Shown here: piece by piece, positions 1-64,000 of the stretch
Position numbering within the stretch: position 1 is the stretch's first letter
Layout of the letters: every line of letters begins with the position of its first letter
From: Ignavibacterium sp.
Lineage (GTDB): Bacteria; Bacteroidota; Ignavibacteria; Ignavibacteriales; Ignavibacteriaceae
Assembly (NCBI GenBank): GCA_032027145.1
Contig: JAVSMP010000001.1
Span: forward strand, 1,950,903 to 2,014,902
DNA length: 64,000 bases
Direction: 5' to 3'
Translations under genes and position numbers: made by a program
The notes under the pieces: model-generated
The model's input: the letters and a program-made list of their open reading frames with translations, nothing else
What the model was told of the DNA's origin: nothing
Database searches by the model: none

Positions 1-19
1 AAAAACCAAAGGGAATAAA

Positions 20-292
20 ATGAAAATTAAACCATTAGATGATCGTATTTTACTTGAACCACTGCCAACAGAAGAAAAAACTTCATCAGGATTAATAATT
101 CCAGACACTGCGAAAGAAAAGCCTCGTGTTGGTTTGGTTATCTCCATCGGAACAGATGAAGACCTTAAAGAAAAGATCAAAGAAGGCGATAAAGTTCTAT
201 TTGCTAAATACGGTGGTGATGAGATTGAAATGAACGGTAAAGAATACAGAATTTTACAAAGATCAGATATTCTTGCAGTAATTGAAGATTAA
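20..292 (+). CDS. groS: GroES co-chaperonin
   Basis: The 90-residue length and sequence match GroES (Cpn10), the heptameric cytosolic lid that closes the GroEL folding chamber. Visible hallmarks are the N-terminal KPLDDRILLEP strand, the mobile loop (about residues 17-33, with SGLIIPDTAKEKP) that contacts GroEL, and the C-terminal DILAVIED. An AAAGGGA ribosome site lies 5 nt before the ATG. No groEL follows: the next gene, 14 nt downstream, is a thioredoxin. GroES normally precedes groEL in bacteria, so either groEL lies elsewhere or this is an extra groS copy. Family assignment is very secure. Confidence 0.97.
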   Translation: MKIKPLDDRILLEPLPTEEKTSSGLIIPDTAKEKPRVGLVISIGTDEDLKEKIKEGDKVLFAKYGGDEIEMNGKEYRILQRSDILAVIED

Positions 293-306
293 AAAAAGGA
301 TATAAA

Positions 307-651
307 ATGTTAAATACAAATCTTACTCATATTACATCTGAATCTGAGCATTCAGAATTATTAAGCAACAATGAAAATGTGATGATATGCTGCGGCAGAA
401 TGGGCCCGATGTGCATACCTGTTTACGAAGTTATGGAAGAGCTGGAAGAAGAATATAAGAATATAAAATTTGCTGATATGGAATTTGATTCACCTGATGC
501 AAAGGTAATAAGAAATTTACCTGAAACCAGGGGTTTTCAGGGATTGCCGTTTACAATTTATTATAAGAATGGAAAAGTTGTAAAAGCAACAAGCAGTATT
601 CAGTCTAAAGATCAGATTACAGATATTCTGGATGAACATTTTGGAAAGTAA
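307..651 (+). CDS. Atypical thioredoxin-fold protein with C-X6-C active site
   Basis: This 114-residue protein has the length and pattern of a thioredoxin, including a GLPFT segment (residues 79-83) at the place of the conserved cis-proline loop (P81). The usual WCGPC redox motif is absent. Instead there is CCGRMGPMC, with Cys28, Cys29 and Cys36, so the likely redox pair is spaced C-X6-C. The gene sits 156 nt before a thioredoxin reductase, which points to a dedicated electron-transfer pair. It lacks a signal peptide, so it is cytosolic. The fold and partnership are inferred; the substrate is unknown. Confidence 0.8.
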   Translation: MLNTNLTHITSESEHSELLSNNENVMICCGRMGPMCIPVYEVMEELEEEYKNIKFADMEFDSPDAKVIRNLPETRGFQGLPFTIYYKNGKVVKATSSIQSKDQITDILDEHFGK

Positions 652-681
652 CAAAGCGCTCTCAGTAAGCTGCTTTGTTAC
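648..681 (+). other. Perfect 10-bp stem-loop over the thioredoxin stop codon
   Basis: GTAACAAAGC (648-657) pairs perfectly with GCTTTGTTAC (672-681) around a 14-nt loop. The left arm contains the TAA stop codon of the thioredoxin gene. There is no T-run after the stem, so it is not a standard intrinsic terminator. It may stabilise or process the mRNA, or partially separate the thioredoxin and reductase transcripts. Confidence 0.55.
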
Positions 682-807
682 TAGTCTGTTGTCAATAAAC
701 TGCTTGGCTGCAGATTATTTAATTTCTTCAATTGGATGAATAGATAATTTATTTTAATAATATCTTCATAAAGTTTTGTTGCGTAATAAAAGAGAAAGAG
801 ATCTATT

Positions 808-1761
808 ATGGAAAATCATTTTGATGCAATAATAATCGGTGCTGGTGCCGCTGGTTTAACTGCAGGGATTTATCTTTCAAGAGCAAAGATGAATACTTTG
901 ATTTTGAATGAAGGAGCTGTCGGCGGACAGATGGTTCTTACACACGAGATAGCAAACTATCCGGGTGTTGAAAATGTAAGCGGATATACTCTTGCAAGAA
1001 CGATGAAAACACAAGCACAAAAATTCGGATGTATGATTAAATCAAATATTAAGATTACTTCTCTTGAACTTAATAGTAGATTAAAAAGAGTAGTTGTTAA
1101 CAATAAAGATGTTTATACTTCTAATGCGGTTATTATTGCAACAGGTGGTAAATCAAGAATGATTGGTGCAATAGGTGAAGAAGATTTTAAAGGTAAAGGG
1201 ATTTCTTATTGTGCTACCTGCGATGGTGATTTTTTTCAAGATAAAGAAATAATAGTTGTCGGAGGCGGAAACTCTGCTTTGGAAGAAGCAGTTTCATTAA
1301 CCAAATATGCATCTAAAGTTACTATTGTCCATCAATTTGATCACTTTCAGGCTTTGGATCATTATGTTGAAGAAGCAAAAAGAAATGATAAGATCAATTT
1401 TATAATAGAATCAAAGATTGTTGAATTTGTTGGAAATGAAAAACTTGAGAGAGTAAAGATCCAAAATCAAAGAACTAATGAAACAAGTGAATTAAAAATT
1501 GATGGAGTATTTGTATTTATCGGATATGTTCCAAATACGGAATTATTACAAGGGAAAATTGAACTTAATACTTGGAATGAAATAATTGTTGATAATAATA
1601 TGAAGACTAATATTCAAGGTGTGTATGCCGCTGGTGATTCAATTCAAAAAAAATACAGACAAGTAACTACTGCAGTTGCCGATGGAACAATTGCCGCACT
1701 GAGTGCCTCCGAGTATATCAATAATATTAAAAAAGAAATGGCTGAATATGAACTTGCTTAG
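808..1761 (+). CDS. trxB: Thioredoxin reductase-like flavoprotein
   Basis: This 317-residue FAD protein has the layout of low-molecular-weight thioredoxin reductase. The FAD-binding IIIGAGAAGLTAG lies at residues 8-20, the redox pair CATC is Cys135/Cys138, the second dinucleotide fold is GGGNSALEEA at about 152-161, and a C-terminal GVYAAGDS motif binds FAD. The NADPH-specificity motif, normally HRRxxxR, reads HQFDHFQA (His175-Gln176-Phe177), so NADPH may not be the donor; NADH or ferredoxin are possibilities. It probably reduces the unusual thioredoxin encoded just upstream. A weak AGAGA ribosome site precedes the ATG. Confidence 0.9.
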   Translation: MENHFDAIIIGAGAAGLTAGIYLSRAKMNTLILNEGAVGGQMVLTHEIANYPGVENVSGYTLARTMKTQAQKFGCMIKSNIKITSLELNSRLKRVVVNNKDVYTSNAVIIATGGKSRMIGAIGEEDFKGKGISYCATCDGDFFQDKEIIVVGGGNSALEEAVSLTKYASKVTIVHQFDHFQALDHYVEEAKRNDKINFIIESKIVEFVGNEKLERVKIQNQRTNETSELKIDGVFVFIGYVPNTELLQGKIELNTWNEIIVDNNMKTNIQGVYAAGDSIQKKYRQVTTAVADGTIAALSASEYINNIKKEMAEYELA

Positions 1762-1774
1762 TCAGAAGTTATAA

Positions 1775-2401
1775 ATGAATCAAACTAAAAATCACTGGTA
1801 TGATGGTTGGTTCTACGATAAGTTTATCGCTCCTAACCAGGATAGAATGTTTGGCGAAATTAAAAAGAATATTCAGCCAAATTCTACAGTGATTGATGTT
1901 GGCTGCGGAACTGGAAGGTTTTCTTTTTTAGCAGCTGATAAAGCAGCTAAAGTTGTTGGGATAGATTTATCTGAAAAAAATATAAACACTGCAAAACGAA
2001 CACTTGAGAAAAATCCTAACTCAAAAATCTCTTTTATTCACTCCAGCTTGTCGGAATTAGCAAAAACAAATCAGCATTTTGATTATGCTGTTATGACTTA
2101 TGTTATTCACGAGGTTAATCCAGAAGAAAGAATTAATTTACTTAAAGAAATGTCTTCCATTGCTGATAAAATAATTATTGGTGATTATCTTGTGCCTGTA
2201 AAGAAGGGATTTTGGAGTGTATTAAATGAACTGGTAGAGTGCTTTGCAGGCAGAGAACACTACAGAAATTTTAAAGACTTCGCTGCAAATAACGGTCTTA
2301 TCAACTTAGCAAACAAAGCAGAATTGAATATAATTTTTGAACTGAAGCATACTCCTTCAACAAGTCAGGTGCTTGTTCTGGAGCACCCCAAAACTATTTA
2401 A
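1775..2401 (+). CDS. Class I SAM-dependent methyltransferase
   Basis: This 208-residue protein carries the SAM-binding motif I VIDVGCGTGRFSF (about residues 40-52) followed by the acidic VVGIDLS (motif II), which define the Rossmann-fold class I methyltransferases. It starts 13 nt after the reductase stop codon, so the two are probably co-transcribed. The substrate cannot be read from the sequence; methyltransferases of this type act on small molecules, lipids or metals. No membrane segment or signal peptide is visible. Confidence 0.8.
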   Translation: MNQTKNHWYDGWFYDKFIAPNQDRMFGEIKKNIQPNSTVIDVGCGTGRFSFLAADKAAKVVGIDLSEKNINTAKRTLEKNPNSKISFIHSSLSELAKTNQHFDYAVMTYVIHEVNPEERINLLKEMSSIADKIIIGDYLVPVKKGFWSVLNELVECFAGREHYRNFKDFAANNGLINLANKAELNIIFELKHTPSTSQVLVLEHPKTI

Positions 2402-2463
2402 TATTATTAAAGTTAGAACATAAATTTAAAATCAATAAGTTTATTTGAGATAAAGGAAAAGAA

Positions 2464-3006
2464 ATGAATAATAGAGTTTATAATAATGGAATTGAAAGAT
2501 TAAGGTCACCCGAAAGAATTGAGCGCTTAGAAGTAGAAAGAGTTGTGGAGCTTTGTCTAGATCATAAAAAAATAAATTCTGTTTTAGATATAGGAACAGG
2601 CAGCGGTTTATTTGCTGAGGGATTTTATAAACTTAACAAAAAAGTTACTGGGATTGATATTAATCCCGAAATGTTAACTGCCGCAAAAGTTCATTTACCT
2701 GATGTAGAATTTAGAATTGCACATGCAGAAGAACTTCCTTTTGATGATAACACTTTTGACTTAGTTTTTATGGGAGTGATTTTTCACGAGGTTGATGATT
2801 ATATCAAAGCTTTGCAGGAATCTAAAAGAGTTGCTGTCCGGCAGGTTTCTATTTTAGAATATAAATATATCGTTGAAGAATCCGGACCACCGATTGAGCA
2901 TAGATTAAAAGAAGAATTTCTCAAACAGCTTTCTGAAGAAGCAGGGTTTTCACAAATTCAAATTATACCATTGAAGAATCTTGTACTATATCATTTTATT
3001 AAGTAA
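2464..3006 (+). CDS. Class I SAM-dependent methyltransferase
   Basis: This 180-residue methyltransferase resembles the UbiE/Methyltransf_11 group. Motif I is VLDIGTGSGLFAEG (about residues 41-54), motif II VTGIDINPEML, and the later ELPFDDNTFDLVFMG corresponds to motifs III/IV. It has an AAAGGA ribosome site before the ATG. It follows another small methyltransferase by 62 nt but the two are not close copies. The substrate is unknown. The tRNA-Arg gene lies downstream on the same strand. Confidence 0.8.
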   Translation: MNNRVYNNGIERLRSPERIERLEVERVVELCLDHKKINSVLDIGTGSGLFAEGFYKLNKKVTGIDINPEMLTAAKVHLPDVEFRIAHAEELPFDDNTFDLVFMGVIFHEVDDYIKALQESKRVAVRQVSILEYKYIVEESGPPIEHRLKEEFLKQLSEEAGFSQIQIIPLKNLVLYHFIK

Positions 3007-3123
3007 GGGTTAAAACACAACAAACCTTTACACTTTTCATTTTCTTAACCCATTTAACAAAAATATTTGAAGCTTTAATTGTGTTTTCTGATTAAATTAG
3101 AAATGTGAAAAAAACAAATAAAT

Positions 3124-3197
3124 GCGCCCGTAGTTCAACTGGATAGAATGTTGGATTCCGGTTCCAAAGGTTGCAGGTTCAAATCCTGCCGGGCGTA
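3124..3197 (+). tRNA. tRNA-Arg (anticodon CCG)
   Basis: A full cloverleaf folds by hand: acceptor GCGCCCG with CGGGCGT (including a G1-U72 wobble), D stem GTTC/GAAT, anticodon stem TTGGA/TCCAA with loop TTCCGGT, and T stem GCAGG/CCTGC with loop TTCAAAT. The anticodon at 3158-3160 is CCG, reading the CGG arginine codon. The discriminator base is A, and CCA is not encoded (the next bases are CAT). It sits alone in the 410-nt gap between genes. Confidence 0.96.
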
Positions 3198-3351
3198 CAT
3201 TTTAATAATTAAGAATCAGAGATTTATAATAAATGCGGTTTTTCATTCGTGTGCAGAAAAGGGTATTTTGATTATATAAAAGACTCTTGCTTTTATGTGA
3301 ATGACATTAATTATGAGATTCAATTTTTAATAAACTACTAATAATAACCCC

Positions 3352-3383
3352 TTGGAACATTAGGGTATTTAGTGTTAAATTTG
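3352..3383 (+). promoter_or_regulatory. Bacteroidota-type promoter before the TPR membrane protein
   Basis: TAAATTTG (3376-3383) matches the -7 consensus TAnnTTTG of Bacteroidota sigma factors, and a TTG (3352-3354) lies 21 nt upstream, near the -33 position. Transcription would begin about 25 nt before the start codon at 3417. The assignment is by motif only. The remainder of the gap after the tRNA shows nothing else recognisable. Confidence 0.5.
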
Positions 3384-3416
3384 CGCCAGTTTTTATAATC
3401 AGAACAGGAAAAAGGA

Positions 3417-4103
3417 ATGCTAACCAAACAAAAAAAGCTTTCAAGAAAACAAATCAAAGAAGATAAACTTGTTGAGTATTATTATAAGTCAATAGCTTTC
3501 TTTGAAGAAAATAAAAACAGGATAATGATGTATGTAGGTGCAGTTGCTGTTGTTATTATTGCTGTGATATTATTCTTGAATTATCGTAGTGATCAGAATG
3601 AAGAAGCCGGATATCATTTATCAAAAGTTATGGATATGTATGATTCGGGAGATTATCTTGGTGCAATAGAAGGCAGAAAAGATACAAAGCTGCTTGGCTT
3701 AAAAGATATTGTAGCCGAATACGGCAGTACAGAAAATGGTGAAACAGCCAAGATTTATCTTGCAAACTGTTATTCTAATCTTGGTAAAACAGATGATGCA
3801 TTTAAGTACTATGATGATTATAGTGGTGATATTGATATCTTTATTTCAGCTTCTCTTGCTGGGCAAGCTTCTTATTACGCTTTGAAAGATGAGTATAAAA
3901 AAGCTGCTGATTTATATCTGAATGCATCAAGAGTAATTAAAAAAGATGTACGTAATGCAGATTATATTTATCAGGCAGCAGTTAATTATTTTGAAGCCGG
4001 AGATCAAGAGCAGGCAAAAACATTGTTTGAGACGATAAAAGATGAATACAAAACCTCAATGGTTGCCTCACAGGTGGATAGATACCTCTCTCAGCTAAAT
4101 TAG
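3417..4103 (+). CDS. Membrane-anchored TPR protein (YfgM-like)
   Basis: This 228-residue protein has one hydrophobic segment near the N terminus (about residues 38-59, MMYVGAVAVVIIAVILFL) preceded by a lysine-rich stretch, so it is predicted inner-membrane anchored with its C terminus in the periplasm. The rest is helical TPR-like repeats, for example GETAKIYLANCYSNLGKTDD and the AGDQEQAKTLFETI unit. The architecture resembles YfgM/ancillary SecYEG translocon factors, but orthology is inferred. A terminator follows it. Confidence 0.75.
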   Translation: MLTKQKKLSRKQIKEDKLVEYYYKSIAFFEENKNRIMMYVGAVAVVIIAVILFLNYRSDQNEEAGYHLSKVMDMYDSGDYLGAIEGRKDTKLLGLKDIVAEYGSTENGETAKIYLANCYSNLGKTDDAFKYYDDYSGDIDIFISASLAGQASYYALKDEYKKAADLYLNASRVIKKDVRNADYIYQAAVNYFEAGDQEQAKTLFETIKDEYKTSMVASQVDRYLSQLN

Positions 4104-4126
4104 CTTGTTTTTACATATTTATTATT

Positions 4127-4155
4127 AAAACCGTGGATTTTTTCACGGTTTTTTA
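4127..4155 (+). terminator. Rho-independent terminator after the TPR protein
   Basis: AAAACCGTG (4127-4135) pairs with CACGGTTTT (4144-4152) around an 8-nt loop, followed by a T-rich tail. It separates the TPR gene from the efp operon. Confidence 0.85.
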
Positions 4156-4179
4156 TTAAAAATCAACAAAAAGTAATTC

Positions 4180-4208
4180 TTGACATTAGAAACATCTATC
4201 TCTATTTT
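4180..4208 (+). promoter_or_regulatory. Candidate sigma70-like promoter of the efp-acc operon
   Basis: TTGACA (4180-4185) is a perfect -35 box. A 17-nt spacer separates it from TATTTT (4203-4208), a 4/6 match to the -10 consensus. It lies between a terminator and the efp start at 4241. This is sequence match only, and it differs from the TAnnTTTG type seen at other genes here. Confidence 0.5.
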
Positions 4209-4240
4209 TTCAATCAATTTTCACAAATTATTAAAGGCTT

Positions 4241-4804
4241 ATGGCTGATACTTCTGATTTCAGGAATGGACTAATTATTCGCTTTAAAAATGATCCATTT
4301 TTAATAGTTGAGTTTCAACATGTTAAACCAGGTAAAGGGGGTGCTTTTGTAAGAAGTACATTAAAAAATCTTAAATCTGGTAAAGTTTTGGATAATACAT
4401 TTAGAAGCGGCGAATCTATAGAAATTATTAGAGTCGAAAGGAAAAAATTCCAATATCTTTACAGCGAAGTTGATTTTCTTGTACTAATGGACAATGAAAC
4501 TTACGAACAGATTAATGTTCCTGTCGCTTTATTTGGAGATTCTGTTGATTACTTAAAAGGCAGTGAAGAAATTGAAATCCTTTTTGATGGTGATGAAATA
4601 ATAACTGTTGAACCTCCGATATTTGCTTATCTCAAAGTTGTTGAAACTGAACCGGGGTTCCGTGGTAATACTGCAACTAATACTTTTAAACCTGCAAAGA
4701 TGGAAACAGGAGCAACTGTTAGTGTTCCGTTATTTATTGATACTGATGATGTAATTAAAATAGATATACGTACCGGCGAGTATGTTGAAAGAGTTAAATC
4801 CTAA
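4241..4804 (+). CDS. efp: Translation elongation factor P
   Basis: EF-P relieves ribosomes stalled at polyproline stretches. The 187-residue length fits the three-domain family (KOW-like N domain, then two OB folds). Domain I carries the tip loop KPGKGGAF, where Lys32 is the equivalent of the residue modified in other bacteria. The C-terminal [20 protein letters not shown] is the EF-P signature region. It heads an efp-accB-accC cluster, a gene order seen in many bacteria. No EpmA/EpmB-like modification gene is visible in this window. Confidence 0.97.
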
Positions 4805-4818
4805 ATAAAGGAAACAAA

Positions 4819-5283
4819 ATGGATCTAAATCTTATAAAAAAACTAATCAAGATTCTGGAAGCAAGTCAGGTTACAGACCTTGAAGTAGAAGAAAACGGTA
4901 TTCGAGTTAAACTTGCTAAAAAGGTGCGTGTAACACAAGCCGTTGCAATACCTGCGGCTTCTTCTACATCTCAGGTTAGTCAGCAGAATATTACACCGGT
5001 AGTAAAATCCGAAGAGAAAAAATCTGCTGAAGTAACATCAAACCTTCATGAAATTAAGTCTCCTATTGTAGGAACATTTTATAGAGCGCCTGCTCCAGAT
5101 GCAGATGCTTATGTTCAGGTTGGTGATGTTGTATCATCAGGCACAGTTCTATGTATCGTTGAAGCTATGAAACTGATGAATGAGATTGAAAGTGATGTTA
5201 GCGGTAAGATAGTTAAAATCCTTGTTGATAACGGAAAACCGGTTGAATATAATCAACCATTATTCTTAATTGAGAAAAGCTAA
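4819..5283 (+). CDS. accB: Biotin carboxyl carrier protein of acetyl-CoA carboxylase
   Basis: This 154-residue BCCP carries biotin between the carboxylase and transferase halves of acetyl-CoA carboxylase, the first step of fatty-acid synthesis. The N-terminal helix is followed by a flexible Ala/Ser/Gln-rich linker (about residues 40-75). The C-terminal biotinyl domain has the [11 protein letters not shown] motif with biotinylated Lys118. It has an AAAGGAAA ribosome site, lies 14 nt after efp, and is followed 19 nt later by accC. Confidence 0.97.
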
Positions 5284-5302
5284 TCATTAAATACGAGAAG
5301 CT

Positions 5303-6643
5303 GTGTTTAATAAAATCCTAATTGCCAATCGTGGTGAAATTGCTTTACGAATTATCCGTACTTGTAAGGAACTTGGGATAAAAACCGTTGCAGTTTATTC
5401 AGAAGCAGATCGTGATTCATTACATGTTACTTTTGCTGATGAGGCTGTTTGTATAGGACCAGCACTTGGTAGGGACAGTTACCTTAAAATCCCTTCTGTA
5501 ATTTCTGCTGCACAAATTACTGGTGCTGATGCAATTCATCCCGGTTACGGATTTCTTGCAGAGAATGCAGACTTTTCCGAAATATGCGCAGAATCAAAAA
5601 TTACTTTTATTGGACCAACTCCAGAAATGATCAGGGCAATGGGTGACAAATCTTTTGCTAAAGATACTATGAAAAAAAATGATGTTCCGGTTGTTCCTGG
5701 AAGTGATGGAGTTGTTGGTGAGCTTGATGAGGCGATTAAGATTGCCCGTGAAATTGGTTTCCCGGTAATCATTAAAGCTTCTGCAGGTGGCGGCGGAAAG
5801 GGTATGAGAATCGTTTGGGAAGAGAAAGAATTTGAAAAGGCTTTTCAAACTGCCAGAACCGAAGCCGAAGCTGCTTTCAGTAATCCGGATGTATATATTG
5901 AAAAGTATATTGAAAATCCCAGACATGTGGAAATTCAGATATTGGGCGATAGATATGGTAACGTTTATCATTACGGCGAAAGAGATTGTTCTATACAAAG
6001 AAGACATCAAAAACTGATTGAAGAATCTCCATCACCCGCACTTGAAGAACAGCTTAGACAAAAAATGGGTGAAGCAGCTATCAGAGGAGCAAAAACTGTT
6101 AATTATCTTGGCGCAGGTACAATTGAGTTTCTACTTGATAAACATAAGAATTTCTATTTTATGGAAATGAATACTAGGATTCAGGTTGAGCATCCTGTTA
6201 CTGAATCTGTTTGTAATGTTGATCTGATTAGACAGCAGATACTTGTTGCAGCAGGCAATAAGATTGATACTGCTCCGATACCGCCGTATGGTCACAGTAT
6301 AGAGTTCAGAATAAATGCTGAAGATCCTGAAAATAATTTCAGACCTTCTCCCGGCAAGATAACATCGCTTAATTTACCGGGCGGATTCGGCGTTAGAGTT
6401 GATTCTCATATTTATCAATCCTATACTATACCGCCATATTATGATTCCTTAGTAGCAAAATTAATTGTTTGGGGAAAAAACAGAGAAAGAGCACTTGCAA
6501 GAGGGAAAAGAGCTTTGGAAGAATTTGTGATCGAAGGTATTAAAACTACTATACCTTTCCATCTTAAAGTTCTTGATGATCCAAGATTTATCAATGGAAA
6601 TTTTGATACCGGATTTTTAGATAAATTTAATACAGATAAATAA
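5303..6643 (+). CDS. accC: Acetyl-CoA carboxylase biotin carboxylase subunit
   Basis: This ATP-grasp enzyme carboxylates the biotin on AccB using bicarbonate and ATP. Seen in order: the N-terminal [18 protein letters not shown], the glycine-rich ATP loop [31 protein letters not shown], the catalytic [15 protein letters not shown], and [16 protein letters not shown]. The length of 446 residues is normal for the family. Translation begins at GTG 5303, since the conserved N terminus starts there and a purine-rich GAGAAG precedes it. The accA and accD transferase genes are not in the window. Confidence 0.97.
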
Positions 6644-6675
6644 CATATTACTCAGAAAAATTTAAAGGCTATAAA

Positions 6676-7056
6676 ATGAATATTCCAAATAATCTTAAAT
6701 ACACAAAAGAACATGAATGGATCCTTATTGAAGGAAAAACAGGAACAATTGGTGTTACCGATTTTGCACAGGGCGAATTAGGTGACGTGGTTTTTGTTGA
6801 TATTGATCCAGCACTTGCTGAAGTAAAGAAAGGGGATTCAATCGGAACGATAGAAGCGGTTAAAACTGTCAGCGATATCTACGCTCCATATTCAGGTAAA
6901 GTTATTCAGATTAATGAAGCTCTTAAAGATTCACCTGAAGATGTTAATTCTGATCCTTATGGAAAAGGCTGGATGATCAAGGTTGAGATAAGCGATTCTT
7001 CTGAATTAAATGAATTGTTGGATGCAGCAGCCTATCAAGCTTTAATTGGTCAATAA
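6676..7056 (+). CDS. gcvH: Glycine cleavage system H protein
   Basis: H protein shuttles the aminomethyl group between the P, T and L proteins of the glycine cleavage system on a lipoyl arm. The 126-residue length, the N-terminal YTKEHEWI and the lipoyl-attachment motif GTIEAVKTVSDIYAP with Lys63 are characteristic. The lone gene lies 32 nt after accC with no other gcv gene present, so it may also act as a lipoyl relay; that is speculation. A strong terminator follows. Confidence 0.96.
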   Translation: MNIPNNLKYTKEHEWILIEGKTGTIGVTDFAQGELGDVVFVDIDPALAEVKKGDSIGTIEAVKTVSDIYAPYSGKVIQINEALKDSPEDVNSDPYGKGWMIKVEISDSSELNELLDAAAYQALIGQ

Positions 7057-7079
7057 TCTCAATCGTTAAAAAATTTAGA

Positions 7080-7115
7080 AACAAAATTCGGGCAACCGGA
7101 TTTTGTTTTATTTTT
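7080..7115 (+). terminator. Rho-independent terminator between gcvH and guaA
   Basis: A 12-bp stem AACAAAATTCGG/CCGGATTTTGTT (one G-T pair) closes a GCAA tetraloop at 7092-7095 and is followed by TTATTTTT. It ends the efp-acc-gcvH transcript only 10 nt before the guaA start codon, so guaA either uses a promoter inside or upstream of this hairpin or is read through. Confidence 0.9.
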
Positions 7116-7125
7116 AAATAAGCCT

Positions 7126-8667
7126 ATGCAGTTAAAAGAAAAAATTCTGATAATAGATTTTGGTTCACAATTTACCCAACTGATTACCAGACGTGTCAGA
7201 GAAGCTAACGTATACTCTGAGATCCACTCACACAAAATTTCTTTTAAGGAAGTATTAGAATTCAATCCATCAGGAATCATTCTTTCTGGCGGTCCAATGA
7301 GCGTTTATGATCAGGATGCGCCGGATATTGATGCTGAAATTCTTAAAATTAAAATTCCAATTCTTGGAATATGCTACGGGCTTCAGATAATAACCAAAGA
7401 GTTTGGGGGTAAAGTTGAACCAGCCAAAGATAGAGAATACGGACGGGCACAATTAAATATCATTAAAACCTCTCCATTGTTTAACGGCATTAGTCAATCT
7501 ACACAAGTTTGGATGAGCCATGGCGATTATATATCAGAATTGCCAGATGGATTTAATACTATTGCAAAATCTGATCACGCTCCGATTGCTGCAATATCAA
7601 ATGAAGATAACAGAATATACGGAGTTCAGTTTCACCCGGAGGTTGTCCATACAATCGAAGGTAAAAAAATTATTAATAATTTTCTATACAATATTTGCAA
7701 TTGTAAAGGTGAATGGAATCCTCACAATTTTATTGATAGTACTATTCAGGAAATAAATACGCAGGTAAATAAATCTAAAGCAATCTGTGCTTTAAGCGGT
7801 GGTGTTGATTCTACTGTTGCTGCTGTTTTAGTTAAAAAAGCAATCGGTGAAAATCTTATCTGCCTTCATATTGATACAGGATTGATGAGAAAAAATGAAA
7901 GTCAGAAAATCCGTGAAGTGTTTGATAAAAAATTAGCTTTGAATCACATTCATATTGATGCATCAGATCTTTTTATCAGCAGATTAAAAAATATTTCTGA
8001 CCCTGAACAAAAAAGAAAAATTATTGGCAACACTTTTATTGAAGTTTTTGAACTGGAAGCAAAAAAAATAAACGGGGTTGATTTTCTTGTACAGGGAACA
8101 CTTTATCCTGATGTAATCGAATCAGTTTCAGTTAAAGGATCGTCTGTTACCATTAAGTCACATCACAATGTTGGCGGTTTGCCTGAAAAAATGAATTTGA
8201 AATTAATTGAACCATTCAGAACATTGTTTAAAGATGAAGTAAGAAATGTTGGACGTGAGCTTAATATACCTGAGGAATTTATTCAAAGACATCCTTTCCC
8301 TGGGCCCGGATTGGCAGTAAGAGTCCTTGGACCTGTTGATAAAGAAAAACTTGAAATGCTTAGGGAAGCTGATGATATTTTTATAAAGTCAATTATAGAT
8401 GCAGAGATTTATAACGAGATTTGGCAGGCATTTTCTGTTCTGCTGCCGGTTCAATCAGTAGGGGTAATGGGTGATGCGAGGACTTATGAATACGTTCTTG
8501 CTTTACGTGCTGTTACATCTGTCGATGGAATGACAGCCGATTGGTATAATTTTAAACATGATTTTCTCTCTAATGTTTCTAATAAAATTATCAATAAAGT
8601 TCGAGGTATCAACAGAGTTGTTTATGATATAAGTTCGAAACCACCTGCAACTATTGAGTGGGAATAA
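7126..8667 (+). CDS. guaA: GMP synthase (glutamine-hydrolysing)
   Basis: GuaA converts XMP to GMP using glutamine and ATP, the last step of de novo guanine nucleotide synthesis. The N-terminal class I amidotransferase domain has the nucleophile in GICYGLQ (Cys83) and the catalytic HPE in [11 protein letters not shown]. The ATP-pyrophosphatase domain begins with the P-loop [11 protein letters not shown] (about residue 223), and the C-terminal dimerisation domain ends with KPPATIEWE, the standard ending. The length of 513 residues is normal. The TPR gene starts on the base after its stop codon. Confidence 0.98.
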
Positions 8668-9390
8668 ATGAAAGATGAAAAAATAAAGTATAAGTTGAAG
8701 CTTGCTTCTACGTATGTTTCTGAAGGGAAAAATCTGCATGCTATCCAAATTTATCAACGACTTATTAATCTGACAGATTCTGATGAGATATACTACTTAT
8801 TAACTGAACTTTATGAGAGTATGGGATTTACTGATTCAGCAATTGGTCTGTTAGAACAATTACATTCCAAGTTTCCAGAGAATATCAATATTTCACTTTA
8901 CTACGGACAGTTTTTATTAAGGAATTCAAAATGGTATGAAGCTATTCAGATTCTTGATAACATAAAACAAAACAACTCTTTTGTTTTATATCTTATTGCT
9001 TATTCCTACCTGATGATAAATGAATTTGAGATAAGCAAAGATTACTTTACAGATTATATTAAGAGCAATGATAATGACGAATTAAAGCTTAAGGCTCATC
9101 TTTATCTTGCAATCATTGAATATGAACTTAAAAACTATGACAAGGCTTTAGATTTTGTAAATAAAGCACAATTTGTTTATTCAGATTTTTGGGAGTTAAA
9201 TCTAATATCTGCAAAAATTTATTACAGCCTTAAAATGTATAATCACGCACTTACATCAATTGAGAAAGCATTAAGGACAAACGCTAATGATGTAAGTGTT
9301 CAGGAATATGCCGGCAAGATTTTTTATGCATTGGAGGATTTTGAAAAATCTGAAATGCATTTTTCAAAAGCAATTGAGCTTAGCTCTTAG
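8668..9390 (+). CDS. TPR-repeat protein
   Basis: This 240-residue protein consists of tandem tetratricopeptide-like helix pairs through its length, for example LLTELYESMGFTDSAIGLLE, AYSYLMINEFEISKDYF and KIYYSLKMYNHALTSIEKAL. It has no signal peptide or membrane segment. Its ATG abuts the guaA stop codon (TAAATG), so it is translationally coupled to guaA. A scaffold or partner-binding role follows from the repeat; the specific function is unknown. Confidence 0.7.
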   Translation: MKDEKIKYKLKLASTYVSEGKNLHAIQIYQRLINLTDSDEIYYLLTELYESMGFTDSAIGLLEQLHSKFPENINISLYYGQFLLRNSKWYEAIQILDNIKQNNSFVLYLIAYSYLMINEFEISKDYFTDYIKSNDNDELKLKAHLYLAIIEYELKNYDKALDFVNKAQFVYSDFWELNLISAKIYYSLKMYNHALTSIEKALRTNANDVSVQEYAGKIFYALEDFEKSEMHFSKAIELSS

Positions 9391-9521
9391 AAGTATATTT
9401 AATATTATTTTTAGTTAGTTAAAGTTTTATCAGGTCGAAAAGTTTTTTATTTTATATTGAACTTTACAATAGATTGTAAAAAGTTTATACTTTTAAAGAA
9501 TTAAAATTAGATACGTTAAAA

Positions 9522-11246
9522 ATGAGAACAGCTTTTTTATTATTATTCTTGTTTACACTCTCAGTACACTCACAAAATATTTCAGTTGATAATAACCGGG
9601 ATTTTGAAAAAGCTCTTCAATTTTACAAATCTCACAAGTATTCTGATGCTCTTTCGTTATTTAAGTTGATTGAATCCAGAAAAGAAAATAACTCAAAGCT
9701 TACAGCTTCTTCGTTGTTTATTTGCAAAATACTTCAGGAGCAGAAGAAATACTCTGAATCTGAATCTGCCTTAAAAAGTTTCTTAGAAAAGTATCCGACA
9801 AGCAGATATCTTGAAGAAGCTAATACTTTACTTATTAATAATTATATACAACAGCAAAAATATCTTTCCGCATTCAACAATTTGATTAATCTGCTTAATG
9901 AAAGTAACTCCGTAGTTTACAAAAATGAAAACAAGAATCTGGCAGAAAAAATTGCATTATACTATCTAAAAAGTTCCGATATCGGTAAAACCCTTGAGCA
10001 ATATGAAAATGAGAAAATAGAACCATTCCTTATTTTGTTAGAAGGGAAGCTGTTATTACAAGAAAATGATAAACTAAATGCTGGTAAAAAATTCAGTGAA
10101 ATAACTTCTAATTTTATTTCTTCTGAAGAATATTTAGAAGCCTTAAATCTTAAAAAAAATATTAGATCAACACAGAATGATGAATCAGTTCCGGCTGTTG
10201 GTGTTTTAATCTCATTAACCGATTCTAATGATAGAGAAATTATCTCTGCGCTTGAGGTGTTGGAGGGAATGAAATTTGCATTTCATAAGTATAATTCAAC
10301 TAACACTGATAAAATTGGACTAATTGTTAAAGATATTAAACGAAACAATGAATTAACAAATCAATTTGCTTCTGAGTTTATTGAAAATGGTAATATCAGA
10401 TGTATTTTAGGACCAATTTTTAGTGATGATGTCAGAGCTGCTCTGAAGGAAATTGATAGATCAGATATTTGTTTGATCTCTCCGACTGCAACCGATGATG
10501 ATTTGATTCAATTAAGCGAAAATTTTTTTCAGGCAAATCCATCATTAACTTCCAGAGGTAAAACAATTGCCCAATATCTTTATTTTGTAGAAAATAAAAG
10601 AAACCTTGCAGTGCTCAATTCAATTGATGGATACTCACCATTATTGGCTGCAAGTTTTATAAAGGAATTTGAAAAGCTTGGAGGTACTATTAATGCAAAA
10701 GAGACCTACAAGAGTAAGTCGTTTGATCTCAGTGAGCAGATTTCAAGAATTTCTGTTTTATCAAATGTAATAGAAGGTATTTACGCTCCTATATCTGATG
10801 CATCTGATGCTGGTGCAATATTATCTCAAATGGTTCAGAATGGATTAAATGTCAATCTTTATGGTAACCAGGATTGGTTTTTGGGAAAAGGATTTGAATC
10901 TTCCTCAACATTGAGCAACAGACTAACATTCGATTCCGATTATTTTATAGATTACAACGACCCTGAGTTGAAAGATTTTTCAACTGACTTCAAAAAGGTT
11001 ACTGGCTTAGAGGTAAATAGAAATGTTTTATACGGCTATGATACTGCAAAGTATTTACTAACCGTAATCAGAAATATTAATCCCACAAGAAAAAACATCC
11101 GCTATAAAATGGAATCAGGTATAAGTGTAAATGGATTTCATAACAATATTTCATTCAGTTCACAAAGAAATAATAAATACACTAACATTATCCGTTACAA
11201 AGATGGAATCTTTGAACTGGTTGAGAAATATAGATCCAATGATTGA
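9522..11246 (+). CDS. TPR domain fused to a periplasmic binding protein (LIV type)
   Basis: This 574-residue exported protein begins with the signal peptide MRTAFLLLFLFTLSVHSQ. Residues about 25-215 are TPR/tol-pal-like repeats (FEKALQFYKSHKYSDALSLF). From about residue 225 a type I periplasmic-binding fold of the branched-chain amino acid receptor family follows (VGVLISLTDSNDREIISALEVLEGM, then ILGPIFSDDVRAAL and LISPTATDDDLIQ). The combination recalls LpoA, a TPR plus LIV-like activator of a penicillin-binding protein. That similarity of architecture is an inference; no ABC-transport genes are nearby. Confidence 0.75.
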   Translation: MRTAFLLLFLFTLSVHSQNISVDNNRDFEKALQFYKSHKYSDALSLFKLIESRKENNSKLTASSLFICKILQEQKKYSESESALKSFLEKYPTSRYLEEANTLLINNYIQQQKYLSAFNNLINLLNESNSVVYKNENKNLAEKIALYYLKSSDIGKTLEQYENEKIEPFLILLEGKLLLQENDKLNAGKKFSEITSNFISSEEYLEALNLKKNIRSTQNDESVPAVGVLISLTDSNDREIISALEVLEGMKFAFHKYNSTNTDKIGLIVKDIKRNNELTNQFASEFIENGNIRCILGPIFSDDVRAALKEIDRSDICLISPTATDDDLIQLSENFFQANPSLTSRGKTIAQYLYFVENKRNLAVLNSIDGYSPLLAASFIKEFEKLGGTINAKETYKSKSFDLSEQISRISVLSNVIEGIYAPISDASDAGAILSQMVQNGLNVNLYGNQDWFLGKGFESSSTLSNRLTFDSDYFIDYNDPELKDFSTDFKKVTGLEVNRNVLYGYDTAKYLLTVIRNINPTRKNIRYKMESGISVNGFHNNISFSSQRNNKYTNIIRYKDGIFELVEKYRSND

Positions 11247-11260
11247 AGTAAGGAATTCTG

Positions 11261-11941
11261 ATGCTTAAAGTTAGAGATTTACCTAAGGACGATAGACCAA
11301 GAGAAAAATTACTATTGCTTGGTTCACAAAGCTTGACAGATGCAGAGCTGATTGCAATTTTATTGCGAACTGGAACAAAAGGTAAATCTGTTATTCAGAT
11401 TGCACAGGAATTAATTAGTAAAGAAACCAATCTTGCTCAGCTTGCATCAAAAACCATTGCTGATTTGACTAAAAATTCAGGAATTGGCAAAGATAAAGCA
11501 GCAACATTATTAGCAGCATTTGAAATTAGCAGAAGAATTCTGTCGCAGACTAAATGGTTTTCAAAGAAGAAGATTACTTCTCCCGCTGATGTTGCTGAAA
11601 TTTTTATCCCAATACTGAGGGACGAGGTAAAAGAACATTTCATTGTTGTTTGTTTAAACTCGGCAAATAAGATAATACGTTATGTAAGAATTTCTCAGGG
11701 TAATTTAAATTCCAGTGTTGTTGCTCAAAGAGAAATATTTAAGACCGCTGTAGAAAATAATTCTGCAAGCATTATTCTTATTCATAATCATCCAAGTGAA
11801 AATCCAGAACCCAGTAATGAAGATATTGCGATAACAAAAAAAGTTGTTGAGGCTGGTAAGATGATGGATATACCTGTCTATGATCATATAATAATTGCGG
11901 GTAGTACATATACCAGTTTTGTGGAAAGACGTCTTATATGA
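11261..11941 (+). CDS. radC: RadC-family JAMM protein
   Basis: RadC/YeeS proteins combine an N-terminal helix-hairpin-helix region (seen as LAQLASKTIADLTKNSGIG KDKA) with a C-terminal JAMM-type metal-dependent domain. The motif here is ILIHNHPSENPEPSNEDI: both metal histidines and the aspartate are present, though the usual HPSG glycine is Glu. The opening DLPKDDRPREKLL is typical. The 226-residue length is normal. The biochemical role is unsettled: it was once linked to DNA repair, but that link has been questioned. It starts 14 nt after the binding-protein fusion. Confidence 0.94.
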   Translation: MLKVRDLPKDDRPREKLLLLGSQSLTDAELIAILLRTGTKGKSVIQIAQELISKETNLAQLASKTIADLTKNSGIGKDKAATLLAAFEISRRILSQTKWFSKKKITSPADVAEIFIPILRDEVKEHFIVVCLNSANKIIRYVRISQGNLNSSVVAQREIFKTAVENNSASIILIHNHPSENPEPSNEDIAITKKVVEAGKMMDIPVYDHIIIAGSTYTSFVERRLI

Positions 11942-12084
11942 CGCTAAAAAAATAAATATTGTGATAAATCATATTTCTTTTAATTATTTTTTTTGCATAA
12001 ATTGTATAAGTATTTTAAATAACGATAAGAAATTTCCATTTTTTTGTAAATTTAATCACTAACCAATATATTCGGAGGTATCGA

Positions 12085-12360
12085 ATGAACATAACTAAAT
12101 CGTTGAGATCAGCCGTGTTGATCAGCGGTATTGCACTTACTACTGCCTTCTTTAGTGGATGCGGTGGTCTAAGTGATGCTCAATTAAAAGAATTGAGTGA
12201 CCTTAAAGATGAAGTTGCTTCTCTTGAGAAAGAAGCAAACTCATTAAGAGATGAAAGAGCAAAGCTCGAAGCTCAGATCGAAGACACAAACAGAAAACTT
12301 GCTGAATGCGAAAAGCAAAAAGAAGAAGCAAGGGCAAACCTGGAAAAATTACCCAAATAA
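12085..12360 (+). CDS. Small coiled-coil lipoprotein (Lpp-like)
   Basis: A strong GGAGGT ribosome site precedes this 91-residue protein. The signal sequence ends in the lipobox FFSGC with the lipidated cysteine at residue 26. The mature part is almost wholly heptad coiled coil rich in Glu/Lys/Leu (for example DEVASLEKEANSLRDERAKL). The size and design recall Braun-type lipoproteins, though I see no C-terminal lysine for a defined peptidoglycan link (it ends LEKLPK). The partner gene downstream encodes a LysM protein, which suggests a cell-wall-associated pair. Confidence 0.8.
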   Translation: MNITKSLRSAVLISGIALTTAFFSGCGGLSDAQLKELSDLKDEVASLEKEANSLRDERAKLEAQIEDTNRKLAECEKQKEEARANLEKLPK

Positions 12361-12400
12361 TTAATTAATGATTTTTAAATATTTTCAGAGGATATATATA

Positions 12401-13075
12401 ATGAGTATCAAATCAAAATTATTAGGAATAGTTTCCCTGGTTCTTCTGTTTACTGCTGTTAATTTTGCACAGGAAATGACTGAGGAGCAATGGGAATCAG
12501 AAATGACTACTTTCAAGAATAAGAAAGCTGCACTTGAAAGTGAAATCAGCGCTCTTAAGAGCGATATTGATAATTTAAAGGCTATGAATTTGCAGGATCC
12601 TGAAGAATGCATCGATGAGTTATACCAGATTGTTGGTGCTACAAGAAACGATGTAAATAACTTCAGAAAAGCTGTTAATGAATTAGATGGCAAGATCAAA
12701 AGAAAAGAAGGTCCAAAGAATGACAGACAAACTGATCTTAATACATTAAAGAAAAATAAAATATCAGCTTTACCAGAGTTCTTTTCAAAAGTTCATAATC
12801 AAATGCAAAAAGACTTAGATAACTGGGTTGAAGCTCCGTCAGAAATCAACTATACAGTTGTTAAAGGTGATTGTCTCTGGAACATTGCAAAGAAAAAAGA
12901 ACACTATGGTAATGGATTTGCTTGGCCTGTAATTTACAAAGCTAACAGAGATCAGATTAAGAATCCTGATTTGATTTATCCAAAACAAGTTTTCAAGATT
13001 CCTAATCTTACAGAAGAAGAAAAATCAAAATATGAAAAACTAAGAAAGAATTATAAACCAGCTCCGGTACAATAA
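12401..13075 (+). CDS. Exported coiled-coil protein with C-terminal LysM domain
   Basis: I place the start at ATG 12401, preceded by an AGAGGA ribosome site, because it gives a proper signal peptide (MSIKSKLLGIVSLVLLFTAVNFAQ). An in-frame ATG at 12368 would add 11 residues ahead of it. Residues about 25-115 form a coiled coil, and the C-terminal YTVVKGDCLWNIAKKK to VFKIPN is a LysM peptidoglycan-binding domain. The protein is predicted periplasmic, anchored on the cell wall. It forms a unit with the preceding coiled-coil lipoprotein and ends at a terminator. Confidence 0.85.
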   Translation: MSIKSKLLGIVSLVLLFTAVNFAQEMTEEQWESEMTTFKNKKAALESEISALKSDIDNLKAMNLQDPEECIDELYQIVGATRNDVNNFRKAVNELDGKIKRKEGPKNDRQTDLNTLKKNKISALPEFFSKVHNQMQKDLDNWVEAPSEINYTVVKGDCLWNIAKKKEHYGNGFAWPVIYKANRDQIKNPDLIYPKQVFKIPNLTEEEKSKYEKLRKNYKPAPVQ

Positions 13076-13099
13076 TTTGTTTTTTGGTTTTACAAATTT

Positions 13100-13130
13100 A
13101 AGCCCTTATCTTTTCGGATGAGGGCTTTTT
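13100..13130 (+). terminator. Rho-independent terminator after the LysM gene
   Basis: AAGCCCTTATC (13100-13110) pairs with GATGAGGGCTT (13117-13127), an 11-bp stem with one G-T pair and a 6-nt loop, followed by TTT. phoH starts 15 nt later. Confidence 0.9.
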
Positions 13131-13145
13131 GTATTTAAACGGATT

Positions 13146-14102
13146 ATGACAACAGCTGAAAAAAAGATTACACTAAATGGCGTTGATATGCTTGGGCTTC
13201 TTGGTGTTAACGACGCATTTCTTAATTTACTTGAGGACAGATTCAATTCTACTATTTCTGTCCGCGGCGATGTAGTAAATATTAAAGGTGTATTGGAAGA
13301 GGTTGAAATCGTTGAAAAAGTTATTAAAGAAATGGCTTATGTACTTAATACCAGCGGCAGATTAAATAAAAGTGATATAGAAACAATTCTTAATCTTACA
13401 ATTGAAGGTAAAGAGATTATTGGCGAAGAAGAATATGATTCGATTGTCCTTTACACAAAAAATGATGTAGTTAAAGCCAAAACTCCCGGACAAAAAAAAT
13501 ATTTACAGATTGCTGGTAAAAATGATATTTGTTTTGCTATTGGACCTGCCGGAACAGGTAAAACCTATCTGGCTGTTGCCATTGCAGTTTCAGCACTGAA
13601 AAAGGGCGTTGTAAAAAGAATTGTGCTTGCAAGACCTGCAGTTGAAGCTGGAGAAAGTCTCGGGTTTTTACCAGGTGACTTTCAAGAAAAAATTGATCCA
13701 TACTTGCGACCTTTATATGATGCTTTAGATGACATGATTCCATCTGAAAAACTGAAGAATAATATTGAAAAAAGAGTTATTGAAATCGTTCCACTTGCTT
13801 ATATGCGTGGCAGAACCCTTAATAACGCTTTTGTAATTCTTGATGAAGCACAAAATGCTACCGATGTTCAGATGAAGATGTTTCTTACCCGATTAGGAGC
13901 AAATTCAAAAGCAATTATTACCGGAGATATAACTCAGATTGACCTGCCCGTTAAATCCAAAAGCGGATTAATTCAAGCTAAAGATATTTTAAGTGGAATA
14001 TCAGGCGTTGGATTTGTTTATTTTGACAAAGAGGATGTTGTAAGGCATAAACTTGTTAAAGACATCATTGATGCATACGATAAGTTTAATAATGGTAAAT
14101 AA
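13146..14102 (+). CDS. phoH: PhoH-family ATPase
   Basis: This 318-residue P-loop protein has Walker A GPAGTGKTYLA, Walker B FVILDEAQNA, and the family signature LARPAVEAGESLGFLPGD. The N-terminal region (about residues 1-110) resembles a KH-like RNA-binding segment of the PhoH-like (YbeZ) branch. YbeZ partners the endoribonuclease YbeY in ribosome quality control, but no ybeY is adjacent here. The gene converges with mazG, leaving 3 nt between the stop codons. Confidence 0.93.
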   Translation: MTTAEKKITLNGVDMLGLLGVNDAFLNLLEDRFNSTISVRGDVVNIKGVLEEVEIVEKVIKEMAYVLNTSGRLNKSDIETILNLTIEGKEIIGEEEYDSIVLYTKNDVVKAKTPGQKKYLQIAGKNDICFAIGPAGTGKTYLAVAIAVSALKKGVVKRIVLARPAVEAGESLGFLPGDFQEKIDPYLRPLYDALDDMIPSEKLKNNIEKRVIEIVPLAYMRGRTLNNAFVILDEAQNATDVQMKMFLTRLGANSKAIITGDITQIDLPVKSKSGLIQAKDILSGISGVGFVYFDKEDVVRHKLVKDIIDAYDKFNNGK

Positions 14103-14105
14103 TAA

Positions 14106-14909
14106 CTAATTAAATTCCGGCAGTTTTTTGCTCTCATTCCAGTATTTATCCATTTCTTCAAGATTTGATTCACCAATTGTTTTGCCTGATTCCTTAACTT
14201 TGCTCTGTACATAGTTAAAACGTTTTATAAATTTCTCATTAGTTTTTCTTAATGCGTCTTCAGGATTGATGCCAAGGAAACGGGAATAGTTTACAATTGC
14301 AAAAAATACATCACCAACTTCGTCTTCTAATTTTCTGTTCAAGTCATTTATGTTTGAGTTTACTGCTGATTGTGTTTTTATTCTCTCTACCTCATGCATT
14401 TCCTGAATCTCTTCGATTACTTTTTTCCATACGTCTTCCTTCTTTTCCCAGTCAAAACCTACTTTTGATGCTTTTTCCTGTAATCTGTTTGCCCTTTGTA
14501 ATGCTGGTAAATTGTTCGGAACTCCATCAAGCACTGATTCTCTTCCTTCGCTGAGCTTGATTTCTTCCCAATTTTTTTTCACTTCATTTGAATCAGCTAC
14601 TTTGGTATTACCAAAAACATGAGGGTGTCTTCTTATAAGTTTAGATTTTATAGAGTCAATAACATCATCAATCTTAAAATAATTTTGTTCTTCGGCAATC
14701 TCTGTATGAAATACTACGTGAAGTAATAAGTCTCCAAGCTCTTTCTTTAATTCCTCATAATTTTTATTATCAATTGCTTCAACAACTTCGTAAGCTTCTT
14801 CAATTGTATTAAACTTAATCGAATCATTAGTTTGCTCACGATCCCAGGGGCATTCTTTTCTTAATCGTTTAACAATCCCGATAAAATCAGTAAATTTGCT
14901 GTCAGTCAT
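14106..14909 (-). CDS. mazG: Nucleoside triphosphate pyrophosphohydrolase MazG
   Basis: MazG hydrolyses NTPs and dNTPs to monophosphates and pyrophosphate, cleaning the nucleotide pool. Two MazG-type domains are visible in the 267 residues. The N-terminal one has CPWDREQTNDSI and the metal site EEAYEVVEAI...ELGDLLLHVVFH; the second has LEDEVGDVFFAIVNYSRFL. The gene is transcribed on the minus strand away from the RidA-like gene. A TAAATTTG element lies 31 nt upstream of its start. Confidence 0.95.
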   Translation of the reverse strand: MTDSKFTDFIGIVKRLRKECPWDREQTNDSIKFNTIEEAYEVVEAIDNKNYEELKKELGDLLLHVVFHTEIAEEQNYFKIDDVIDSIKSKLIRRHPHVFGNTKVADSNEVKKNWEEIKLSEGRESVLDGVPNNLPALQRANRLQEKASKVGFDWEKKEDVWKKVIEEIQEMHEVERIKTQSAVNSNINDLNRKLEDEVGDVFFAIVNYSRFLGINPEDALRKTNEKFIKRFNYVQSKVKESGKTIGESNLEEMDKYWNESKKLPEFN

Positions 14910-14940
14910 TTGAAATCCTTTTTTACTAAATGTTTCGAAT

Positions 14941-14948
14941 CAAATTTA
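14941..14948 (-). promoter_or_regulatory. Candidate -7 element (TAAATTTG) of mazG
   Basis: Read on the minus strand, this octamer matches TAnnTTTG, the -7 consensus of Bacteroidota. It is placed to start transcription about 25 nt before the mazG ATG. No clear -33 TTTG is seen. Confidence 0.4.
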
Positions 14949-14979
14949 AGAAAAAAATAATAATCGTTTAGGAGATTTT

Positions 14980-15435
14980 ATGATAGAAGAAAAAATTAAA
15001 GAACTTGGATTTGAAGTTCCGGAAGTTGCAAAACCTTTAGCAGCCTACATCCCAGCCAAAAAGGTTGGAAGCCTTGTTATGACTTCAGGACAGGTACCTG
15101 TAGTAAAAGGTGAAGTAAAATATAAAGGTAAGATTGGAAAAGAATTATCTGAAGAGGATGGTATCCTTGCCGCTCAGATTTGTGCACTTAATTGTTTGGC
15201 TGCAATTAAATCGGTAATAGGGAATCTCGATAATATTATTGAAGTTGAAAAACTTACTGTGTTTGTTGCAAGTGCACCAGAGTTTACTGCACAACCAAAA
15301 GTAGCAAACGGTGCTTCAGAATTGATTGGTAAAATATTTGGCGAAGCTGGAAAGCATGTTAGAAGTGCTGTTGGAGTTGCATCTTTGCCACTTGATGCTG
15401 CTGTTGAAATTGAGATGATAGTACTGGTAAAGTAA
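14980..15435 (+). CDS. RidA/YjgF-family protein
   Basis: The 151-residue protein belongs to the YjgF/YER057c/UK114 superfamily, whose RidA members hydrolyse reactive enamine/imine intermediates. Seen: VMTSGQVPVVKGEVKYKGKIG near the N terminus and HVRSAVGVASLPLDAAVEIEM at the C terminus. This C-terminal region retains the arginine that binds the substrate carboxylate in RidA. At 151 residues it belongs to the longer subgroup of about 150 residues (YjgH/Rid6-like lengths), so deaminase activity is not assured. A GGAG ribosome site precedes the ATG. Confidence 0.85.
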   Translation: MIEEKIKELGFEVPEVAKPLAAYIPAKKVGSLVMTSGQVPVVKGEVKYKGKIGKELSEEDGILAAQICALNCLAAIKSVIGNLDNIIEVEKLTVFVASAPEFTAQPKVANGASELIGKIFGEAGKHVRSAVGVASLPLDAAVEIEMIVLVK

Positions 15436-15588
15436 AAATAATTTGTTTTAGATATTTTTAATTAAAACTGAAGTTTGTTTTTATTTCATTGTGAAGAAAA
15501 TTCAGAGTCCTTACGTCTAAAGGATGCTGAGTTTCATTGACATTAAGTTAAGATTTCTATAAAATCGGGTAGAAAATTTGAGATTATT

Positions 15589-16101
15589 ATGAAAAAAGGC
15601 GTATTATTTCTTGCATTGGTTGTTTCAACAATTGTTTATGGTCAGTTTAAAGATCCGGTATTTCCTACAGAAACACCAAAGGATGGAATAACTGATAAAT
15701 CATCCAATTATATTTTAGGTTTTATTAATCCTGATAATTTTAGTATGAAGCATTCAATCGGGCTTTCATATTCTTCTATCGGCGGATATGGAACAAGTTT
15801 AGCTACATATACTAATAGTATGTTTTATAAATTTGCAGACAATATGAATCTCCAATTGGATGCAAGCATAATCACAAGTCCATATAGTTCATTTGGAAAG
15901 GATTTTCAGAATTCAATCCAGGGATTATATATTACCCGCGCAGCTTTCAATTATAAACCCTGGGATGATTTAAGTATTTCGGTACAGTATCGTGCAATTC
16001 CAAATTACTTTTATGACTCTTATTACAGATATAACAGATTTTCAAATAATTGGTTTTATAATGATTTCTTCGATTCCGGATTTGGTCAGTTCAGTTATTA
16101 G
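15589..16101 (+). CDS. Exported envelope protein of unknown function
   Basis: The signal peptide MKKGVLFLALVVSTIVYGQ opens this 170-residue protein. The mature part is rich in aromatic and Ser/Asn residues with alternating strand-like segments (for example MNLQLDASIITSPYSSFG), suggesting a small outer-membrane or surface beta protein, and it ends in FGQFSY with an aromatic C terminus typical of outer-membrane barrels. I do not recognise a family. It leads a tight cluster with the LytR_C protein (2 nt downstream), rsfS and argS. Confidence 0.65.
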   Translation: MKKGVLFLALVVSTIVYGQFKDPVFPTETPKDGITDKSSNYILGFINPDNFSMKHSIGLSYSSIGGYGTSLATYTNSMFYKFADNMNLQLDASIITSPYSSFGKDFQNSIQGLYITRAAFNYKPWDDLSISVQYRAIPNYFYDSYYRYNRFSNNWFYNDFFDSGFGQFSY

Positions 16102-16103
16102 TA

Positions 16104-16610
16104 ATGAGATCCGGATTGGATAATAAAGAAAAAAAGTTTTTAACTACAGGCACAGATATATACTCAGAAAAAAGCACCCGACTATTTTTTATTATTGCCT
16201 CATCAGTTTTATCTCTTATTGCATTATTCCTTTTAATAAACATCTTTGAGAAAACAGGAGTTTTAAATTCCGATCCACAAGAAGAGTCCAAGCCGCAAAA
16301 TGTCCAGCAGCTGATTCAAGTTGAAATTTTAAATGGCTGTGGAATTGCCGGTGCAGGAAATGCACTAACTGATTTACTTAGGAAAAAAAATATTGATGTT
16401 GTTAAAACCGGTAACTATCAATCTTTTAATGTTGATAATACTTTTATTATTGATAGGACAAATAATATTGAAACAGCATTTAGAGTTGCTGATTCATTAA
16501 ATCTAAATAAACGATTTATCATTACTGAAATAAACAAAGGTCTTTTTATTGATTTGACAATTGTTATTGGTAAAGACTATAGTAAATATTTTCAAATAAG
16601 CGGGAGCTGA
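16104..16610 (+). CDS. Membrane protein with LytR C-terminal domain
   Basis: The 168-residue protein has an N-terminal cytosolic tail, a single membrane helix (about residues 28-52, FFIIASSVLSLIALFLLINIF), and an extracytoplasmic domain starting VEILNGCGIAGAGNALTDLL. That motif is the signature of the LytR_C domain found at the end of LytR-CpsA-Psr wall-teichoic transferases, here without the catalytic LCP part. Its ATG lies 2 nt after the previous stop codon and rsfS follows 2 nt later. The role is unknown. Confidence 0.8.
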   Translation: MRSGLDNKEKKFLTTGTDIYSEKSTRLFFIIASSVLSLIALFLLINIFEKTGVLNSDPQEESKPQNVQQLIQVEILNGCGIAGAGNALTDLLRKKNIDVVKTGNYQSFNVDNTFIIDRTNNIETAFRVADSLNLNKRFIITEINKGLFIDLTIVIGKDYSKYFQISGS

Positions 16611-16612
16611 AA

Positions 16613-17041
16613 TTGAATTCCAAAAAAATTGCTGAGCAAATAACTAACCTAATATTTAATAAAAAAGGTTATGATGTTAAAATAATAGATCTTCAGAAGA
16701 TTACATCTTTTGCTGATTATTTCGTGATTTGTTCTGCTGATTCTGATACTCAGGTTAAAGCAATTGCAGATGAAATTGATGAAGGGCTTAGAGAAGAAGG
16801 GATTAAATACTGGCATAAAGAAGGAATGGCTGCATTAAGCTGGGTGTTGTTGGATTACGTTGATGTTGTAGTACACATATTTAAAAAAGAATCGAGAGAA
16901 TTTTATAATATTGAAAAATTGTGGGGAGACGCTCCGGTATTTGATATTCAGGATCCGATTGTAGCGAAGAAGGAAATCGTTAAATCAAAACCAAAAACTG
17001 TTAAAAAAGCTGCAACTTCTAAATCAAAAAAACTAAAATAA
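16613..17041 (+). CDS. rsfS: Ribosome silencing factor RsfS
   Basis: RsfS (YbeB/Iojap) binds ribosomal protein L14 on the 50S subunit and blocks joining with 30S in starvation. Seen: FADYFVICSADSDTQVKAIAD, KYWHKEGMAALSWVLLDYVDVVVHIF and ESREFYNIEKLWGDAP, the full family signature. The start is TTG 16613, with GGGAG upstream. The 142-residue length includes a C-terminal Lys-rich tail of about 25 residues beyond the core, which is an extension relative to E. coli. Confidence 0.95.
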   Translation: MNSKKIAEQITNLIFNKKGYDVKIIDLQKITSFADYFVICSADSDTQVKAIADEIDEGLREEGIKYWHKEGMAALSWVLLDYVDVVVHIFKKESREFYNIEKLWGDAPVFDIQDPIVAKKEIVKSKPKTVKKAATSKSKKLK

Positions 17042-17048
17042 TTTTCAA

Positions 17049-18677
17049 TTGAAAAACTATCTAATTTCCATTTTCAAAGAAGCAGAATCCGAGATACCTG
17101 CTTTAAAAGAAATTCCAATTACTTTTGAAAAACCTAAACTTGCCGAACATGGTGATATTTCTACAAATGCGGCAATGCTGCTTTCAAAAAAACTTAAAAA
17201 CAATCCACGAGCTATAGCTCAACAAATATTAGATTCATTAAAAATAAACCCAGAAGTAATTTTTAAAACTGAAATTGCCGGACCAGGCTTTATCAACTTC
17301 TTCTTTACAAAGGAATACGTTACATACATCGTAAAAAAAATTCTTGATAAAAAAGAAAATTTCGGGAAATCAGAAAAACATGCCGGTAAGAAGGCAAATG
17401 TTGAATTTGTTTCTGCAAATCCTACCGGACCATTAACAGTTGGACATGGACGCAATGCTGTTGTAGGTGATACTGTAGCAAATCTTTTAGAGTGGGTTGG
17501 ATATGATGTTGATCGTGAGTATTATTTTAATAATGCCGGCAGACAAATGCGGGTTTTAGGCGATTCTGTTAAACTAAGATATTTAGAAACCATTGGTGAG
17601 CAAATCTCTTTTCCTGATGATTATTATCAAGGCGAATATATAAAAGAGATTGCAATGCATTTGTATATCAAATACGGAAATTCAATTAAGAATGAAGACC
17701 CCGAAGGAATCTTTAAGGACACTGCAGAAAATGAAATTTTCTTTGATATAAAAAAATCTTTGGAAAATCTTGGCATTGTTCATAAAATATTTTTTAACGA
17801 GAATACATTATACCAGGAAGGAAAGATTACTGAGCTTTTGGATTATTTCAATGCTCATAATCTAACTTATGAAAAGGATGGAGCAGTATGGTTAAAATTG
17901 AAATCACTTGGTCAGCCTGAAGACAAAGTAATTATTAAAAGTACCGGCGAGCCTACTTACCGCCTGCCTGATATTGCATATCACGCAGTAAAAATTAATC
18001 GTGGATATGATTTGTTAATTGATGTTTTCGGTTCAGACCATAATGCTACTTATCCCGATGTTATGGCAGGGCTTAAAGCTTTAGGGTTAGATTCTGAAAA
18101 AGTAAAAGTGATGATCCAGCAGTTTGTTACAATTATGGATGGAAATGAAGTTGTAAAAATGTCAACAAGAAAAGCTAATTACATAACTCTTGATGAATTG
18201 AACAGTGAAGTTGGTAAAGATGCTGTAAGATATTTTTTTAATATGCGTAATATCAATTCGCATATGGTTTTTGATTTATCAATAGCCAAAAAGAAATCGG
18301 ATGAAAATCCGGTTTTCTATGTTCAATATGCACACGCAAGAATATTTTCAATATTAAATCGTGTAAAAGAAGTTCAGTTGGAAATCTCAATTAATAACCT
18401 TGATCTTCTTGTACACGAAGATGAACAGCATTTAATCAAAACCCTTTTTCAATTTGAAGAAGAAGTTGAAATAAGCGCCGATGGTTTAGAGACCCATAGA
18501 ATTTGTTCTTATTTATATGAGCTTGCAGCAGCATATCATCGTTTTAACAAATCCTGCAGGATACTTGGGACTGAGACTAAATTGGCTGAGGCACGATTAG
18601 CTTTGTCTTATGCAGCGATGATTGTTATAAAAAACGGATTAAGTATTCTTGGTGTTTCAGCACCTGAAGAGATGTAA
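17049..18677 (+). CDS. argS: Arginyl-tRNA synthetase
   Basis: This class I synthetase charges tRNA-Arg. Seen: an N-terminal Add-1-type domain (HGDISTNAAMLLSKKL), the HIGH-equivalent VSANPTGPLTVGHGRNAVVGD where the first His is Thr130 (T-V-G-H133), the KMSKS-equivalent VKMSTRKANYITLDEL, and a C-terminal DALR anticodon-binding domain (YAHARIFSILNRV...YELAAAYHRF). The 542-residue length fits the shorter bacterial ArgRS forms. The start is TTG 17049 without an obvious ribosome site, 7 nt after rsfS, so coupling is likely. Confidence 0.96.
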   Translation: MKNYLISIFKEAESEIPALKEIPITFEKPKLAEHGDISTNAAMLLSKKLKNNPRAIAQQILDSLKINPEVIFKTEIAGPGFINFFFTKEYVTYIVKKILDKKENFGKSEKHAGKKANVEFVSANPTGPLTVGHGRNAVVGDTVANLLEWVGYDVDREYYFNNAGRQMRVLGDSVKLRYLETIGEQISFPDDYYQGEYIKEIAMHLYIKYGNSIKNEDPEGIFKDTAENEIFFDIKKSLENLGIVHKIFFNENTLYQEGKITELLDYFNAHNLTYEKDGAVWLKLKSLGQPEDKVIIKSTGEPTYRLPDIAYHAVKINRGYDLLIDVFGSDHNATYPDVMAGLKALGLDSEKVKVMIQQFVTIMDGNEVVKMSTRKANYITLDELNSEVGKDAVRYFFNMRNINSHMVFDLSIAKKKSDENPVFYVQYAHARIFSILNRVKEVQLEISINNLDLLVHEDEQHLIKTLFQFEEEVEISADGLETHRICSYLYELAAAYHRFNKSCRILGTETKLAEARLALSYAAMIVIKNGLSILGVSAPEEM

Positions 18678-18678
18678 T

Positions 18679-19377
18679 TTAACCTGCTAAAGCAATTGAT
18701 GCAGCAAATAGTTTTTTAGCTCCTGCTTCAAGCAATACTCTTCCGCATTCAGAAATTGTTGCACCTGTTGTAATAACATCATCTATTATCAGAATAGATT
18801 TATCAGATACTTTTTTCTTATTTGTTACCTTAAATGCTCCATGAATATTTTCTTCACGTTCAATAATATTAAGTGCAGTTTGAGACTCAGTATATTTACT
18901 TCGTTTGACAGCTGTTTTACTCAGTTTAATTCCTGCCGATTTATTTATCCCTTTAGCAATATAATATGATTGATTATATCCCCGTTCAGTTTCCTTTAAC
19001 TTGTGCAAAGGAATTGGAATTATAATGTCAAATAGCCAATTAGGTCTTCGGGTGGAAATTTTGTTTGCAATAATTTCTCCAAAAAATAATCCTGTGCGAA
19101 ATTTATTTTCATATTTAAGTGAATGAATTGCGTGCTGTAGTTCTTTGTCTTTTTCAAACAAGAATGGAGAGAATAAATCAGATATTATTTTTTTATCTGC
19201 AAATTTTCTATCGAATTCAATCTGCAGTCTTAAATCATCAATTTCGTTAATTCTTGCAAAGCAAATGTTGCAAAGAGATTTTTCTAATGTCTTTAATTTA
19301 CTTTTACAAGAACAGCAAAATCTGGGCAGTATCAAATCCCAAACCGAAAGCGCGTGGTTATTAAGCGAACCAAACAT
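18679..19377 (-). CDS. ComF/ComFC-family phosphoribosyltransferase-like protein
   Basis: Amphipathic ComF-type proteins combine an N-terminal zinc ribbon with a phosphoribosyltransferase fold; ComFC acts in DNA uptake during competence and homologues occur widely. Seen: Cys21/22/24 and Cys36/39 (RFCCSCKS and LCNICFAR) and the PRPP-binding motif SILIIDDVITTGATISE near the C terminus. I chose ATG 19377, 2 nt after the upstream gene's stop codon, giving 232 residues; an in-frame ATG at 19413 would overlap that gene. It converges with argS, 1 nt apart. A competence role here is inferred. Confidence 0.88.
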   Translation of the reverse strand: MFGSLNNHALSVWDLILPRFCCSCKSKLKTLEKSLCNICFARINEIDDLRLQIEFDRKFADKKIISDLFSPFLFEKDKELQHAIHSLKYENKFRTGLFFGEIIANKISTRRPNWLFDIIIPIPLHKLKETERGYNQSYYIAKGINKSAGIKLSKTAVKRSKYTESQTALNIIEREENIHGAFKVTNKKKVSDKSILIIDDVITTGATISECGRVLLEAGAKKLFAASIALAG

Positions 19378-19379
19378 AA

Positions 19380-21518
19380 CTAAAGCATACCCGATCTTTT
19401 TCTTATAAACCATTCCAATGAAAACAGAACTATTATCAAAATCAGCAATACCTCATTGGACCAAAGTCTGATTTCTGAAGTTAAAATTTTCTCTTTCGAA
19501 AGATCCTGATTTGTTCGTATCAAATCTTCAATCAATTTATCCGTGCTTGTGTTTAGATATGTTTTACCATTTGTCTCATTACTAAGCTGCTCTAGAAATT
19601 CAAAATTCATTCTGCTTTCCAGTAATTCCAGATCAACATCACCAACATTAAATGTTCCGTTATCAGACCCAATATTTCTTTTATCAAACAATACCTGACC
19701 TGAAAACTTATAATCGCCACTTTTAGTTAATAGTACACTACCTTCATATAATCCATTACCTATAGAGCTTAAAATGATTTCATCATGATATTCGGGACCA
19801 GAAATGTTTAATTTTATTTCTGCATCACTTAATGGATTAAATAGGTCATCATAAACCTGTCCAGTGAACTCAATCGGCTCTCCAACAGCATAGAATTTTT
19901 TTGAAGTTTTTATCTTAATCTTTTTATCTTCATCAGGTGCATTTAACCATCTGTTTGAGCTTAGAAGAAAATTATCAAATAACTTATTATTTTTTTGAGC
20001 GGTTTGTAATTTCCATCTCCAAATTTCACTTCCCAAAACCACTATAGAACGTTTTGAGCCGAGATTTTTTGTAACGACTAAAGGATTATTCCTTGGCTGT
20101 CCATTAACCAGAGTTTTTACAATTACCTTGCTTTCAGGTTTAACTTTAATATTTGAAAGTGCCTGAGGTATTGGCGGCAAATTATTCCAGTCATTTTTCG
20201 TAGAATGATTTAAGAGCGGATTAGATAATTCGTTAAACTCCGGATTTGGTTGAACCTGTAAAAAATTGTTTTCAATTTGAGTTACTGAAACTGGAAGTAA
20301 ATCTTCAACCGCCTTTAATTTTGATGGTGATACATCAGAGGAAAGTAATAAAAACAATGGAATGTTTTTAGTTTTAAGTTTATTAAACACCTTTGTAAGA
20401 AATCCATTTTCAGAGTTTTGGTTTGGATAATCAATTAAATAAATAATATCTGCACTATCTAACAAAAGATTTTGGTTTTGTTCCAAAAATCTACTTGGTG
20501 AAACCTGAGTTAAAGTGTTTACTTTTAAATTTGGGTCTTCTGTAAGAGAATTTTTAATAAAAGTTAAATCAGCGCTTGGTGATCCGGCTATTAGCAGAAT
20601 ATTAATTTTATTATCAAGTATGTTTATAAAAAAACTTTTATTATTATTAAGAACAGACGCTTCTCCATCAAGAGCATTTACCTTTAACTGGATTTTTTTT
20701 TCACCGCTTTCAACTGATGTATATTCAAATGAAACTGAGTTAACCCCGCTTTTATCAAGAATAATATTTTTTTGTGAAACAAGATTTGATCCTTCAAAAA
20801 GACTGGTAGAAATACTTTTACCTGCAAATCCATTGTTGGTAATGGTTGCATTTATTGTTGTTGGAGTTTGAGCATAGATATAATCATTAAACAAAACATT
20901 TTTTAATTCAATATCTTTTTTTCTTGAACTATCACCCACAGCTAAATTAAAAAATGGAATTCCCAAACGTTGGGCACTGTAAAAAGGTGTAGAACCATCT
21001 GTAATTACCCCATCAGATACAATTGTAATTGTGGAAATATTATCATCGGAGTTTTTTACATTCTCGATGATCTGAGCAAAGTTAGTGGAGGGTTCAGTGA
21101 AGTTAAGATTGTCAAGACTATCAGTTTTAACTGCAGTTATTTCCGAGCCGAAACTAAAAAATTTTTTTTCCCCTCTTACATCTGCATTTATTATCTCATC
21201 AATAAAATGATTAACAACTTCTGTCCGGCTGCTTCCGTCTTTAATTTGCATTGATTTACTATTATCAATAAAAAAGAGACTTACAGGTGGCAGGATTTTT
21301 TTTTCAATAAGGACAAGAGTTGGTTCAAAAATAATGAATACAAGTAATGTTAAAGCAAGGATTCTTACAAAAACCAGAAGAAGCCTTCGTAATCTGCTGA
21401 CAGGTGGAAGTGTATATTTATAAACGTACGTTGAATAAGCAATTACTATCAGCAGACTTATGATAAAAAATACTAGATTAAATGAGAGTGTAAGATTTAT
21501 ATTTTCATAACCGAACAT
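19380..21518 (-). CDS. Membrane protein with von Willebrand factor A-like domain
   Basis: The 712-residue protein begins with two membrane helices (about residues 12-32 and 46-70). A VWA-like domain follows with the metal-site motif DNSKS (85-89) and TIVSDGVITDG. Then come immunoglobulin/CARDB-like beta segments, a Rossmann/amidotransferase-like region (NILLIAGSPSADLTFI, then IIYLIDYPNQ), a second beta domain and a C-terminal helix (VLLILIIVLFSLEWFIRKR). This layout matches BatA-related membrane proteins that are widespread but uncharacterised in Bacteroidota. It lies between surE and the comF-like gene in one minus-strand operon. Confidence 0.78.
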   Translation of the reverse strand: MFGYENINLTLSFNLVFFIISLLIVIAYSTYVYKYTLPPVSRLRRLLLVFVRILALTLLVFIIFEPTLVLIEKKILPPVSLFFIDNSKSMQIKDGSSRTEVVNHFIDEIINADVRGEKKFFSFGSEITAVKTDSLDNLNFTEPSTNFAQIIENVKNSDDNISTITIVSDGVITDGSTPFYSAQRLGIPFFNLAVGDSSRKKDIELKNVLFNDYIYAQTPTTINATITNNGFAGKSISTSLFEGSNLVSQKNIILDKSGVNSVSFEYTSVESGEKKIQLKVNALDGEASVLNNNKSFFINILDNKINILLIAGSPSADLTFIKNSLTEDPNLKVNTLTQVSPSRFLEQNQNLLLDSADIIYLIDYPNQNSENGFLTKVFNKLKTKNIPLFLLLSSDVSPSKLKAVEDLLPVSVTQIENNFLQVQPNPEFNELSNPLLNHSTKNDWNNLPPIPQALSNIKVKPESKVIVKTLVNGQPRNNPLVVTKNLGSKRSIVVLGSEIWRWKLQTAQKNNKLFDNFLLSSNRWLNAPDEDKKIKIKTSKKFYAVGEPIEFTGQVYDDLFNPLSDAEIKLNISGPEYHDEIILSSIGNGLYEGSVLLTKSGDYKFSGQVLFDKRNIGSDNGTFNVGDVDLELLESRMNFEFLEQLSNETNGKTYLNTSTDKLIEDLIRTNQDLSKEKILTSEIRLWSNEVLLILIIVLFSLEWFIRKRSGML

Positions 21519-21529
21519 TATAAATCAAG

Positions 21530-22303
21530 TTACCTTCCATTCAATAAATTTTCAATTTTCCAGCTCTGCATTTGATCAAAAGTATTATAATCGGTAAGAT
21601 CAAAATGAATAGGTGTTATCGAAACATAATTATTTTTTATAGCAGCCTGATCAAGATCAGGATTAATATCTACAGCCATTAAACTGCCGGTAAGCCAATA
21701 ATAATTTCTGCCATAAGGATCAATTCTTTTTTCATAAGTGTCATCCCACTTGGATTTACCTTGTTTAGTAAGAACTATTCCTTTGATTTCTTTTTCAGGG
21801 AGATTAGGTACATTAACATTTAGCATTGTACCCAAAGGAAGTTTTCTTTTATAAACTTCCTGAGCAAGATGTTTTGCGATTTTTGCCGCATAAGAAAAAT
21901 CCAATACCCGATAACTTGCAACAGAAATTGCAATAGAAGGTACCTCCATTATTGCCCCTTCGCGTGCTGCTGAAACTGTTCCTGAGTATATAATATTTAT
22001 TGCAGTATTCGATCCGTGATTTATTCCAGAAATAACCAAATCAGGCGGAACAGCCATAAGATTTCTTATTCCTATTTTAATGCAATCAGCTGGTGTTCCA
22101 TCAACAGCATAGCCGAAAAAACTTCCATTTTTCTGATACTCAAAAACCCGTAAAGGTGTTTGCATCGTTATTGCATGACCTACTGCGCTTTGTTCTTTAT
22201 GAGGAGCAACAACTGTTACTTCTGCAATTTCTTTTAATGCTTCAGCCAAAGAGTGAATTCCTGCCGAATCGATTCCATCGTCGTTTGAAACTAAAATCCT
22301 CAA
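21530..22303 (-). CDS. surE: 5'/3'-nucleotidase SurE
   Basis: SurE dephosphorylates nucleoside monophosphates in stationary phase and stress. The N-terminal metal site MRILVSNDDGIDSAGI (paired aspartates), VVAPHKEQSAVGHAIT and SGINHGSNTAINIIYSGTV are the full set of family motifs. The 257-residue length is normal. It heads the minus-strand operon surE - VWA membrane protein - comF-like, with an 11-nt gap to the next gene. Confidence 0.97.
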   Translation of the reverse strand: MRILVSNDDGIDSAGIHSLAEALKEIAEVTVVAPHKEQSAVGHAITMQTPLRVFEYQKNGSFFGYAVDGTPADCIKIGIRNLMAVPPDLVISGINHGSNTAINIIYSGTVSAAREGAIMEVPSIAISVASYRVLDFSYAAKIAKHLAQEVYKRKLPLGTMLNVNVPNLPEKEIKGIVLTKQGKSKWDDTYEKRIDPYGRNYYWLTGSLMAVDINPDLDQAAIKNNYVSITPIHFDLTDYNTFDQMQSWKIENLLNGR

Positions 22304-22424
22304 TTTTTTCCTTTTTTAATTTTTTTGATGCGGCAATATAGTATTAACACAAATCTCCAACAATTTAAGTTTATTTGACTTGATATATCATTTATAAAGA
22401 TTGATTAAATTAACCCGAAAGAAA

Positions 22425-23159
22425 ATGTTTATTCTTAAACCATACATATTTAACAAATTTCCGGAGCTGATTTTTGGATTCAGTACCATTATTTCCAAAA
22501 ATGCCAAACCTCCTTTTTATTTTAATCTTTCTTTTTCAGTTGGTGATGATAAAATAATTGTTGAGCAAAACCGCAAAGAGTTTTTGGAACAAATAGGATT
22601 AACCGAAAATTCTGTAAGCTTTCAAAGACAAATTCATTCAGATATAATTAAAACAGTTAATCACAGCGGAGATTGCGGACAGAGTGATGCATTGATTACT
22701 AATAAAACAGGACTTGGATTGGCAGTTATCATTGCTGATTGTACACCAATATTTATTTATGATAACCAAAATAAAGTAATTGCAGCAGTTCATGCCGGTT
22801 GGAGAGGTACTGAACAAAATATTTTAGGTAAGACACTGTATCAGCTCTCAAAAGAATTTAATTCAATACCTAAAGATCTTAATGTTTATGTTGGACCGTC
22901 AATTTCACAAAACAATTATGAAGTAGGTGAAGAAGTTGCAGAAAAGTTTGAGAAAAAGTATTTGATCAGATCTGATAAAAAACACTTACTTGATGTAAGC
23001 GGTGCGAATTATGATACTTTGCTGGAGTTTGGAATTCCTAAAGTTCAAATACAAAGATCAGTCCTTTGTACATTTGAATATAGAGAATTATTTCATTCTT
23101 ACAGACGTGATGGAAATCTTTCCGGCAGGTCTATTGGTGTAATTGCAATTAGGGATTAA
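22425..23159 (+). CDS. pgeF: PgeF/YfiH-family polyphenol oxidase (laccase-domain) protein
   Basis: Members of this family (YfiH/LACC1) are described as peptidoglycan editing factors and purine-nucleoside-active enzymes. The metal and catalytic signature is present: IADCTPIFIYD followed by AAVHAGWRGTEQNIL, plus FQRQIHSDII and the C-terminal LCTFEYRELFHSYRRDG. I start at ATG 22425 (244 residues), since an in-frame TTG at 22401 would prepend a non-conserved stretch. It is divergent from surE. Enzyme specificity is not readable. Confidence 0.92.
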   Translation: MFILKPYIFNKFPELIFGFSTIISKNAKPPFYFNLSFSVGDDKIIVEQNRKEFLEQIGLTENSVSFQRQIHSDIIKTVNHSGDCGQSDALITNKTGLGLAVIIADCTPIFIYDNQNKVIAAVHAGWRGTEQNILGKTLYQLSKEFNSIPKDLNVYVGPSISQNNYEVGEEVAEKFEKKYLIRSDKKHLLDVSGANYDTLLEFGIPKVQIQRSVLCTFEYRELFHSYRRDGNLSGRSIGVIAIRD

Positions 23160-23296
23160 GCAAAGAGATTGCAACAATTTTACCGGAGTAATTTTTTGTT
23201 AGCTATGATTTATTAAAATTAAATCTTTGCTAAAAATTGGATTAAATAATTTAACAGTAACCTTAAAACATTAAAGAATCTGATAAAGTAAATATG

Positions 23297-23304
23297 TAAT
23301 TTTG
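23297..23304 (+). promoter_or_regulatory. Candidate -7 element (TAATTTTG) of the fol cluster
   Basis: This octamer matches TAnnTTTG and lies 23 nt before the folB start codon. No convincing -33 TTTG is found. The rest of the 168-nt gap after the previous gene shows nothing else. Confidence 0.35.
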
Positions 23305-23327
23305 ATTCAATAATTTTCAGGAAACTT

Positions 23328-23705
23328 ATGCAAAATATCATTCGCATTAAAAAAGCAGCATTTTATGGTTATCACGGTGTTATGAGTGAAGAACAGAGTG
23401 TTGGTGGTAAATTTGAAGCTGATGTTGATATTTATACTAATTTTGCTAATGCTGCAAAACATGATTCATTACACGAAACTATAGACTATCAAAAAGTTTA
23501 CAAAGTGCTTTATCATCTTGCATTGGAGCAGAAGTATTATTTAATTGAATCTGTTGCTGATAAAATTGCTGATGAACTATTAAATAAATTTTCAGAGATT
23601 GATAAGATTGCTGTAAGAGTCAGAAAAAATAATCCTCCCCTTGGCGGTGTGGTTGATTGTGTAGAAGTTGAAGTTATCAAAGACAGGGATGATCTAAAAA
23701 ATTGA
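23328..23705 (+). CDS. folB: Dihydroneopterin aldolase
   Basis: FolB converts 7,8-dihydroneopterin to 6-hydroxymethyl-dihydropterin in folate synthesis. The 125 residues show the family opening IRIKKAAFYGYHGVMSEEQ, the LHETIDYQKVYKVL segment with the pterin-site glutamate region, the LIESVADKIADEL motif and the closing KNNPPLGGVVDCVEVEV. The sequence runs directly into folK: its TGA stop shares one base with folK's ATG (TGATG), a sign of coupled translation. AGGA precedes the ATG. Confidence 0.96.
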   Translation: MQNIIRIKKAAFYGYHGVMSEEQSVGGKFEADVDIYTNFANAAKHDSLHETIDYQKVYKVLYHLALEQKYYLIESVADKIADELLNKFSEIDKIAVRVRKNNPPLGGVVDCVEVEVIKDRDDLKN

Positions 23706-24241
23706 TGTCTGAAAAATTAAATATTGCATTTATTGGTTTAGGCAGTAATATTGGTAATCGTCTTGAAAATTTACAACGGTCTGTTTCGTGCATAAGGCTT
23801 TTGGATAATACAAAAGTTAAATCTGTATCCTCAGTTTATGAAACATTACCATTTGGAAAAATAAAACAATCTGATTTTTATAACGCAGTTATTAAAATAG
23901 AAACAGAATATAAACCAAAGGAATTGCTGAAGGAATTAAAAAAAATTGAAAAAAAAATCGGCAGAGTTAAAAGACAAAGATGGGGTCCAAGGGAAATTGA
24001 TCTGGATATTTTAATATTTAATGATTTAATTTTATCGGATGAAATTATAACTTTACCGCATAAAGGTATTATTTATCGTGATTTTGTGCTTGTTCCATTA
24101 GTTGAAATTGAACCCGGACTTATCAACCCGGTTTATAATAAAAGATATAAAGACTTTATTGATGAACTTGAAAATAAATATATAACTAAAAAATTGTCTG
24201 ATAAACTTATTATGGAAAATATAAATCTTGGCTGTATCTGA
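23705..24241 (+). CDS. folK: HPPK (6-hydroxymethyl-dihydropterin pyrophosphokinase)
   Basis: FolK transfers pyrophosphate from ATP to hydroxymethyl-dihydropterin, the next folate step after FolB. Seen: IAFIGLGSNIGNRLENL, then KRQRWGPREIDLDILIF (the family signature with metal-binding aspartates), and LPHKGIIYRDFVLVPLVEIEP. I start at ATG 23705 overlapping the folB stop codon, giving 178 residues. The kinase gene downstream overlaps its 3' end by 14 nt. Confidence 0.96.
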   Translation: MSEKLNIAFIGLGSNIGNRLENLQRSVSCIRLLDNTKVKSVSSVYETLPFGKIKQSDFYNAVIKIETEYKPKELLKELKKIEKKIGRVKRQRWGPREIDLDILIFNDLILSDEIITLPHKGIIYRDFVLVPLVEIEPGLINPVYNKRYKDFIDELENKYITKKLSDKLIMENINLGCI

Positions 24242-24887
24242 AGAAATCAAATATATTGCTGTAGAGGGTGTAATTGGTGCCGGAAAAACAGCACTTGCAA
24301 AAAAACTAAAAGCACGTTTAGAAGCAAAACTTATTCTTGAACAATTTGAAGCAAATCCATTCCTTGAAAACTTTTATAATGACAGAAAAAGATATGCTTT
24401 TCAAACTCAGATGTTTTTTTTAATTAACAGGTTCAAACAGCAGGAAGAGTTAAATCAGGAAGACCTGTTTAGTAATTTTATTATTTGCGATTACATTTTT
24501 GATAAGGATAAAATATTTGCTTATTTAAATCTTTCGGCTGAAGAACTAAAACTCTATGAATCAGTGTTTCCACTATTATTAAGAAATCTCAGAAAACCTG
24601 ATCTGGTTGTTTATTTACAATCCAGTGTGGATAGACTGATGTTTAATATAAAAAAACGCAGCAGAAGTATTGAGAGAAATCTGTCCAGAAATTATATTGA
24701 AGAATTGAGCGAAGCATACAACCACTTTTTTTTCAGATATAATTCAACTCCGCTCTTGATCGTTAATTCATCAGAAATTGATTTTGTTAATAATGACAGT
24801 GATTTTGAAGAATTATTCAGAGAGATTTTCAGAGCAGAACGCGGACCAATTGAGTACTTTAATCCTGAGAGAAAATTATCTGGTTAG
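24228..24887 (+). CDS. Deoxynucleoside kinase (dNK family)
   Basis: This 219-residue protein phosphorylates deoxynucleosides in salvage. Seen: P-loop VEGVIGAGKTALAKKL near the N terminus, QTQMFFLINRFKQQEE, the DYIFDKDKIFA motif equivalent to the DRS/ERS region, and the C-terminal LID arginines KKRSRSIERN. The start TTG 24228 overlaps folK by 14 nt. Fusion-like proximity to folK is seen in several Bacteroidota; that is recollection rather than something tested here. Whether it prefers deoxyadenosine, deoxyguanosine or another base is unclear. Confidence 0.9.
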   Translation: MAVSEEIKYIAVEGVIGAGKTALAKKLKARLEAKLILEQFEANPFLENFYNDRKRYAFQTQMFFLINRFKQQEELNQEDLFSNFIICDYIFDKDKIFAYLNLSAEELKLYESVFPLLLRNLRKPDLVVYLQSSVDRLMFNIKKRSRSIERNLSRNYIEELSEAYNHFFFRYNSTPLLIVNSSEIDFVNNDSDFEELFREIFRAERGPIEYFNPERKLSG

Positions 24888-24890
24888 AAT

Positions 24891-25085
24891 ATGCTTAAAC
24901 TGATTTTATATTTTTTACTGTTTTATATTATATTCAGATTGATTTATACAATGCTGAGAAACTTTTTTAGTACTAAAAGCAATACTAACATTAAATCAAA
25001 TCCGGTAAAACGAAAATCAAAATTTGAAGATATTGAAGAAGCTAAGTATATAGAAATTAAACCAAGTGATGAGGAAAAGAAGTGA
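24891..25085 (+). CDS. Small single-pass membrane protein (DUF4834-like)
   Basis: The 64-residue protein has one hydrophobic helix at residues 2-22 (LKLILYFLLFYIIFRLIYTML) followed by a charged cytosolic tail rich in Lys/Glu/Asn, ending with IEEAKYIEIKPSDEEKK. The shape and the closing EDIEEAKYIEI look like the DUF4834 family of Bacteroidota. It sits 3 nt after the kinase and 6 nt before the glycosyltransferase, so it belongs to the operon. The function is unknown. Confidence 0.7.
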   Translation: MLKLILYFLLFYIIFRLIYTMLRNFFSTKSNTNIKSNPVKRKSKFEDIEEAKYIEIKPSDEEKK

Positions 25086-25091
25086 TTTAAT

Positions 25092-26186
25092 ATGGCTCAT
25101 AGTTCAGCTCTGTCAAAAATAATTTTATCATTCCTCAAAAAGTATTATTCAATAAAAGAAAATAACAATTGTGATTTAGGTGAAGTAAGAAAAGTTCTGA
25201 TTGTAAGACAACATAATCAACTTGGTGATATGCTGGCATCAGTTTCGTTATTTCGTGCAATAAAAGAAAAGTATAAGGATTCAAAATTATTTTTAATAGT
25301 CAGTCCGGTAAACAAAGCTGCTGTAATCAAAAATAAATATGTAGATGGTTTTTTTGTTTTTGATAAGCCGAAAGTTTTTCTTCCGATAAGATTTATTAAA
25401 TTCATCAGATATTTACGTCAGGGGTTTGATGTTGTTATTGTACCTTCAACAGTTTCTGTTTCATTTACAAGTAATTTAATTTCAAGAATATCCAAAAGCC
25501 GTATTAGAATTGGTGTTAAAAATCTTGATGGTAAGGAAAACGAAAGCTCATTCTTTTTTGATCAAAGAATAGAACTTGATTGGAGGAAAGAACCAGATTC
25601 AAATGTAGCTGATTTTATTCTCGATATTGTTCGACCTTTCGGAATAACTACAAATGATTATAGCAGTAATATAGCGTTTGATGATAATGATCTTGATACT
25701 GCAAGGAATTTTGTTAATAAAATTATGATGGATAAGCAGTCTCGTTTGATTGGTATTCATGTCGGTGCAGGTAAACCTCAGAATAAGTGGTCATTAAACA
25801 AATATATTAAACTTGTTGAGTTGCTTGAAAAAAATTATAAATGTTGTTTTTATATAACCGGTTCAAAGTTTGACAAAGAAGAACTTAATTATGTTAAAGA
25901 AAAATCTAAAGTTACAATTCATCAATACTTGAATCATTCAATTCCTGAAGTGGCTGCACTTATTTCAATTTCTGATTTATACGTAACAAATGATACTGGG
26001 TTAATGCACGTAGCAGGTACTACACAAACTCCGCAAATTTCTCTTTTTGGTCAAACAAACCCATTCAATTGGGCACCCTATGGTAAAGACAAAATATTTT
26101 TAAGAAAATCTGACTTAATAGATGATATTGAAACTGAAGATGTTTTTGAGATTTGTAAACTTCTTTTAAACAAATCTGATGGATAA
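25092..26186 (+). CDS. Glycosyltransferase family 9 (heptosyltransferase-like)
   Basis: GT9 enzymes include the ADP-heptose transferases of lipopolysaccharide core synthesis. In these 364 residues the N-terminal VLIVRQHNQLGDMLASVSLFRAIKEKY and the C-terminal VTNDTGLMHVAGTTQTPQISLFGQTNPFNWAPYG are family motifs (sugar-nucleotide binding around the conserved DTG..H). It is predicted to act on the cytosolic face of the inner membrane. Its end overlaps the Ppx/GppA start by 8 nt. The sugar and acceptor are unknown. Confidence 0.9.
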   Translation: MAHSSALSKIILSFLKKYYSIKENNNCDLGEVRKVLIVRQHNQLGDMLASVSLFRAIKEKYKDSKLFLIVSPVNKAAVIKNKYVDGFFVFDKPKVFLPIRFIKFIRYLRQGFDVVIVPSTVSVSFTSNLISRISKSRIRIGVKNLDGKENESSFFFDQRIELDWRKEPDSNVADFILDIVRPFGITTNDYSSNIAFDDNDLDTARNFVNKIMMDKQSRLIGIHVGAGKPQNKWSLNKYIKLVELLEKNYKCCFYITGSKFDKEELNYVKEKSKVTIHQYLNHSIPEVAALISISDLYVTNDTGLMHVAGTTQTPQISLFGQTNPFNWAPYGKDKIFLRKSDLIDDIETEDVFEICKLLLNKSDG

Positions 26187-27123
26187 AACTAAAAATAGAA
26201 TTGCTGCAATAGATATCGGAACCAATTCCTTTCATCTTATAATCCTGGAAATTACCAATAACAATAAACTTAAATTACTGGATCGCGACAGAGTTTTTTT
26301 AAGAATCGGGAATATCAAACAAAACGGTTTGAATATTATTTCAAAAAGTGATACCGAAGCAGCAGTAAATGTTTTATTGAAATTTAAACAACTGGCAGAT
26401 TTTCATAAAGCAAGGATTTTTGCTATTGCTACAAGTGCTGTAAGAGAAGCTTCAAACAACAAAGAATTTATCAGCGAAGTTTTTAATCGAACAAGAGTAA
26501 AAATTAAAATTATTGATGGGAAATCTGAAGCAAAATTAATATTCCTTGGGATGAAGAATGCACTTGATCTAAGCAGCTCAAATGTGCTTGGAATTGATAT
26601 TGGAGGCGGAAGCACTGAATTTATTTATGCTGTTAACGGAAAAGTTAAATATGCTGATAGTGTAAAAATTGGAGCTGTAAGATTATCCAATGTTTTTTTC
26701 TCTGAATATAAAATTACAAAATCAGCTGTAAGCGCTTGCGAGGATTATGTTGAAGCTCATATTCAAAAACAAATTGATATGAAGATATTCAGAAAAATTG
26801 ACATTGCTGTTGGTTCATCAGGAACAGTAGATACTATTTGTATGATAAAAAATATTCAATCAGGTAATGCCGTTAGAAAAAAATTAAATGGATTTGAATT
26901 TTCTTATGATGAATTTGAAGATATTTATAATCTTATAATGAATCTAAGAACGCCCGACGAAAGGATGAATGTACCTGGATTAGAATCAAAACGTGCTGAT
27001 ATAATTCCCGCAGGTTTGATTATACTAAAAAAAATATTTCAATTATTTGATTTAAACAAGATGATATTATCCGAATACGCCTTGCGTGAAGGTATAGTTT
27101 TCAAAGCATTAAATTTGAACTAA
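26179..27123 (+). CDS. Ppx/GppA-family phosphatase
   Basis: The 314 residues form an actin-like phosphatase of the exopolyphosphatase/pppGpp hydrolase family. Seen: the N-terminal IAAIDIGTNSFHLIILE, the catalytic-region FAIATSAVREASNNKEFI, and LGIDIGGGSTEFIYA. At 314 residues it is the short two-domain form lacking the C-terminal HD-like domain of E. coli Ppx and GppA. It overlaps the glycosyltransferase by 8 nt. The choice between polyphosphate and pppGpp as substrate is open. Confidence 0.92.
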   Translation: MDKTKNRIAAIDIGTNSFHLIILEITNNNKLKLLDRDRVFLRIGNIKQNGLNIISKSDTEAAVNVLLKFKQLADFHKARIFAIATSAVREASNNKEFISEVFNRTRVKIKIIDGKSEAKLIFLGMKNALDLSSSNVLGIDIGGGSTEFIYAVNGKVKYADSVKIGAVRLSNVFFSEYKITKSAVSACEDYVEAHIQKQIDMKIFRKIDIAVGSSGTVDTICMIKNIQSGNAVRKKLNGFEFSYDEFEDIYNLIMNLRTPDERMNVPGLESKRADIIPAGLIILKKIFQLFDLNKMILSEYALREGIVFKALNLN

Positions 27124-27173
27124 GATAGATTTTTACATATTTAGACATTCTTTTTTAAGACTTACTGACTAAG

Positions 27174-27181
27174 TATATTTG
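27174..27181 (+). promoter_or_regulatory. Candidate -7 element (TATATTTG) of lepA
   Basis: The octamer matches TAnnTTTG and lies 21 nt before the lepA ATG. The same TATATTTGCA decamer occurs ahead of the rhomboid gene (47062). No clear -33 TTTG is visible. Confidence 0.4.
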
Positions 27182-27202
27182 CACTTAATTTAATCTGAGA
27201 AT

Positions 27203-28993
27203 ATGAATAACATTAGAAATTTTTGCATTATTGCGCACATAGATCATGGTAAATCAACAATAGCTGATTGTTTACTTGAAAAAACCGGTGTTGTTTCTGC
27301 CCGTGAAGCAAAAGATCAGATATTAGATAATTTAGAACTTGAACGGGAACGTGGAATTACTATAAAATCACATGCAATTCAAATGCATTATCGGTTTAAG
27401 GGACAGGAATATGTTCTTAATTTAATTGATACGCCTGGTCATGTGGATTTTACGTATGAAGTTTCGCGCTCACTAGCAGCATGTGAAGGTGCTATACTTA
27501 TCGTTGACGCCGCACAAGGAGTTGAAGCTCAAACGATTAGTAATCTTTATCTTGCAATTGATGCTGGATTAGAGATTATCCCTGTTATAAATAAAATCGA
27601 TCTGCCAAGTGCTGAAATTGATAAAGTAGCTAATCAAATTATTGAACTGATTGGTTGTGATAAAGAAGATATAATCCATACAAGTGCTAAGTCTAAAATT
27701 GGAATAAATGAATTATTAGAAGCAGTTATTGAAAGAGTGCCACCGCCAAAAGGTGATCCAAATGCACCGCTTCAGGCTTTGATTTTTGATTCTGTTTTTG
27801 ATTCTTACCGGGGAGCTATTGCTTACATTAGAATATTTGAAGGTACGCTTAAAACAAATGATAAACTCAAATTCTTTAAAGTACATATTGAATCTGATGC
27901 AGAAGAAATTGGCACCTTAGGTCTGAAGAAAATCAAAACAGATGAACTTTCAGCAGGTGATGTTGGATATATTATTGCAGGGATTAAAGATGTTCACGAA
28001 ACAAAGGTTGGCGATACAATTACTCATGCAAAAAATGGTGCTGCAGAGCCGTTGCCGGGTTATAAAGATGTAAAGCCAATGGTTTACAGCGGGTTATATC
28101 CAACTGACTCTGACGACTTTGAAGATCTTCGTGATGCTTTGGATAAATTCAGATTAAATGATTCCGCTTTAATATATCAACCGGAAACATCTGCCGCATT
28201 AGGGTTTGGATTTAGATGCGGCTTTCTTGGTTTACTGCATATGGAAATTGTTCAGGAACGATTATTACGCGAATATAATCAATCAATAATTACAACATTA
28301 CCAAACGTTGAGTATTATGTTTATACTAAAAAGGGAGAGAAAATAACTGTTGATAATCCCGCTGAAATGCCTCCTGTTGGCAGCATTGACAGAGTTGAAG
28401 AACCGTATATGAAAGCGCAAATAGTTACTCCAAGCGAATATGTCGGGAATATTATGAAGCTTGCAATGGATAAGCGAGGCACTTATATAAATACTAATTA
28501 TATTGATCCCACACGTGCAGATATTCAATTCGAGTTCCCTCTTTCAGAAATAATTTTTGATTTTTATGATAAACTTAAATCCTCTACCCGGGGTTATGCT
28601 TCTTTTGATTATGAATATATAGGCTATCGTGAATCTGATCTTGTAAAACTTGATATTCTCTTAAATGGTGAACCAGTTGATGCTCTTTCGATGATTGTTC
28701 ATCGAAGTAAATCTTTTGAGTGGGGCAGAAAGGTCAGTTCAAAACTTAAAGACCTGATACCAAGGCAGATGTTTGAAATAAGTATTCAGGCGGCAATCGG
28801 TACAAAAGTAATTTCAAAATCAATTGTTAAAGCTCTTAGGAAAAATGTTATTGCCAAATGTTACGGCGGAGATATATCCCGTAAAAGGAAATTACTTGAA
28901 AAACAAAAAGAAGGTAAAAAGCGTATGAAGCAAGTTGGCAATGTTGAAATTCCGCAAGAAGCATTTTTAGCTGTTTTACAAATAGAGGATTAG
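27203..28993 (+). CDS. lepA: Elongation factor 4 (LepA)
   Basis: LepA is a translational GTPase that acts on stalled or assembling ribosomes. Seen: G1 [12 protein letters not shown], the switch segment [14 protein letters not shown]3 [13 protein letters not shown]4 NKIDLPSA, then the LepA-specific C-terminal domain with YFKVLAKKR-type basic ending (here [18 protein letters not shown]). The 596-residue length is standard. lepB follows 20 nt later, as in many bacteria. Confidence 0.98.
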
Positions 28994-29013
28994 AATTTCA
29001 GGATTGTGATCAA

Positions 29014-29856
29014 ATGAAACGCCTGTTAAAAATATTAGTACTTCTTTTGTTTATAGCACTGCTGCTAAAATTATTTGTTGTTGATGCTTTCAAAATTCCA
29101 ACAGGTTCAATGAAAAATACTTTGATTGAAGGTGATTTTATCATTGTAAACAAATTAGCATATTCTTTTTCTACACCGCATCAAATACCTTTTTGGGGCA
29201 AACGGCTACAAAGAATGAAAATCTCAGCAACCGGAAAACCAGAGTTTAATGATGTTATCGCATTTGAAATACCAGCTAATTATTATGATCCTGCTTCTAA
29301 AGACTATTCAATTCTGATAAAAAGAATTATTGGTTTGCCTGGCGATACAATAGAGTTAAAAGAACAAGAATTATTTGTAAACAACATTAAATATCGAACA
29401 CCTTCTTATATTAAAATTGATCTTGAAGAGCAGCCAATTGAAAATATTGATTCAAAGATATTTCCTTATGATAGTAAGTGGACTACTGTTAATTACGGTC
29501 CTATTGTAATTCCGAAAAAAGGAATGACAGTTGAATTAAATCCTAACAACATTTTGCAATGGCAGAATGTAATTAATACAGAATTTGGTAAGAAAGTCGT
29601 TAGCATTGAGGGAACTGTCATAACGGTTAACGGTGTTGCAGTAAGAGATTACACATTTAATAAAGACTATTATTTTGTTCTTGGTGATAACAGAAAAAAT
29701 AGTATTGATAGCCGCTATTTTGGCTATGTTTCTGAAGATTGGTTAATTGGAAAGGCATTGTTTATTTATTGGTCACAGATACCAGTGCAAACTTCCGGAA
29801 TTAGTGATTTTTTCTCATCCATAAGATTTAGCCGGTTAATGCAGTCTATAGACTAG
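29014..29856 (+). CDS. lepB: Signal peptidase I
   Basis: This inner-membrane serine/lysine protease releases signal peptides of exported proteins. It has one N-terminal membrane helix (about residues 4-24), the nucleophile in IPTGSMKNTL (Ser32), the general base in LIKRIIGLPGD (Lys103), and a C-terminal LGDNRKNSIDSRYFG box. The 280-residue length includes a long insertion between the catalytic lysine and the C-terminal box, as in larger Gram-negative SPases. The gene pairs with lepA. Confidence 0.96.
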   Translation: MKRLLKILVLLLFIALLLKLFVVDAFKIPTGSMKNTLIEGDFIIVNKLAYSFSTPHQIPFWGKRLQRMKISATGKPEFNDVIAFEIPANYYDPASKDYSILIKRIIGLPGDTIELKEQELFVNNIKYRTPSYIKIDLEEQPIENIDSKIFPYDSKWTTVNYGPIVIPKKGMTVELNPNNILQWQNVINTEFGKKVVSIEGTVITVNGVAVRDYTFNKDYYFVLGDNRKNSIDSRYFGYVSEDWLIGKALFIYWSQIPVQTSGISDFFSSIRFSRLMQSID

Positions 29857-29917
29857 CATTGGAAGGTTTTAAAACTTGATACGATCATTTCATTAAATTA
29901 CTTTGAGATAAGAATTT

Positions 29918-31897
29918 ATGAGCAAACCGGTTTTAATTATTATTATTCTTTCTTCTTTTATTTCAGCACAGAATAAGTATTTTATTTATTTCAAAGACAA
30001 AGGACCCGAGAATTCTTTCAGCCAGCTGAATAAAAACAGTGTTGGTTATCAGGAGGCTCTTAATCTTTTAACTGATAAAGCTGTTGAAAGAAGAATTAAG
30101 AATATGGGTGATGAGTATATTACTTTTGAAGACTTAAAAATTTACTCCGATTATATAGCAGAAATCGAAAATCTTGGAGTGAATATTCTTAGAGAACTTT
30201 CATGGTTTAATTCGGTATCTGCTTATCTTAATTCTGATCAGATTGAAAAAATAAAATATCTGCCGTATGTAAAATCAATAGAGCCGGTAAAAAAACTTTT
30301 CTATAAAAATGATTTTGAGTTTGAAATTGATAATTCTTTATCAAAAGTATATGATACTACTTTTAACTATGGGTTAGCGTACAAACAAGTTAATTTGTCG
30401 GATATTCCTTTTATCCATTCAAAAAATATTTCAGGAAAAAATGTTCTGATTGGAATACTTGACTCAGGATTTGATTGGAAATACCACGAAGCTTTAAAAA
30501 CTAAAAATGTAATAGCTGAATATGATTTTGTTTTTAATGATTCAATAACTGCAAATCAACCAGGTGATATTCAATCACAAGATCGCCACGGTACTTATGT
30601 TTTTTCTTTACTAGCTGGTTCAACTGATAGTATTGTGATTGGTCCTGCATTTAATTCGTCTTTCATTTTGGCAAAAACAGAAGATGTTAGAAGTGAAACC
30701 CAGATTGAAGAAGATAATTATGCAGCAGCTTTAATATGGATGGAGTCACTCGGAGTTGATATTACAACCAGCTCTTTGGGTTATAATGAGTTTGATAATA
30801 GTAATTCTTCATATTCTTATTCTGATATGGACGGGAAAACCACAATTGTAACTAAAGCTGTTAATCTTGCTTATCTTCGCGGTGTTTCTACTTTTACATC
30901 AGCAGGAAATGAAGGAAATACTTCCTGGAAATATATTACTGCACCTGCAGATGGATATAAAATCATTTCTGTTGGAGCAGTTGATGAACTTGGAAATATA
31001 GCATCTTTCAGCAGTCGCGGTCCAACATACGATGGAAGAATAAAACCTGAAGTTGTTGCATGCGGTGTTAATGATTATGGAGCATTAGCTCATACTGTAA
31101 ACTCTTATATGTTTGGCACCGGCACTTCTGCATCTACACCTATTGCAAGTGGAATAGCAGCTCTGCTTCTATCAGCTTTCCCGCATCTAAAAAATGAGCA
31201 GATAAGAAATATAATTCTTGAGTCATCATCAAATTCATTAAATCCAAATAATAATATTGGATATGGAATAATGACTGCAAAAGGTGCAATTGAATTTCCA
31301 AATCTGCAAAAAGAATCTAATGAGTTTATTTTGCACAAAATGATCTTTGAGGATAGGATTAGAGAAAATTCTGTTAATATTGTTTTCAAAATCGCAGATG
31401 ATCTGTTAGAACCAATTCAAATGACTAAAAGTGATATGTACAGTTTTGTTTATACTTTTCCGCAAAATAACAATGGAGAAGTTATTCAATTTTATATCAC
31501 TTATTCTGACAGTTCGAATAATTTTTATCGTAAGCCGGAAAATGGTTTTTATAGATATGTTTATGGTACAGAATTAATTTCTCTGAATCTGGAAACACAA
31601 CAATATCAGTCAGATAATAAAATAAGTGAATTTTTCCCTAATCCGTTTTTACCTGCTGACCATAAGAATGTGCAAATCAGGTTTTATTCTAACGGGAATG
31701 AATTATTTAAAATATTAATTATTGATGGAGCTGGGCAGAAGGTTATTGAAAGAAATATAAGTACAGTTCCTGGCAATAATTTATTTGAATGGGATGGATA
31801 TTCTGATAGAGGTTATGTGTGTGCAAGTGGTGTTTATTATGCCCTGATTCAATTTGGTGGTAAAGAATATGGTAAAAAATTAGTGCTGTTAAAGTAA
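29918..31897 (+). CDS. S8 subtilisin-like protease with T9SS C-terminal domain
   Basis: The protein has a signal peptide (MSKPVLIIIILSSFISAQ), a propeptide-like region (about residues 20-120, with VNILRELSWFNSVSAYLNSD), then a subtilase domain with all three catalytic residues: Asp182 (GILDSGFDW), His224 (DRHGTYVFS) and Ser404 (GTGTSASTPIASGIAA). The C-terminal domain (about 580-659) has FFPNPFLP and ends GKKLVLLK, typical of T9SS-secreted proteins. It is predicted to be a surface or secreted protease. The substrate is unknown. Confidence 0.92.
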   Translation: MSKPVLIIIILSSFISAQNKYFIYFKDKGPENSFSQLNKNSVGYQEALNLLTDKAVERRIKNMGDEYITFEDLKIYSDYIAEIENLGVNILRELSWFNSVSAYLNSDQIEKIKYLPYVKSIEPVKKLFYKNDFEFEIDNSLSKVYDTTFNYGLAYKQVNLSDIPFIHSKNISGKNVLIGILDSGFDWKYHEALKTKNVIAEYDFVFNDSITANQPGDIQSQDRHGTYVFSLLAGSTDSIVIGPAFNSSFILAKTEDVRSETQIEEDNYAAALIWMESLGVDITTSSLGYNEFDNSNSSYSYSDMDGKTTIVTKAVNLAYLRGVSTFTSAGNEGNTSWKYITAPADGYKIISVGAVDELGNIASFSSRGPTYDGRIKPEVVACGVNDYGALAHTVNSYMFGTGTSASTPIASGIAALLLSAFPHLKNEQIRNIILESSSNSLNPNNNIGYGIMTAKGAIEFPNLQKESNEFILHKMIFEDRIRENSVNIVFKIADDLLEPIQMTKSDMYSFVYTFPQNNNGEVIQFYITYSDSSNNFYRKPENGFYRYVYGTELISLNLETQQYQSDNKISEFFPNPFLPADHKNVQIRFYSNGNELFKILIIDGAGQKVIERNISTVPGNNLFEWDGYSDRGYVCASGVYYALIQFGGKEYGKKLVLLK

Positions 31898-31967
31898 GAT
31901 TTAAATTACTAATCTAATAATTTTATCTTGTTACTAAGATTAAAAATAATTTTTTAAGGGATATGTA

Positions 31968-32609
31968 ATGAAGAATATTCTTTTTCCTGCTCAAAAAAAA
32001 TATCTGGAATCATACAGAAAACAGGAAGATAAACTAATTCTTGAGATGGAAGAATTTGCCGAAGAGAATTCGATTCCAATTATTGAATGGCATGCAATTG
32101 AGTTTATTGAAAAATTAATTCTTATCAGTAAGCCTAAACGAGTACTGGAAATTGGTACAGCAATTGGTTATTCAACAATAAGAATTGCCCGTTGCCTTGC
32201 CAGATCATCTTCAATGTTTACTATTGAAAAAAGCAGTGATAATGTTGAACTGGCTTCAAAGTATATTAACAGATCAGGTGAAAGTAAAAAGATAAAACTT
32301 ATCTATGGTGATGCATTAAGTGTTTTACCGCAGATGGATAAAAAATTTGATTTTATTTTTCTTGATGCTGATAAACATGATTATAAAAGATTGTTTGATT
32401 ATTCTATGCTGTTATTAAAAAAGGGAGGGATAATTATTGTTGATAATGTTTTATGGCATGGTTATACAGCTTCATCAAATGTACCTGCTAAATATAAAAC
32501 CTCAACAAGACATATAAGAGATTTCAACAAAATATTTATTCTTCAGCAAAACCTTGATTCAATGATTCTGCCGGTTGGTGATGGCTTAGGTTTCGGAATT
32601 AAAAAATGA
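31968..32609 (+). CDS. O-methyltransferase (family 3)
   Basis: The 213-residue protein resembles the small catechol/caffeoyl-CoA-type O-methyltransferases (YrrM-like). Seen: the SAM motif VLEIGTAIGYSTIRIA, the acidic TIEKSSDNVELA, and the metal-binding IFLDADKHDYKRLFDY followed by IIVDNVLWHG. In this family, YrrM/TrmR acts on tRNA wobble hydroxyuridine. That substrate is possible here but unproven. Its end overlaps the next gene by 4 nt (ATGA). Confidence 0.88.
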   Translation: MKNILFPAQKKYLESYRKQEDKLILEMEEFAEENSIPIIEWHAIEFIEKLILISKPKRVLEIGTAIGYSTIRIARCLARSSSMFTIEKSSDNVELASKYINRSGESKKIKLIYGDALSVLPQMDKKFDFIFLDADKHDYKRLFDYSMLLLKKGGIIIVDNVLWHGYTASSNVPAKYKTSTRHIRDFNKIFILQQNLDSMILPVGDGLGFGIKK

Positions 32610-33046
32610 AAGAAATAATTATCACTAAAGAATTTTTGGATGAAGTAGAACTCTTTTCTGATAAAAAGCTCTTTAGAAAAAATGATATAACTTTACTGTT
32701 GGAAAACTATTTTATCAATCAGGATGTAAAAGAGTTTAAGGATTTTGTTTTTACCGGAAAATATATAAATGGATTATTCAATGTATTGCAGACAGCTGGA
32801 AGCATTGCGAATTTTCAAAATCTTGAACTGGTTAAAAGAGATTTAAATAATAATATAGAAAAAGTAACTTCTCTTATAAAAGAAATTACTTTATCTATGA
32901 CTGATAAGAATAAAACGGCAATAGAAAAGGATTATCTGAGTAATACAAAAGATTCATTTCATAACATAAAACAGCTTGTCGAAGACCTTGATCTTATTAA
33001 AAAATATTTGAACTTTCTAAAAAGAACAAATCATACTACGATTTAG
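32606..33046 (+). CDS. Uncharacterised all-helical protein
   Basis: I recognise no family. The 146 residues are predicted mostly helical and highly charged (for example ELVKRDLNNNIEKVTSLIKEI) with no cysteine, signal peptide or membrane segment. The start overlaps the O-methyltransferase stop codon (ATGA), so it is translationally coupled and should work with it or share its regulation. Its 3' end overlaps the convergent MarR gene by 11 nt. Confidence 0.6.
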   Translation: MKEIIITKEFLDEVELFSDKKLFRKNDITLLLENYFINQDVKEFKDFVFTGKYINGLFNVLQTAGSIANFQNLELVKRDLNNNIEKVTSLIKEITLSMTDKNKTAIEKDYLSNTKDSFHNIKQLVEDLDLIKKYLNFLKRTNHTTI

Positions 33047-33482
33047 CAATCCACTTTTCCAAAGCAGATAAAAAGTAAGTCATTGCAGTAATAAGCGGTT
33101 GATGCTGTTCTTCGTCAATATCCTGCAGTATATCTTTATGAATATCTATATAAGCCTTGTTTAACTGCTGAACAAGAAGCTGTCCCTTCTTTGATAAAGA
33201 AACTCTCATATTTCTTCTGTCGTTAGGGTCAATTTCCCTGATGATATATTCTTTTTGAACTAAGCCATCGATGATTCTGGTTAATCTGCTTGGACTTAAA
33301 TTCATCCTTTCAGCAATAGCTTTATTGTTTATACTTTCGTCTGATCCGAATAATCTTAAACATCTGAATTCAGCTTGTGTAAGATTATGAATTTCAGCAA
33401 GACGAGCTTCTTTTTCCTGGCAGTTAGCTAATAAGACAAAAGTTAAATTAGCTAAACTTTCTGCGTTTTGATTTATATCCAT
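33036..33482 (-). CDS. MarR-family transcriptional regulator
   Basis: The 148-residue protein has the winged-helix fold of MarR dimers: helix-turn-helix SINNKAIAERMNLSPSRLTRIIDGL and the wing EYIREIDPNDRRNMRVSLSKKG, with flanking dimerisation helices. MarR proteins usually respond to small ligands or oxidants; the ligand is unknown, and one Cys (ANCQEKEA) lies in the first helix. It converges with the helical gene above and is separated from the YigZ gene by 83 nt. Confidence 0.93.
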   Translation of the reverse strand: MDINQNAESLANLTFVLLANCQEKEARLAEIHNLTQAEFRCLRLFGSDESINNKAIAERMNLSPSRLTRIIDGLVQKEYIIREIDPNDRRNMRVSLSKKGQLLVQQLNKAYIDIHKDILQDIDEEQHQPLITAMTYFLSALEKWIAKS

Positions 33483-33565
33483 TTTAATTCCGGTTATTGT
33501 AAGATAAACTATTGTCTATGACAAATATCGATAAGAATAACAATTTAATCAAGTGTATATTAAAT

Positions 33566-34192
33566 TTATTTAACTAAATATCTGAATAGTATTTTTCTTT
33601 GTATTGAGATTTGTCCGTTAGTAAGATTTGTTAGCTCTGAAATAAATTTATTAATATTCTTTGGTTTGATGTAACAGGTAAAGAATGCTTTATCAGTAAA
33701 TTGTGTTTCATTAATAATTGCCGATAGCTGGTTTGCAACTCTATGAATATGACTAACAAAACTAAATTCCACTTCAATCTCAACTTCTTCATACAGTATT
33801 TTCTGTATGATTTCTGACTGCTCCAAAACGCTGATAGATGCGTTATAATAAGCTTTACCCAGCGGGCCTACCCCAAGCTTGGTTCCGCCGAAATATCTCA
33901 CTACAATCAACAATACATCGGTTAAATCGAAATGTTCAATTGCATTTAAGATCCTGATTCCGGCTGTACCATTTGGCTCTCCATCATCGGAATATTTCTG
34001 TTCAGCGTTTTTAATTTTATAAGCATAACAGTGATGTGTGGCATCATAGTATTTTTTTCGAATTTCTGACAGATAATTTTGTGCAGTGGTATTATTATCA
34101 GCAGAATAAACTATTGCTATAAACTCCGAACCTTTTTCTTTGAGAGAGTACTGTTTGTATTCTTTTACAGTTTTTATTTGTTCTGGCAGCAT
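33566..34192 (-). CDS. YigZ/IMPACT-family protein
   Basis: The 208-residue protein has the full UPF0029/IMPACT N-terminal signature YSDDGEPNGTAGIRIL and VVRYFGGTKLGVGPLGKAYYNA, followed by a ferredoxin-like C-terminal domain. The family is widely conserved; the yeast and mammalian homologue regulates Gcn2, while the bacterial role is unknown (nucleic-acid binding is suggested by structure). It is transcribed away from uvrA. Confidence 0.93.
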   Translation of the reverse strand: MLPEQIKTVKEYKQYSLKEKGSEFIAIVYSADNNTTAQNYLSEIRKKYYDATHHCYAYKIKNAEQKYSDDGEPNGTAGIRILNAIEHFDLTDVLLIVVRYFGGTKLGVGPLGKAYYNASISVLEQSEIIQKILYEEVEIEVEFSFVSHIHRVANQLSAIINETQFTDKAFFTCYIKPKNINKFISELTNLTNGQISIQRKILFRYLVK

Positions 34193-34261
34193 AAATGTGC
34201 GATTGAATAATCCATACTAAAAATATTTGTTTATCAATATCACTATTCCTAAAATAACTGT

Positions 34262-37123
34262 TTGAAAATTTATTTCTTATTATTGCCAAGCAAAATTTTG
34301 GAAAAAGAAAGTATAATTGTTAAGGGTGCACGCGAGCACAATTTAAAAAATATAGATGTTGAGATTCCACGAGATTCGTTCACAGTAATTACTGGTTTAT
34401 CCGGTTCCGGAAAATCTTCTTTAGCATTTGATACTATTTATGCTGAAGGTCAGCGTAGATATATTGAATCATTATCTGCTTATGCTCGTCAGTTTTTAGA
34501 TATGCTGGAAAAACCTGAAGTAGATTTGATTGAAGGTTTAAGTCCTGCAATTTCAATCGAGCAGAAATCAACTTCAGGTAATCCAAGATCAACCGTAGGA
34601 ACGGTAACAGAAATTTATGATTATCTAAGATTGCTTTATGCAAGAATCGGGGTTCCGCATTGCTATAATTGCGGTAAACCCGTAACAAAGCAAACTACAA
34701 ATCAGATAATAGATACAATTATTCAGAATCAATCTGGCAAGAAAGTTAATGTACTTGCACCTGTTGTACGTGGAAGAAAAGGACACTACCGCGAACTTTT
34801 TGAAGAAATTGTTTCAGATGGATTCCTGAAAGTTAGAGTTGATGCAGAGTATCATGAAATTGAAAAGGGTTTTCATGTTGACCGGTATAAAATTCATAAT
34901 ATTGAAATAGCTGTTGATAAAATTAATGTCAGTGAAAAATCTCGCAGCAGATTAACTCAATCAGTTGATGTTGCTTTGAATTATGGAGAGGGGATTGTAA
35001 TTATTGATGAGAACGGCGAAGATAAAATTTATAGCCGGCACTTAGCCTGTTTGGATTGTGGTATTTCTTACCGTGAGCTTGCACCAAATTCTTTCTCATT
35101 CAATTCGCCTTATGGTTCCTGCCCTGATTGTGAAGGACTTGGAGAAATAAAACAACTTGATATTAATCTGATAATTCCTGATTGGAATAAATCAATTAAT
35201 GAAGAAGGAATTGCACCGATTGGAAAGCCTCGGTCAATTTGGTTCTTTAATCAGTTAGAAGCTGTTGGAAAAAAGTTTGGTTTTGATTTCGATACTCCGC
35301 TTAAAAATCTGACAGCAGAACAAAAGGATTTATTATTAAACGGAAGTCCAGAAAAAATCTCTTTTACTTACAATTATGGTAAAGGAAAACCTGTAACATA
35401 TCTGCATAGATTTTCCGGAGTAATGAGTTATCTTAATAATTATTATTCAACCACAACCTCAAATCATATTCGTGATTGGGTTGAGGCTTATATGACTTCT
35501 GCAGCCTGCCAAACTTGTAATGGTGGAAGATTAAAAAAAGAATCTTTGTCAGTAAAATTTCAGGGCAAAAATATCAGTGAGGTTACTAAGCTTTCAATAA
35601 ATCGTGCTGCAGAGTTTTTTAGTACTCTTAAGTTAAAAGGTAAAGAAGCAATTATTGCAAAACCGATTTTAAAAGAAATTATTGAGCGGTTGGGATTTTT
35701 ATTGAATGTTGGATTGGATTATTTAACTCTTGACCGTTCCGCAAGAACCTTATCCGGAGGAGAATCACAAAGGATAAGGCTGGCAACACAAATTGGTTCT
35801 CAACTTGCAGGAGTACTATATGTGCTTGATGAACCATCAATAGGTTTACATCAAAGCGATAATATTAAATTAATAAACTCACTAAAAAATCTCAGGGATC
35901 TTGGTAATACTGTAATTGTGGTTGAGCACGACAGAGAGACAATTGATAGTTCTGATTATATGATTGATCTTGGTCCGGCTGCCGGTGTGCAGGGCGGAGA
36001 AGTTTGTATTGCTGGCAAAACATCGGAGCTGATTAAAAGAAAAAATGGATTTGATTCATTAACACTTTCTTATCTAACTGATAAAATGCAAATTGAGATT
36101 CCGGTAAAAAGGAGAAAAGGAATTGGAAAATCGCTGATCTTAAAAGGTGCAAATGGTAACAATCTTAAAAATGTTAATCTAAAAATCCCACTTGGAACAC
36201 TTACACTGATAACAGGAGTAAGCGGCTCCGGCAAATCAACATTAGTTAATGAAACACTTGTAAAGATTCTGATGAAGAAAATTTACAATTCCAAACTTGT
36301 ACCTTTGCCATACAAATCAGTTGAAGGGCTGGAACATATAGACAAAGTAATAGAAATTGATCAATCACCGATTGGCAGAACACCAAGATCTAATCCTGCA
36401 ACTTATACTGGTTTATTTACTTATATCCGGGATCTTTTTGCACAGCTGCCTGAATCAAAAATGCGGGGTTATGCTACAGGAAGATTTAGTTTTAACGTAG
36501 TAGGCGGAAGATGTGAAGAATGCGGCGGTGATGGATTAAAAAAGATTGAAATGAATTTTCTTCCTGATGTTTATGTACTTTGCGATGTTTGCCAGGGAAA
36601 AAGATATAACAGAGAAACTTTGCAGGTTTTGTATAAAACAAAATCAATTTCTGATGTTCTCGAAATGCGTATTGATGAAGCTTTGGAATTTTTTAAAGAT
36701 CTGCCGAGAATTTACAGAAAGATAAAAGCAATTCATGATGTAGGACTTGGTTATATTAAACTTGGGCAGCAGGCAACAACACTTTCAGGCGGTGAAGCAC
36801 AGCGGGTTAAGCTTGCTACTGAGCTGAGTAAAGTAAGCACAGGAAAAACAATTTACATTCTTGATGAACCAACAACGGGTTTACATTTTGAAGATGTCAA
36901 GATTTTGTTAGGTGTATTGAATAAACTTGTTGAAAAAGAAAATACAGTTGTAGTAGTTGAGCATAATCTGGATGTAATTAAAACTGCAGACTGGATTATT
37001 GATCTTGGTCCTGGCGGCGGTGAATTTGGTGGCGAAATTATTGCTGAAGGAACACCAGAACAAATAATTAAAAACAAGAAAAGTTTAACCGGAAAATTTT
37101 TGGTTAAAGAATTGGGAAAGTAG
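34262..37123 (+). CDS. uvrA: Excinuclease ABC subunit A
   Basis: UvrA finds DNA lesions with UvrB in nucleotide-excision repair. Seen: two ABC modules, each with Walker A (ITGLSGSGKSSL and ITGVSGSGKSTL) and signature (LSGGESQRIRLA and LSGGEAQRVKLA). There are zinc-binding pairs CYNCGKP, CLDCG/CPDCEG and CEECGGDG/CDVCQGKR. The start is uncertain. TTG 34262 gives 953 residues; a second in-frame TTG at 34298 gives 941 residues beginning at LEKESIIVKGAREHNL, closer to the family's usual length. No ribosome site decides between them. Confidence 0.96.
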   Translation: MKIYFLLLPSKILEKESIIVKGAREHNLKNIDVEIPRDSFTVITGLSGSGKSSLAFDTIYAEGQRRYIESLSAYARQFLDMLEKPEVDLIEGLSPAISIEQKSTSGNPRSTVGTVTEIYDYLRLLYARIGVPHCYNCGKPVTKQTTNQIIDTIIQNQSGKKVNVLAPVVRGRKGHYRELFEEIVSDGFLKVRVDAEYHEIEKGFHVDRYKIHNIEIAVDKINVSEKSRSRLTQSVDVALNYGEGIVIIDENGEDKIYSRHLACLDCGISYRELAPNSFSFNSPYGSCPDCEGLGEIKQLDINLIIPDWNKSINEEGIAPIGKPRSIWFFNQLEAVGKKFGFDFDTPLKNLTAEQKDLLLNGSPEKISFTYNYGKGKPVTYLHRFSGVMSYLNNYYSTTTSNHIRDWVEAYMTSAACQTCNGGRLKKESLSVKFQGKNISEVTKLSINRAAEFFSTLKLKGKEAIIAKPILKEIIERLGFLLNVGLDYLTLDRSARTLSGGESQRIRLATQIGSQLAGVLYVLDEPSIGLHQSDNIKLINSLKNLRDLGNTVIVVEHDRETIDSSDYMIDLGPAAGVQGGEVCIAGKTSELIKRKNGFDSLTLSYLTDKMQIEIPVKRRKGIGKSLILKGANGNNLKNVNLKIPLGTLTLITGVSGSGKSTLVNETLVKILMKKIYNSKLVPLPYKSVEGLEHIDKVIEIDQSPIGRTPRSNPATYTGLFTYIRDLFAQLPESKMRGYATGRFSFNVVGGRCEECGGDGLKKIEMNFLPDVYVLCDVCQGKRYNRETLQVLYKTKSISDVLEMRIDEALEFFKDLPRIYRKIKAIHDVGLGYIKLGQQATTLSGGEAQRVKLATELSKVSTGKTIYILDEPTTGLHFEDVKILLGVLNKLVEKENTVVVVEHNLDVIKTADWIIDLGPGGGEFGGEIIAEGTPEQIIKNKKSLTGKFLVKELGK

Positions 37124-37130
37124 CATTTAT

Positions 37131-37199
37131 CATCGCTATCCCAACTGTAGGAAAAAGCAATCTGAAAGATTGCTTTGTTGATAACTCCTCGCAATGACA
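37131..37199 (-). repeat. Intergenic CATTGCGAG repeat (copy 1, minus orientation)
   Basis: Read on the minus strand it begins TGTCATTGCGAGGAG and continues to AAGCAATCT. A second related copy lies at 47774-47872. The copy holds a 10-bp stem AAAGCAATCT/AGATTGCTTT (37154-37163/37167-37176) and sits between convergent genes. This may be a decayed MITE-like or REP-type element. Confidence 0.6.
37154..37180. terminator. Possible bidirectional terminator between uvrA and the aldo/keto reductase
   Basis: AAAGCAATCT and AGATTGCTTT pair around a GAA loop, with A-runs on the left and TTTG on the right, in the convergent gap after uvrA. It is part of the repeat element, so the terminator role is inferred. 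Confidence 0.45.
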
Positions 37200-37208
37200 A
37201 ACATAAAA

Positions 37209-38036
37209 TCAATCAATCTTTGTCGGATCCCATGAACTTCTGAAACCCTCATCCATATTATCCAGAATTTCCATATCAGATTCATCCAAAGTAAAATCAT
37301 ACACACTGGCATTTTCAATTATTCTTTCCTTATGAACAGATTTAGGAATAACAACCAGTTCGTGTTGTATTGCCCAGCGTATTAAAACCTGTGCATTTGA
37401 TTTTTTGTGTTTATCAGTGATAGGTAAAATATTCTTATCATTTAGCTTTTTTGCTCGCGTTAAAGGAGCATAAGCTTCCAAAATAATTTTGTTTTTATTG
37501 CATACCTCAAGTAAATCTTTTTGATAGTTATAAGGATTAAATTCTACCTGATTCATAACAGGAATTGTATTGGCATAAGTAAATAACTCTTCAAGATGGG
37601 GAATCATATAATTACTTACTCCGATTGATTTGCAGTAGCCAGATTCATAAATTTTTTCCAATGCTTTCCAACTGTCTTTTCTTTTTTCCTGAACAGGCCA
37701 ATGAATCAAATAACAATCAATGTAACCTAGATTTAGTTCCTTCAGACTTTTATCAAAAGCTTTAAGTGTAGACTCATAACCTTGATCATCATTCCATAGT
37801 TTTGTTGTAACAAAAACTTCTTCTCGTTTTATCCCTGAGTTTCTAATAGCTTCACCAACATCTCTTTCGTTTTTATAAAACTTAGCAGTATCAATATGTC
37901 TGTAACCTGCTTCTAATGCCCAGAGTATCGCGTTAATACATACGCTGCCAGATTTAGTAAGATAAACTCCAAGACCAAGTTGTGGAATTTCAACTCCGTT
38001 ATTCATTTTAATTTTGTAGTTAATATCTCTTTTCAT
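37209..38036 (-). CDS. Aldo/keto reductase
   Basis: This 275-residue NADPH-dependent (beta/alpha)8 oxidoreductase reduces aldehydes and ketones. Family signatures: GYRHIDTAKFYKNERDVGEAI (active-site Asp and Tyr), VFVTTKLWNDD (Lys), YIDCYLIHWPV (His), and the C-terminal cofactor motif LVVIPKSVHKERIIENA. The substrate is not evident. The gene is preceded on the minus strand by a 250-nt gap full of palindromic repeats, and the TauE/SafE gene lies further upstream on the same strand. Confidence 0.95.
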   Translation of the reverse strand: MKRDINYKIKMNNGVEIPQLGLGVYLTKSGSVCINAILWALEAGYRHIDTAKFYKNERDVGEAIRNSGIKREEVFVTTKLWNDDQGYESTLKAFDKSLKELNLGYIDCYLIHWPVQEKRKDSWKALEKIYESGYCKSIGVSNYMIPHLEELFTYANTIPVMNQVEFNPYNYQKDLLEVCNKNKIILEAYAPLTRAKKLNDKNILPITDKHKKSNAQVLIRWAIQHELVVIPKSVHKERIIENASVYDFTLDESDMEILDNMDEGFRSSWDPTKID

Positions 38037-38072
38037 AATTCCTCTGTTAAAAATTCTTATTAAATAAATTTG

Positions 38073-38243
38073 AACTCATATCCAGCCCTTCTCTTAAAAA
38101 GATTGAGCTAAAAATAAAAATAATGTTGTAGCCGCAGGCTTCAGCCTGCGATATTAAGTTGTAAACGCAACCTGAAGGTTGCGGCTACTCTAACAAATTG
38201 TATTTTCTCACAGCCTCTTAAAAGAGGGATTTAGGATGAGTTT
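38073..38243. repeat. Inverted-repeat pair flanking a palindromic element
   Basis: The left arm (about 38073-38101, AACTCATATCC...TTCTCTTAAAAAG) is an imperfect inverted copy of the right arm (about 38214-38243, CCTCTTAAAAGAGGGATTT...GATGAGTTTA). The pair encloses the 61-bp palindromic element at 38128-38188. The right arm also has the perfect palindrome CCTCTTAAAAGAGG. Confidence 0.55.
38128..38188. repeat. REP-like palindromic element with two hairpins
   Basis: The element starts GTAGCCGCA and ends TGCGGCTAC, which are inverted copies. Inside are two perfect hairpins: CGCAGGCT/AGCCTGCG (38133-38150) and CGCAACCT/AGGTTGCG (38166-38183), each with a 2-nt loop. The GC-rich stems stand out in this AT-rich DNA. 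The element is in the gap before the aldo/keto reductase. Confidence 0.75.
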
Positions 38244-38286
38244 ACAATAACCAAAATTATTAATTCCTATATAAAACAAGTTAAAA

Positions 38287-39033
38287 TTAATAAACATTTA
38301 AAAGTTTAAGTGCCATAATTAAAATTGCCGCGATCAAAACGAACTTAATAAGTTTTTCACCTTTCTTAACAGAAAGTTTTGCACCCCACCATCCGCCAAA
38401 AGCATTGCCAGCTGAAAGTGTTAATCCGTAAAACCAATTAATATTATCTGTTAAAATAAAAACTAATAGTGCAGGAAGTGTAAATACGAAGACTACAAAA
38501 ACTTTGTGCATATTAACTCTTATCAGATCTAGTTTCATCAAGTACTGAAACGAAGCCATTAATAAAAAACCAACTCCAACTTGAAGAAATGCACCATAGA
38601 ATCCAACAATAATCATTGCGATAACAATTTTCCAATCGATAGTAAAATCAATAGAAGATTTTTCTGTTTTCTTTTTCGGCAGAAGCATTGTAATGATAAT
38701 GAAAATCATTATAACACCAAGAATCTTTTCGAATAATTCATCACTTATATTAACTGCAGTAACTGCACCGAATATTGCTCCTGGTAAAGTAAGGGCAGAA
38801 AGAATTATGCTATTTTTGAGCTCATAAAACTTCTCTTTTTTGAAAGCATAAACCGCTGAGGCGTTTTGGAAAAGAAGTGCAACTCGATTTGTTCCATTTG
38901 CAACTGATGGATCAAGACCCAGAAAAATCAAGACAGGTAAAGTTAGGGATGAGCCGCCGCCTGCATTAACATTTATAAATGCTGCTATACTGCCCACAGA
39001 AAATAAAATCAATATTCCAAGTAAATCGGGCAA
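38287..39033 (-). CDS. TauE/SafE-family anion permease
   Basis: The 248-residue polytopic membrane protein shows about seven hydrophobic segments, with the family opening AAFINVNAGGGSSLTLPVLIFLGLDPSVANGTNRVALL and a repeat in the second half (VGFYGAFLQVGVGFLLMASFQ). TauE/SafE members transport sulfite, sulfoacetate or other sulfonates and organic anions across the inner membrane. Substrate and direction are unknown, and no sulfonate genes are adjacent. Confidence 0.9.
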   Translation of the reverse strand: MPDLLGILILFSVGSIAAFINVNAGGGSSLTLPVLIFLGLDPSVANGTNRVALLFQNASAVYAFKKEKFYELKNSIILSALTLPGAIFGAVTAVNISDELFEKILGVIMIFIIITMLLPKKKTEKSSIDFTIDWKIVIAMIIVGFYGAFLQVGVGFLLMASFQYLMKLDLIRVNMHKVFVVFVFTLPALLVFILTDNINWFYGLTLSAGNAFGGWWGAKLSVKKGEKLIKFVLIAAILIMALKLLNVY

Positions 39034-39267
39034 ACCTTTCCTGTAAAATCTTTTTTAACTAAAGTAAAAATAATTTATTTTAATCAGGAAAAGAATTTTA
39101 GTTAAATCATTTTAATACATGTATTAAGTTTATTTTGGATTTAAATTCTTTTGTAGCACTAAGTATGTAGAAGTGTGATATAACCTAAACAAATGTCATC
39201 TAAGATAAACTCATACTGACAAGTTGACTTTTAATATTTATGAATTAATTATTTATTTGGATTGGCT

Positions 39268-41139
39268 ATGAACTCAAAAATTCTCACATCTTTTTCAATT
39301 ATTTTGTTATTAGTATCATTCTCAAATTGCACACAATCCCAGCAGGATTATGTGAAAGATAATTACGATAAAAAAGAATATATGATTGAGATGCGTGATG
39401 GAGTAAAACTTTTTACTGCAGTTTATTCACCTAAAGATAAATCAAAACAATATCCAATAATAATGATGAGAACTCCGTATTCATCTAATCCTTACGGCGA
39501 AGATAAATTTACCGGATTTTTAGGACCATCAATTAAATTCTTACAAGAAGGATTTATTTTTGTTGTGCAGGATGTTCGCGGCAGATATATGTCCGAAGGT
39601 GATTTTGATAATATGCGTCCACATATTCCAAATAAAAATGATAATCAGATTGATGAGAGTAGTGATACTTATGATACAATTGAATGGCTTATCAGTAATA
39701 TTGAAAACAATAATAAAAAAGTTGGTATGTGGGGTAATTCCTATCCCGGATTTTACACAATAATGGGCTGTATTGATGCACATCCAAACTTAATATGTGC
39801 TTCTCCCCAAGCTCCTATTTCTGATTGGTTTGTAGGTGATGATATGCACCATAACGGTGCTTTTTCTGTTCTAATGTCATTTAACTTTTTTAAATATTTT
39901 GGAAGTCCAAGACCTGAACCTTTAACAAAATATCCGCCGGCACCAGAATATGATTCGCCTGATGCATATAATTTTTTCATAAATCATACTCCGATAAAAA
40001 AATTGAATGAAGAAATTCTGAAAAATAAAATTCCTTTTTGGGATACAATGATGACTCACGGGACTTATGATTACTATTGGAAATCAAGAAGCAATCTGCA
40101 GCACTTAAAAAATATAAAACCGGCAATATTATTGGTTGGTGGATGGTATGATGCTGAGGATTTATATGGTGCACTTCATATTTATAAAACTATTGAAGAA
40201 AATGATAAATCAAATAATTCAAGATTGGTAATGGGTCCCTGGACTCACGGATCCTGGATCTGGGCAAAAGGAGATTCACTCGGTGATTTTTCTTTTGACG
40301 GGAATACGGCTGACTATTATCGCAACGAAATTCTTTTGCCGTTCTTTAAGCACTATCTTAAAGGAGAATCCGCTTTAAACCTGAATGATGCCTATGTTTT
40401 TAATACCGGAAAAAATGAATGGAACAATTTTGAAATCTGGCCGCCAAGCGAAAGTACTGAGATTACATATTATTTTCATGATAAAGAAAAATTGAGCGAT
40501 AAGATCTCTGCTAACCCGCTTTCGTTTTCAGAATATTTAAGTGATCCGTTTAACCCTGTACCATATACAGCAAAATTTCAGGATTCAAAAGAGTTTTATA
40601 ACCGTCTGCACTTAATTGAAGATCAAAGATATGCTTCAACAAGACCTGATGTTTTAACTTTTACAACTGAACCATTAAAAAAAGATGTAACAATTGCAGG
40701 ACAAATTATTGCTGATTTATTCGTCTCAACGACTGGAACAGATGCAGATTTTGTAGTCAAAATAATTGATGTTTATCCTGACAGTGCAAAAGATCCAAAA
40801 CCAAATCCTGCTTTTGTCAAAATGGGCGGTTACGAACGATTAGTCAGAACAGAGATTATGCGCGGTAAATTCAGAAATAGCTATGAACATCCTGAACCGT
40901 TTACACCAGATAAAGTAACTGAAGTAAAAATAAATCTTAATGATGCTTTTCATACTTTCAAAACAGGACACAAAATTATGATTCAGGTTTCATCATCTTA
41001 TTTCCCATTCTTTGATGTAAATCCAAATACTTTTTGTGATATTTACAGTGCTGATAAGGATAAATTTATAAAAGCAAACATTAAAATTTATCACAGTAAA
41101 GATCATCCAAGTAATATTGTGTTTAGGATATTAAATTAA
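39268..41139 (+). CDS. CocE/NonD-family hydrolase lipoprotein (X-Pro dipeptidyl-peptidase-like)
   Basis: I start at ATG 39268, since an upstream TTG at 39262 adds only two residues. The first about 20 residues are a lipoprotein signal with lipobox SFSNC. The alpha/beta-hydrolase core has FIFVVQDVRGRYMSEG, the nucleophile elbow GMWGNSYPGF (Ser158) and the later GPWTHGSW with the catalytic His. The C-terminal jelly-roll domain (from about residue 380) is typical of the X-Pro/CocE family. These enzymes cleave acyl or peptide bonds; the substrate is unknown. Length is 623 residues. Confidence 0.92.
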   Translation: MNSKILTSFSIILLLVSFSNCTQSQQDYVKDNYDKKEYMIEMRDGVKLFTAVYSPKDKSKQYPIIMMRTPYSSNPYGEDKFTGFLGPSIKFLQEGFIFVVQDVRGRYMSEGDFDNMRPHIPNKNDNQIDESSDTYDTIEWLISNIENNNKKVGMWGNSYPGFYTIMGCIDAHPNLICASPQAPISDWFVGDDMHHNGAFSVLMSFNFFKYFGSPRPEPLTKYPPAPEYDSPDAYNFFINHTPIKKLNEEILKNKIPFWDTMMTHGTYDYYWKSRSNLQHLKNIKPAILLVGGWYDAEDLYGALHIYKTIEENDKSNNSRLVMGPWTHGSWIWAKGDSLGDFSFDGNTADYYRNEILLPFFKHYLKGESALNLNDAYVFNTGKNEWNNFEIWPPSESTEITYYFHDKEKLSDKISANPLSFSEYLSDPFNPVPYTAKFQDSKEFYNRLHLIEDQRYASTRPDVLTFTTEPLKKDVTIAGQIIADLFVSTTGTDADFVVKIIDVYPDSAKDPKPNPAFVKMGGYERLVRTEIMRGKFRNSYEHPEPFTPDKVTEVKINLNDAFHTFKTGHKIMIQVSSSYFPFFDVNPNTFCDIYSADKDKFIKANIKIYHSKDHPSNIVFRILN

Positions 41140-41272
41140 ATTTTGTTGCAATTATTTTTAATATCAGTCATTCTGCGCATCTGCTTAGGATGATTTTATA
41201 AATAAATTAATCACAGTTTATCACTCTTAGAGAAGTCGAAGTGTGATATCAATAAATTTATGAGGTAGCATT

Positions 41273-42271
41273 TTGAAAAATATTATTATCAGTAGTTATT
41301 TATTTTTTTCTTTATTCAGTACTCTGTCATTTGCACAAGCATTTTATAATTCAGAACCATTAGCTCACACTTACTCAATTGTTGCACGCGATCCGCAAAC
41401 TGGTGAAATGGGTGTTGCAGTTCAATCACACTGGTTTTCAGTTGGTTCTATTGTTGCTTGGGGAGAAGCAGGAGTTGGTGTTGTTGCAACTCAATCATTT
41501 GTAAATCCCTCATTCGGTCCGAGAGGATTAGATTTGTTAAAAAAAGGTATGACTGCTCAGGAAGCAGTTGAATTATTAATATCAACAGATGATGGCAGTG
41601 AATTAAGGCAGCTTGCAATCGTTGATGCCAAAGGTAATTCATTTGCTTTTACAGGATCAAAATGTATTTCTGAAGCAGGACATTATATTGGCAATGGATA
41701 TTCTGTTCAGGCAAATATGATGCTGAATAATACAGTTTGGGATGCAATGTCAAAAGCTTTTGAAAATACAAACGGCCCATTAGCTGAAAGATTGGTTGCC
41801 GCATTAGAAGCTGCTCAGAACGAAGGCGGCGATATTAGAGGTAAACAATCAGCTTGTTTGCTTGTTGTAAAAGGCAATGCAACTGGAAATGTATGGGAAG
41901 ATAGATTAATTGATTTACGAGTGGAAGATCATCCGGAACCTGTTAAAGAAATAAAAAGACTGCTGACTGTTTATCGTGCCTATGAGCATATGAATAATGG
42001 TGATCTTGCTGTTGAAAAAAATGATATTAAACTTGCAATGCAGGAATACAATGCAGCAATGCAGATGTTTCCAGATAATCTTGAAATGAAATTCTGGACT
42101 GCAGTTGCCTTTGTAAATAACGGCGAGATTGATAAATCTTTACCAATGTTTAAGGAGATATTTTCTGCTGATAAAAACTGGAAAATTCTTACTCCAAGAC
42201 TGGTACCAAACGGTCTATTAAATGTAACTAACGAAAATCTTAAAAAAATATTGTCAGTTAATGAGCATTAA
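41273..42271 (+). CDS. DUF1028 protein with C-terminal TPR-like region
   Basis: The start is TTG 41273 with GAGGT 6 nt upstream. A signal peptide (MKNIIISSYLFFSLFSTLSFAQA) is followed by the DUF1028 domain (about residues 28-225, with HTYSIVARDPQTGEMGVAVQSHWFSVGS). This domain resembles the Ntn-hydrolase fold and is seen in exported proteins; its enzyme activity is unproven. The C-terminal segment AYEHMNNGDLAVEKND and FWTAVAFVNNGEIDKSLPMF is TPR-like. The downstream lipoprotein overlaps it by 11 nt. Confidence 0.85.
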   Translation: MKNIIISSYLFFSLFSTLSFAQAFYNSEPLAHTYSIVARDPQTGEMGVAVQSHWFSVGSIVAWGEAGVGVVATQSFVNPSFGPRGLDLLKKGMTAQEAVELLISTDDGSELRQLAIVDAKGNSFAFTGSKCISEAGHYIGNGYSVQANMMLNNTVWDAMSKAFENTNGPLAERLVAALEAAQNEGGDIRGKQSACLLVVKGNATGNVWEDRLIDLRVEDHPEPVKEIKRLLTVYRAYEHMNNGDLAVEKNDIKLAMQEYNAAMQMFPDNLEMKFWTAVAFVNNGEIDKSLPMFKEIFSADKNWKILTPRLVPNGLLNVTNENLKKILSVNEH

Positions 42272-42791
42272 AATAAAATTCATAAAATTCTGTTTACTAA
42301 TAATAGTTGTATTTTTTGGCTGTAGTACTGAGGAACAAAAAAATGAGCCTGGTCAGGTTCAAAAAGATAAATTTATTCTGCCGCCAAAGCCAGAACAATC
42401 TTTAACTCAAAATCAAAATGAGCCTGTTGTGGATTCTAAGGATGCTGAGGAGATTATTGCAGTTATTAAAGAAAATATAGCAGCTACTGAAGCAGAAGAT
42501 AAAAAACGGGTTATCAAAACAATGCACAAAGATTCACCACAGATTAATTCAACCATTCAGGGAATGGATTTTATATTTGCAAATTATGATATGAAGTTCG
42601 ATCTTGAACAAGCAAAAATACTCGAAGTAAATGGTGATGAAGCAAAGGTTTATTATAAGCAAACCACTCGTGCTATTAAAGGAGATGGATTTCCGCCAAC
42701 AAGAATAACCGGCATTCATCATATGAAGAAAGAAAAAGGGGCTTGGAAATTATTTAAAACCGAATATATCTCAAATCAACAAATTAAATAG
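42261..42791 (+). CDS. Lipoprotein with NTF2-like domain
   Basis: The 176-residue protein has a lipoprotein signal ending FFGC (Cys at about residue 21), then a low-complexity Pro/Gln/Asn linker, and a C-terminal domain from about residue 60 with EEIIAVIKENIAATEAEDKKRV and a strand-rich end. This layout is NTF2/SnoaL-like, a fold seen in small ligand-binding or enzyme domains; that is inferred from the pattern. It overlaps the DUF1028 gene by 11 nt, so they are probably co-translated. Confidence 0.65.
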   Translation: MSIKIKFIKFCLLIIVVFFGCSTEEQKNEPGQVQKDKFILPPKPEQSLTQNQNEPVVDSKDAEEIIAVIKENIAATEAEDKKRVIKTMHKDSPQINSTIQGMDFIFANYDMKFDLEQAKILEVNGDEAKVYYKQTTRAIKGDGFPPTRITGIHHMKKEKGAWKLFKTEYISNQQIK

Positions 42792-42799
42792 GTTAAAAA

Positions 42800-42997
42800 A
42801 TGGAAAACCAAATTATTAAAAATTGTCTTAGTTGTAACAGAACTGAAAATGAGATTCCGCTTATTTCGCTAAACTATTCAGCTAAACAGACATATATCTG
42901 TTCATATTGTCTTCCGTTGTTAATTCATCATCCCGAACAACTGATCGGGAAATTAAAAGGTGCTGAAAAGATTCCCCCTGCTCAGCATAACGATTAA
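42800..42997 (+). CDS. Small zinc-ribbon-like protein
   Basis: The 65-residue protein carries two cysteine pairs (CLSC at about residues 8-11 and CSYC at about 35-38) flanking a short hydrophobic segment, a pattern that binds zinc or iron. It lacks a signal peptide or membrane segment. It lies 8 nt after the NTF2-like lipoprotein and 18 nt before the next lipoprotein. I do not recognise a family. Confidence 0.6.
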   Translation: MENQIIKNCLSCNRTENEIPLISLNYSAKQTYICSYCLPLLIHHPEQLIGKLKGAEKIPPAQHND

Positions 42998-43015
42998 CTA
43001 AATTAAAATTGTCTT

Positions 43016-43564
43016 ATGTGTTTTATTAAAAATGTAAAATACTTTAAGATAAAATGTTGTATTCTGTTGCTGGTTTTGCTAACTGCTGCTTGCAGTAATT
43101 ATGGAATTGAACCGAAACCAGTATTAAAATCACCTCCAGGTTTTAGTGGAACAATTAGATTTATCAGTGAGTGGCCTGATAGTGTAAAGAGATCATTTCT
43201 GGTAGTCTTTAAAAATCCATTAAAATCTGACAGTGATTTTACAATCCTAAATCTCAAATTTTTGAGTAAAGAAATTCCACTTGGTATTCAGACTCATAAG
43301 TTTAGTTCTCTTGATTCTGCCTATATACCTGCAACTCCGGGTTTGTTCTCAGCCGGCTCATATTTTTATGTGGCAGTAGTTCAGCAATCAACTGAAAATC
43401 TATCACTTGCACGTAAAGACTGGTTTGTTTCAGGAGTTTACTATACAGATAATGATACAACTACACCAGGTGTACTGATTATTCCGGATAGTACATTCGT
43501 TAAAAATATTAATATCAATGTTGACTTTAAGAATCCGCCTCCACAACCACCAGGTGGAAATTGA
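43016..43564 (+). CDS. Lipoprotein of unknown function paired with a TonB receptor
   Basis: The 182-residue protein has a lipoprotein signal with lipobox LTAAC, then a beta-rich domain (GFSGTIRFISEWPDSVKRS...FLVVFKNPL), ending in a Pro/Gly-rich tail PPPQPPGGN. Its TGA stop overlaps the TTG start of the TonB receptor gene, so translation is coupled. Surface lipoproteins next to TonB receptors often bind the same ligand; that is an inference here. The family is not recognised. Confidence 0.65.
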   Translation: MCFIKNVKYFKIKCCILLLVLLTAACSNYGIEPKPVLKSPPGFSGTIRFISEWPDSVKRSFLVVFKNPLKSDSDFTILNLKFLSKEIPLGIQTHKFSSLDSAYIPATPGLFSAGSYFYVAVVQQSTENLSLARKDWFVSGVYYTDNDTTTPGVLIIPDSTFVKNININVDFKNPPPQPPGGN

Positions 43565-45750
43565 AAAAGGATTTTATAAAAATTCTTTCTGTTTTAACTG
43601 TCCTTATCTTGTCAATAAATTCAAATATATTAATTGCCCAGACGTACAGTATCAGCGGAACTATTACTGATTTAAAATTAAAACCAATTCAGGGAGTTAA
43701 TGTAGTTATCTTAAATACAAATATTGGTGCAGCCTCTGATCATAATGGTAATTATAGAATATCAGATTTGAAGACTGGTATTTATACAATAGAATTTTCA
43801 GCAATTGGGTATCAAAAATTCATTAAAGAGAATGTAACTATTCAGAACCAATCAATTATTTTAAATATAGAATTGAAGGAATCGGTTATACTTTCAGAAG
43901 AAGTTCTGGTAACAGCAGGAAAGTATGAACAGAAAAAATCGGAGCTGCCTGTAAGTGCAGAAGTAATATCAGGCAAAGAATTTATTGAAAGAAATTTTAG
44001 CAATCTTGCAGATGCTGTGCGTTTTGTACCTGGTGTAACAATGACTGAAGATCAGATCAGTATAAGAGGTTCAAGCGGATACAGCAGAGGTACAGGGTCG
44101 AGAGCATTGCTTGCTATTGATGGATTGCCTTTTTATACAGGCGATACAGGTGAGATTGTTTGGGAAATGATTCCGGTTCTGGAAATTAAAAGAGTGGAAA
44201 TTATTAAAGGTGCTGCCAGTTCATTATACGGCTCTTCAGCAATTGGTGGGGTCGTAAATTGTTTAACAAGAGATATATCCGAAAAACCATTAACTATTTT
44301 AAATGGATTTTATGGATTTTTCGATAAACCTTATTACTCTGAATGGAATTGGTCTGGAAAACGAAGACCATTTAACGGATTAACTCTTTCTCATTCAAAT
44401 ACAATCGGAAATCTTGGTTTCAATGTATCATTTACTCGCCTTGAAGAATCAAGCTACAGAAAGGATGATGATTTTAAAAAGTATATCGGTTTTATTAAGA
44501 CAGTTTATAATTTTTCGCCTGCTGCATCAGTAACTTTTCTTGCGAACACTTTTAATAAACGTGCTGGTCAATTCCTTTATTGGAAAGACTCAAGAAATGC
44601 TTTAGTTGTGCCTGAAAAAAACATGAATGACAGAATTGAAACTAACCGTTATTTATTTGGTTTGATGTTCAAAAATCTAATCAATGATAAATATCTGCTC
44701 AATATTAAAACAAGCTACTACCGGAATTATTTTAAAGACAATGAAATTACTCCAAATGAATCAGCTTCAAACTTGTACAGAGGAGAAGTACAATTAAACA
44801 CAAACATTACCAGTTCTATAGTACTGACGGGCGGTGTAGAAGGTAATTACTCGAAAGTTAATTCGAGCCTTTTTGGAAATCCTGAAGCAGTCGGTTTTGG
44901 AATCTATACTGTTGCAGATATTAGTTTTTCATTCCCTCTTATAACCAGTATTGGGATAAGATATGATTACAGCAGACTTGATTCACTGAAAGCATCCGGT
45001 TCTGTATCTCCAAAACTTGGTTTTAATTACAAGATATTTAATAATTTAGTTTTAAGATCATCACTCGGAATAGGATTCAGAGCACCGGCTCTTTCAGAAG
45101 CTTTCACTTCAATTTCAACCAGCGGAATAACTATTAAGCCAAATCCTAATATAAAATCTGAACATAATATGACAATCGAATCCGGACTGAATTATTCTCC
45201 ATTTAATCAGCTTAGTTTAGACATTGCTGCTTTTTACAATGAGTATTACGATATGATTGAGCCGGGTATTGATCCCACGGACGGAAAAGTTGTATTTACT
45301 AATCTTGTAAGAGCGAGAATACAGGGCTTTGAAGCGAGTGCATCAGTCAGCATTCTTCCGGATCAGCTTACACTAATATTTAATTATACATATTTATGGG
45401 CAAGAGATCTTGAAACAGGATTAGCATTGCGTTACCGTCCACGGCATATTTTTTATTCTACTATTGATTTTAGAAAATGGAATTTTGAAGCTGAAATTAA
45501 CTTCAGATATTCCAGCAAAGTTGAAGAGATAGATGAAGAACTTATTGATCTGGGAATTATAGTTGATGGCGAATTACGCGTACCTGTTTATACAACAGAT
45601 TTAAAATTTGGATATAACTTTTTGTCAACAGGCTTCCCATTAAATATATATCTGAACGTTAAAAATATTTTCAATTACAATTATGTAGAACTTATCGGCA
45701 ATCTCAGACCGATCAGAAATTTTTCTCTAGGTTTTAATTTTGCATTTTAA
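43561..45750 (+). CDS. TonB-dependent outer-membrane receptor
   Basis: The start is TTG 43561, with AGGTGG upstream and overlap with the previous stop codon. The 729 residues comprise a signal peptide, a carboxypeptidase-regulatory-like domain (YSISGTITDLKLKPIQGVNV, about 30-115), a plug (QISIRGSSGYSRGTGSRALL, RVEIIKGAASSLYGSSAIGG), and a 22-strand-type barrel ending FSLGFNFAF with a terminal aromatic residue. It imports a large solute such as a siderophore, vitamin or polymer using TonB energy. The ligand is unknown. Confidence 0.93.
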   Translation: MKKDFIKILSVLTVLILSINSNILIAQTYSISGTITDLKLKPIQGVNVVILNTNIGAASDHNGNYRISDLKTGIYTIEFSAIGYQKFIKENVTIQNQSIILNIELKESVILSEEVLVTAGKYEQKKSELPVSAEVISGKEFIERNFSNLADAVRFVPGVTMTEDQISIRGSSGYSRGTGSRALLAIDGLPFYTGDTGEIVWEMIPVLEIKRVEIIKGAASSLYGSSAIGGVVNCLTRDISEKPLTILNGFYGFFDKPYYSEWNWSGKRRPFNGLTLSHSNTIGNLGFNVSFTRLEESSYRKDDDFKKYIGFIKTVYNFSPAASVTFLANTFNKRAGQFLYWKDSRNALVVPEKNMNDRIETNRYLFGLMFKNLINDKYLLNIKTSYYRNYFKDNEITPNESASNLYRGEVQLNTNITSSIVLTGGVEGNYSKVNSSLFGNPEAVGFGIYTVADISFSFPLITSIGIRYDYSRLDSLKASGSVSPKLGFNYKIFNNLVLRSSLGIGFRAPALSEAFTSISTSGITIKPNPNIKSEHNMTIESGLNYSPFNQLSLDIAAFYNEYYDMIEPGIDPTDGKVVFTNLVRARIQGFEASASVSILPDQLTLIFNYTYLWARDLETGLALRYRPRHIFYSTIDFRKWNFEAEINFRYSSKVEEIDEELIDLGIIVDGELRVPVYTTDLKFGYNFLSTGFPLNIYLNVKNIFNYNYVELIGNLRPIRNFSLGFNFAF

Positions 45751-45871
45751 GCTCAACTATTATTAATAGTGTTGTAATTTTCATTTTAAATATGGAATTT
45801 ATTGTAGATTAAAATTGTAATGAGATAGTTAGGGTTTATTTGGTTTAAAAATATTTTAGTGAGACAGTTAA

Positions 45872-46942
45872 ATGAAAAGATATATTACTTTGTTTGCAGT
45901 TTTATTATTCATCGGAAATACAATCGCACAACAGGCAAGCGATTATTTTCCTGCACAAACTGGATTCGAATGGAAGTATAAAGTAATTCCACTTGATTCA
46001 GCCAGTAATCCAATTAATGAATCAGCTTATTATCGAATGGATAGATTTGAATCTGTTGCTAATTTTCAGGGAAGATCAGCAGACATTGTTCTGACAAAAT
46101 CAGGTCCTCTGCAAACTATTAAACTTCTGCCTTATCAGGATTCATTATTTTACAGCACAGAAGGAACAAATGGATATAGCTATTACAGCGTAGAGAGCGT
46201 TAGGGGATTTTTAAATTCGCTGGATTCACTTGGAATAACCCAGAATTTTAGTTTCTTAAATTTCTTTACTTCTCTGCAGGCTTGGTATGATAATTACCGG
46301 TTTGCTTCGCCTGTAAATACACCATATACTTTAATGCAAAAAGATACTGTGATAACTATTGGTACACTGAATGTTCCATTCAGATTCAAATATTCTGGCA
46401 GCAGATTAAATGATCAGACTATCTCAACAGCTCTTGGAGATCTTAATTGTAAAAAGTTTTTATTACAATGGAAGATATTATCATATACAGTTGTTGAACT
46501 ACTTACATTAAATGATACTGTGTGGATTGCTCCTGATAATTGGATTGTCCAGGATATCATTCCAGGTCAATATGTTGATAACCTTACAATGCTCGGTGTT
46601 GATCCATTTTCTATCCCTGGACTTGATATTAGACTTACTAATGATATTGTTAGTGTTGAAGATGAAGCAATAATATCGCATAATTTTACACTTGAACAGA
46701 ATTATCCAAATCCGTTTAATCCGACCACAACAATCAGTTACAACATTCCTCAAAGTTCTTTTGTAACTCTAAAAATTTATGATGCATTAGGGAATGAAGC
46801 TGCAGTTCTTGTAAACGAACAAAAAACAGCAGGCAGACATGAAGTAAATTTCAGCAGCTCCCAACTTGCAAGCGGTATTTATTTCTATAGATTGATGTCA
46901 GGTTCATTTGATCAAACGAAAAAAATGATTCTTCTTCGTTAA
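45872..46942 (+). CDS. T9SS-secreted protein with type A sorting domain
   Basis: The 356-residue protein has a signal peptide (MKRYITLFAVLLFIGNTIAQ), an unclassified beta-rich body, and a C-terminal domain starting LEQNYPNPFNPTTTISYNIP with the ending SGSFDQTKKMILLR. The YPNPFNP motif and KMILLR end are type A sorting signals recognised by the type IX secretion system, so the protein is predicted to be surface-attached or secreted. The body shows no recognisable domain. Confidence 0.85.
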   Translation: MKRYITLFAVLLFIGNTIAQQASDYFPAQTGFEWKYKVIPLDSASNPINESAYYRMDRFESVANFQGRSADIVLTKSGPLQTIKLLPYQDSLFYSTEGTNGYSYYSVESVRGFLNSLDSLGITQNFSFLNFFTSLQAWYDNYRFASPVNTPYTLMQKDTVITIGTLNVPFRFKYSGSRLNDQTISTALGDLNCKKFLLQWKILSYTVVELLTLNDTVWIAPDNWIVQDIIPGQYVDNLTMLGVDPFSIPGLDIRLTNDIVSVEDEAIISHNFTLEQNYPNPFNPTTTISYNIPQSSFVTLKIYDALGNEAAVLVNEQKTAGRHEVNFSSSQLASGIYFYRLMSGSFDQTKKMILLR

Positions 46943-46992
46943 TATTTTATCTGAAATTTATTTAAAGAAAACTTTAATTCTAAAACAATTAT

Positions 46993-47026
46993 GCCTCATC
47001 TATTATTATCATAGATGAGGCTTTTT
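46993..47026 (+). terminator. Rho-independent terminator after the T9SS cargo gene
   Basis: GCCTCATCTA (46993-47002) pairs perfectly with TAGATGAGGC (47012-47021) around a 9-nt loop, followed by TTTTT. Confidence 0.92.
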
Positions 47027-47061
47027 ATTGGTCTGTTTCTATGATTAGAATAACAAATTAT

Positions 47062-47069
47062 TATATTTG
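47062..47069 (+). promoter_or_regulatory. Candidate -7 element (TATATTTG) of the rhomboid gene
   Basis: The octamer matches TAnnTTTG and shares TATATTTGCA with the lepA leader. It lies 25 nt before the start codon at 47095. No clear -33 TTTG is seen. Confidence 0.4.
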
Positions 47070-47094
47070 CAATAGAATGAAAAAATGATAATCA

Positions 47095-47766
47095 ATGGAT
47101 ACAGTTACTACAAAAGATGAAAAAAAAACATTATCAAAAATTTTAACACCGCTTCTTTTTCCAATAGTATTATGGGTTATTCACACTCTTTCAGTTTTAA
47201 TAAATGTAAATCTTAGCAGTTTTGGAATTTATCCAAGGCATCTTAAAGGACTTTTAGGAATTATTGCTTCTCCTTTAATCCATGCTAATTATTCGCATCT
47301 GATTTACAATACTGCTCCGCTTATGTTTTTAGGAGTAGGCATTTTTTATTTTTATCCGAAAGTTGCTTACAAATCATTTTTCATTATTTATTTTGGAACC
47401 GGAATTCTTGTATGGCTTTTTGCGAGAGAAGCATATCATATTGGTGCAAGCGGAATTATTTATGGATTCATTTCATTTTTATTTTTCAGTGGTTTATTTA
47501 GAAAAGATAGTCGTTCAATTGCATTAGCTTTAGTTGTAATTTTTCTTTATGGCGGTTTGATCTGGGGAGTTTTACCAGGTAAACAAAGCATTTCCTGGGA
47601 GTCGCATTTGTTTGGGGCAATCGTTGGAATCTTTCCTGCTTTTATTTATAGAAAAGTTGATCCGCCAAAAAAATACGACTGGGAAGATGAAGAATCTGAA
47701 ACTTCAGTTAGAGATTTAGAAGTTTCTTACGATCCGGAGAAAAACAAATTTTTAGATGAGTTATAA
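47095..47766 (+). CDS. Rhomboid-family intramembrane serine protease
   Basis: The 223-residue protein has six or so membrane segments. The catalytic pair is visible: GASG with Ser119 (YHIGASGIIYG) and His171 (SWESHLFGAIVG), along with the conserved HANYSHLIYN motif on the second membrane segment. Rhomboids cleave single-pass membrane proteins within the bilayer. The cytosolic C-terminal tail (about 190-223) is acidic and poorly conserved. The substrate is unknown. Confidence 0.92.
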   Translation: MDTVTTKDEKKTLSKILTPLLFPIVLWVIHTLSVLINVNLSSFGIYPRHLKGLLGIIASPLIHANYSHLIYNTAPLMFLGVGIFYFYPKVAYKSFFIIYFGTGILVWLFAREAYHIGASGIIYGFISFLFFSGLFRKDSRSIALALVVIFLYGGLIWGVLPGKQSISWESHLFGAIVGIFPAFIYRKVDPPKKYDWEDEESETSVRDLEVSYDPEKNKFLDEL

Positions 47767-47773
47767 CTTTGTG

Positions 47774-47872
47774 AGTCATTGCGAGTGAGTCTTCGAGCGA
47801 AGCAATCCGATATCAAATTCTAAATAAATGACAGATTGTATCACTTCCGATAAGTCGGGATTTGTAATGACT
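47774..47872 (+). repeat. Intergenic CATTGCGAG repeat (copy 2) with inverted ends
   Basis: The element begins AGTCATTGC (47774-47782) and ends GTAATGACT (47864-47872), an imperfect inverted repeat. Inside, GTCATTGCGAG and GAAGCAATC match the copy at 37131-37199 on the opposite strand. The remainder has diverged. The size and ends suggest a small non-coding, MITE-like element; no transposase is visible in the window. Confidence 0.6.
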
Positions 47873-47913
47873 TTGAAATTTTAATAATTATTTAAAAATG
47901 TTTTGGAACTGAA

Positions 47914-48276
47914 ATGAAAAAAACAACAACAGAAACTCGTGCTTACCGCACTGAAATGAATGACAGAATTTTAAATTCCGGTTTTCGAGATTTTAATAAA
48001 TTCTTTGCACTTGATAACAAAGCTTACATCAATGGTGCATTAAATGCAAAAACAAAAGAACTAATGGGACTTGTTGCCTCAATGGTGCTGCGCTGCAACG
48101 ATTGCATTTTTTATCATATAGATCGTTCAATTCAGGAAGGTGCAACCAAAGAAGAACTGATGGAGACTTTTAACATAGCTCTTATTGTCGGCGGTTCAAT
48201 TGTTATTCCACATTTGCGTTTTGCATTTGAAGTTATGGATAACTTATTTAATGAAAAAGAAAGTTCAGAAAAATGA
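47914..48276 (+). CDS. Carboxymuconolactone decarboxylase-family protein
   Basis: The 120-residue protein has the AhpD/CMD core with the redox motif MVLRCNDCIFYHIDRSIQEGA (CxxC...H), which in AhpD-type members acts as a peroxide-reducing thiol pair. Others decarboxylate lactones. The motif favours the thiol type. Its end overlaps the amidohydrolase start by 4 nt (ATGA), so they are co-translated. Confidence 0.88.
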   Translation: MKKTTTETRAYRTEMNDRILNSGFRDFNKFFALDNKAYINGALNAKTKELMGLVASMVLRCNDCIFYHIDRSIQEGATKEELMETFNIALIVGGSIVIPHLRFAFEVMDNLFNEKESSEK

Positions 48277-49610
48277 TTATTGTTCCCAAAAACATTGTAA
48301 CAGTAGATTCTAAAGAACGAATATTAAAAAATCATTTTGTAGAAATAGAGAACGGCAGAATTATTTCTATTAAAAAGAATGATGAAAAATATTTTTCTAA
48401 AAATAAAAATAGAGTTCTCAGATTTGATGACCTCACTTTAATTCCCGGATTTGTACAAACGCATATTCACCTTTGCCAGACATTATTCCGCTGTTTGGCT
48501 GATGATCTTGAACTTCTTGATTGGCTTCAGTTAAGAATATTTCCTTACGAAAATGCACATAATAAAAATTCTCTTTTAACTTCTGTCAGATTAGGATTAA
48601 ATGAATTACTTTTGAGCGGCACAACAACATTGCTTGATATGGGAACTTTACGGCATCAGGAAGTTATCTTTGAAGAATTGCAAAATGCCGGTATGCGTGC
48701 AATTGCCGGCAAATGTTTGATTGATGAGAATGATTTATTCCCGGATTTTAAATCAGAAACAAGATCCGAATTGAAAGATATTTATCAGCTTGCTAAGACT
48801 TTTCATAATACTTCGAATGGAAAAATTAAATACGGGTTTGCTCCTAGATTTGTTTTATCCTGTTCTGAAGAACTTCTTAAAGAATCATTTGAAATGAAAA
48901 AAGATTTTGCAGGCAGTTTATACCACACTCATTCATCAGAAAATAAAGATGAAATTGCTGAAGTTAAGCGAAGACATAAAAAAGAAAATATCGAATATTT
49001 CAATTCAATTGGTGTTATTGATGATCATTCTGTTTTAGCACATTGCATTCATGTTAATGATAAAGAAATTGGTTTACTGAAAAAAAATAATACCCGTGTT
49101 TCTCATTGTCCTTCATCAAACTTAAAGCTTGGCTCAGGGATTGCAAATATTCCAAAATATTTGAAGCAGGGAATATCTGTTTCACTTGGTGCTGATGGCG
49201 CACCATGTAATAATAATTTAAGTATCTTTAATGAAATGAGATTAGCTGCATTTATTCAAAAACCGATTCATGGTTCATCAAGTATGGATGCAAAAACAGT
49301 TTTTAAGCTTGCCACTATTGAAGGTGCAAAAGCACTACATCTTCAAGATGAGATTGGAAGTATTGAAGCTGGAAAAAAAGCAGATCTGGTTTTGTTAAAT
49401 CTTAATACTAATACTCACTCAATTTCAGAAAGTGATGACTCTGTTTATTCTGATATTGTTTATTCATCTTCAGCGGATTCAGTTCATTCTGTTATGATAG
49501 AAGGTGAATGGAAAGTTCTCAATAGAAAATCACTTCTTTATGATAAAAAAGAATTGAAGCAAACATCTAAAGAAGAATTGAAAAAATTATTAAATAGAGT
49601 AAAAAATTAA
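48273..49610 (+). CDS. Metal-dependent amidohydrolase (TRZ/ATZ, MTA/SAH deaminase-like)
   Basis: The 445-residue protein has the amidohydrolase fold: a short N-terminal beta domain, then the metal site PGFVQTHIHLCQTLFRCLADD, the catalytic HTHSSENKDEIAEVKRR, the histidine in VLAHCIHVND, and the aspartate in LGADGAPCNNNLSIFNEMRLA. These motifs are closest to the aminohydrolases of the cytosine/S-adenosylhomocysteine deaminase group. The exact substrate is uncertain. It follows the CMD gene with a 4-nt overlap. Confidence 0.9.
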   Translation: MIIVPKNIVTVDSKERILKNHFVEIENGRIISIKKNDEKYFSKNKNRVLRFDDLTLIPGFVQTHIHLCQTLFRCLADDLELLDWLQLRIFPYENAHNKNSLLTSVRLGLNELLLSGTTTLLDMGTLRHQEVIFEELQNAGMRAIAGKCLIDENDLFPDFKSETRSELKDIYQLAKTFHNTSNGKIKYGFAPRFVLSCSEELLKESFEMKKDFAGSLYHTHSSENKDEIAEVKRRHKKENIEYFNSIGVIDDHSVLAHCIHVNDKEIGLLKKNNTRVSHCPSSNLKLGSGIANIPKYLKQGISVSLGADGAPCNNNLSIFNEMRLAAFIQKPIHGSSSMDAKTVFKLATIEGAKALHLQDEIGSIEAGKKADLVLLNLNTNTHSISESDDSVYSDIVYSSSADSVHSVMIEGEWKVLNRKSLLYDKKELKQTSKEELKKLLNRVKN

Positions 49611-49722
49611 TTTGCGAGCTTCTGTGTTTTGGAGTTCCTGCCTGCCACAGGCAGTTTAGTTGCAAAAACTGAATTGCCACAAAAACATAAAAGCACTTAA
49701 TAACACTAAAAGAGAAATAAGA
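49611..49722. other. Repeat-rich gap before rdgB
   Basis: The gap carries a perfect hairpin CTGCCTG-CCA-CAGGCAG (49638-49654) and a stretch CCACAAAAACATAAAAGCAC that resembles multi-copy intergenic spacers I associate with MAGs of this kind. The origin is uncertain. It shows no gene. Confidence 0.4.
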
Positions 49723-50298
49723 TTGAAAAAAATATTATTAGCAACTACAAACAAAGGCAAACTAAACGATGTTAAAGAAATCCTTAAGGATTTGGATGTA
49801 GAAATTTTATCATTTCTGGATTTTGAAAATCATCCTGAAGTTGAAGAAAACGGTAATACATTTTTAGAAAATGCAATAATAAAAGCACGTGCTGCGTTTG
49901 ATAAATACAGGATTCCAAGTATCGGAGATGATTCCGGTTTAGAAGCATTTCAATTAAATGGTGAACCCGGCATCTATTCTGCAAGATACGCAGGTGAAAA
50001 TGCTGATGATGAAAAAAATAATTTATTGTTAATAAAAAAACTTTCGGAATTTCCGGAGCCACATCCTGGCAGATTTGTTTGTGCTGCAGTTTATTATGAT
50101 GGCAAAGAGATTAAATCTGCTATTGGAGAAATACAAGGAAACATTATAAAAATTCCGCGTGGTAAAAATGGATTTGGATATGATCCGCTGTTTGTTCCAA
50201 ATGGTTATGATGTAACTACTGCTGAAATGCCGCACCAGGAAAAAAATAAAATAAGTCATAGGTTCAATGCTTTTAAGCAATTGAAAAAACTATTATGA
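49723..50298 (+). CDS. rdgB: XTP/dITP diphosphatase (RdgB/HAM1)
   Basis: The enzyme removes inosine and xanthosine triphosphates from the nucleotide pool. I start at TTG 49723, which gives the conserved LKKILLATTNKGKLNDVKEIL and 191 residues; an earlier in-frame start at 49660 adds 21 residues without conservation. Key motifs are SIGDDSGLEAFQLNGEPGIYSARY, then GFGYDPLFVPNGY and ISHRFNAFKQLKKLL. An AAGAG ribosome site precedes the TTG. It converges with menG/ubiE. Confidence 0.95.
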   Translation: MKKILLATTNKGKLNDVKEILKDLDVEILSFLDFENHPEVEENGNTFLENAIIKARAAFDKYRIPSIGDDSGLEAFQLNGEPGIYSARYAGENADDEKNNLLLIKKLSEFPEPHPGRFVCAAVYYDGKEIKSAIGEIQGNIIKIPRGKNGFGYDPLFVPNGYDVTTAEMPHQEKNKISHRFNAFKQLKKLL

Positions 50299-50323
50299 GA
50301 AAGATAATTTGATGCTCTTTTAG

Positions 50324-51007
50324 TTACTTCTGTGCTATTACAGCCTGAACTGTTCCGAAAGTAAAATTATATGTTTTGATTTTACCAAATCCTGAGTTCC
50401 TCAAAAGTTTTTCAAGATTGACTTTTTCATCAAACTCTTCAACAGAATCGGGCAGATAAGTGTATGCAGCCTTATCTCCTGAAATTATCCCGCCGAGTAC
50501 AGGTAAAATATTTTTGAAGTAAAATTTATAAATAGATCTTATTATTTTATTGGTAGGCATTCTAAACTCAATTATCGTAGCTTTCCCATTAGGCTTCAAA
50601 ATGCGGTAGAAAGAATTAAATCCTTGCTGAATATCATAGAAATTTCTAACTCCAAAGGCTACTGTTATATTTGTAACAGATTCATCCTTAAAAGGAATTT
50701 TTTCAGCAACCATTTGGACCAGTTTGCCATCAATCCAGTTTGCTTTTTTATTGAACAAGTTTAGCATATTATAAGAAAAATCAGCTCCAAAGATTTTTTG
50801 CACTCCCATTTTATTTGCTTGAATTGCAACATCACCGGTTCCGCAGGCAACATCAAGTAAAATGGAATCAGAATTAAATCCGCTAAGTTTTAATGCTTTT
50901 TTCCGCCAGTAAAAATCCAGTCCAAAACTCAGCAGATGATTTAGAAAATCATATCTGCCGGCAATGTTATCAAACATTTTTTTTACTTGAGTTTTTTTAT
51001 CGCTCAT
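50324..51007 (-). CDS. menG: Demethylmenaquinone/ubiquinone methyltransferase
   Basis: The 227-residue protein is of the UbiE/MenG family: opening KKMFDNIAGRYDFLNHLLSFGLDFYWRKKAL, SAM motif LLDVACGTGDVAIQA, then VTNITVAFGVRNFYDIQQGF and IEFRMPTNKI. Menaquinone is the usual quinone of this phylum, so MenG is the better reading, though the sequence does not prove it. It ends the minus-strand operon rsmA - PAP2 - menG, and is 5 nt after the PAP2 gene. Confidence 0.94.
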   Translation of the reverse strand: MSDKKTQVKKMFDNIAGRYDFLNHLLSFGLDFYWRKKALKLSGFNSDSILLDVACGTGDVAIQANKMGVQKIFGADFSYNMLNLFNKKANWIDGKLVQMVAEKIPFKDESVTNITVAFGVRNFYDIQQGFNSFYRILKPNGKATIIEFRMPTNKIIRSIYKFYFKNILPVLGGIISGDKAAYTYLPDSVEEFDEKVNLEKLLRNSGFGKIKTYNFTFGTVQAVIAQK

Positions 51008-51012
51008 CTCAA

Positions 51013-51963
51013 TTAATGATTTTCATATTCAAATTTATCTTTTCCGATTTTTTTATGCCACCAGTTGAAAAAGATCTTTCCGCTCCACATAGAAACTATT
51101 GCAAAAACCAATCCGCCAATTAAATCAATAACATAGTGATACCACAAATAAACTGTAGCAATGATTAGCAAAGTCCCGACAGGAATAAAAAAGTATCTGC
51201 TTCTGCTTCTCAATTTAACTGATAAGTACATTACAATAAGAGTTATCATAGTATGCCCACTCGGGAATACATCACGCTGAACAACCTCGGCAGGGTTTGG
51301 TGTTCCAAATGGAATTCCTTCACCGGTGTTAGTCATTTCTCTCAAGAAATTTGTAAAATACAAACCTGGTAGTACTTCGTTGATAGAATTAAAATCGTGA
51401 AGTGTAAATCTTGGACCGATGCCTGGTAAAGCAAAGTATCCTAAATAAGAAAGAAAAAAACCATAGATGACCGAGAACAATGCAAAATCTAAAGCAATAA
51501 ATCTATCTTTTTTGAGAAGTGACAGTCCAAGAATAATCGGAAGGAGATAAAATGATCCGTAAACGATTTGTAATATCTCAGTTAGTAAAGGAAAAGAAAT
51601 ATGATATATCAAATGTGTCGGGTCGGTTCCGAACAACCATCTATCTATTGCAATAAACAAGTCATCATAATCCTGCCCTCGGATTGGTTTTACCATAAAG
51701 AATAGTTGTTTGAAAGTAAGAAGAATTAAAGGAGCAATGTACCAGTAATGAGTAATTCGCCAAACTTTTTTTTGTGTTTTTGCTTCAAGAAAAGAAATTG
51801 TAAATGCTAATCCGATAACGAATAGATTTATAAAAATCCAGTTAAGGGAATTTTCAATTCTCTGATAAAAAATTATATGAAGAGTTATCAAAAAAACAGA
51901 AAAGCTGATAACAACAATATCAAAAGCTTTAAGGGTTTTTATTAAGGATTTTACTTTATCCAT
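51013..51963 (-). CDS. PAP2-family membrane phosphatase/inositolphosphotransferase-like protein
   Basis: The 316-residue polytopic membrane protein shows about six to seven hydrophobic helices. The PAP2 catalytic signature is visible as PSGHTMITLIVMYLSV and the later HYVIDLIGGLVFAIVS, with the last His of the triad in WYHYVIDL. These proteins remove phosphate from lipids such as undecaprenyl pyrophosphate or transfer phosphoinositol. The substrate is unknown. It lies between rsmA and menG on the minus strand. Confidence 0.88.
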   Translation of the reverse strand: MDKVKSLIKTLKAFDIVVISFSVFLITLHIIFYQRIENSLNWIFINLFVIGLAFTISFLEAKTQKKVWRITHYWYIAPLILLTFKQLFFMVKPIRGQDYDDLFIAIDRWLFGTDPTHLIYHISFPLLTEILQIVYGSFYLLPIILGLSLLKKDRFIALDFALFSVIYGFFLSYLGYFALPGIGPRFTLHDFNSINEVLPGLYFTNFLREMTNTGEGIPFGTPNPAEVVQRDVFPSGHTMITLIVMYLSVKLRSRSRYFFIPVGTLLIIATVYLWYHYVIDLIGGLVFAIVSMWSGKIFFNWWHKKIGKDKFEYENH

Positions 51964-51977
51964 CTCTCAGTCTATTA

Positions 51978-52766
51978 TCACCTGGATTTGTTTTGTTTTA
52001 CAAACTCTGCGAGATTAATAAAGTCATCAACATTAAACTGCTCTGCACGATTTGATAAGTCTATACCGCACCCGCTAAAATCTATATCGGCAAATATACT
52101 ATTGCTCAGGGAATTTTTTAATATTTTTCTTCTGTTTCCGAATGATGATTTTACTACAGATTTAAATATTGAATTAAACTCAGTGTCCGTTCTTTTCTCA
52201 TCAAAATAAATATGCACTATTGCAGAATCAACATTTGGTTTCGGGTAAAACACATTTCTGGATACTTTAAATACTAATTCTGCTTTACCGAAATAATTCA
52301 GTAATACTGAAAGAATTCCGTAATCTTTAGTCCCGATTTTTGCAGTCATTCTTTTAGCAACTTCAAACTGAACCATTAAAACTGCATCTTTAATAATTCT
52401 GTTATTATCAAAAAGCTTAAAGAGTATCGGTGATGTAATGTTATAGGGGATATTTCCAACAACTCTGATTTTATTTTTATTCTTCTGAAAAATTTCTGAC
52501 AAATCAATTTCAAGAAAATCCTGCTGAATGATCTTCATAACCTTAAAGCGGTTTATCAGATCCTCAATTACTCTTTTATCAATTTCTACTGCATAAAAAG
52601 TTGAATTAAAGTTAACTAAATATTGAGTAAGTGCTCCTTGCCCAGGACCTATTTCTATGATAACATCATTTTCTTTTGGTTCAATTTCAGAAATGATCTT
52701 CCTGATTATATTTTGATCCTGCAGATAGTTTTGACCGAAGCGTTTTAATGGTATTATTCTACTCAT
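51978..52766 (-). CDS. rsmA: 16S rRNA dimethyladenosine transferase
   Basis: RsmA (KsgA) dimethylates A1518 and A1519 of 16S rRNA in late 30S assembly. The 262 residues show the family opening KRFGQNYLQDQNIIRKII, SAM motif IIEIGPGQGALTQYL, the catalytic NIPYNITSPILFKLF, and the C-terminal VDSAIVHI and KSSFGNRRKILKNSL. Length is normal. It heads the minus-strand operon and diverges from the ROK kinase. Confidence 0.97.
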   Translation of the reverse strand: MSRIIPLKRFGQNYLQDQNIIRKIISEIEPKENDVIIEIGPGQGALTQYLVNFNSTFYAVEIDKRVIEDLINRFKVMKIIQQDFLEIDLSEIFQKNKNKIRVVGNIPYNITSPILFKLFDNNRIIKDAVLMVQFEVAKRMTAKIGTKDYGILSVLLNYFGKAELVFKVSRNVFYPKPNVDSAIVHIYFDEKRTDTEFNSIFKSVVKSSFGNRRKILKNSLSNSIFADIDFSGCGIDLSNRAEQFNVDDFINLAEFVKQNKSR

Positions 52767-52888
52767 AATTTCAATTACTGTGTGGTAAAAAATAAGGATT
52801 TATTTTTTAATCCCGTAAAGCGGTTTGTATAAGAAATAAATATCAAATAGTTTTTGTAGAGACTTTTTAACAATTAACAGGAGTTTTA

Positions 52889-53866
52889 ATGCCGGAAAAA
52901 TTTGTAGTAAGTATAGATATGGGAGGCACAAAAATCCTTGCATCAGTGATTAATTCAAACAAGGGGATTGTTGCCAGACACAAAAAACCTACTAATATTA
53001 ACAGTGGAACAAAAGAGTATGTTAAAGACACTGCAGAACTTATCCATAAAGTGGTTAAATCATCAGGATTAAAAAAACATAATATCGCTGCAGTATGTCT
53101 CGGTGTTCCCGGATCAGTAAATCCGAATACCGGGGTAATTGGATTAGCACCAAATCTTGGGATAAAAAATTTCAGGATGAAAGCAGAGCTGCAGAAATTA
53201 ATTCCATATCCGGTTTTACTAGAAAATGATGTTAATCTTGGTGCCCTTGGCATTAAAAATTTTGGGATTGGAAAAAAATCAAATAATATGCTCGCGGTTT
53301 TTATCGGCACCGGTATAGGCGGAGGTATTGTTATCAATAACAAATTATACCGCGGTTCCACTTTTGTTGCTGGCGAAATAGGACATATTCTTGTTCAGAA
53401 AAACGGACCAATGTGCGGCTGCGGAAAGAAAGGCTGTTTTGAAGCAATGGCAAGCAGAACCGCAATTGTTAATCAGATAGAATATGATATTAAAAAATTA
53501 AAAAAGAAAAGCATCCTTTCAGAACTTATTAGGTCAAAGCAAAGAATTAAAAGCAGTGAATTACAAAATGCAGTTTTAAAAGGAGATAGAGTTACAATAA
53601 AACGAATGACTGACGCCTGCAAAGTAATTGGAGAAGTACTTGGGAGTGTCTGCAGTTTAATGAATTTCGATATGATAGTTTTGGGCGGCGGGGTAGTTGA
53701 GGCATTGGGTGATTTTATGCTTCCAATAATAAAGGTGGAATTTAAAAAACAAGTTTTTAGTGTTTCCGGTAAAGGAGTAAAAATTGTTACTTCTAAACTG
53801 GGTGATGATGCTGCTATTTATGGCGGGCTGGCTTTAGCAGAAGAATATTTTGGTAGAAAGTTTTAA
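52889..53866 (+). CDS. ROK-family sugar kinase/glucokinase
   Basis: The 325-residue ROK protein phosphorylates glucose or another hexose. Seen: N-terminal phosphate loop VSIDMGGTKILASVI, the GIGGGIVINNKLYRGS and GEIGHILVQ motifs, and the zinc-binding CGCGKKGCFEAMASR signature. There is no N-terminal helix-turn-helix, so it is a kinase rather than a repressor. The gene ends 4 nt inside the convergent ABC-F gene. Glucokinase activity is probable but other hexoses are possible. Confidence 0.9.
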   Translation: MPEKFVVSIDMGGTKILASVINSNKGIVARHKKPTNINSGTKEYVKDTAELIHKVVKSSGLKKHNIAAVCLGVPGSVNPNTGVIGLAPNLGIKNFRMKAELQKLIPYPVLLENDVNLGALGIKNFGIGKKSNNMLAVFIGTGIGGGIVINNKLYRGSTFVAGEIGHILVQKNGPMCGCGKKGCFEAMASRTAIVNQIEYDIKKLKKKSILSELIRSKQRIKSSELQNAVLKGDRVTIKRMTDACKVIGEVLGSVCSLMNFDMIVLGGGVVEALGDFMLPIIKVEFKKQVFSVSGKGVKIVTSKLGDDAAIYGGLALAEEYFGRKF

Positions 53867-55818
53867 GTGAATTGAGATTCAATCTTAATTAATTTCTCAT
53901 TAAGTTCTTCCCACTTTTTCATCGCAAGTTCCAGATCAGACTTTGTCTGGTTTAAGTATTTGGTTGTCTCTTTAGCAATTTCTCCTTTTGAATAGATAAC
54001 CGGATCAGCAAGTTTTATTTCTAATTCTTTTATTTTGGTTTCATAAGTATCAATCATACTTTCAACTTTAGAAATTTCTATCACTAAATCTTTGGTTGCC
54101 TTATGCTTTTGCTGACGCAGTTCAGCTTCAATCCTTTTTTGATCTTTTCGATTTGTAATTGTTAATTCTTTTTTATCCTTTCTTGTCTTAACTATATCAT
54201 CTCTTTCAAAGGTGGAATGTTCTCTTTTTTCAATAAAGTAATCAATCCCGCCATAGTAAGTTTTAAGATTACCTTTTCTGATGTCAATTACCTTTGTAAC
54301 AATTGGTCTTAAAAAATCTATATCGTGTGAAACGAGAACCAATGTTCCGGTAAAATCAATTAATGCCTTTTGCAATATGAGTTTTGAGTTATAGTCCAGA
54401 TGGTTTGTTGGTTCATCAAGAATGATAAAATTAGATTTTGTAAGAAGGATTTTGCAAAGCGCAACTCGGCTTTTTTCACCGCCTGAGAGAACCCCGACTT
54501 TTTTAAAAACATCATCACCTGTAAATAAAAAAGAACCAAGCAATGATCTTAACTGACCAAGAGTCTTTTCTTCATCAATTCCATCAACGGTTTCAATAAT
54601 TTCCAGCTCAGGATCAAGGTTATCTGCAACATCCTGTGCATAATATGATATGATAGTATTGTGTCCAACAATTCTATCGCCGGAATCAAAACCAATTACA
54701 CCTGCAATAATTTTTGCAAGTGTTGATTTACCAGCTCCATTAGGTCCTACGAAAGCAATTTTTTCACCTCTCCCAATTTCAAAATCAATTCCTTCAAAAA
54801 CTTTTATATCGCCGTATGATTTGAAAATACTGTTCAATTTTACAGGGGTTCTTCCACTCAAAGCAGGCTGAGTGAATTTAATATTAATTTTTGAATTAGA
54901 TTCAGGCAGCTCAATCAATTCAATCTTTTCAAGTTGTTTTATTCTGCTTTGAACTTGTCGTGCTTTTGTAGCCTTATATCTGAAGCGTTCAATGAATTTT
55001 TCAGTTTCTTTTATTTTATTTTGCTGTTGTTCAAATTGTTGAACTGCTAATTCATCCCGTTCAGCTTTATAGCGCAGATAGGCATCGTAATCACCCTTGA
55101 AAGTATAAAACTTACCCAGAAAAATTTCCAAAGTTCTGTTAGTTACCTGATTGACAAAATTTTTATCGTGTGATACAATCAGTAAACCGCCTTTATATGC
55201 TTTTAAGTAACTGATCAGCCATTCAAGCGAATCAATATCAAGGTGATTAGTCGGTTCATCCAATAAAAGTATGTCATTTTGTGAAATAAGAATTTTTGCT
55301 AAAGCAATTCTCATTTGCCATCCGCCAGAAAACTCATCGGTTAAGCGGTTAAAATCCGACTCTTCAAAACCCAGTCCTATTAAAATCTTTTCAACTTTTG
55401 ATTGTACAGAATAAGAATCCATTCCTTCAAGAATATGATGTACTTCGCCAAGTTGGTGAGCAAGGTCCATTTTCTCTTCATCAGAAAGTTCCGGCGCATT
55501 AAGTGCATTTGTTATTTCTTTCTCTTTATTGTTAAGCTCAACGATATCACTTAATGCTGAAGAAGCTTCTTCAAGTAAAGAATTACCGGAGTGTGTAACA
55601 TGTTCCTGAGGAAGATATCCAATGGTGATTCTTTTTTGTTTTAATACTTCACCTGATTCTGGTTGAAGAGAGCCATTTATGATTTTAAGAAGTGATGATT
55701 TACCAGTACCGTTTGCCCCGACAAGTGAGATTTTATCTCCGGATGCGATTTTATAATTGACATCTTTAAAGAGATAATTACCATTGAATTGTAAAGAGAT
55801 ATTTACAAGATCAATCAT
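53863..55818 (-). CDS. ABC-F-family ATPase
   Basis: The 651-residue protein has two ABC modules joined by a linker with no membrane segments, as in ABC-F translation factors. Seen: Walker A GANGTGKSSLLKI and GPNGAGKSTLAKI, signatures FSGGWQMRIALAKIL and LSGGEKSRVALCKIL, and a C-terminal coiled coil (about 555-650) rich in Lys/Glu, as in Uup. Members act on ribosomes (EttA, Uup) or confer antibiotic protection. Subgroup Uup-like is my preference; the role is open. It is 11 nt after the PorZ-like gene. Confidence 0.92.
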   Translation of the reverse strand: MIDLVNISLQFNGNYLFKDVNYKIASGDKISLVGANGTGKSSLLKIINGSLQPESGEVLKQKRITIGYLPQEHVTHSGNSLLEEASSALSDIVELNNKEKEITNALNAPELSDEEKMDLAHQLGEVHHILEGMDSYSVQSKVEKILIGLGFEESDFNRLTDEFSGGWQMRIALAKILISQNDILLLDEPTNHLDIDSLEWLISYLKAYKGGLLIVSHDKNFVNQVTNRTLEIFLGKFYTFKGDYDAYLRYKAERDELAVQQFEQQQNKIKETEKFIERFRYKATKARQVQSRIKQLEKIELIELPESNSKINIKFTQPALSGRTPVKLNSIFKSYGDIKVFEGIDFEIGRGEKIAFVGPNGAGKSTLAKIIAGVIGFDSGDRIVGHNTIISYYAQDVADNLDPELEIIETVDGIDEEKTLGQLRSLLGSFLFTGDDVFKKVGVLSGGEKSRVALCKILLTKSNFIILDEPTNHLDYNSKLILQKALIDFTGTLVLVSHDIDFLRPIVTKVIDIRKGNLKTYYGGIDYFIEKREHSTFERDDIVKTRKDKKELTITNRKDQKRIEAELRQQKHKATKDLVIEISKVESMIDTYETKIKELEIKLADPVIYSKGEIAKETTKYLNQTKSDLELAMKKWEELNEKLIKIESQFT

Positions 55819-55829
55819 TACAGAAACAA

Positions 55830-58055
55830 CTACTCTCTGATAACTGCTATTTTTCCGGTTTCTACACTATTACCTTCCTGATCGTAGGCGATAACAATAT
55901 AAACTCCGCTGTTTACAAGATTTCCATTTTCATCTCTTCCATCCCAAAAAGCAGTTCTGCCGCCTGGTGATGAAAACTGTCTGATAAGTACTCCTGAAAC
56001 TGAAATAATTTTTATATCAGAATTTCTTATCAACCCATCAATGGTAACAAGTTTGGATTCATTGTTTAACCTTAGTGGATTTGGGAAAATTGTTAAGCCG
56101 TCAAAACTTTCAACAGGTAAAATAGATGGTGTATCGAAGAAAGTTAAACCTTCATCGGTACCTACAAATATTCTACCGGTCTTTTCATCAATAGCTAAAC
56201 TGGTAATTACATCAGACGGAAGCGGACTGTTTCTAGAATCAAGAGTTTTCAAGAGCTGTGTTCCATCCGAATTTAAAAGCATAAGCCCTTGATTTGTTCC
56301 AAGCCATTTTTGATTTAGTGGATCAACTACCATTGCGTTTATTGTTTGCTGTCTGACAGAAAAAGATGTACTGATTTTAAATTGAGGGTTATTTGAGTTT
56401 AATACAATACTGGGATTTGTAATTATATTAACTCCCAGATTTGTTCCTACCCAAACATCACCACGCCTATCAACTACAAGACTTAATACATTGTTGCTTG
56501 TTAATCCTTTTACAGTGCTTACAAAACCAAAACTATCATCTGATTCATTATTGTAGGTCCCTTTTTCATTAAAGTAATATAAACCCAAGCCTCCGCCGTT
56601 TGTCATCAGATACCATTTGGTTCCAAAATTATCGATAACGAGATTTTTGAACTCACTAAATTCTCCATATTGTTCAGTAGGATTCTGAAAGCTATACCAA
56701 ACACTGTCCTTAGTTAGAAGATAAAGTGATTTTTTATCAGCTGGTCTTAAGTTTAAAATCCATAAATTATTTTTTGAATCCTCAGCAAATGCCGGGATAA
56801 CAACAAATTTATTATTTTGGTTTATGCCAACCATTGGGGTATTATCTGAGTGATATCTAAATATTCCATTAGAATTAATTTTAACAAAACCTTGTCCCCA
56901 GCTGCCTGCATAAATAGTATTATCACTCGAACAAAAAACAGAATAGTAAGCATTTGTGAAAAGCTCAGGGTGATTTGCTGTGTTATATGTTTCCCAGATT
57001 GATCCATCAAAATTATACAAGCCCTTACCCGAAACATCCTTTCCGCTTGCAGACCATAAGTTTCCTGTCTTGTCAACGATCATATCAGGAAATTGATTAG
57101 CTGCCGGTCCATTCGGAACAAGTATTCCTGAATCTGTTTGTATTCCTATCTTGGATGATATAATTAAACCATTTGTAGTTGAATAAGCTAACCCGGTTGG
57201 ATTTCCGCTTACACTCTTAATCTCACTTAAATTGTTTCCATCATATAAAAAAACTTTAGTTGAAGTAAGCAGATATAAATCTGAACCTTCAACAATCATA
57301 TCAAGAATATTAATACTTGTCAGCCCGAGATATGTTTGCCATACACTTCCGTTAAATATGGATAATCCTAAACTTGTTGCTGCTATAAGATTTCCATTAT
57401 AAAAAGCTAATTTGTTTACAGCACCAGCAGGTAATCCATTGTTTTGATTGTAAACATTCCATGATTCAGGAGCAGAAAGATTAACAGCTCCGGGTTTCTG
57501 TATTGCAATACCTTCTTGAGTAGCCGCATAAATCAAGTCTGTAATCAGAATATGATTAACTTTTATATTTGATGTAAAGGACCCGAACTTAAAGTAAGTA
57601 TCATAAAAGAAAAAATTGTTTGCATCAATAACAGAAATTCCGAAATCAGTTGAGATAAAAATGCTATCACCATGTGCAGTTATGCTATTAATTGCTTTAT
57701 TAGTCTTATCAGAGTTGAAGATATCCAGTATAGCTTTGAAGCTGTTGCTTTGCGGATTATAAACGTCTATGGTTCCGTTTGCACTTCCAAACCATACTTT
57801 ATTATTATGATCAATAGCAACCGAAAATAAATTTCTGCCAAGCAAACCTTGAGACTTATGATAAGTCTTGTAACCGCTCTCAGCAAAATCGTAATAAAAT
57901 GCTCCGCCGCTTGTTGCTGCCCATACTCCGTTTTCAACAATTGTTATACAATTGACGTTTTCCATATTAGCATAATTTTGCCAATTAGTTTGTTGTTGTG
58001 CAAAAGCAATTGAAGATAGAATTAACAAAACAACAATTGATAAGATTCTTTTCAT
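55830..58055 (-). CDS. PorZ-like beta-propeller protein with T9SS C-terminal domain
   Basis: The 741-residue exported protein (signal peptide MKRILSIVVLLILSSIAFAQQ) is built of repeated propeller blades of the two-component-regulator type, for example VWFGSANGTIDVYN, VWVGTNLGVNII, KWLGTNQGLMLLN and IFVGTDEGLTFFD. The C terminus (from about residue 655) starts FPNPLRLNN and ends ETGKIAVIRE, a T9SS-type domain. The arrangement of two propellers plus this domain matches PorZ of P. gingivalis, which delivers the lipopolysaccharide anchor to T9SS cargo. The PorZ match is by architecture only. Confidence 0.75.
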   Translation of the reverse strand: MKRILSIVVLLILSSIAFAQQQTNWQNYANMENVNCITIVENGVWAATSGGAFYYDFAESGYKTYHKSQGLLGRNLFSVAIDHNNKVWFGSANGTIDVYNPQSNSFKAILDIFNSDKTNKAINSITAHGDSIFISTDFGISVIDANNFFFYDTYFKFGSFTSNIKVNHILITDLIYAATQEGIAIQKPGAVNLSAPESWNVYNQNNGLPAGAVNKLAFYNGNLIAATSLGLSIFNGSVWQTYLGLTSINILDMIVEGSDLYLLTSTKVFLYDGNNLSEIKSVSGNPTGLAYSTTNGLIISSKIGIQTDSGILVPNGPAANQFPDMIVDKTGNLWSASGKDVSGKGLYNFDGSIWETYNTANHPELFTNAYYSVFCSSDNTIYAGSWGQGFVKINSNGIFRYHSDNTPMVGINQNNKFVVIPAFAEDSKNNLWILNLRPADKKSLYLLTKDSVWYSFQNPTEQYGEFSEFKNLVIDNFGTKWYLMTNGGGLGLYYFNEKGTYNNESDDSFGFVSTVKGLTSNNVLSLVVDRRGDVWVGTNLGVNIITNPSIVLNSNNPQFKISTSFSVRQQTINAMVVDPLNQKWLGTNQGLMLLNSDGTQLLKTLDSRNSPLPSDVITSLAIDEKTGRIFVGTDEGLTFFDTPSILPVESFDGLTIFPNPLRLNNESKLVTIDGLIRNSDIKIISVSGVLIRQFSSPGGRTAFWDGRDENGNLVNSGVYIVIAYDQEGNSVETGKIAVIRE

Positions 58056-58299
58056 TTTAATTCCCAGAGTTTTTTACGCATTTGCTGTAACATCTATATC
58101 CGATTAAATATTGTTGATGTTAAAATATAACTATTTGGATTTATTTAAAGTGGAAAAATCATACACTGTAAGTGAAAAGATCAGCTTTGTTAAATGAAGA
58201 TATAACTGAATCAGAACCTTTATGTCCATTCTTTATTTCGACAAGCAAAACTGTTTATCTAATCAAATTCTTCACTGAAATAAGTAAATGACAATAACA
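58056..58299. other. Gap between the PorZ-like and PHP genes
   Basis: The 244-nt stretch shows no open reading frame of note, hairpin, repeat or promoter I can support. It probably holds the PHP gene's terminator region and the PorZ-like promoter. Confidence 0.3.
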
Positions 58300-59130
58300 T
58301 TATGCAGTATTTCTTAATATTTGTTTGCGCATTGCTTCAACTCTTGAATAAGGTACACAATATTTACCTAGATTATTATAATCGTTTCTATCTCCGCCAT
58401 GAAAATCTGAACCACCACTTTCGAGTAAAAAATACTCATTCACAATTCCTCTGTAATGTTTAATTTGATGCGGCAAGTGTGAGGGATGAATAACTTCAAT
58501 TCCATCTAAACCGGCATCAATTAATTCAACCATAATATTATCTGGTAAAGGACCGGGATGAGCAATAAAAGATAAACCACCGGCATCGCTGATTATCTTA
58601 AATGCACTTCTGGGTGATACATGGACTTTTCTTTCATAAGCAGGGCATCCATTGCCGATGTATTTACTAAAAGCCTCAAAGTAATTGCCTACTAATCCAT
58701 TTAATACCATTGCTTTTGCAATATGCGGTCTGCCAACTACTGAGTTCTTTGCGATGCTCATAACATCATCAATTGTTAGATGCAAGCCAAGAGTATTAAG
58801 TTTTTCAATTATCCTGATAGCACGTTTAATTCTTTCGGCTCTGAAAAATTTAAGATATTCGCCAAGTTCTTTATTTGCCGGATCAAAAAAATATGCAAGT
58901 ATATGAACTTCACGGTCTCTGATATCTGAGCTGATTTCTAAACCTGGTATTACCTCAACCCCGGATATTTTTCCAATTTCAATAGCTTCAAAAATACCAT
59001 CAACTGTATCATGGTCGGTAATACTGATTACATCAATTCCTGCATCTTTAACTTTCAAAATTAATTCTTCAGGTGTATGCTGTCCATCAGAATATTTTGA
59101 ATGCATATGTAGATCAGCTTTTACACTCAT
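58300..59130 (-). CDS. PHP-domain phosphoesterase (TrpH/RNase AM-like)
   Basis: The 276-residue protein has the PHP metal site: DLHMHSKYSDGQHTPEELI, ISITDHDTVDGIFEAI, LEISSDIRDREVHILAYFF and the C-terminal GGSDFHGG. In enterobacteria, TrpH/RnaAM is a 5'-3' exonuclease and 3',5'-nucleotide phosphatase; the same activity is plausible. It is co-transcribed with the Crp/Fnr regulator 3 nt upstream. Confidence 0.93.
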   Translation of the reverse strand: MSVKADLHMHSKYSDGQHTPEELILKVKDAGIDVISITDHDTVDGIFEAIEIGKISGVEVIPGLEISSDIRDREVHILAYFFDPANKELGEYLKFFRAERIKRAIRIIEKLNTLGLHLTIDDVMSIAKNSVVGRPHIAKAMVLNGLVGNYFEAFSKYIGNGCPAYERKVHVSPRSAFKIISDAGGLSFIAHPGPLPDNIMVELIDAGLDGIEVIHPSHLPHQIKHYRGIVNEYFLLESGGSDFHGGDRNDYNNLGKYCVPYSRVEAMRKQILRNTA

Positions 59131-59133
59131 AAA

Positions 59134-59817
59134 TCAGTGAAACAGTTCTTTAAATTTTTCATAATCGATAATTCTTAATCTGGAACCATCCAATTCAACC
59201 AAGCCTTTCTTGGCAAAAGAATGTAAAGTTCTGGAAATCGTTTCTCTTGATGTACCAGCCATATTAGCCAATTCCTGTTGATAAGGCAGATGGTCAATTT
59301 CAACAATACCTTGTCTAATTTTACCAACTTCATCAGCAATCTGAAGAAGAACAGTTGCAACTTTACCTTCGGCATCTTTTAATGAAAGTGCTTTAATCTT
59401 CAAAGTTGCAGCCCGCAGCCTTTTGGTTAATTCAGTTAAAAGTGCAACTGATACATCCGGATACTTAAAAAGCAAATCTAAAAATTCAGCTCTTTGAATA
59501 ATAAATATCTTTGAATCTTCTACAGCTGTTACAGTTGCTGATCTTGCCATACCATCAAGCAGAGACATTTCACCAAAAAAATCTGATTCATTCAGCATAG
59601 CCAGGATTACTTCCTTATCATCATTACTTGATCTGGAAATTTTCACTTTTCCTTCTGCAATCACAAAGAAAGCTGATCCTGTATCCTCTTCATTAAGAAT
59701 AATGGAGTTCTTTTTAAATGATTGGATAACACCTGATTTAGCAATCTTTTCAAGTGTTTCTTCTTCTAATTCTGAAAAGATTGGGACATTTGATAGGAAT
59801 TCTATATTACTTAACAA
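59134..59817 (-). CDS. Crp/Fnr-family transcriptional regulator
   Basis: The 227-residue protein has an N-terminal cyclic-nucleotide-binding-like domain (about 15-130, with NEEDTGSAFFVIAEGKVKIS and FFGEMSLLDGMARSATV) and a C-terminal helix-turn-helix (ELANMAGTSRETISRTLHSF, about 175-195). GEMSLL..RSATV is the cyclic-nucleotide phosphate-binding-site pattern, so cAMP or a related ligand is possible. There is no FNR-type N-terminal cysteine cluster. The start is TTG 59817, supported by AGAGGT upstream. It forms an operon with the PHP gene. Confidence 0.93.
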   Translation of the reverse strand: MLSNIEFLSNVPIFSELEEETLEKIAKSGVIQSFKKNSIILNEEDTGSAFFVIAEGKVKISRSSNDDKEVILAMLNESDFFGEMSLLDGMARSATVTAVEDSKIFIIQRAEFLDLLFKYPDVSVALLTELTKRLRAATLKIKALSLKDAEGKVATVLLQIADEVGKIRQGIVEIDHLPYQQELANMAGTSRETISRTLHSFAKKGLVELDGSRLRIIDYEKFKELFH

Positions 59818-60177
59818 GTTTTTACCTCTTTCTTAAAATATACATTGCAAAAAATACCTTTGATGATTCATAAAGTCAAATAATTACCTGACTTAATAAG
59901 GTAAAGTAGAATACAAGCAGAAGTATTAAATTCAAACTTCTGAAAAATTACACTAAGAATTATAGACTGGAGAATGTCATTTGGTCCATATCAGACGATT
60001 ATTTTTAATTTATTTGTTCTGATTCCGAAACTTGTTTCTAATAAACATCATAACAGTTTTTGGTGAGTCTCCAGCAGATAAAAAGATAGTCTTCTAATTT
60101 AATTGTTTTTTTAGCCCGATGTATCTATTTTACCCCGCTTAATTTTTCAAGTTAAATAATACGGAGATTTTTTAATT
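59818..60177. other. 360-nt intergenic region between the Crp/Fnr and PpiD-like genes
   Basis: The genes diverge here, so promoters for both should lie inside. I see no convincing TTGACA/TATAAT or TAnnTTTG pair, hairpin or coding sequence. A GGAG lies 14 nt before the PpiD-like start codon. Nothing else is recognisable. Confidence 0.4.
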
Positions 60178-62271
60178 ATGGGTATGATGGCCAAAATGAG
60201 GAGTTTGGCTCCAGCCTTTATTCTTACTGTAGGCGGTTTATTCGTTCTTTTTATGGTTATTTCTGATTCAAACGTTCTTGAAGCACTTGGCGGTGGAAGA
60301 AGTAATAATATTGGTAGTGTAAATGGTGAAGAGATAACTTATCAGGAATTTCAGACAGCAGTTGATCAGCAAATAGAAAATCAAAAAAAACAAACAGGGC
60401 AAGATCCTGATGAAACACAAGTTGACCAGATAAGAGATCAAGTGTGGGATGCAATTGTTACTCAAAAAGTATTTTCACAACTGATTAAAAAATATGGTAT
60501 TACTGTTACTGATCAGGAAATAAAAGACGCTATCCTTGGTGAAAATCCACCAGAATTTTTGAAACAGAACTTTATTGATTCTCTGGGAAATTTTAATCAT
60601 CAATTATATCAGCAGGCAATTTTTGATCCTCAGAATAAAGCTGCGCTAATTCAGGCTGAAGAATACATCAGACAATCAAAACTTACTCAGAAACTGCAAA
60701 GTCTGGTTCTTGCTTCTGTTAATGTAGGAGAAGATGAAGTTGAAAAAAGATTTATTGATCAGAATACAAATATTGAAGCAGAATATATCCTTTTTGATGT
60801 AAATAAAATTAAGGACTCTGATGTTAGTATTTCTGATGAGGATTTAAAAACCTATTATGACAAGAATTTAAATAATTACAAAATTCCTCCTCAGAGAAAA
60901 TTAAAGTTTGTCTTATTTCAAAATGTTGCTTCTGCCGAAGATTCTCAAATGGTTTACAAGAATCTATTAAATGTTAAAAACTCAATTATTGCTGGTGATA
61001 CTGCTAATTTCTCTCAGCTAGTTAGTATTTATTCTGAAACACCGTATTCTAAGGATACTTTAGCGGTTAATATGCTTACTCCGGAAGCTGTTTCAGCTTT
61101 TAAAAAATCTGTTGTTGGCGAGGTTGTTGGTCCTTTCACTTCTCCGCAGGGTTATGTTTTGTATAAATATTATGGTTCTGTTCCAACAAACGATGTTTCT
61201 GTTAAAGTTTCACATATTCTGATTAACCAATATGGTAGTGATGAAAATAATCTGGCAGAGGCTAATAAAATATATCAGAGATTAATTGCAGGTGAAAGTT
61301 TTGAAAAACTTGCTAAAGAATTTTCAAAAGATCCGGGAAGTGGAAGTAATGGTGGAGATCTTGGCTATTTTAGTAAAGGTATGATGGTTAAGGAATTTGA
61401 AGATGCAAGTTTTTCTGGTGCTGTGGGAGTTGTACAAAAACCGGTTAAAACTACTTATGGCTATCATATTATTAAGGTTACTGATAGAGCTGATAGAAAA
61501 TATATTGTTGAAAGAATTATAAATTCTGTAAAACAATCTGCAAGCAGCAGAGACCGGAATTTTAATGCAGCTAATGATTTTTCATATCTTGCTCAAAAAA
61601 ATGATTTTGATACCGAAGCGAAGATTATGAATTATACAGTTCGCGAAACTCCTTTGTTTACAGAACAAGCTCCATCAATTCCATCTTTAGGTAACAATAA
61701 GAGATTAGTAATATTTGCTTTCGAAAATAGCGTTAACACAGTAAGTGATGTTTTCAAAGTTACAAACGGTTATGTTGTTACAAAAATATCAGAAGTTGAA
61801 AATGAAAAATTTAGACCTTTTGATGAATTGAAGGAACAAATTAAACCTGCCGTTATCAGAGAAAAAAAATTCGAAATTCTTAAAACTACTGTCAACGATG
61901 TTTATAATAAGATTAACGGTGATTTGACAAAAGCTGCTGCAATCGACTCTAACTATAAAGTTCAACAAACAGGGAATTTTACCCCTCAGGGTACAATCCC
62001 ATCTATAGGAAGAGATTATGCTTTCATTAATACAGCATTAAAATTAAAATTAAACATAGTATCTGAGCCGATAAAAGCAACGCGCGGTTATTATATCTTA
62101 AAAGTAACTAAACGAAGTGACTTTAATAAAGATGCATTTGATTCTCAAAGTACTGCAATCAGAAACTCACTGATGCAGGAAAGAAGAGGCAGATTTTTGA
62201 ATCAATGGGTTAATGAAATTAAAGAAAATGCCAAGATTGTTGATAACAGACATTTATTCTTCCGGCAGTAA
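60178..62271 (+). CDS. PpiD-like membrane-anchored peptidylprolyl isomerase
   Basis: The 697-residue protein has one N-terminal membrane helix (about residues 12-31, AFILTVGGLFVLFMVISDS), then a SurA-like N-terminal chaperone domain (GEEITYQEFQTAVDQQIE). A parvulin domain lies at about residues 340-450 (VSVKVSHILINQYG, GSGSNGGDLGYFSKGMMVKEFE, KTTYGYHIIKV). A second, less conserved parvulin-like segment follows near the C terminus. This matches PpiD/SurA-family chaperones for outer-membrane proteins at the Sec translocon. Alternative start codons at 60184 and 60187 are possible. Confidence 0.92.
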   Translation: MGMMAKMRSLAPAFILTVGGLFVLFMVISDSNVLEALGGGRSNNIGSVNGEEITYQEFQTAVDQQIENQKKQTGQDPDETQVDQIRDQVWDAIVTQKVFSQLIKKYGITVTDQEIKDAILGENPPEFLKQNFIDSLGNFNHQLYQQAIFDPQNKAALIQAEEYIRQSKLTQKLQSLVLASVNVGEDEVEKRFIDQNTNIEAEYILFDVNKIKDSDVSISDEDLKTYYDKNLNNYKIPPQRKLKFVLFQNVASAEDSQMVYKNLLNVKNSIIAGDTANFSQLVSIYSETPYSKDTLAVNMLTPEAVSAFKKSVVGEVVGPFTSPQGYVLYKYYGSVPTNDVSVKVSHILINQYGSDENNLAEANKIYQRLIAGESFEKLAKEFSKDPGSGSNGGDLGYFSKGMMVKEFEDASFSGAVGVVQKPVKTTYGYHIIKVTDRADRKYIVERIINSVKQSASSRDRNFNAANDFSYLAQKNDFDTEAKIMNYTVRETPLFTEQAPSIPSLGNNKRLVIFAFENSVNTVSDVFKVTNGYVVTKISEVENEKFRPFDELKEQIKPAVIREKKFEILKTTVNDVYNKINGDLTKAAAIDSNYKVQQTGNFTPQGTIPSIGRDYAFINTALKLKLNIVSEPIKATRGYYILKVTKRSDFNKDAFDSQSTAIRNSLMQERRGRFLNQWVNEIKENAKIVDNRHLFFRQ

Positions 62272-62289
62272 TTTCTTTATTATGCTTTT

Positions 62290-62334
62290 ACCCCCATTTA
62301 CTATTCTCATAGTATTTGGGGGTTTTCTTTTTTA
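62290..62334 (+). terminator. Rho-independent terminator after the PpiD-like gene
   Basis: ACCCCCA pairs with TGGGGGT (62290-62296/62317-62323), and TACTA pairs with TAGTA inside the loop, followed by a T-rich tail (TTTCTTTTTT). Confidence 0.88.
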
Positions 62335-62374
62335 AACTAACTTTATCAAATTGAATTAGTAATTTACAGTTGAG

Positions 62375-63088
62375 ATGTATAAAAAATATTTAATAATTAT
62401 TCTATTATTAGCTGTAATTGAAATCAGCCCTCAAACAGGTTCTAAGAGGTTTTATTTTAGTATTGGAATGGATTATACAACTTCTGCACAAATTTTCCTG
62501 AATCCTAATTCATCTGATATCATGATTAGAAATAGATCTTTTACATTGTTAGATTTATTTTCACCATACATTGATTTGCGATATAAGTTGAACGAATCTT
62601 TAATATTAGGGATCGGAACGGAATATGTTAATAGAAGTGAAGAAGCATATAATCTTAATGTAATAGCCGGTTCGCAAATTGTTAAACTGAAAGTTGAGGA
62701 TGGAGTAAAATTTATTCCTATTGAGCTGTCTGTTTATTATCATCTGCCTTTTTCAACAGAGCATTTTAAGTTTACGATGGGCGGGGGAGTCGGATATTAT
62801 ATCGGTGAACAGACCAGAAAATTTGGCAACACTGAAATTGAAATGATTGATAGAAAAATTTCACTTGGCTTGCTGGTTTCAATGGGTATGGAGTATTTGA
62901 TTTTACCTGAACTTGGGCTGCGTATAGACCTTAAGTTTCGTGATCCGGAAATAAAATTAACTAATAAGTACAAAAGTAAAGTAATTAGTTACAACGGCAA
63001 TGAGATCACTTTGCTGCAGGATACTTTTAACTCAAAAATTAATCTGAATGGTATAGCATTTTTTATTGGTGCTGTTTATTATTTTTAA
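62375..63088 (+). CDS. Outer-membrane beta-barrel protein of unknown function
   Basis: The 237-residue protein begins with a signal-like hydrophobic N terminus (MYKKYLIIILLLAVIEISPQ). The rest alternates strands with aromatic and Gly residues, for example FKFTMGGGVGYYIGEQ and GLLVSMGMEYLILPELGLRIDLKFRD, and it ends FFIGAVYYF with the terminal aromatic typical of barrels. It resembles the OmpA/porin-like small barrel group without a recognisable family. It sits alone, followed by aroK 49 nt downstream. Confidence 0.7.
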   Translation: MYKKYLIIILLLAVIEISPQTGSKRFYFSIGMDYTTSAQIFLNPNSSDIMIRNRSFTLLDLFSPYIDLRYKLNESLILGIGTEYVNRSEEAYNLNVIAGSQIVKLKVEDGVKFIPIELSVYYHLPFSTEHFKFTMGGGVGYYIGEQTRKFGNTEIEMIDRKISLGLLVSMGMEYLILPELGLRIDLKFRDPEIKLTNKYKSKVISYNGNEITLLQDTFNSKINLNGIAFFIGAVYYF

Positions 63089-63137
63089 CTTTGAGCATTT
63101 AACAGCATTAAACTGATTATATAGCCTCATATAGCAA

Positions 63138-63692
63138 ATGAAAAATAAACTGATTTTTTTGACGGGATTCATGGCTTCGGGAAAAAGCACAGTAGGACCT
63201 ATTCTTGCAAATACTATCGGATGGGGTTTTTATGATCTGGATAAATTAATTGAAGGTGAAACATCTCTTAGTATCAAAGAAATATTTAATGTTTACGGAG
63301 AATCTTATTTCCGAAAAATTGAAACTGATGTGCTTAAAAAAGTATGCTCATTAAATGAATTTGTCATTTCACTTGGGGGCGGAACTATTGCAAGCAAGGA
63401 GAATTTACAAATTATTAAGAAATCAGGGTTTCTGATTTATCTTGAATCCTCTCCTGAAGCAGCATACAAAAGATTAAGGTTTAAAAGAGATCGCCCAGCA
63501 CTGCTTTTTGATGGAGAAGATGAACCTACTGAAGCTGAATTTATTAATAGAATAAAATCATTGTTAAAAAGTCGGCTGCAATACTATAATTCCGCTGATA
63601 TTAAAATAAACACAGATAATTTACCAGTTGGTAAAACAGTAGATAGACTTGCTGAGATAATAAAAAAAGAGTTTTATGACAAAACAAATTAA
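63138..63692 (+). CDS. aroK: Shikimate kinase
   Basis: This 184-residue P-loop kinase phosphorylates shikimate in the aromatic amino acid pathway. Seen: GFMASGKSTVGPILANTIGW (Walker A), the shikimate-binding YDLDKLIEGETSLSIKEIF, the FVISLGGGTIASKENL motif, and the lid KRDRPALLFDGE. The length is normal. Its 3' end overlaps aroB by 17 nt, so the two shikimate genes are translationally coupled. Confidence 0.96.
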   Translation: MKNKLIFLTGFMASGKSTVGPILANTIGWGFYDLDKLIEGETSLSIKEIFNVYGESYFRKIETDVLKKVCSLNEFVISLGGGTIASKENLQIIKKSGFLIYLESSPEAAYKRLRFKRDRPALLFDGEDEPTEAEFINRIKSLLKSRLQYYNSADIKINTDNLPVGKTVDRLAEIIKKEFYDKTN

Positions 63693-64000
63693 AATCAATT
63701 TAGCTGATCAAAGTTATTCAATCGTAATAGGCTCAAACATTCTTGATAAAGCAGTAATCAGAATTAATAATTTAAAACCTGACAAATGTCTTTTTATTAT
63801 TGATCAAAAAGTATATAACCTGCATAACATAAAAATTCGAAAAACATTTGTAAAAGTTAATAGCAAATTGTTTACTTATTTGTTTTTAGCAAATGAGAAA
63901 AACAAATCCTATGAAGAAGTAATAAAAATTCAAAATTACTTAGTTGAGAATAATTTTAGTCGTGGTTCTTTAATTCTGGCAATTGGCGGCGGTATTACAG
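63676..64000 (+). CDS. aroB: 3-dehydroquinate synthase, N-terminal part
   Basis: The first 108 codons run off the window end, so the gene is partial by position, not broken. The start ATG 63676 overlaps aroK. Seen: IVIGSNILDK, the pyridine-nucleotide fold DKCLFIIDQKVY, NEKNKSYEEVIKI, and the glycine-rich SRGSLILAIGGGIT that binds NAD. This enzyme converts DAHP to 3-dehydroquinate, upstream of shikimate kinase. The remaining two thirds lie outside. Confidence 0.93.
   Translation, partial: MTKQIKINLADQSYSIVIGSNILDKAVIRINNLKPDKCLFIIDQKVYNLHNIKIRKTFVKVNSKLFTYLFLANEKNKSYEEVIKIQNYLVENNFSRGSLILAIGGGIT

Follow-up and report, generated by a model that had tools for sequence, protein, structure and literature searches.

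Gene content of the locus

We identified, close to the start of the window (the whole stretch of 64,000 nucleotides of Ignavibacterium sp. DNA that was analysed), a gene for a thioredoxin-like (Trx-like) protein, directly followed by a gene for a flavoprotein resembling thioredoxin reductase (TrxB). The features at this end of the window are the following.

20..292, plus strand: GroES (Cpn10) gene just upstream of the Trx-like gene (PF00166; cluster 3 in the neighbour table)
307..651, plus strand: protein of predicted Trx fold with the site CCGRMGPMCIPV (C28, C29, C36; P38; putative cis-Pro P81), based on the ORF, a model and structure comparison
388..414, plus strand: codons of C28-C36 (CCGRMGPMC), based on sequence and conservation
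808..1761, plus strand: partner TrxB-like flavoprotein (CATCDGDFF; HQFDHFQ for HRRDGFR; GGGNSA kept), based on TIGR01292, motifs, synteny and co-occurrence
1775-2401 and 2464-3006: two ORFs of SAM-methyltransferase type after trxB, belonging to clusters of 5 and 4 members in the 80 loci described below plus the window
3124-3198: tRNA-Arg (CCG)

The ORF at 307-651 is complete, with an ATG at 307 and a stop codon ending at 651, and encodes 114 amino acids (hereafter the window protein). Its active-site region is NVMICCGRMGPMCIPVYE, with C28, C29 and C36 (ICCGRMGPMC). There is not a single Trp in the protein and no pair of cysteines three positions apart, so the CXXC (WCGPC) motif of TrxA is absent; the first-pass annotation had described a non-canonical CCGRMGPMC site with these three cysteines and without Trp, which is what the ORF encodes. 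A GLPF loop occupies residues 79-82 and was taken in that annotation for the cis-Pro loop. This agrees with the alignments, in which P81 falls on Pro76 of E. coli (GIP76) and is invariant (A2 and A3), as would be expected of a TrxA-type cis-Pro.

Six copies of the Trx-like gene from the same genus gave dN/dS values of 0.03-0.12 in 15 of 15 pairs; the gene is therefore real and under selection, and a chance ORF at 307-651 is excluded by these values together with the conservation of the protein. Plasmid and phage collections contained zero matches to the gene, and 24 stretches on viral contigs fit the search pattern, none of which codes for a relative; a mobile or viral origin was rejected for lack of any such relative. 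Ordinary WCGPC thioredoxins (L043 and L044) and a second TrxB (L056) are also encoded in the same genome, so that the Trx-like/TrxB system is additional to them.

Family distribution and cysteine conservation

A scan of GTDB genomes found at least 581 relatives of the window protein, from which 80 loci were retained, mostly from Ignavibacteria, Calditrichota and Bacteroidales records. Twenty further Bacteroidales stretches were read, comprising lower-scoring matches and three reported with stops; the in-frame stops reported in these three fall at the C-terminal end. All fetched loci together gave 164 matches at E 1e-12, or 136 distinct sequences over the model columns, a set skewed to close relatives. 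CGRMGPMC is identical in 80/80 retained loci, so that C29 and C36 are present in all of them; residue 28 is Cys (64 loci) or Ile (16 loci). Within the 136 distinct members, GRMGPMC was kept in 133, C36 in 134, C29 in 131 and C28 in 105. Judging from these counts, C36 and its loop appear to be the core of the site; C29, though usual, can be replaced, and C28 is optional. No close homologues already shown to be ordinary thioredoxins were found.

C29 is replaced in five of the 136 members, by Ala in L177, L183, L187 and L188 and by Leu in L176, with GRMGPMC kept in all five; L177 is devoid of C28 as well. None of them is left with C36 as its sole cysteine: C74 is present in all five, C28 in four and C43 in L177. 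Each of their genomes has a partner TrxB, adjoining in four and elsewhere in the genome of L176 (G623), where it is a partial match with 63% identity (L190). This weakens the idea of an obligatory C29-C36 pair, as it had been put forward at first, and the 105/136 count for C28 likewise weakens three cysteines as a trait of the protein. The presence of both C29 and C36 in all 80 nearest members would fit the reading as a stretched thioredoxin site, with an obligatory pair of C29 (for Cys32) and C36 (for Cys35) and with C28 as an alternative third cysteine, but the replacement of C29 in 5/136 and of C28 in 31/136 members speaks against it.

These replacements also bear on what we regard as the main rival to a C36 thiol resolved by C29, namely that C36 acts strictly alone, either as a persulfide or linked in a mixed disulfide to a small thiol of bacillithiol type, both of which TrxB would cleave directly, with C28 and C29 being structural or auxiliary. 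Consistent with this, C36 and its loop are the most constant elements, C29 and C28 can both be lost, a partner TrxB is encoded in the genomes of all five C29-less members, some members of the family have OsmC-like genes next to them, and the bacillithiol gene bshC occurs in 56/59 relatives. However, bshC is near universal at this frequency, hence its co-occurrence is uninformative as a test for bacillithiol; all five C29-less members keep another cysteine, and the retention of C29 in 131/136 fits a real C29-C36 pair. A strictly single-thiol mechanism seems to us unlikely. As a separate observation, C28 is found in 76 of the 77 members with C74 (Fisher 1e-12), which perhaps reflects a second pair or the history of one clade; residue 74 of the window protein is Thr.

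In a sample of the phylum, matches occurred in 44/395 genomes, at 45 listed places comprising 20 relatives with at least 66% identity, one remnant (in G038, see below) and 24 matches at 22-34%. With identities of at least 66% on one side and at most 34% on the other, the G038 remnant aside, the family appears sharply bounded within this sample. Further counts were 1/244 genomes in the class of G322, 7/40 in the phylum of G571 and 85/295 in the order of G572, 81 of the latter at E 1e-28 or better; 47 of the 88 places in that order were read (30 loci and 20 stretches, three of them shared). The class of G572 gave matches in 6/395 genomes, strong in G572 alone, which fits badly with the figure for the order, and for this reason we draw no frequency for the family.

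Fold and family assignment

A structure model of the window protein, for which 77 of the 80 retained loci were used besides the window (78 sequences), reached a pLDDT of 94.4 and a pTM of 0.88 and has a thioredoxin fold. Structure comparison returned thioredoxins at Z 14.3-15.8 and rmsd 1.7-2.3 among the 50 matches listed, and Foldseek placed thioredoxins at a TM of about 0.75 against the model. The thioredoxin fold that the first-pass annotation had claimed is thus borne out by the model. Profile searches placed the window protein below the thioredoxin cut-offs, both for PF00085 (Pfam Thioredoxin; 20.5 bits versus 23.5) and, by far, for TIGR01068 (NCBIfam thioredoxin; 23.7 bits versus 96.8). 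Among 32 chosen members, Pfam at E 1e-3 found PF00085 in three (best 5.7e-5, about at the cut-off) and DUF6568 in one, and NCBIfam assigned TIGR01068 to four, NF047697 to twelve, NF006898 to two and cysE to one. An identity as bacilliredoxin was rejected, as Pfam at E 1e-3 gave no such match for the window protein.

The partner TrxB and neighbouring genes

A TrxB-like gene lies directly downstream of the Trx-like gene and on the same strand in 75/80 loci, 71 counted from the neighbour table and four (L086, L095, L107, L118) recognised on visual inspection, the small gene having escaped the ORF picker there; the loci without an adjoining TrxB are L078, L101, L104, L106 and L131. The partner specificity that had been expected to depart from that of ordinary thioredoxin is probable, since the Trx-like protein has its own TrxB. 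The TrxB of the window scores above the TIGR01292 cut-off (351.6 versus 343.45 bits) and has the CATC site. At the HRRxxxR site, which contacts the 2'-phosphate of NADPH, it reads HQFDHFQ, so the NADPH-type motif is absent. Among 76 partner TrxBs (window included), two of which are cut off before the site, HRRxxxR was found in 0/74 readable sequences and H[Q/E]FDHFQ in 59. CATCDGDFF is present in 72/76; at the two sites the second TrxB of the genome reads HRRDEFR and CATCDGFFF. The pyrophosphate motif GGGNSA occurs in nearly all partner TrxB rows compared, GKG or GRG is kept in 67/76, and one F of FF is usually D. The window TrxB follows this pattern, with FKGKG present and CATCDGDFF keeping one F of the two. 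A tree was built from every other partner TrxB, of which 36 were left after filtering by length (L190 dropped out at this step too), and rooted on E. coli; in it the partner TrxBs form one clade without other TrxBs (support 0.85).

PMC5627308 describes HRRDxxR as the motif for the 2'-phosphate of NADPH, DvTR3, which is without it, as preferring NADH, and TRi, which is independent of NAD(P)H, as having a degenerate pyrophosphate motif. By analogy, the partner TrxB likely uses NADH; we say no more than likely because ferredoxin-fed and F420-fed TRs are, according to the same paper, without the HRR motif too.

Genes for GroES and glutaredoxin (clusters 3 and 5) recur near the Trx-like/TrxB module in other Ignavibacteria, and a Crp-type regulator gene (cluster 2; PF13545 and PF00027 in its L107 copy) lies one or two genes upstream in 16/77 rows of the neighbour table. 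Some Bacteroidales members are found near genes for OsmC-like and NifX-like (PF02579) proteins and for a membrane-anchored ordinary thioredoxin. These neighbours suggest stress or sulphur handling and no single target.

Co-occurrence, joint loss and loop relaxation

Out of 59 related genomes, 23 carry the Trx-like gene, one of them (G038) as a remnant. A partner TrxB with at least 59% identity was detected in 21/22 relatives with a full-length Trx-like gene and in 0/36 without it, where the best TrxB reached 44% identity (Fisher 6.6e-15 with G038 left out, a value that ignores the relatedness of the genomes). The exception is G013, which has a full Trx-like gene without partner TrxB; G046 (8% contamination) and G047 have two copies of both genes. 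In G038 the Trx-like protein is preserved up to residue 32, after which a deletion leads into a TrxB remnant (residues 198-311). This joint remnant (L023:1500-1600; G038:C25:34575-35032) represents a natural joint loss of both genes.

The loop is broken in three members, L170 (CGSMNQAC), L171 (CGRMDPES) and L172 (CGRMGVQS), and in their genomes the best TrxB is 42-45% identical, so that the partner is absent. An intact GRMGPMC without a TrxB of at least 59% identity was found in seven genomes of unstated completeness (G647, G744, G869, G870, G871, G872 and G873), which makes the pairing less than absolute; G870 and G013 give identical matches and are probably one assembly. Retention of the loop is thus favoured by the partner TrxB without strictly depending on it. 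In five genomes without the partner, the best-scoring reductase is a Trx-TrxB fusion (L191-L195) whose domain order equals the order of the two genes. These Trx(CPPC)-TrxB fusions, from Ignavibacteria and Bacteroidales genomes, are about 425-440 amino acids long, with the Trx domain first, and are without HRRxxxR.

An adaptor or regulatory subunit that docks on TrxB without redox function, its cysteines not cycling or binding a metal or cluster, would account for the absence of CXXC and for the strict conservation of the whole GRMGPMC loop, as for a docking surface, and NifX-like genes beside some members could be read in the same way. C36, however, was lost in only 2/136 members, both from genomes without a partner TrxB, and we consider this the least probable of the explanations discussed here.

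Active-site register

The sequence by itself leaves the register of the cysteines ambiguous. The five alignments listed and the 3hhv profile alignment place C36 on Cys35 of E. coli, leaving the first Cys without a Cys partner, whereas the 1m7t alignment (best profile match) and MAFFT at 3/3 settings place C36 on Cys32, the nucleophile, and P38 on Pro34. HHalign put C29 on Cys32 in 4/6 runs, two of which also had C36 on Cys35. As a reference we used an ordinary thioredoxin (L093, WCMPC with C64 and C67) modelled in the same way. The window protein is modelled with a strand at 24-30, a loop at 31-36, helix 2 at 37-47 and the next strand at 54-59, and L093 with a strand at 54-60, a loop at 61-64, helix 2 at 65-80 and the next strand at 86-91. 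Compared with L093, the window protein thus has a loop longer by two residues and a helix 2 shorter by five, and its two strands start 30 residues apart versus 32 in L093. The last residue ahead of helix 2 is C36 in the window protein and the first Cys, C64, in L093, and C29 is located inside the strand, away from the start of helix 2. All 78 rows of alignment A2 have P38 and V39. Since C36 directly precedes helix 2 like C64 and C29 lies within the strand, the models favour a register in which MC[I/V]PV replaces WCGPC, with the nucleophile kept as C36 and the second Cys replaced by V39, which we consider likely but not certain.

The 3hhv profile alignment and the five alignments listed are what would be expected if C36 corresponded to the resolving Cys35 and the nucleophile had been lost, its position being taken by Gly or Met, with C29 near Trp28 or Phe27 perhaps acting as nucleophile. 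Helix 2 of the model begins after C36 and not before it, and all three MAFFT runs disagree, which makes this register very improbable. The stretched site with its obligatory C29-C36 pair finds its exact register in two of the six HHalign runs, and two more put C29 on Cys32; against it, the models have C29 in a strand instead of at a helix start and a strand-to-strand distance that is two residues shorter than in L093. This explanation appears quite improbable as well. The first-pass annotation had read the site as a CXXC stretched by four extra residues. The count of four agrees with the two HHalign runs in exact register, is opposed by the shorter strand-to-strand distance in the model and is not settled. 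As to the stretching, the assignment of C29 to Cys32 in four of the six runs speaks for it, and the model, with only C36 at the helix start, against it.

Thioredoxin- and glutaredoxin-fold proteins with one active-site cysteine (CXXS, CGFS) keep the nucleophilic Cys and have lost the second. If the MC[I/V]PV register is right, the window protein would resemble these, differing in the Val at the second position, the GRMGPM loop and the dedicated TrxB.

Comparison with known systems

The window protein shares with TrxA (PF00085, TIGR01068) its modelled fold, its length, the putative cis-Pro loop and the neighbouring TrxB, and differs in having no CXXC and in scoring below the Pfam and NCBIfam cut-offs. 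Similarly, the Trx-TrxB fusions (L191-L195) share domain order and the lack of HRRxxxR with the two-gene system but are fused and have an ordinary CPPC site in the Trx domain. Dedicated Trx/TrxB pairs with odd sites are already known (PMC10880999 and PMC5627308). One of these is DvTR3/DvTrx3 of Desulfovibrio vulgaris, where an anaerobe likewise has a second TR without the HRR motif. DvTR3 is described there as NADH-preferring and strict for its own non-canonical thioredoxin DvTrx3, which we liken to the window protein by description only (PMC5627308). According to the same source, DvTR3 has neither the GR/KG nor the FF docking residues, in contrast to the GKG or GRG kept in most partner TrxBs. 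The other is TrxA3/TrxB3 of Clostridia, likewise a pair with an atypical site that is proposed to be dedicated; TrxA3 retains a CXXC ([G/S]C[V/E]PC), with glycine reductase as its proposed client (PMC10880999), whereas the window protein has no CXXC. The CX6C of the PDI-type domains of ERp57 and ERp90 shares only its spacing with the window protein; according to PMC3040216 it is a structural disulfide between the loop after b3 and helix a3, off the active site. A literature search for the motif found no paper with it among those within its reach, outside of which lay most subscription papers. What sets the window protein apart is the CXXC-less site with a GRMGPM loop that is tied to its own TrxB.

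Proposed function and implications

We propose a dedicated two-gene system of thioredoxin type, in which TrxB reduces a Trx-like protein centred on C36, with C29 perhaps being the resolving cysteine; in our estimation this has about an even chance of being correct. The adjacent TrxB-like flavoenzyme, probably fed by NADH, would reduce the Trx-like protein, which would in turn hand electrons on to a target. C36 ahead of helix 2 would hold the position of the nucleophilic Cys of WCGPC, P38 that of its Pro, and V39 would stand in for the second Cys. C29, located where the preceding strand ends, would be the most likely substitute for the resolving Cys in the window protein and could form a disulfide with C36, while in some relatives this role may be otherwise filled or missing. 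More tentatively, and with distinctly more doubt than confidence, the pair may represent a distinct class of thioredoxin systems in anaerobic Bacteroidota and relatives, with a CXXC-less carrier working through C36 and the GRMGPM loop, a co-evolved NADH-linked TrxB and a target pool separate from that of the ordinary thioredoxins beside it.

The usual view of thioredoxin reductases is that they act on a CXXC disulfide. The widespread family described here has no CXXC, yet retains the thioredoxin fold and an apparently dedicated reductase, which cautions against annotating such genes as ordinary thioredoxins. If the pair works as proposed, it would be another way to build a thioredoxin site and would raise the question of which disulfide the reductase attacks; it would also point to a separate thiol circuit in many anaerobes. 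Across many anaerobic bacteria the Trx-like protein and its own reductase are passed on as a pair, which may represent a form of a basic redox system that has not been described before.
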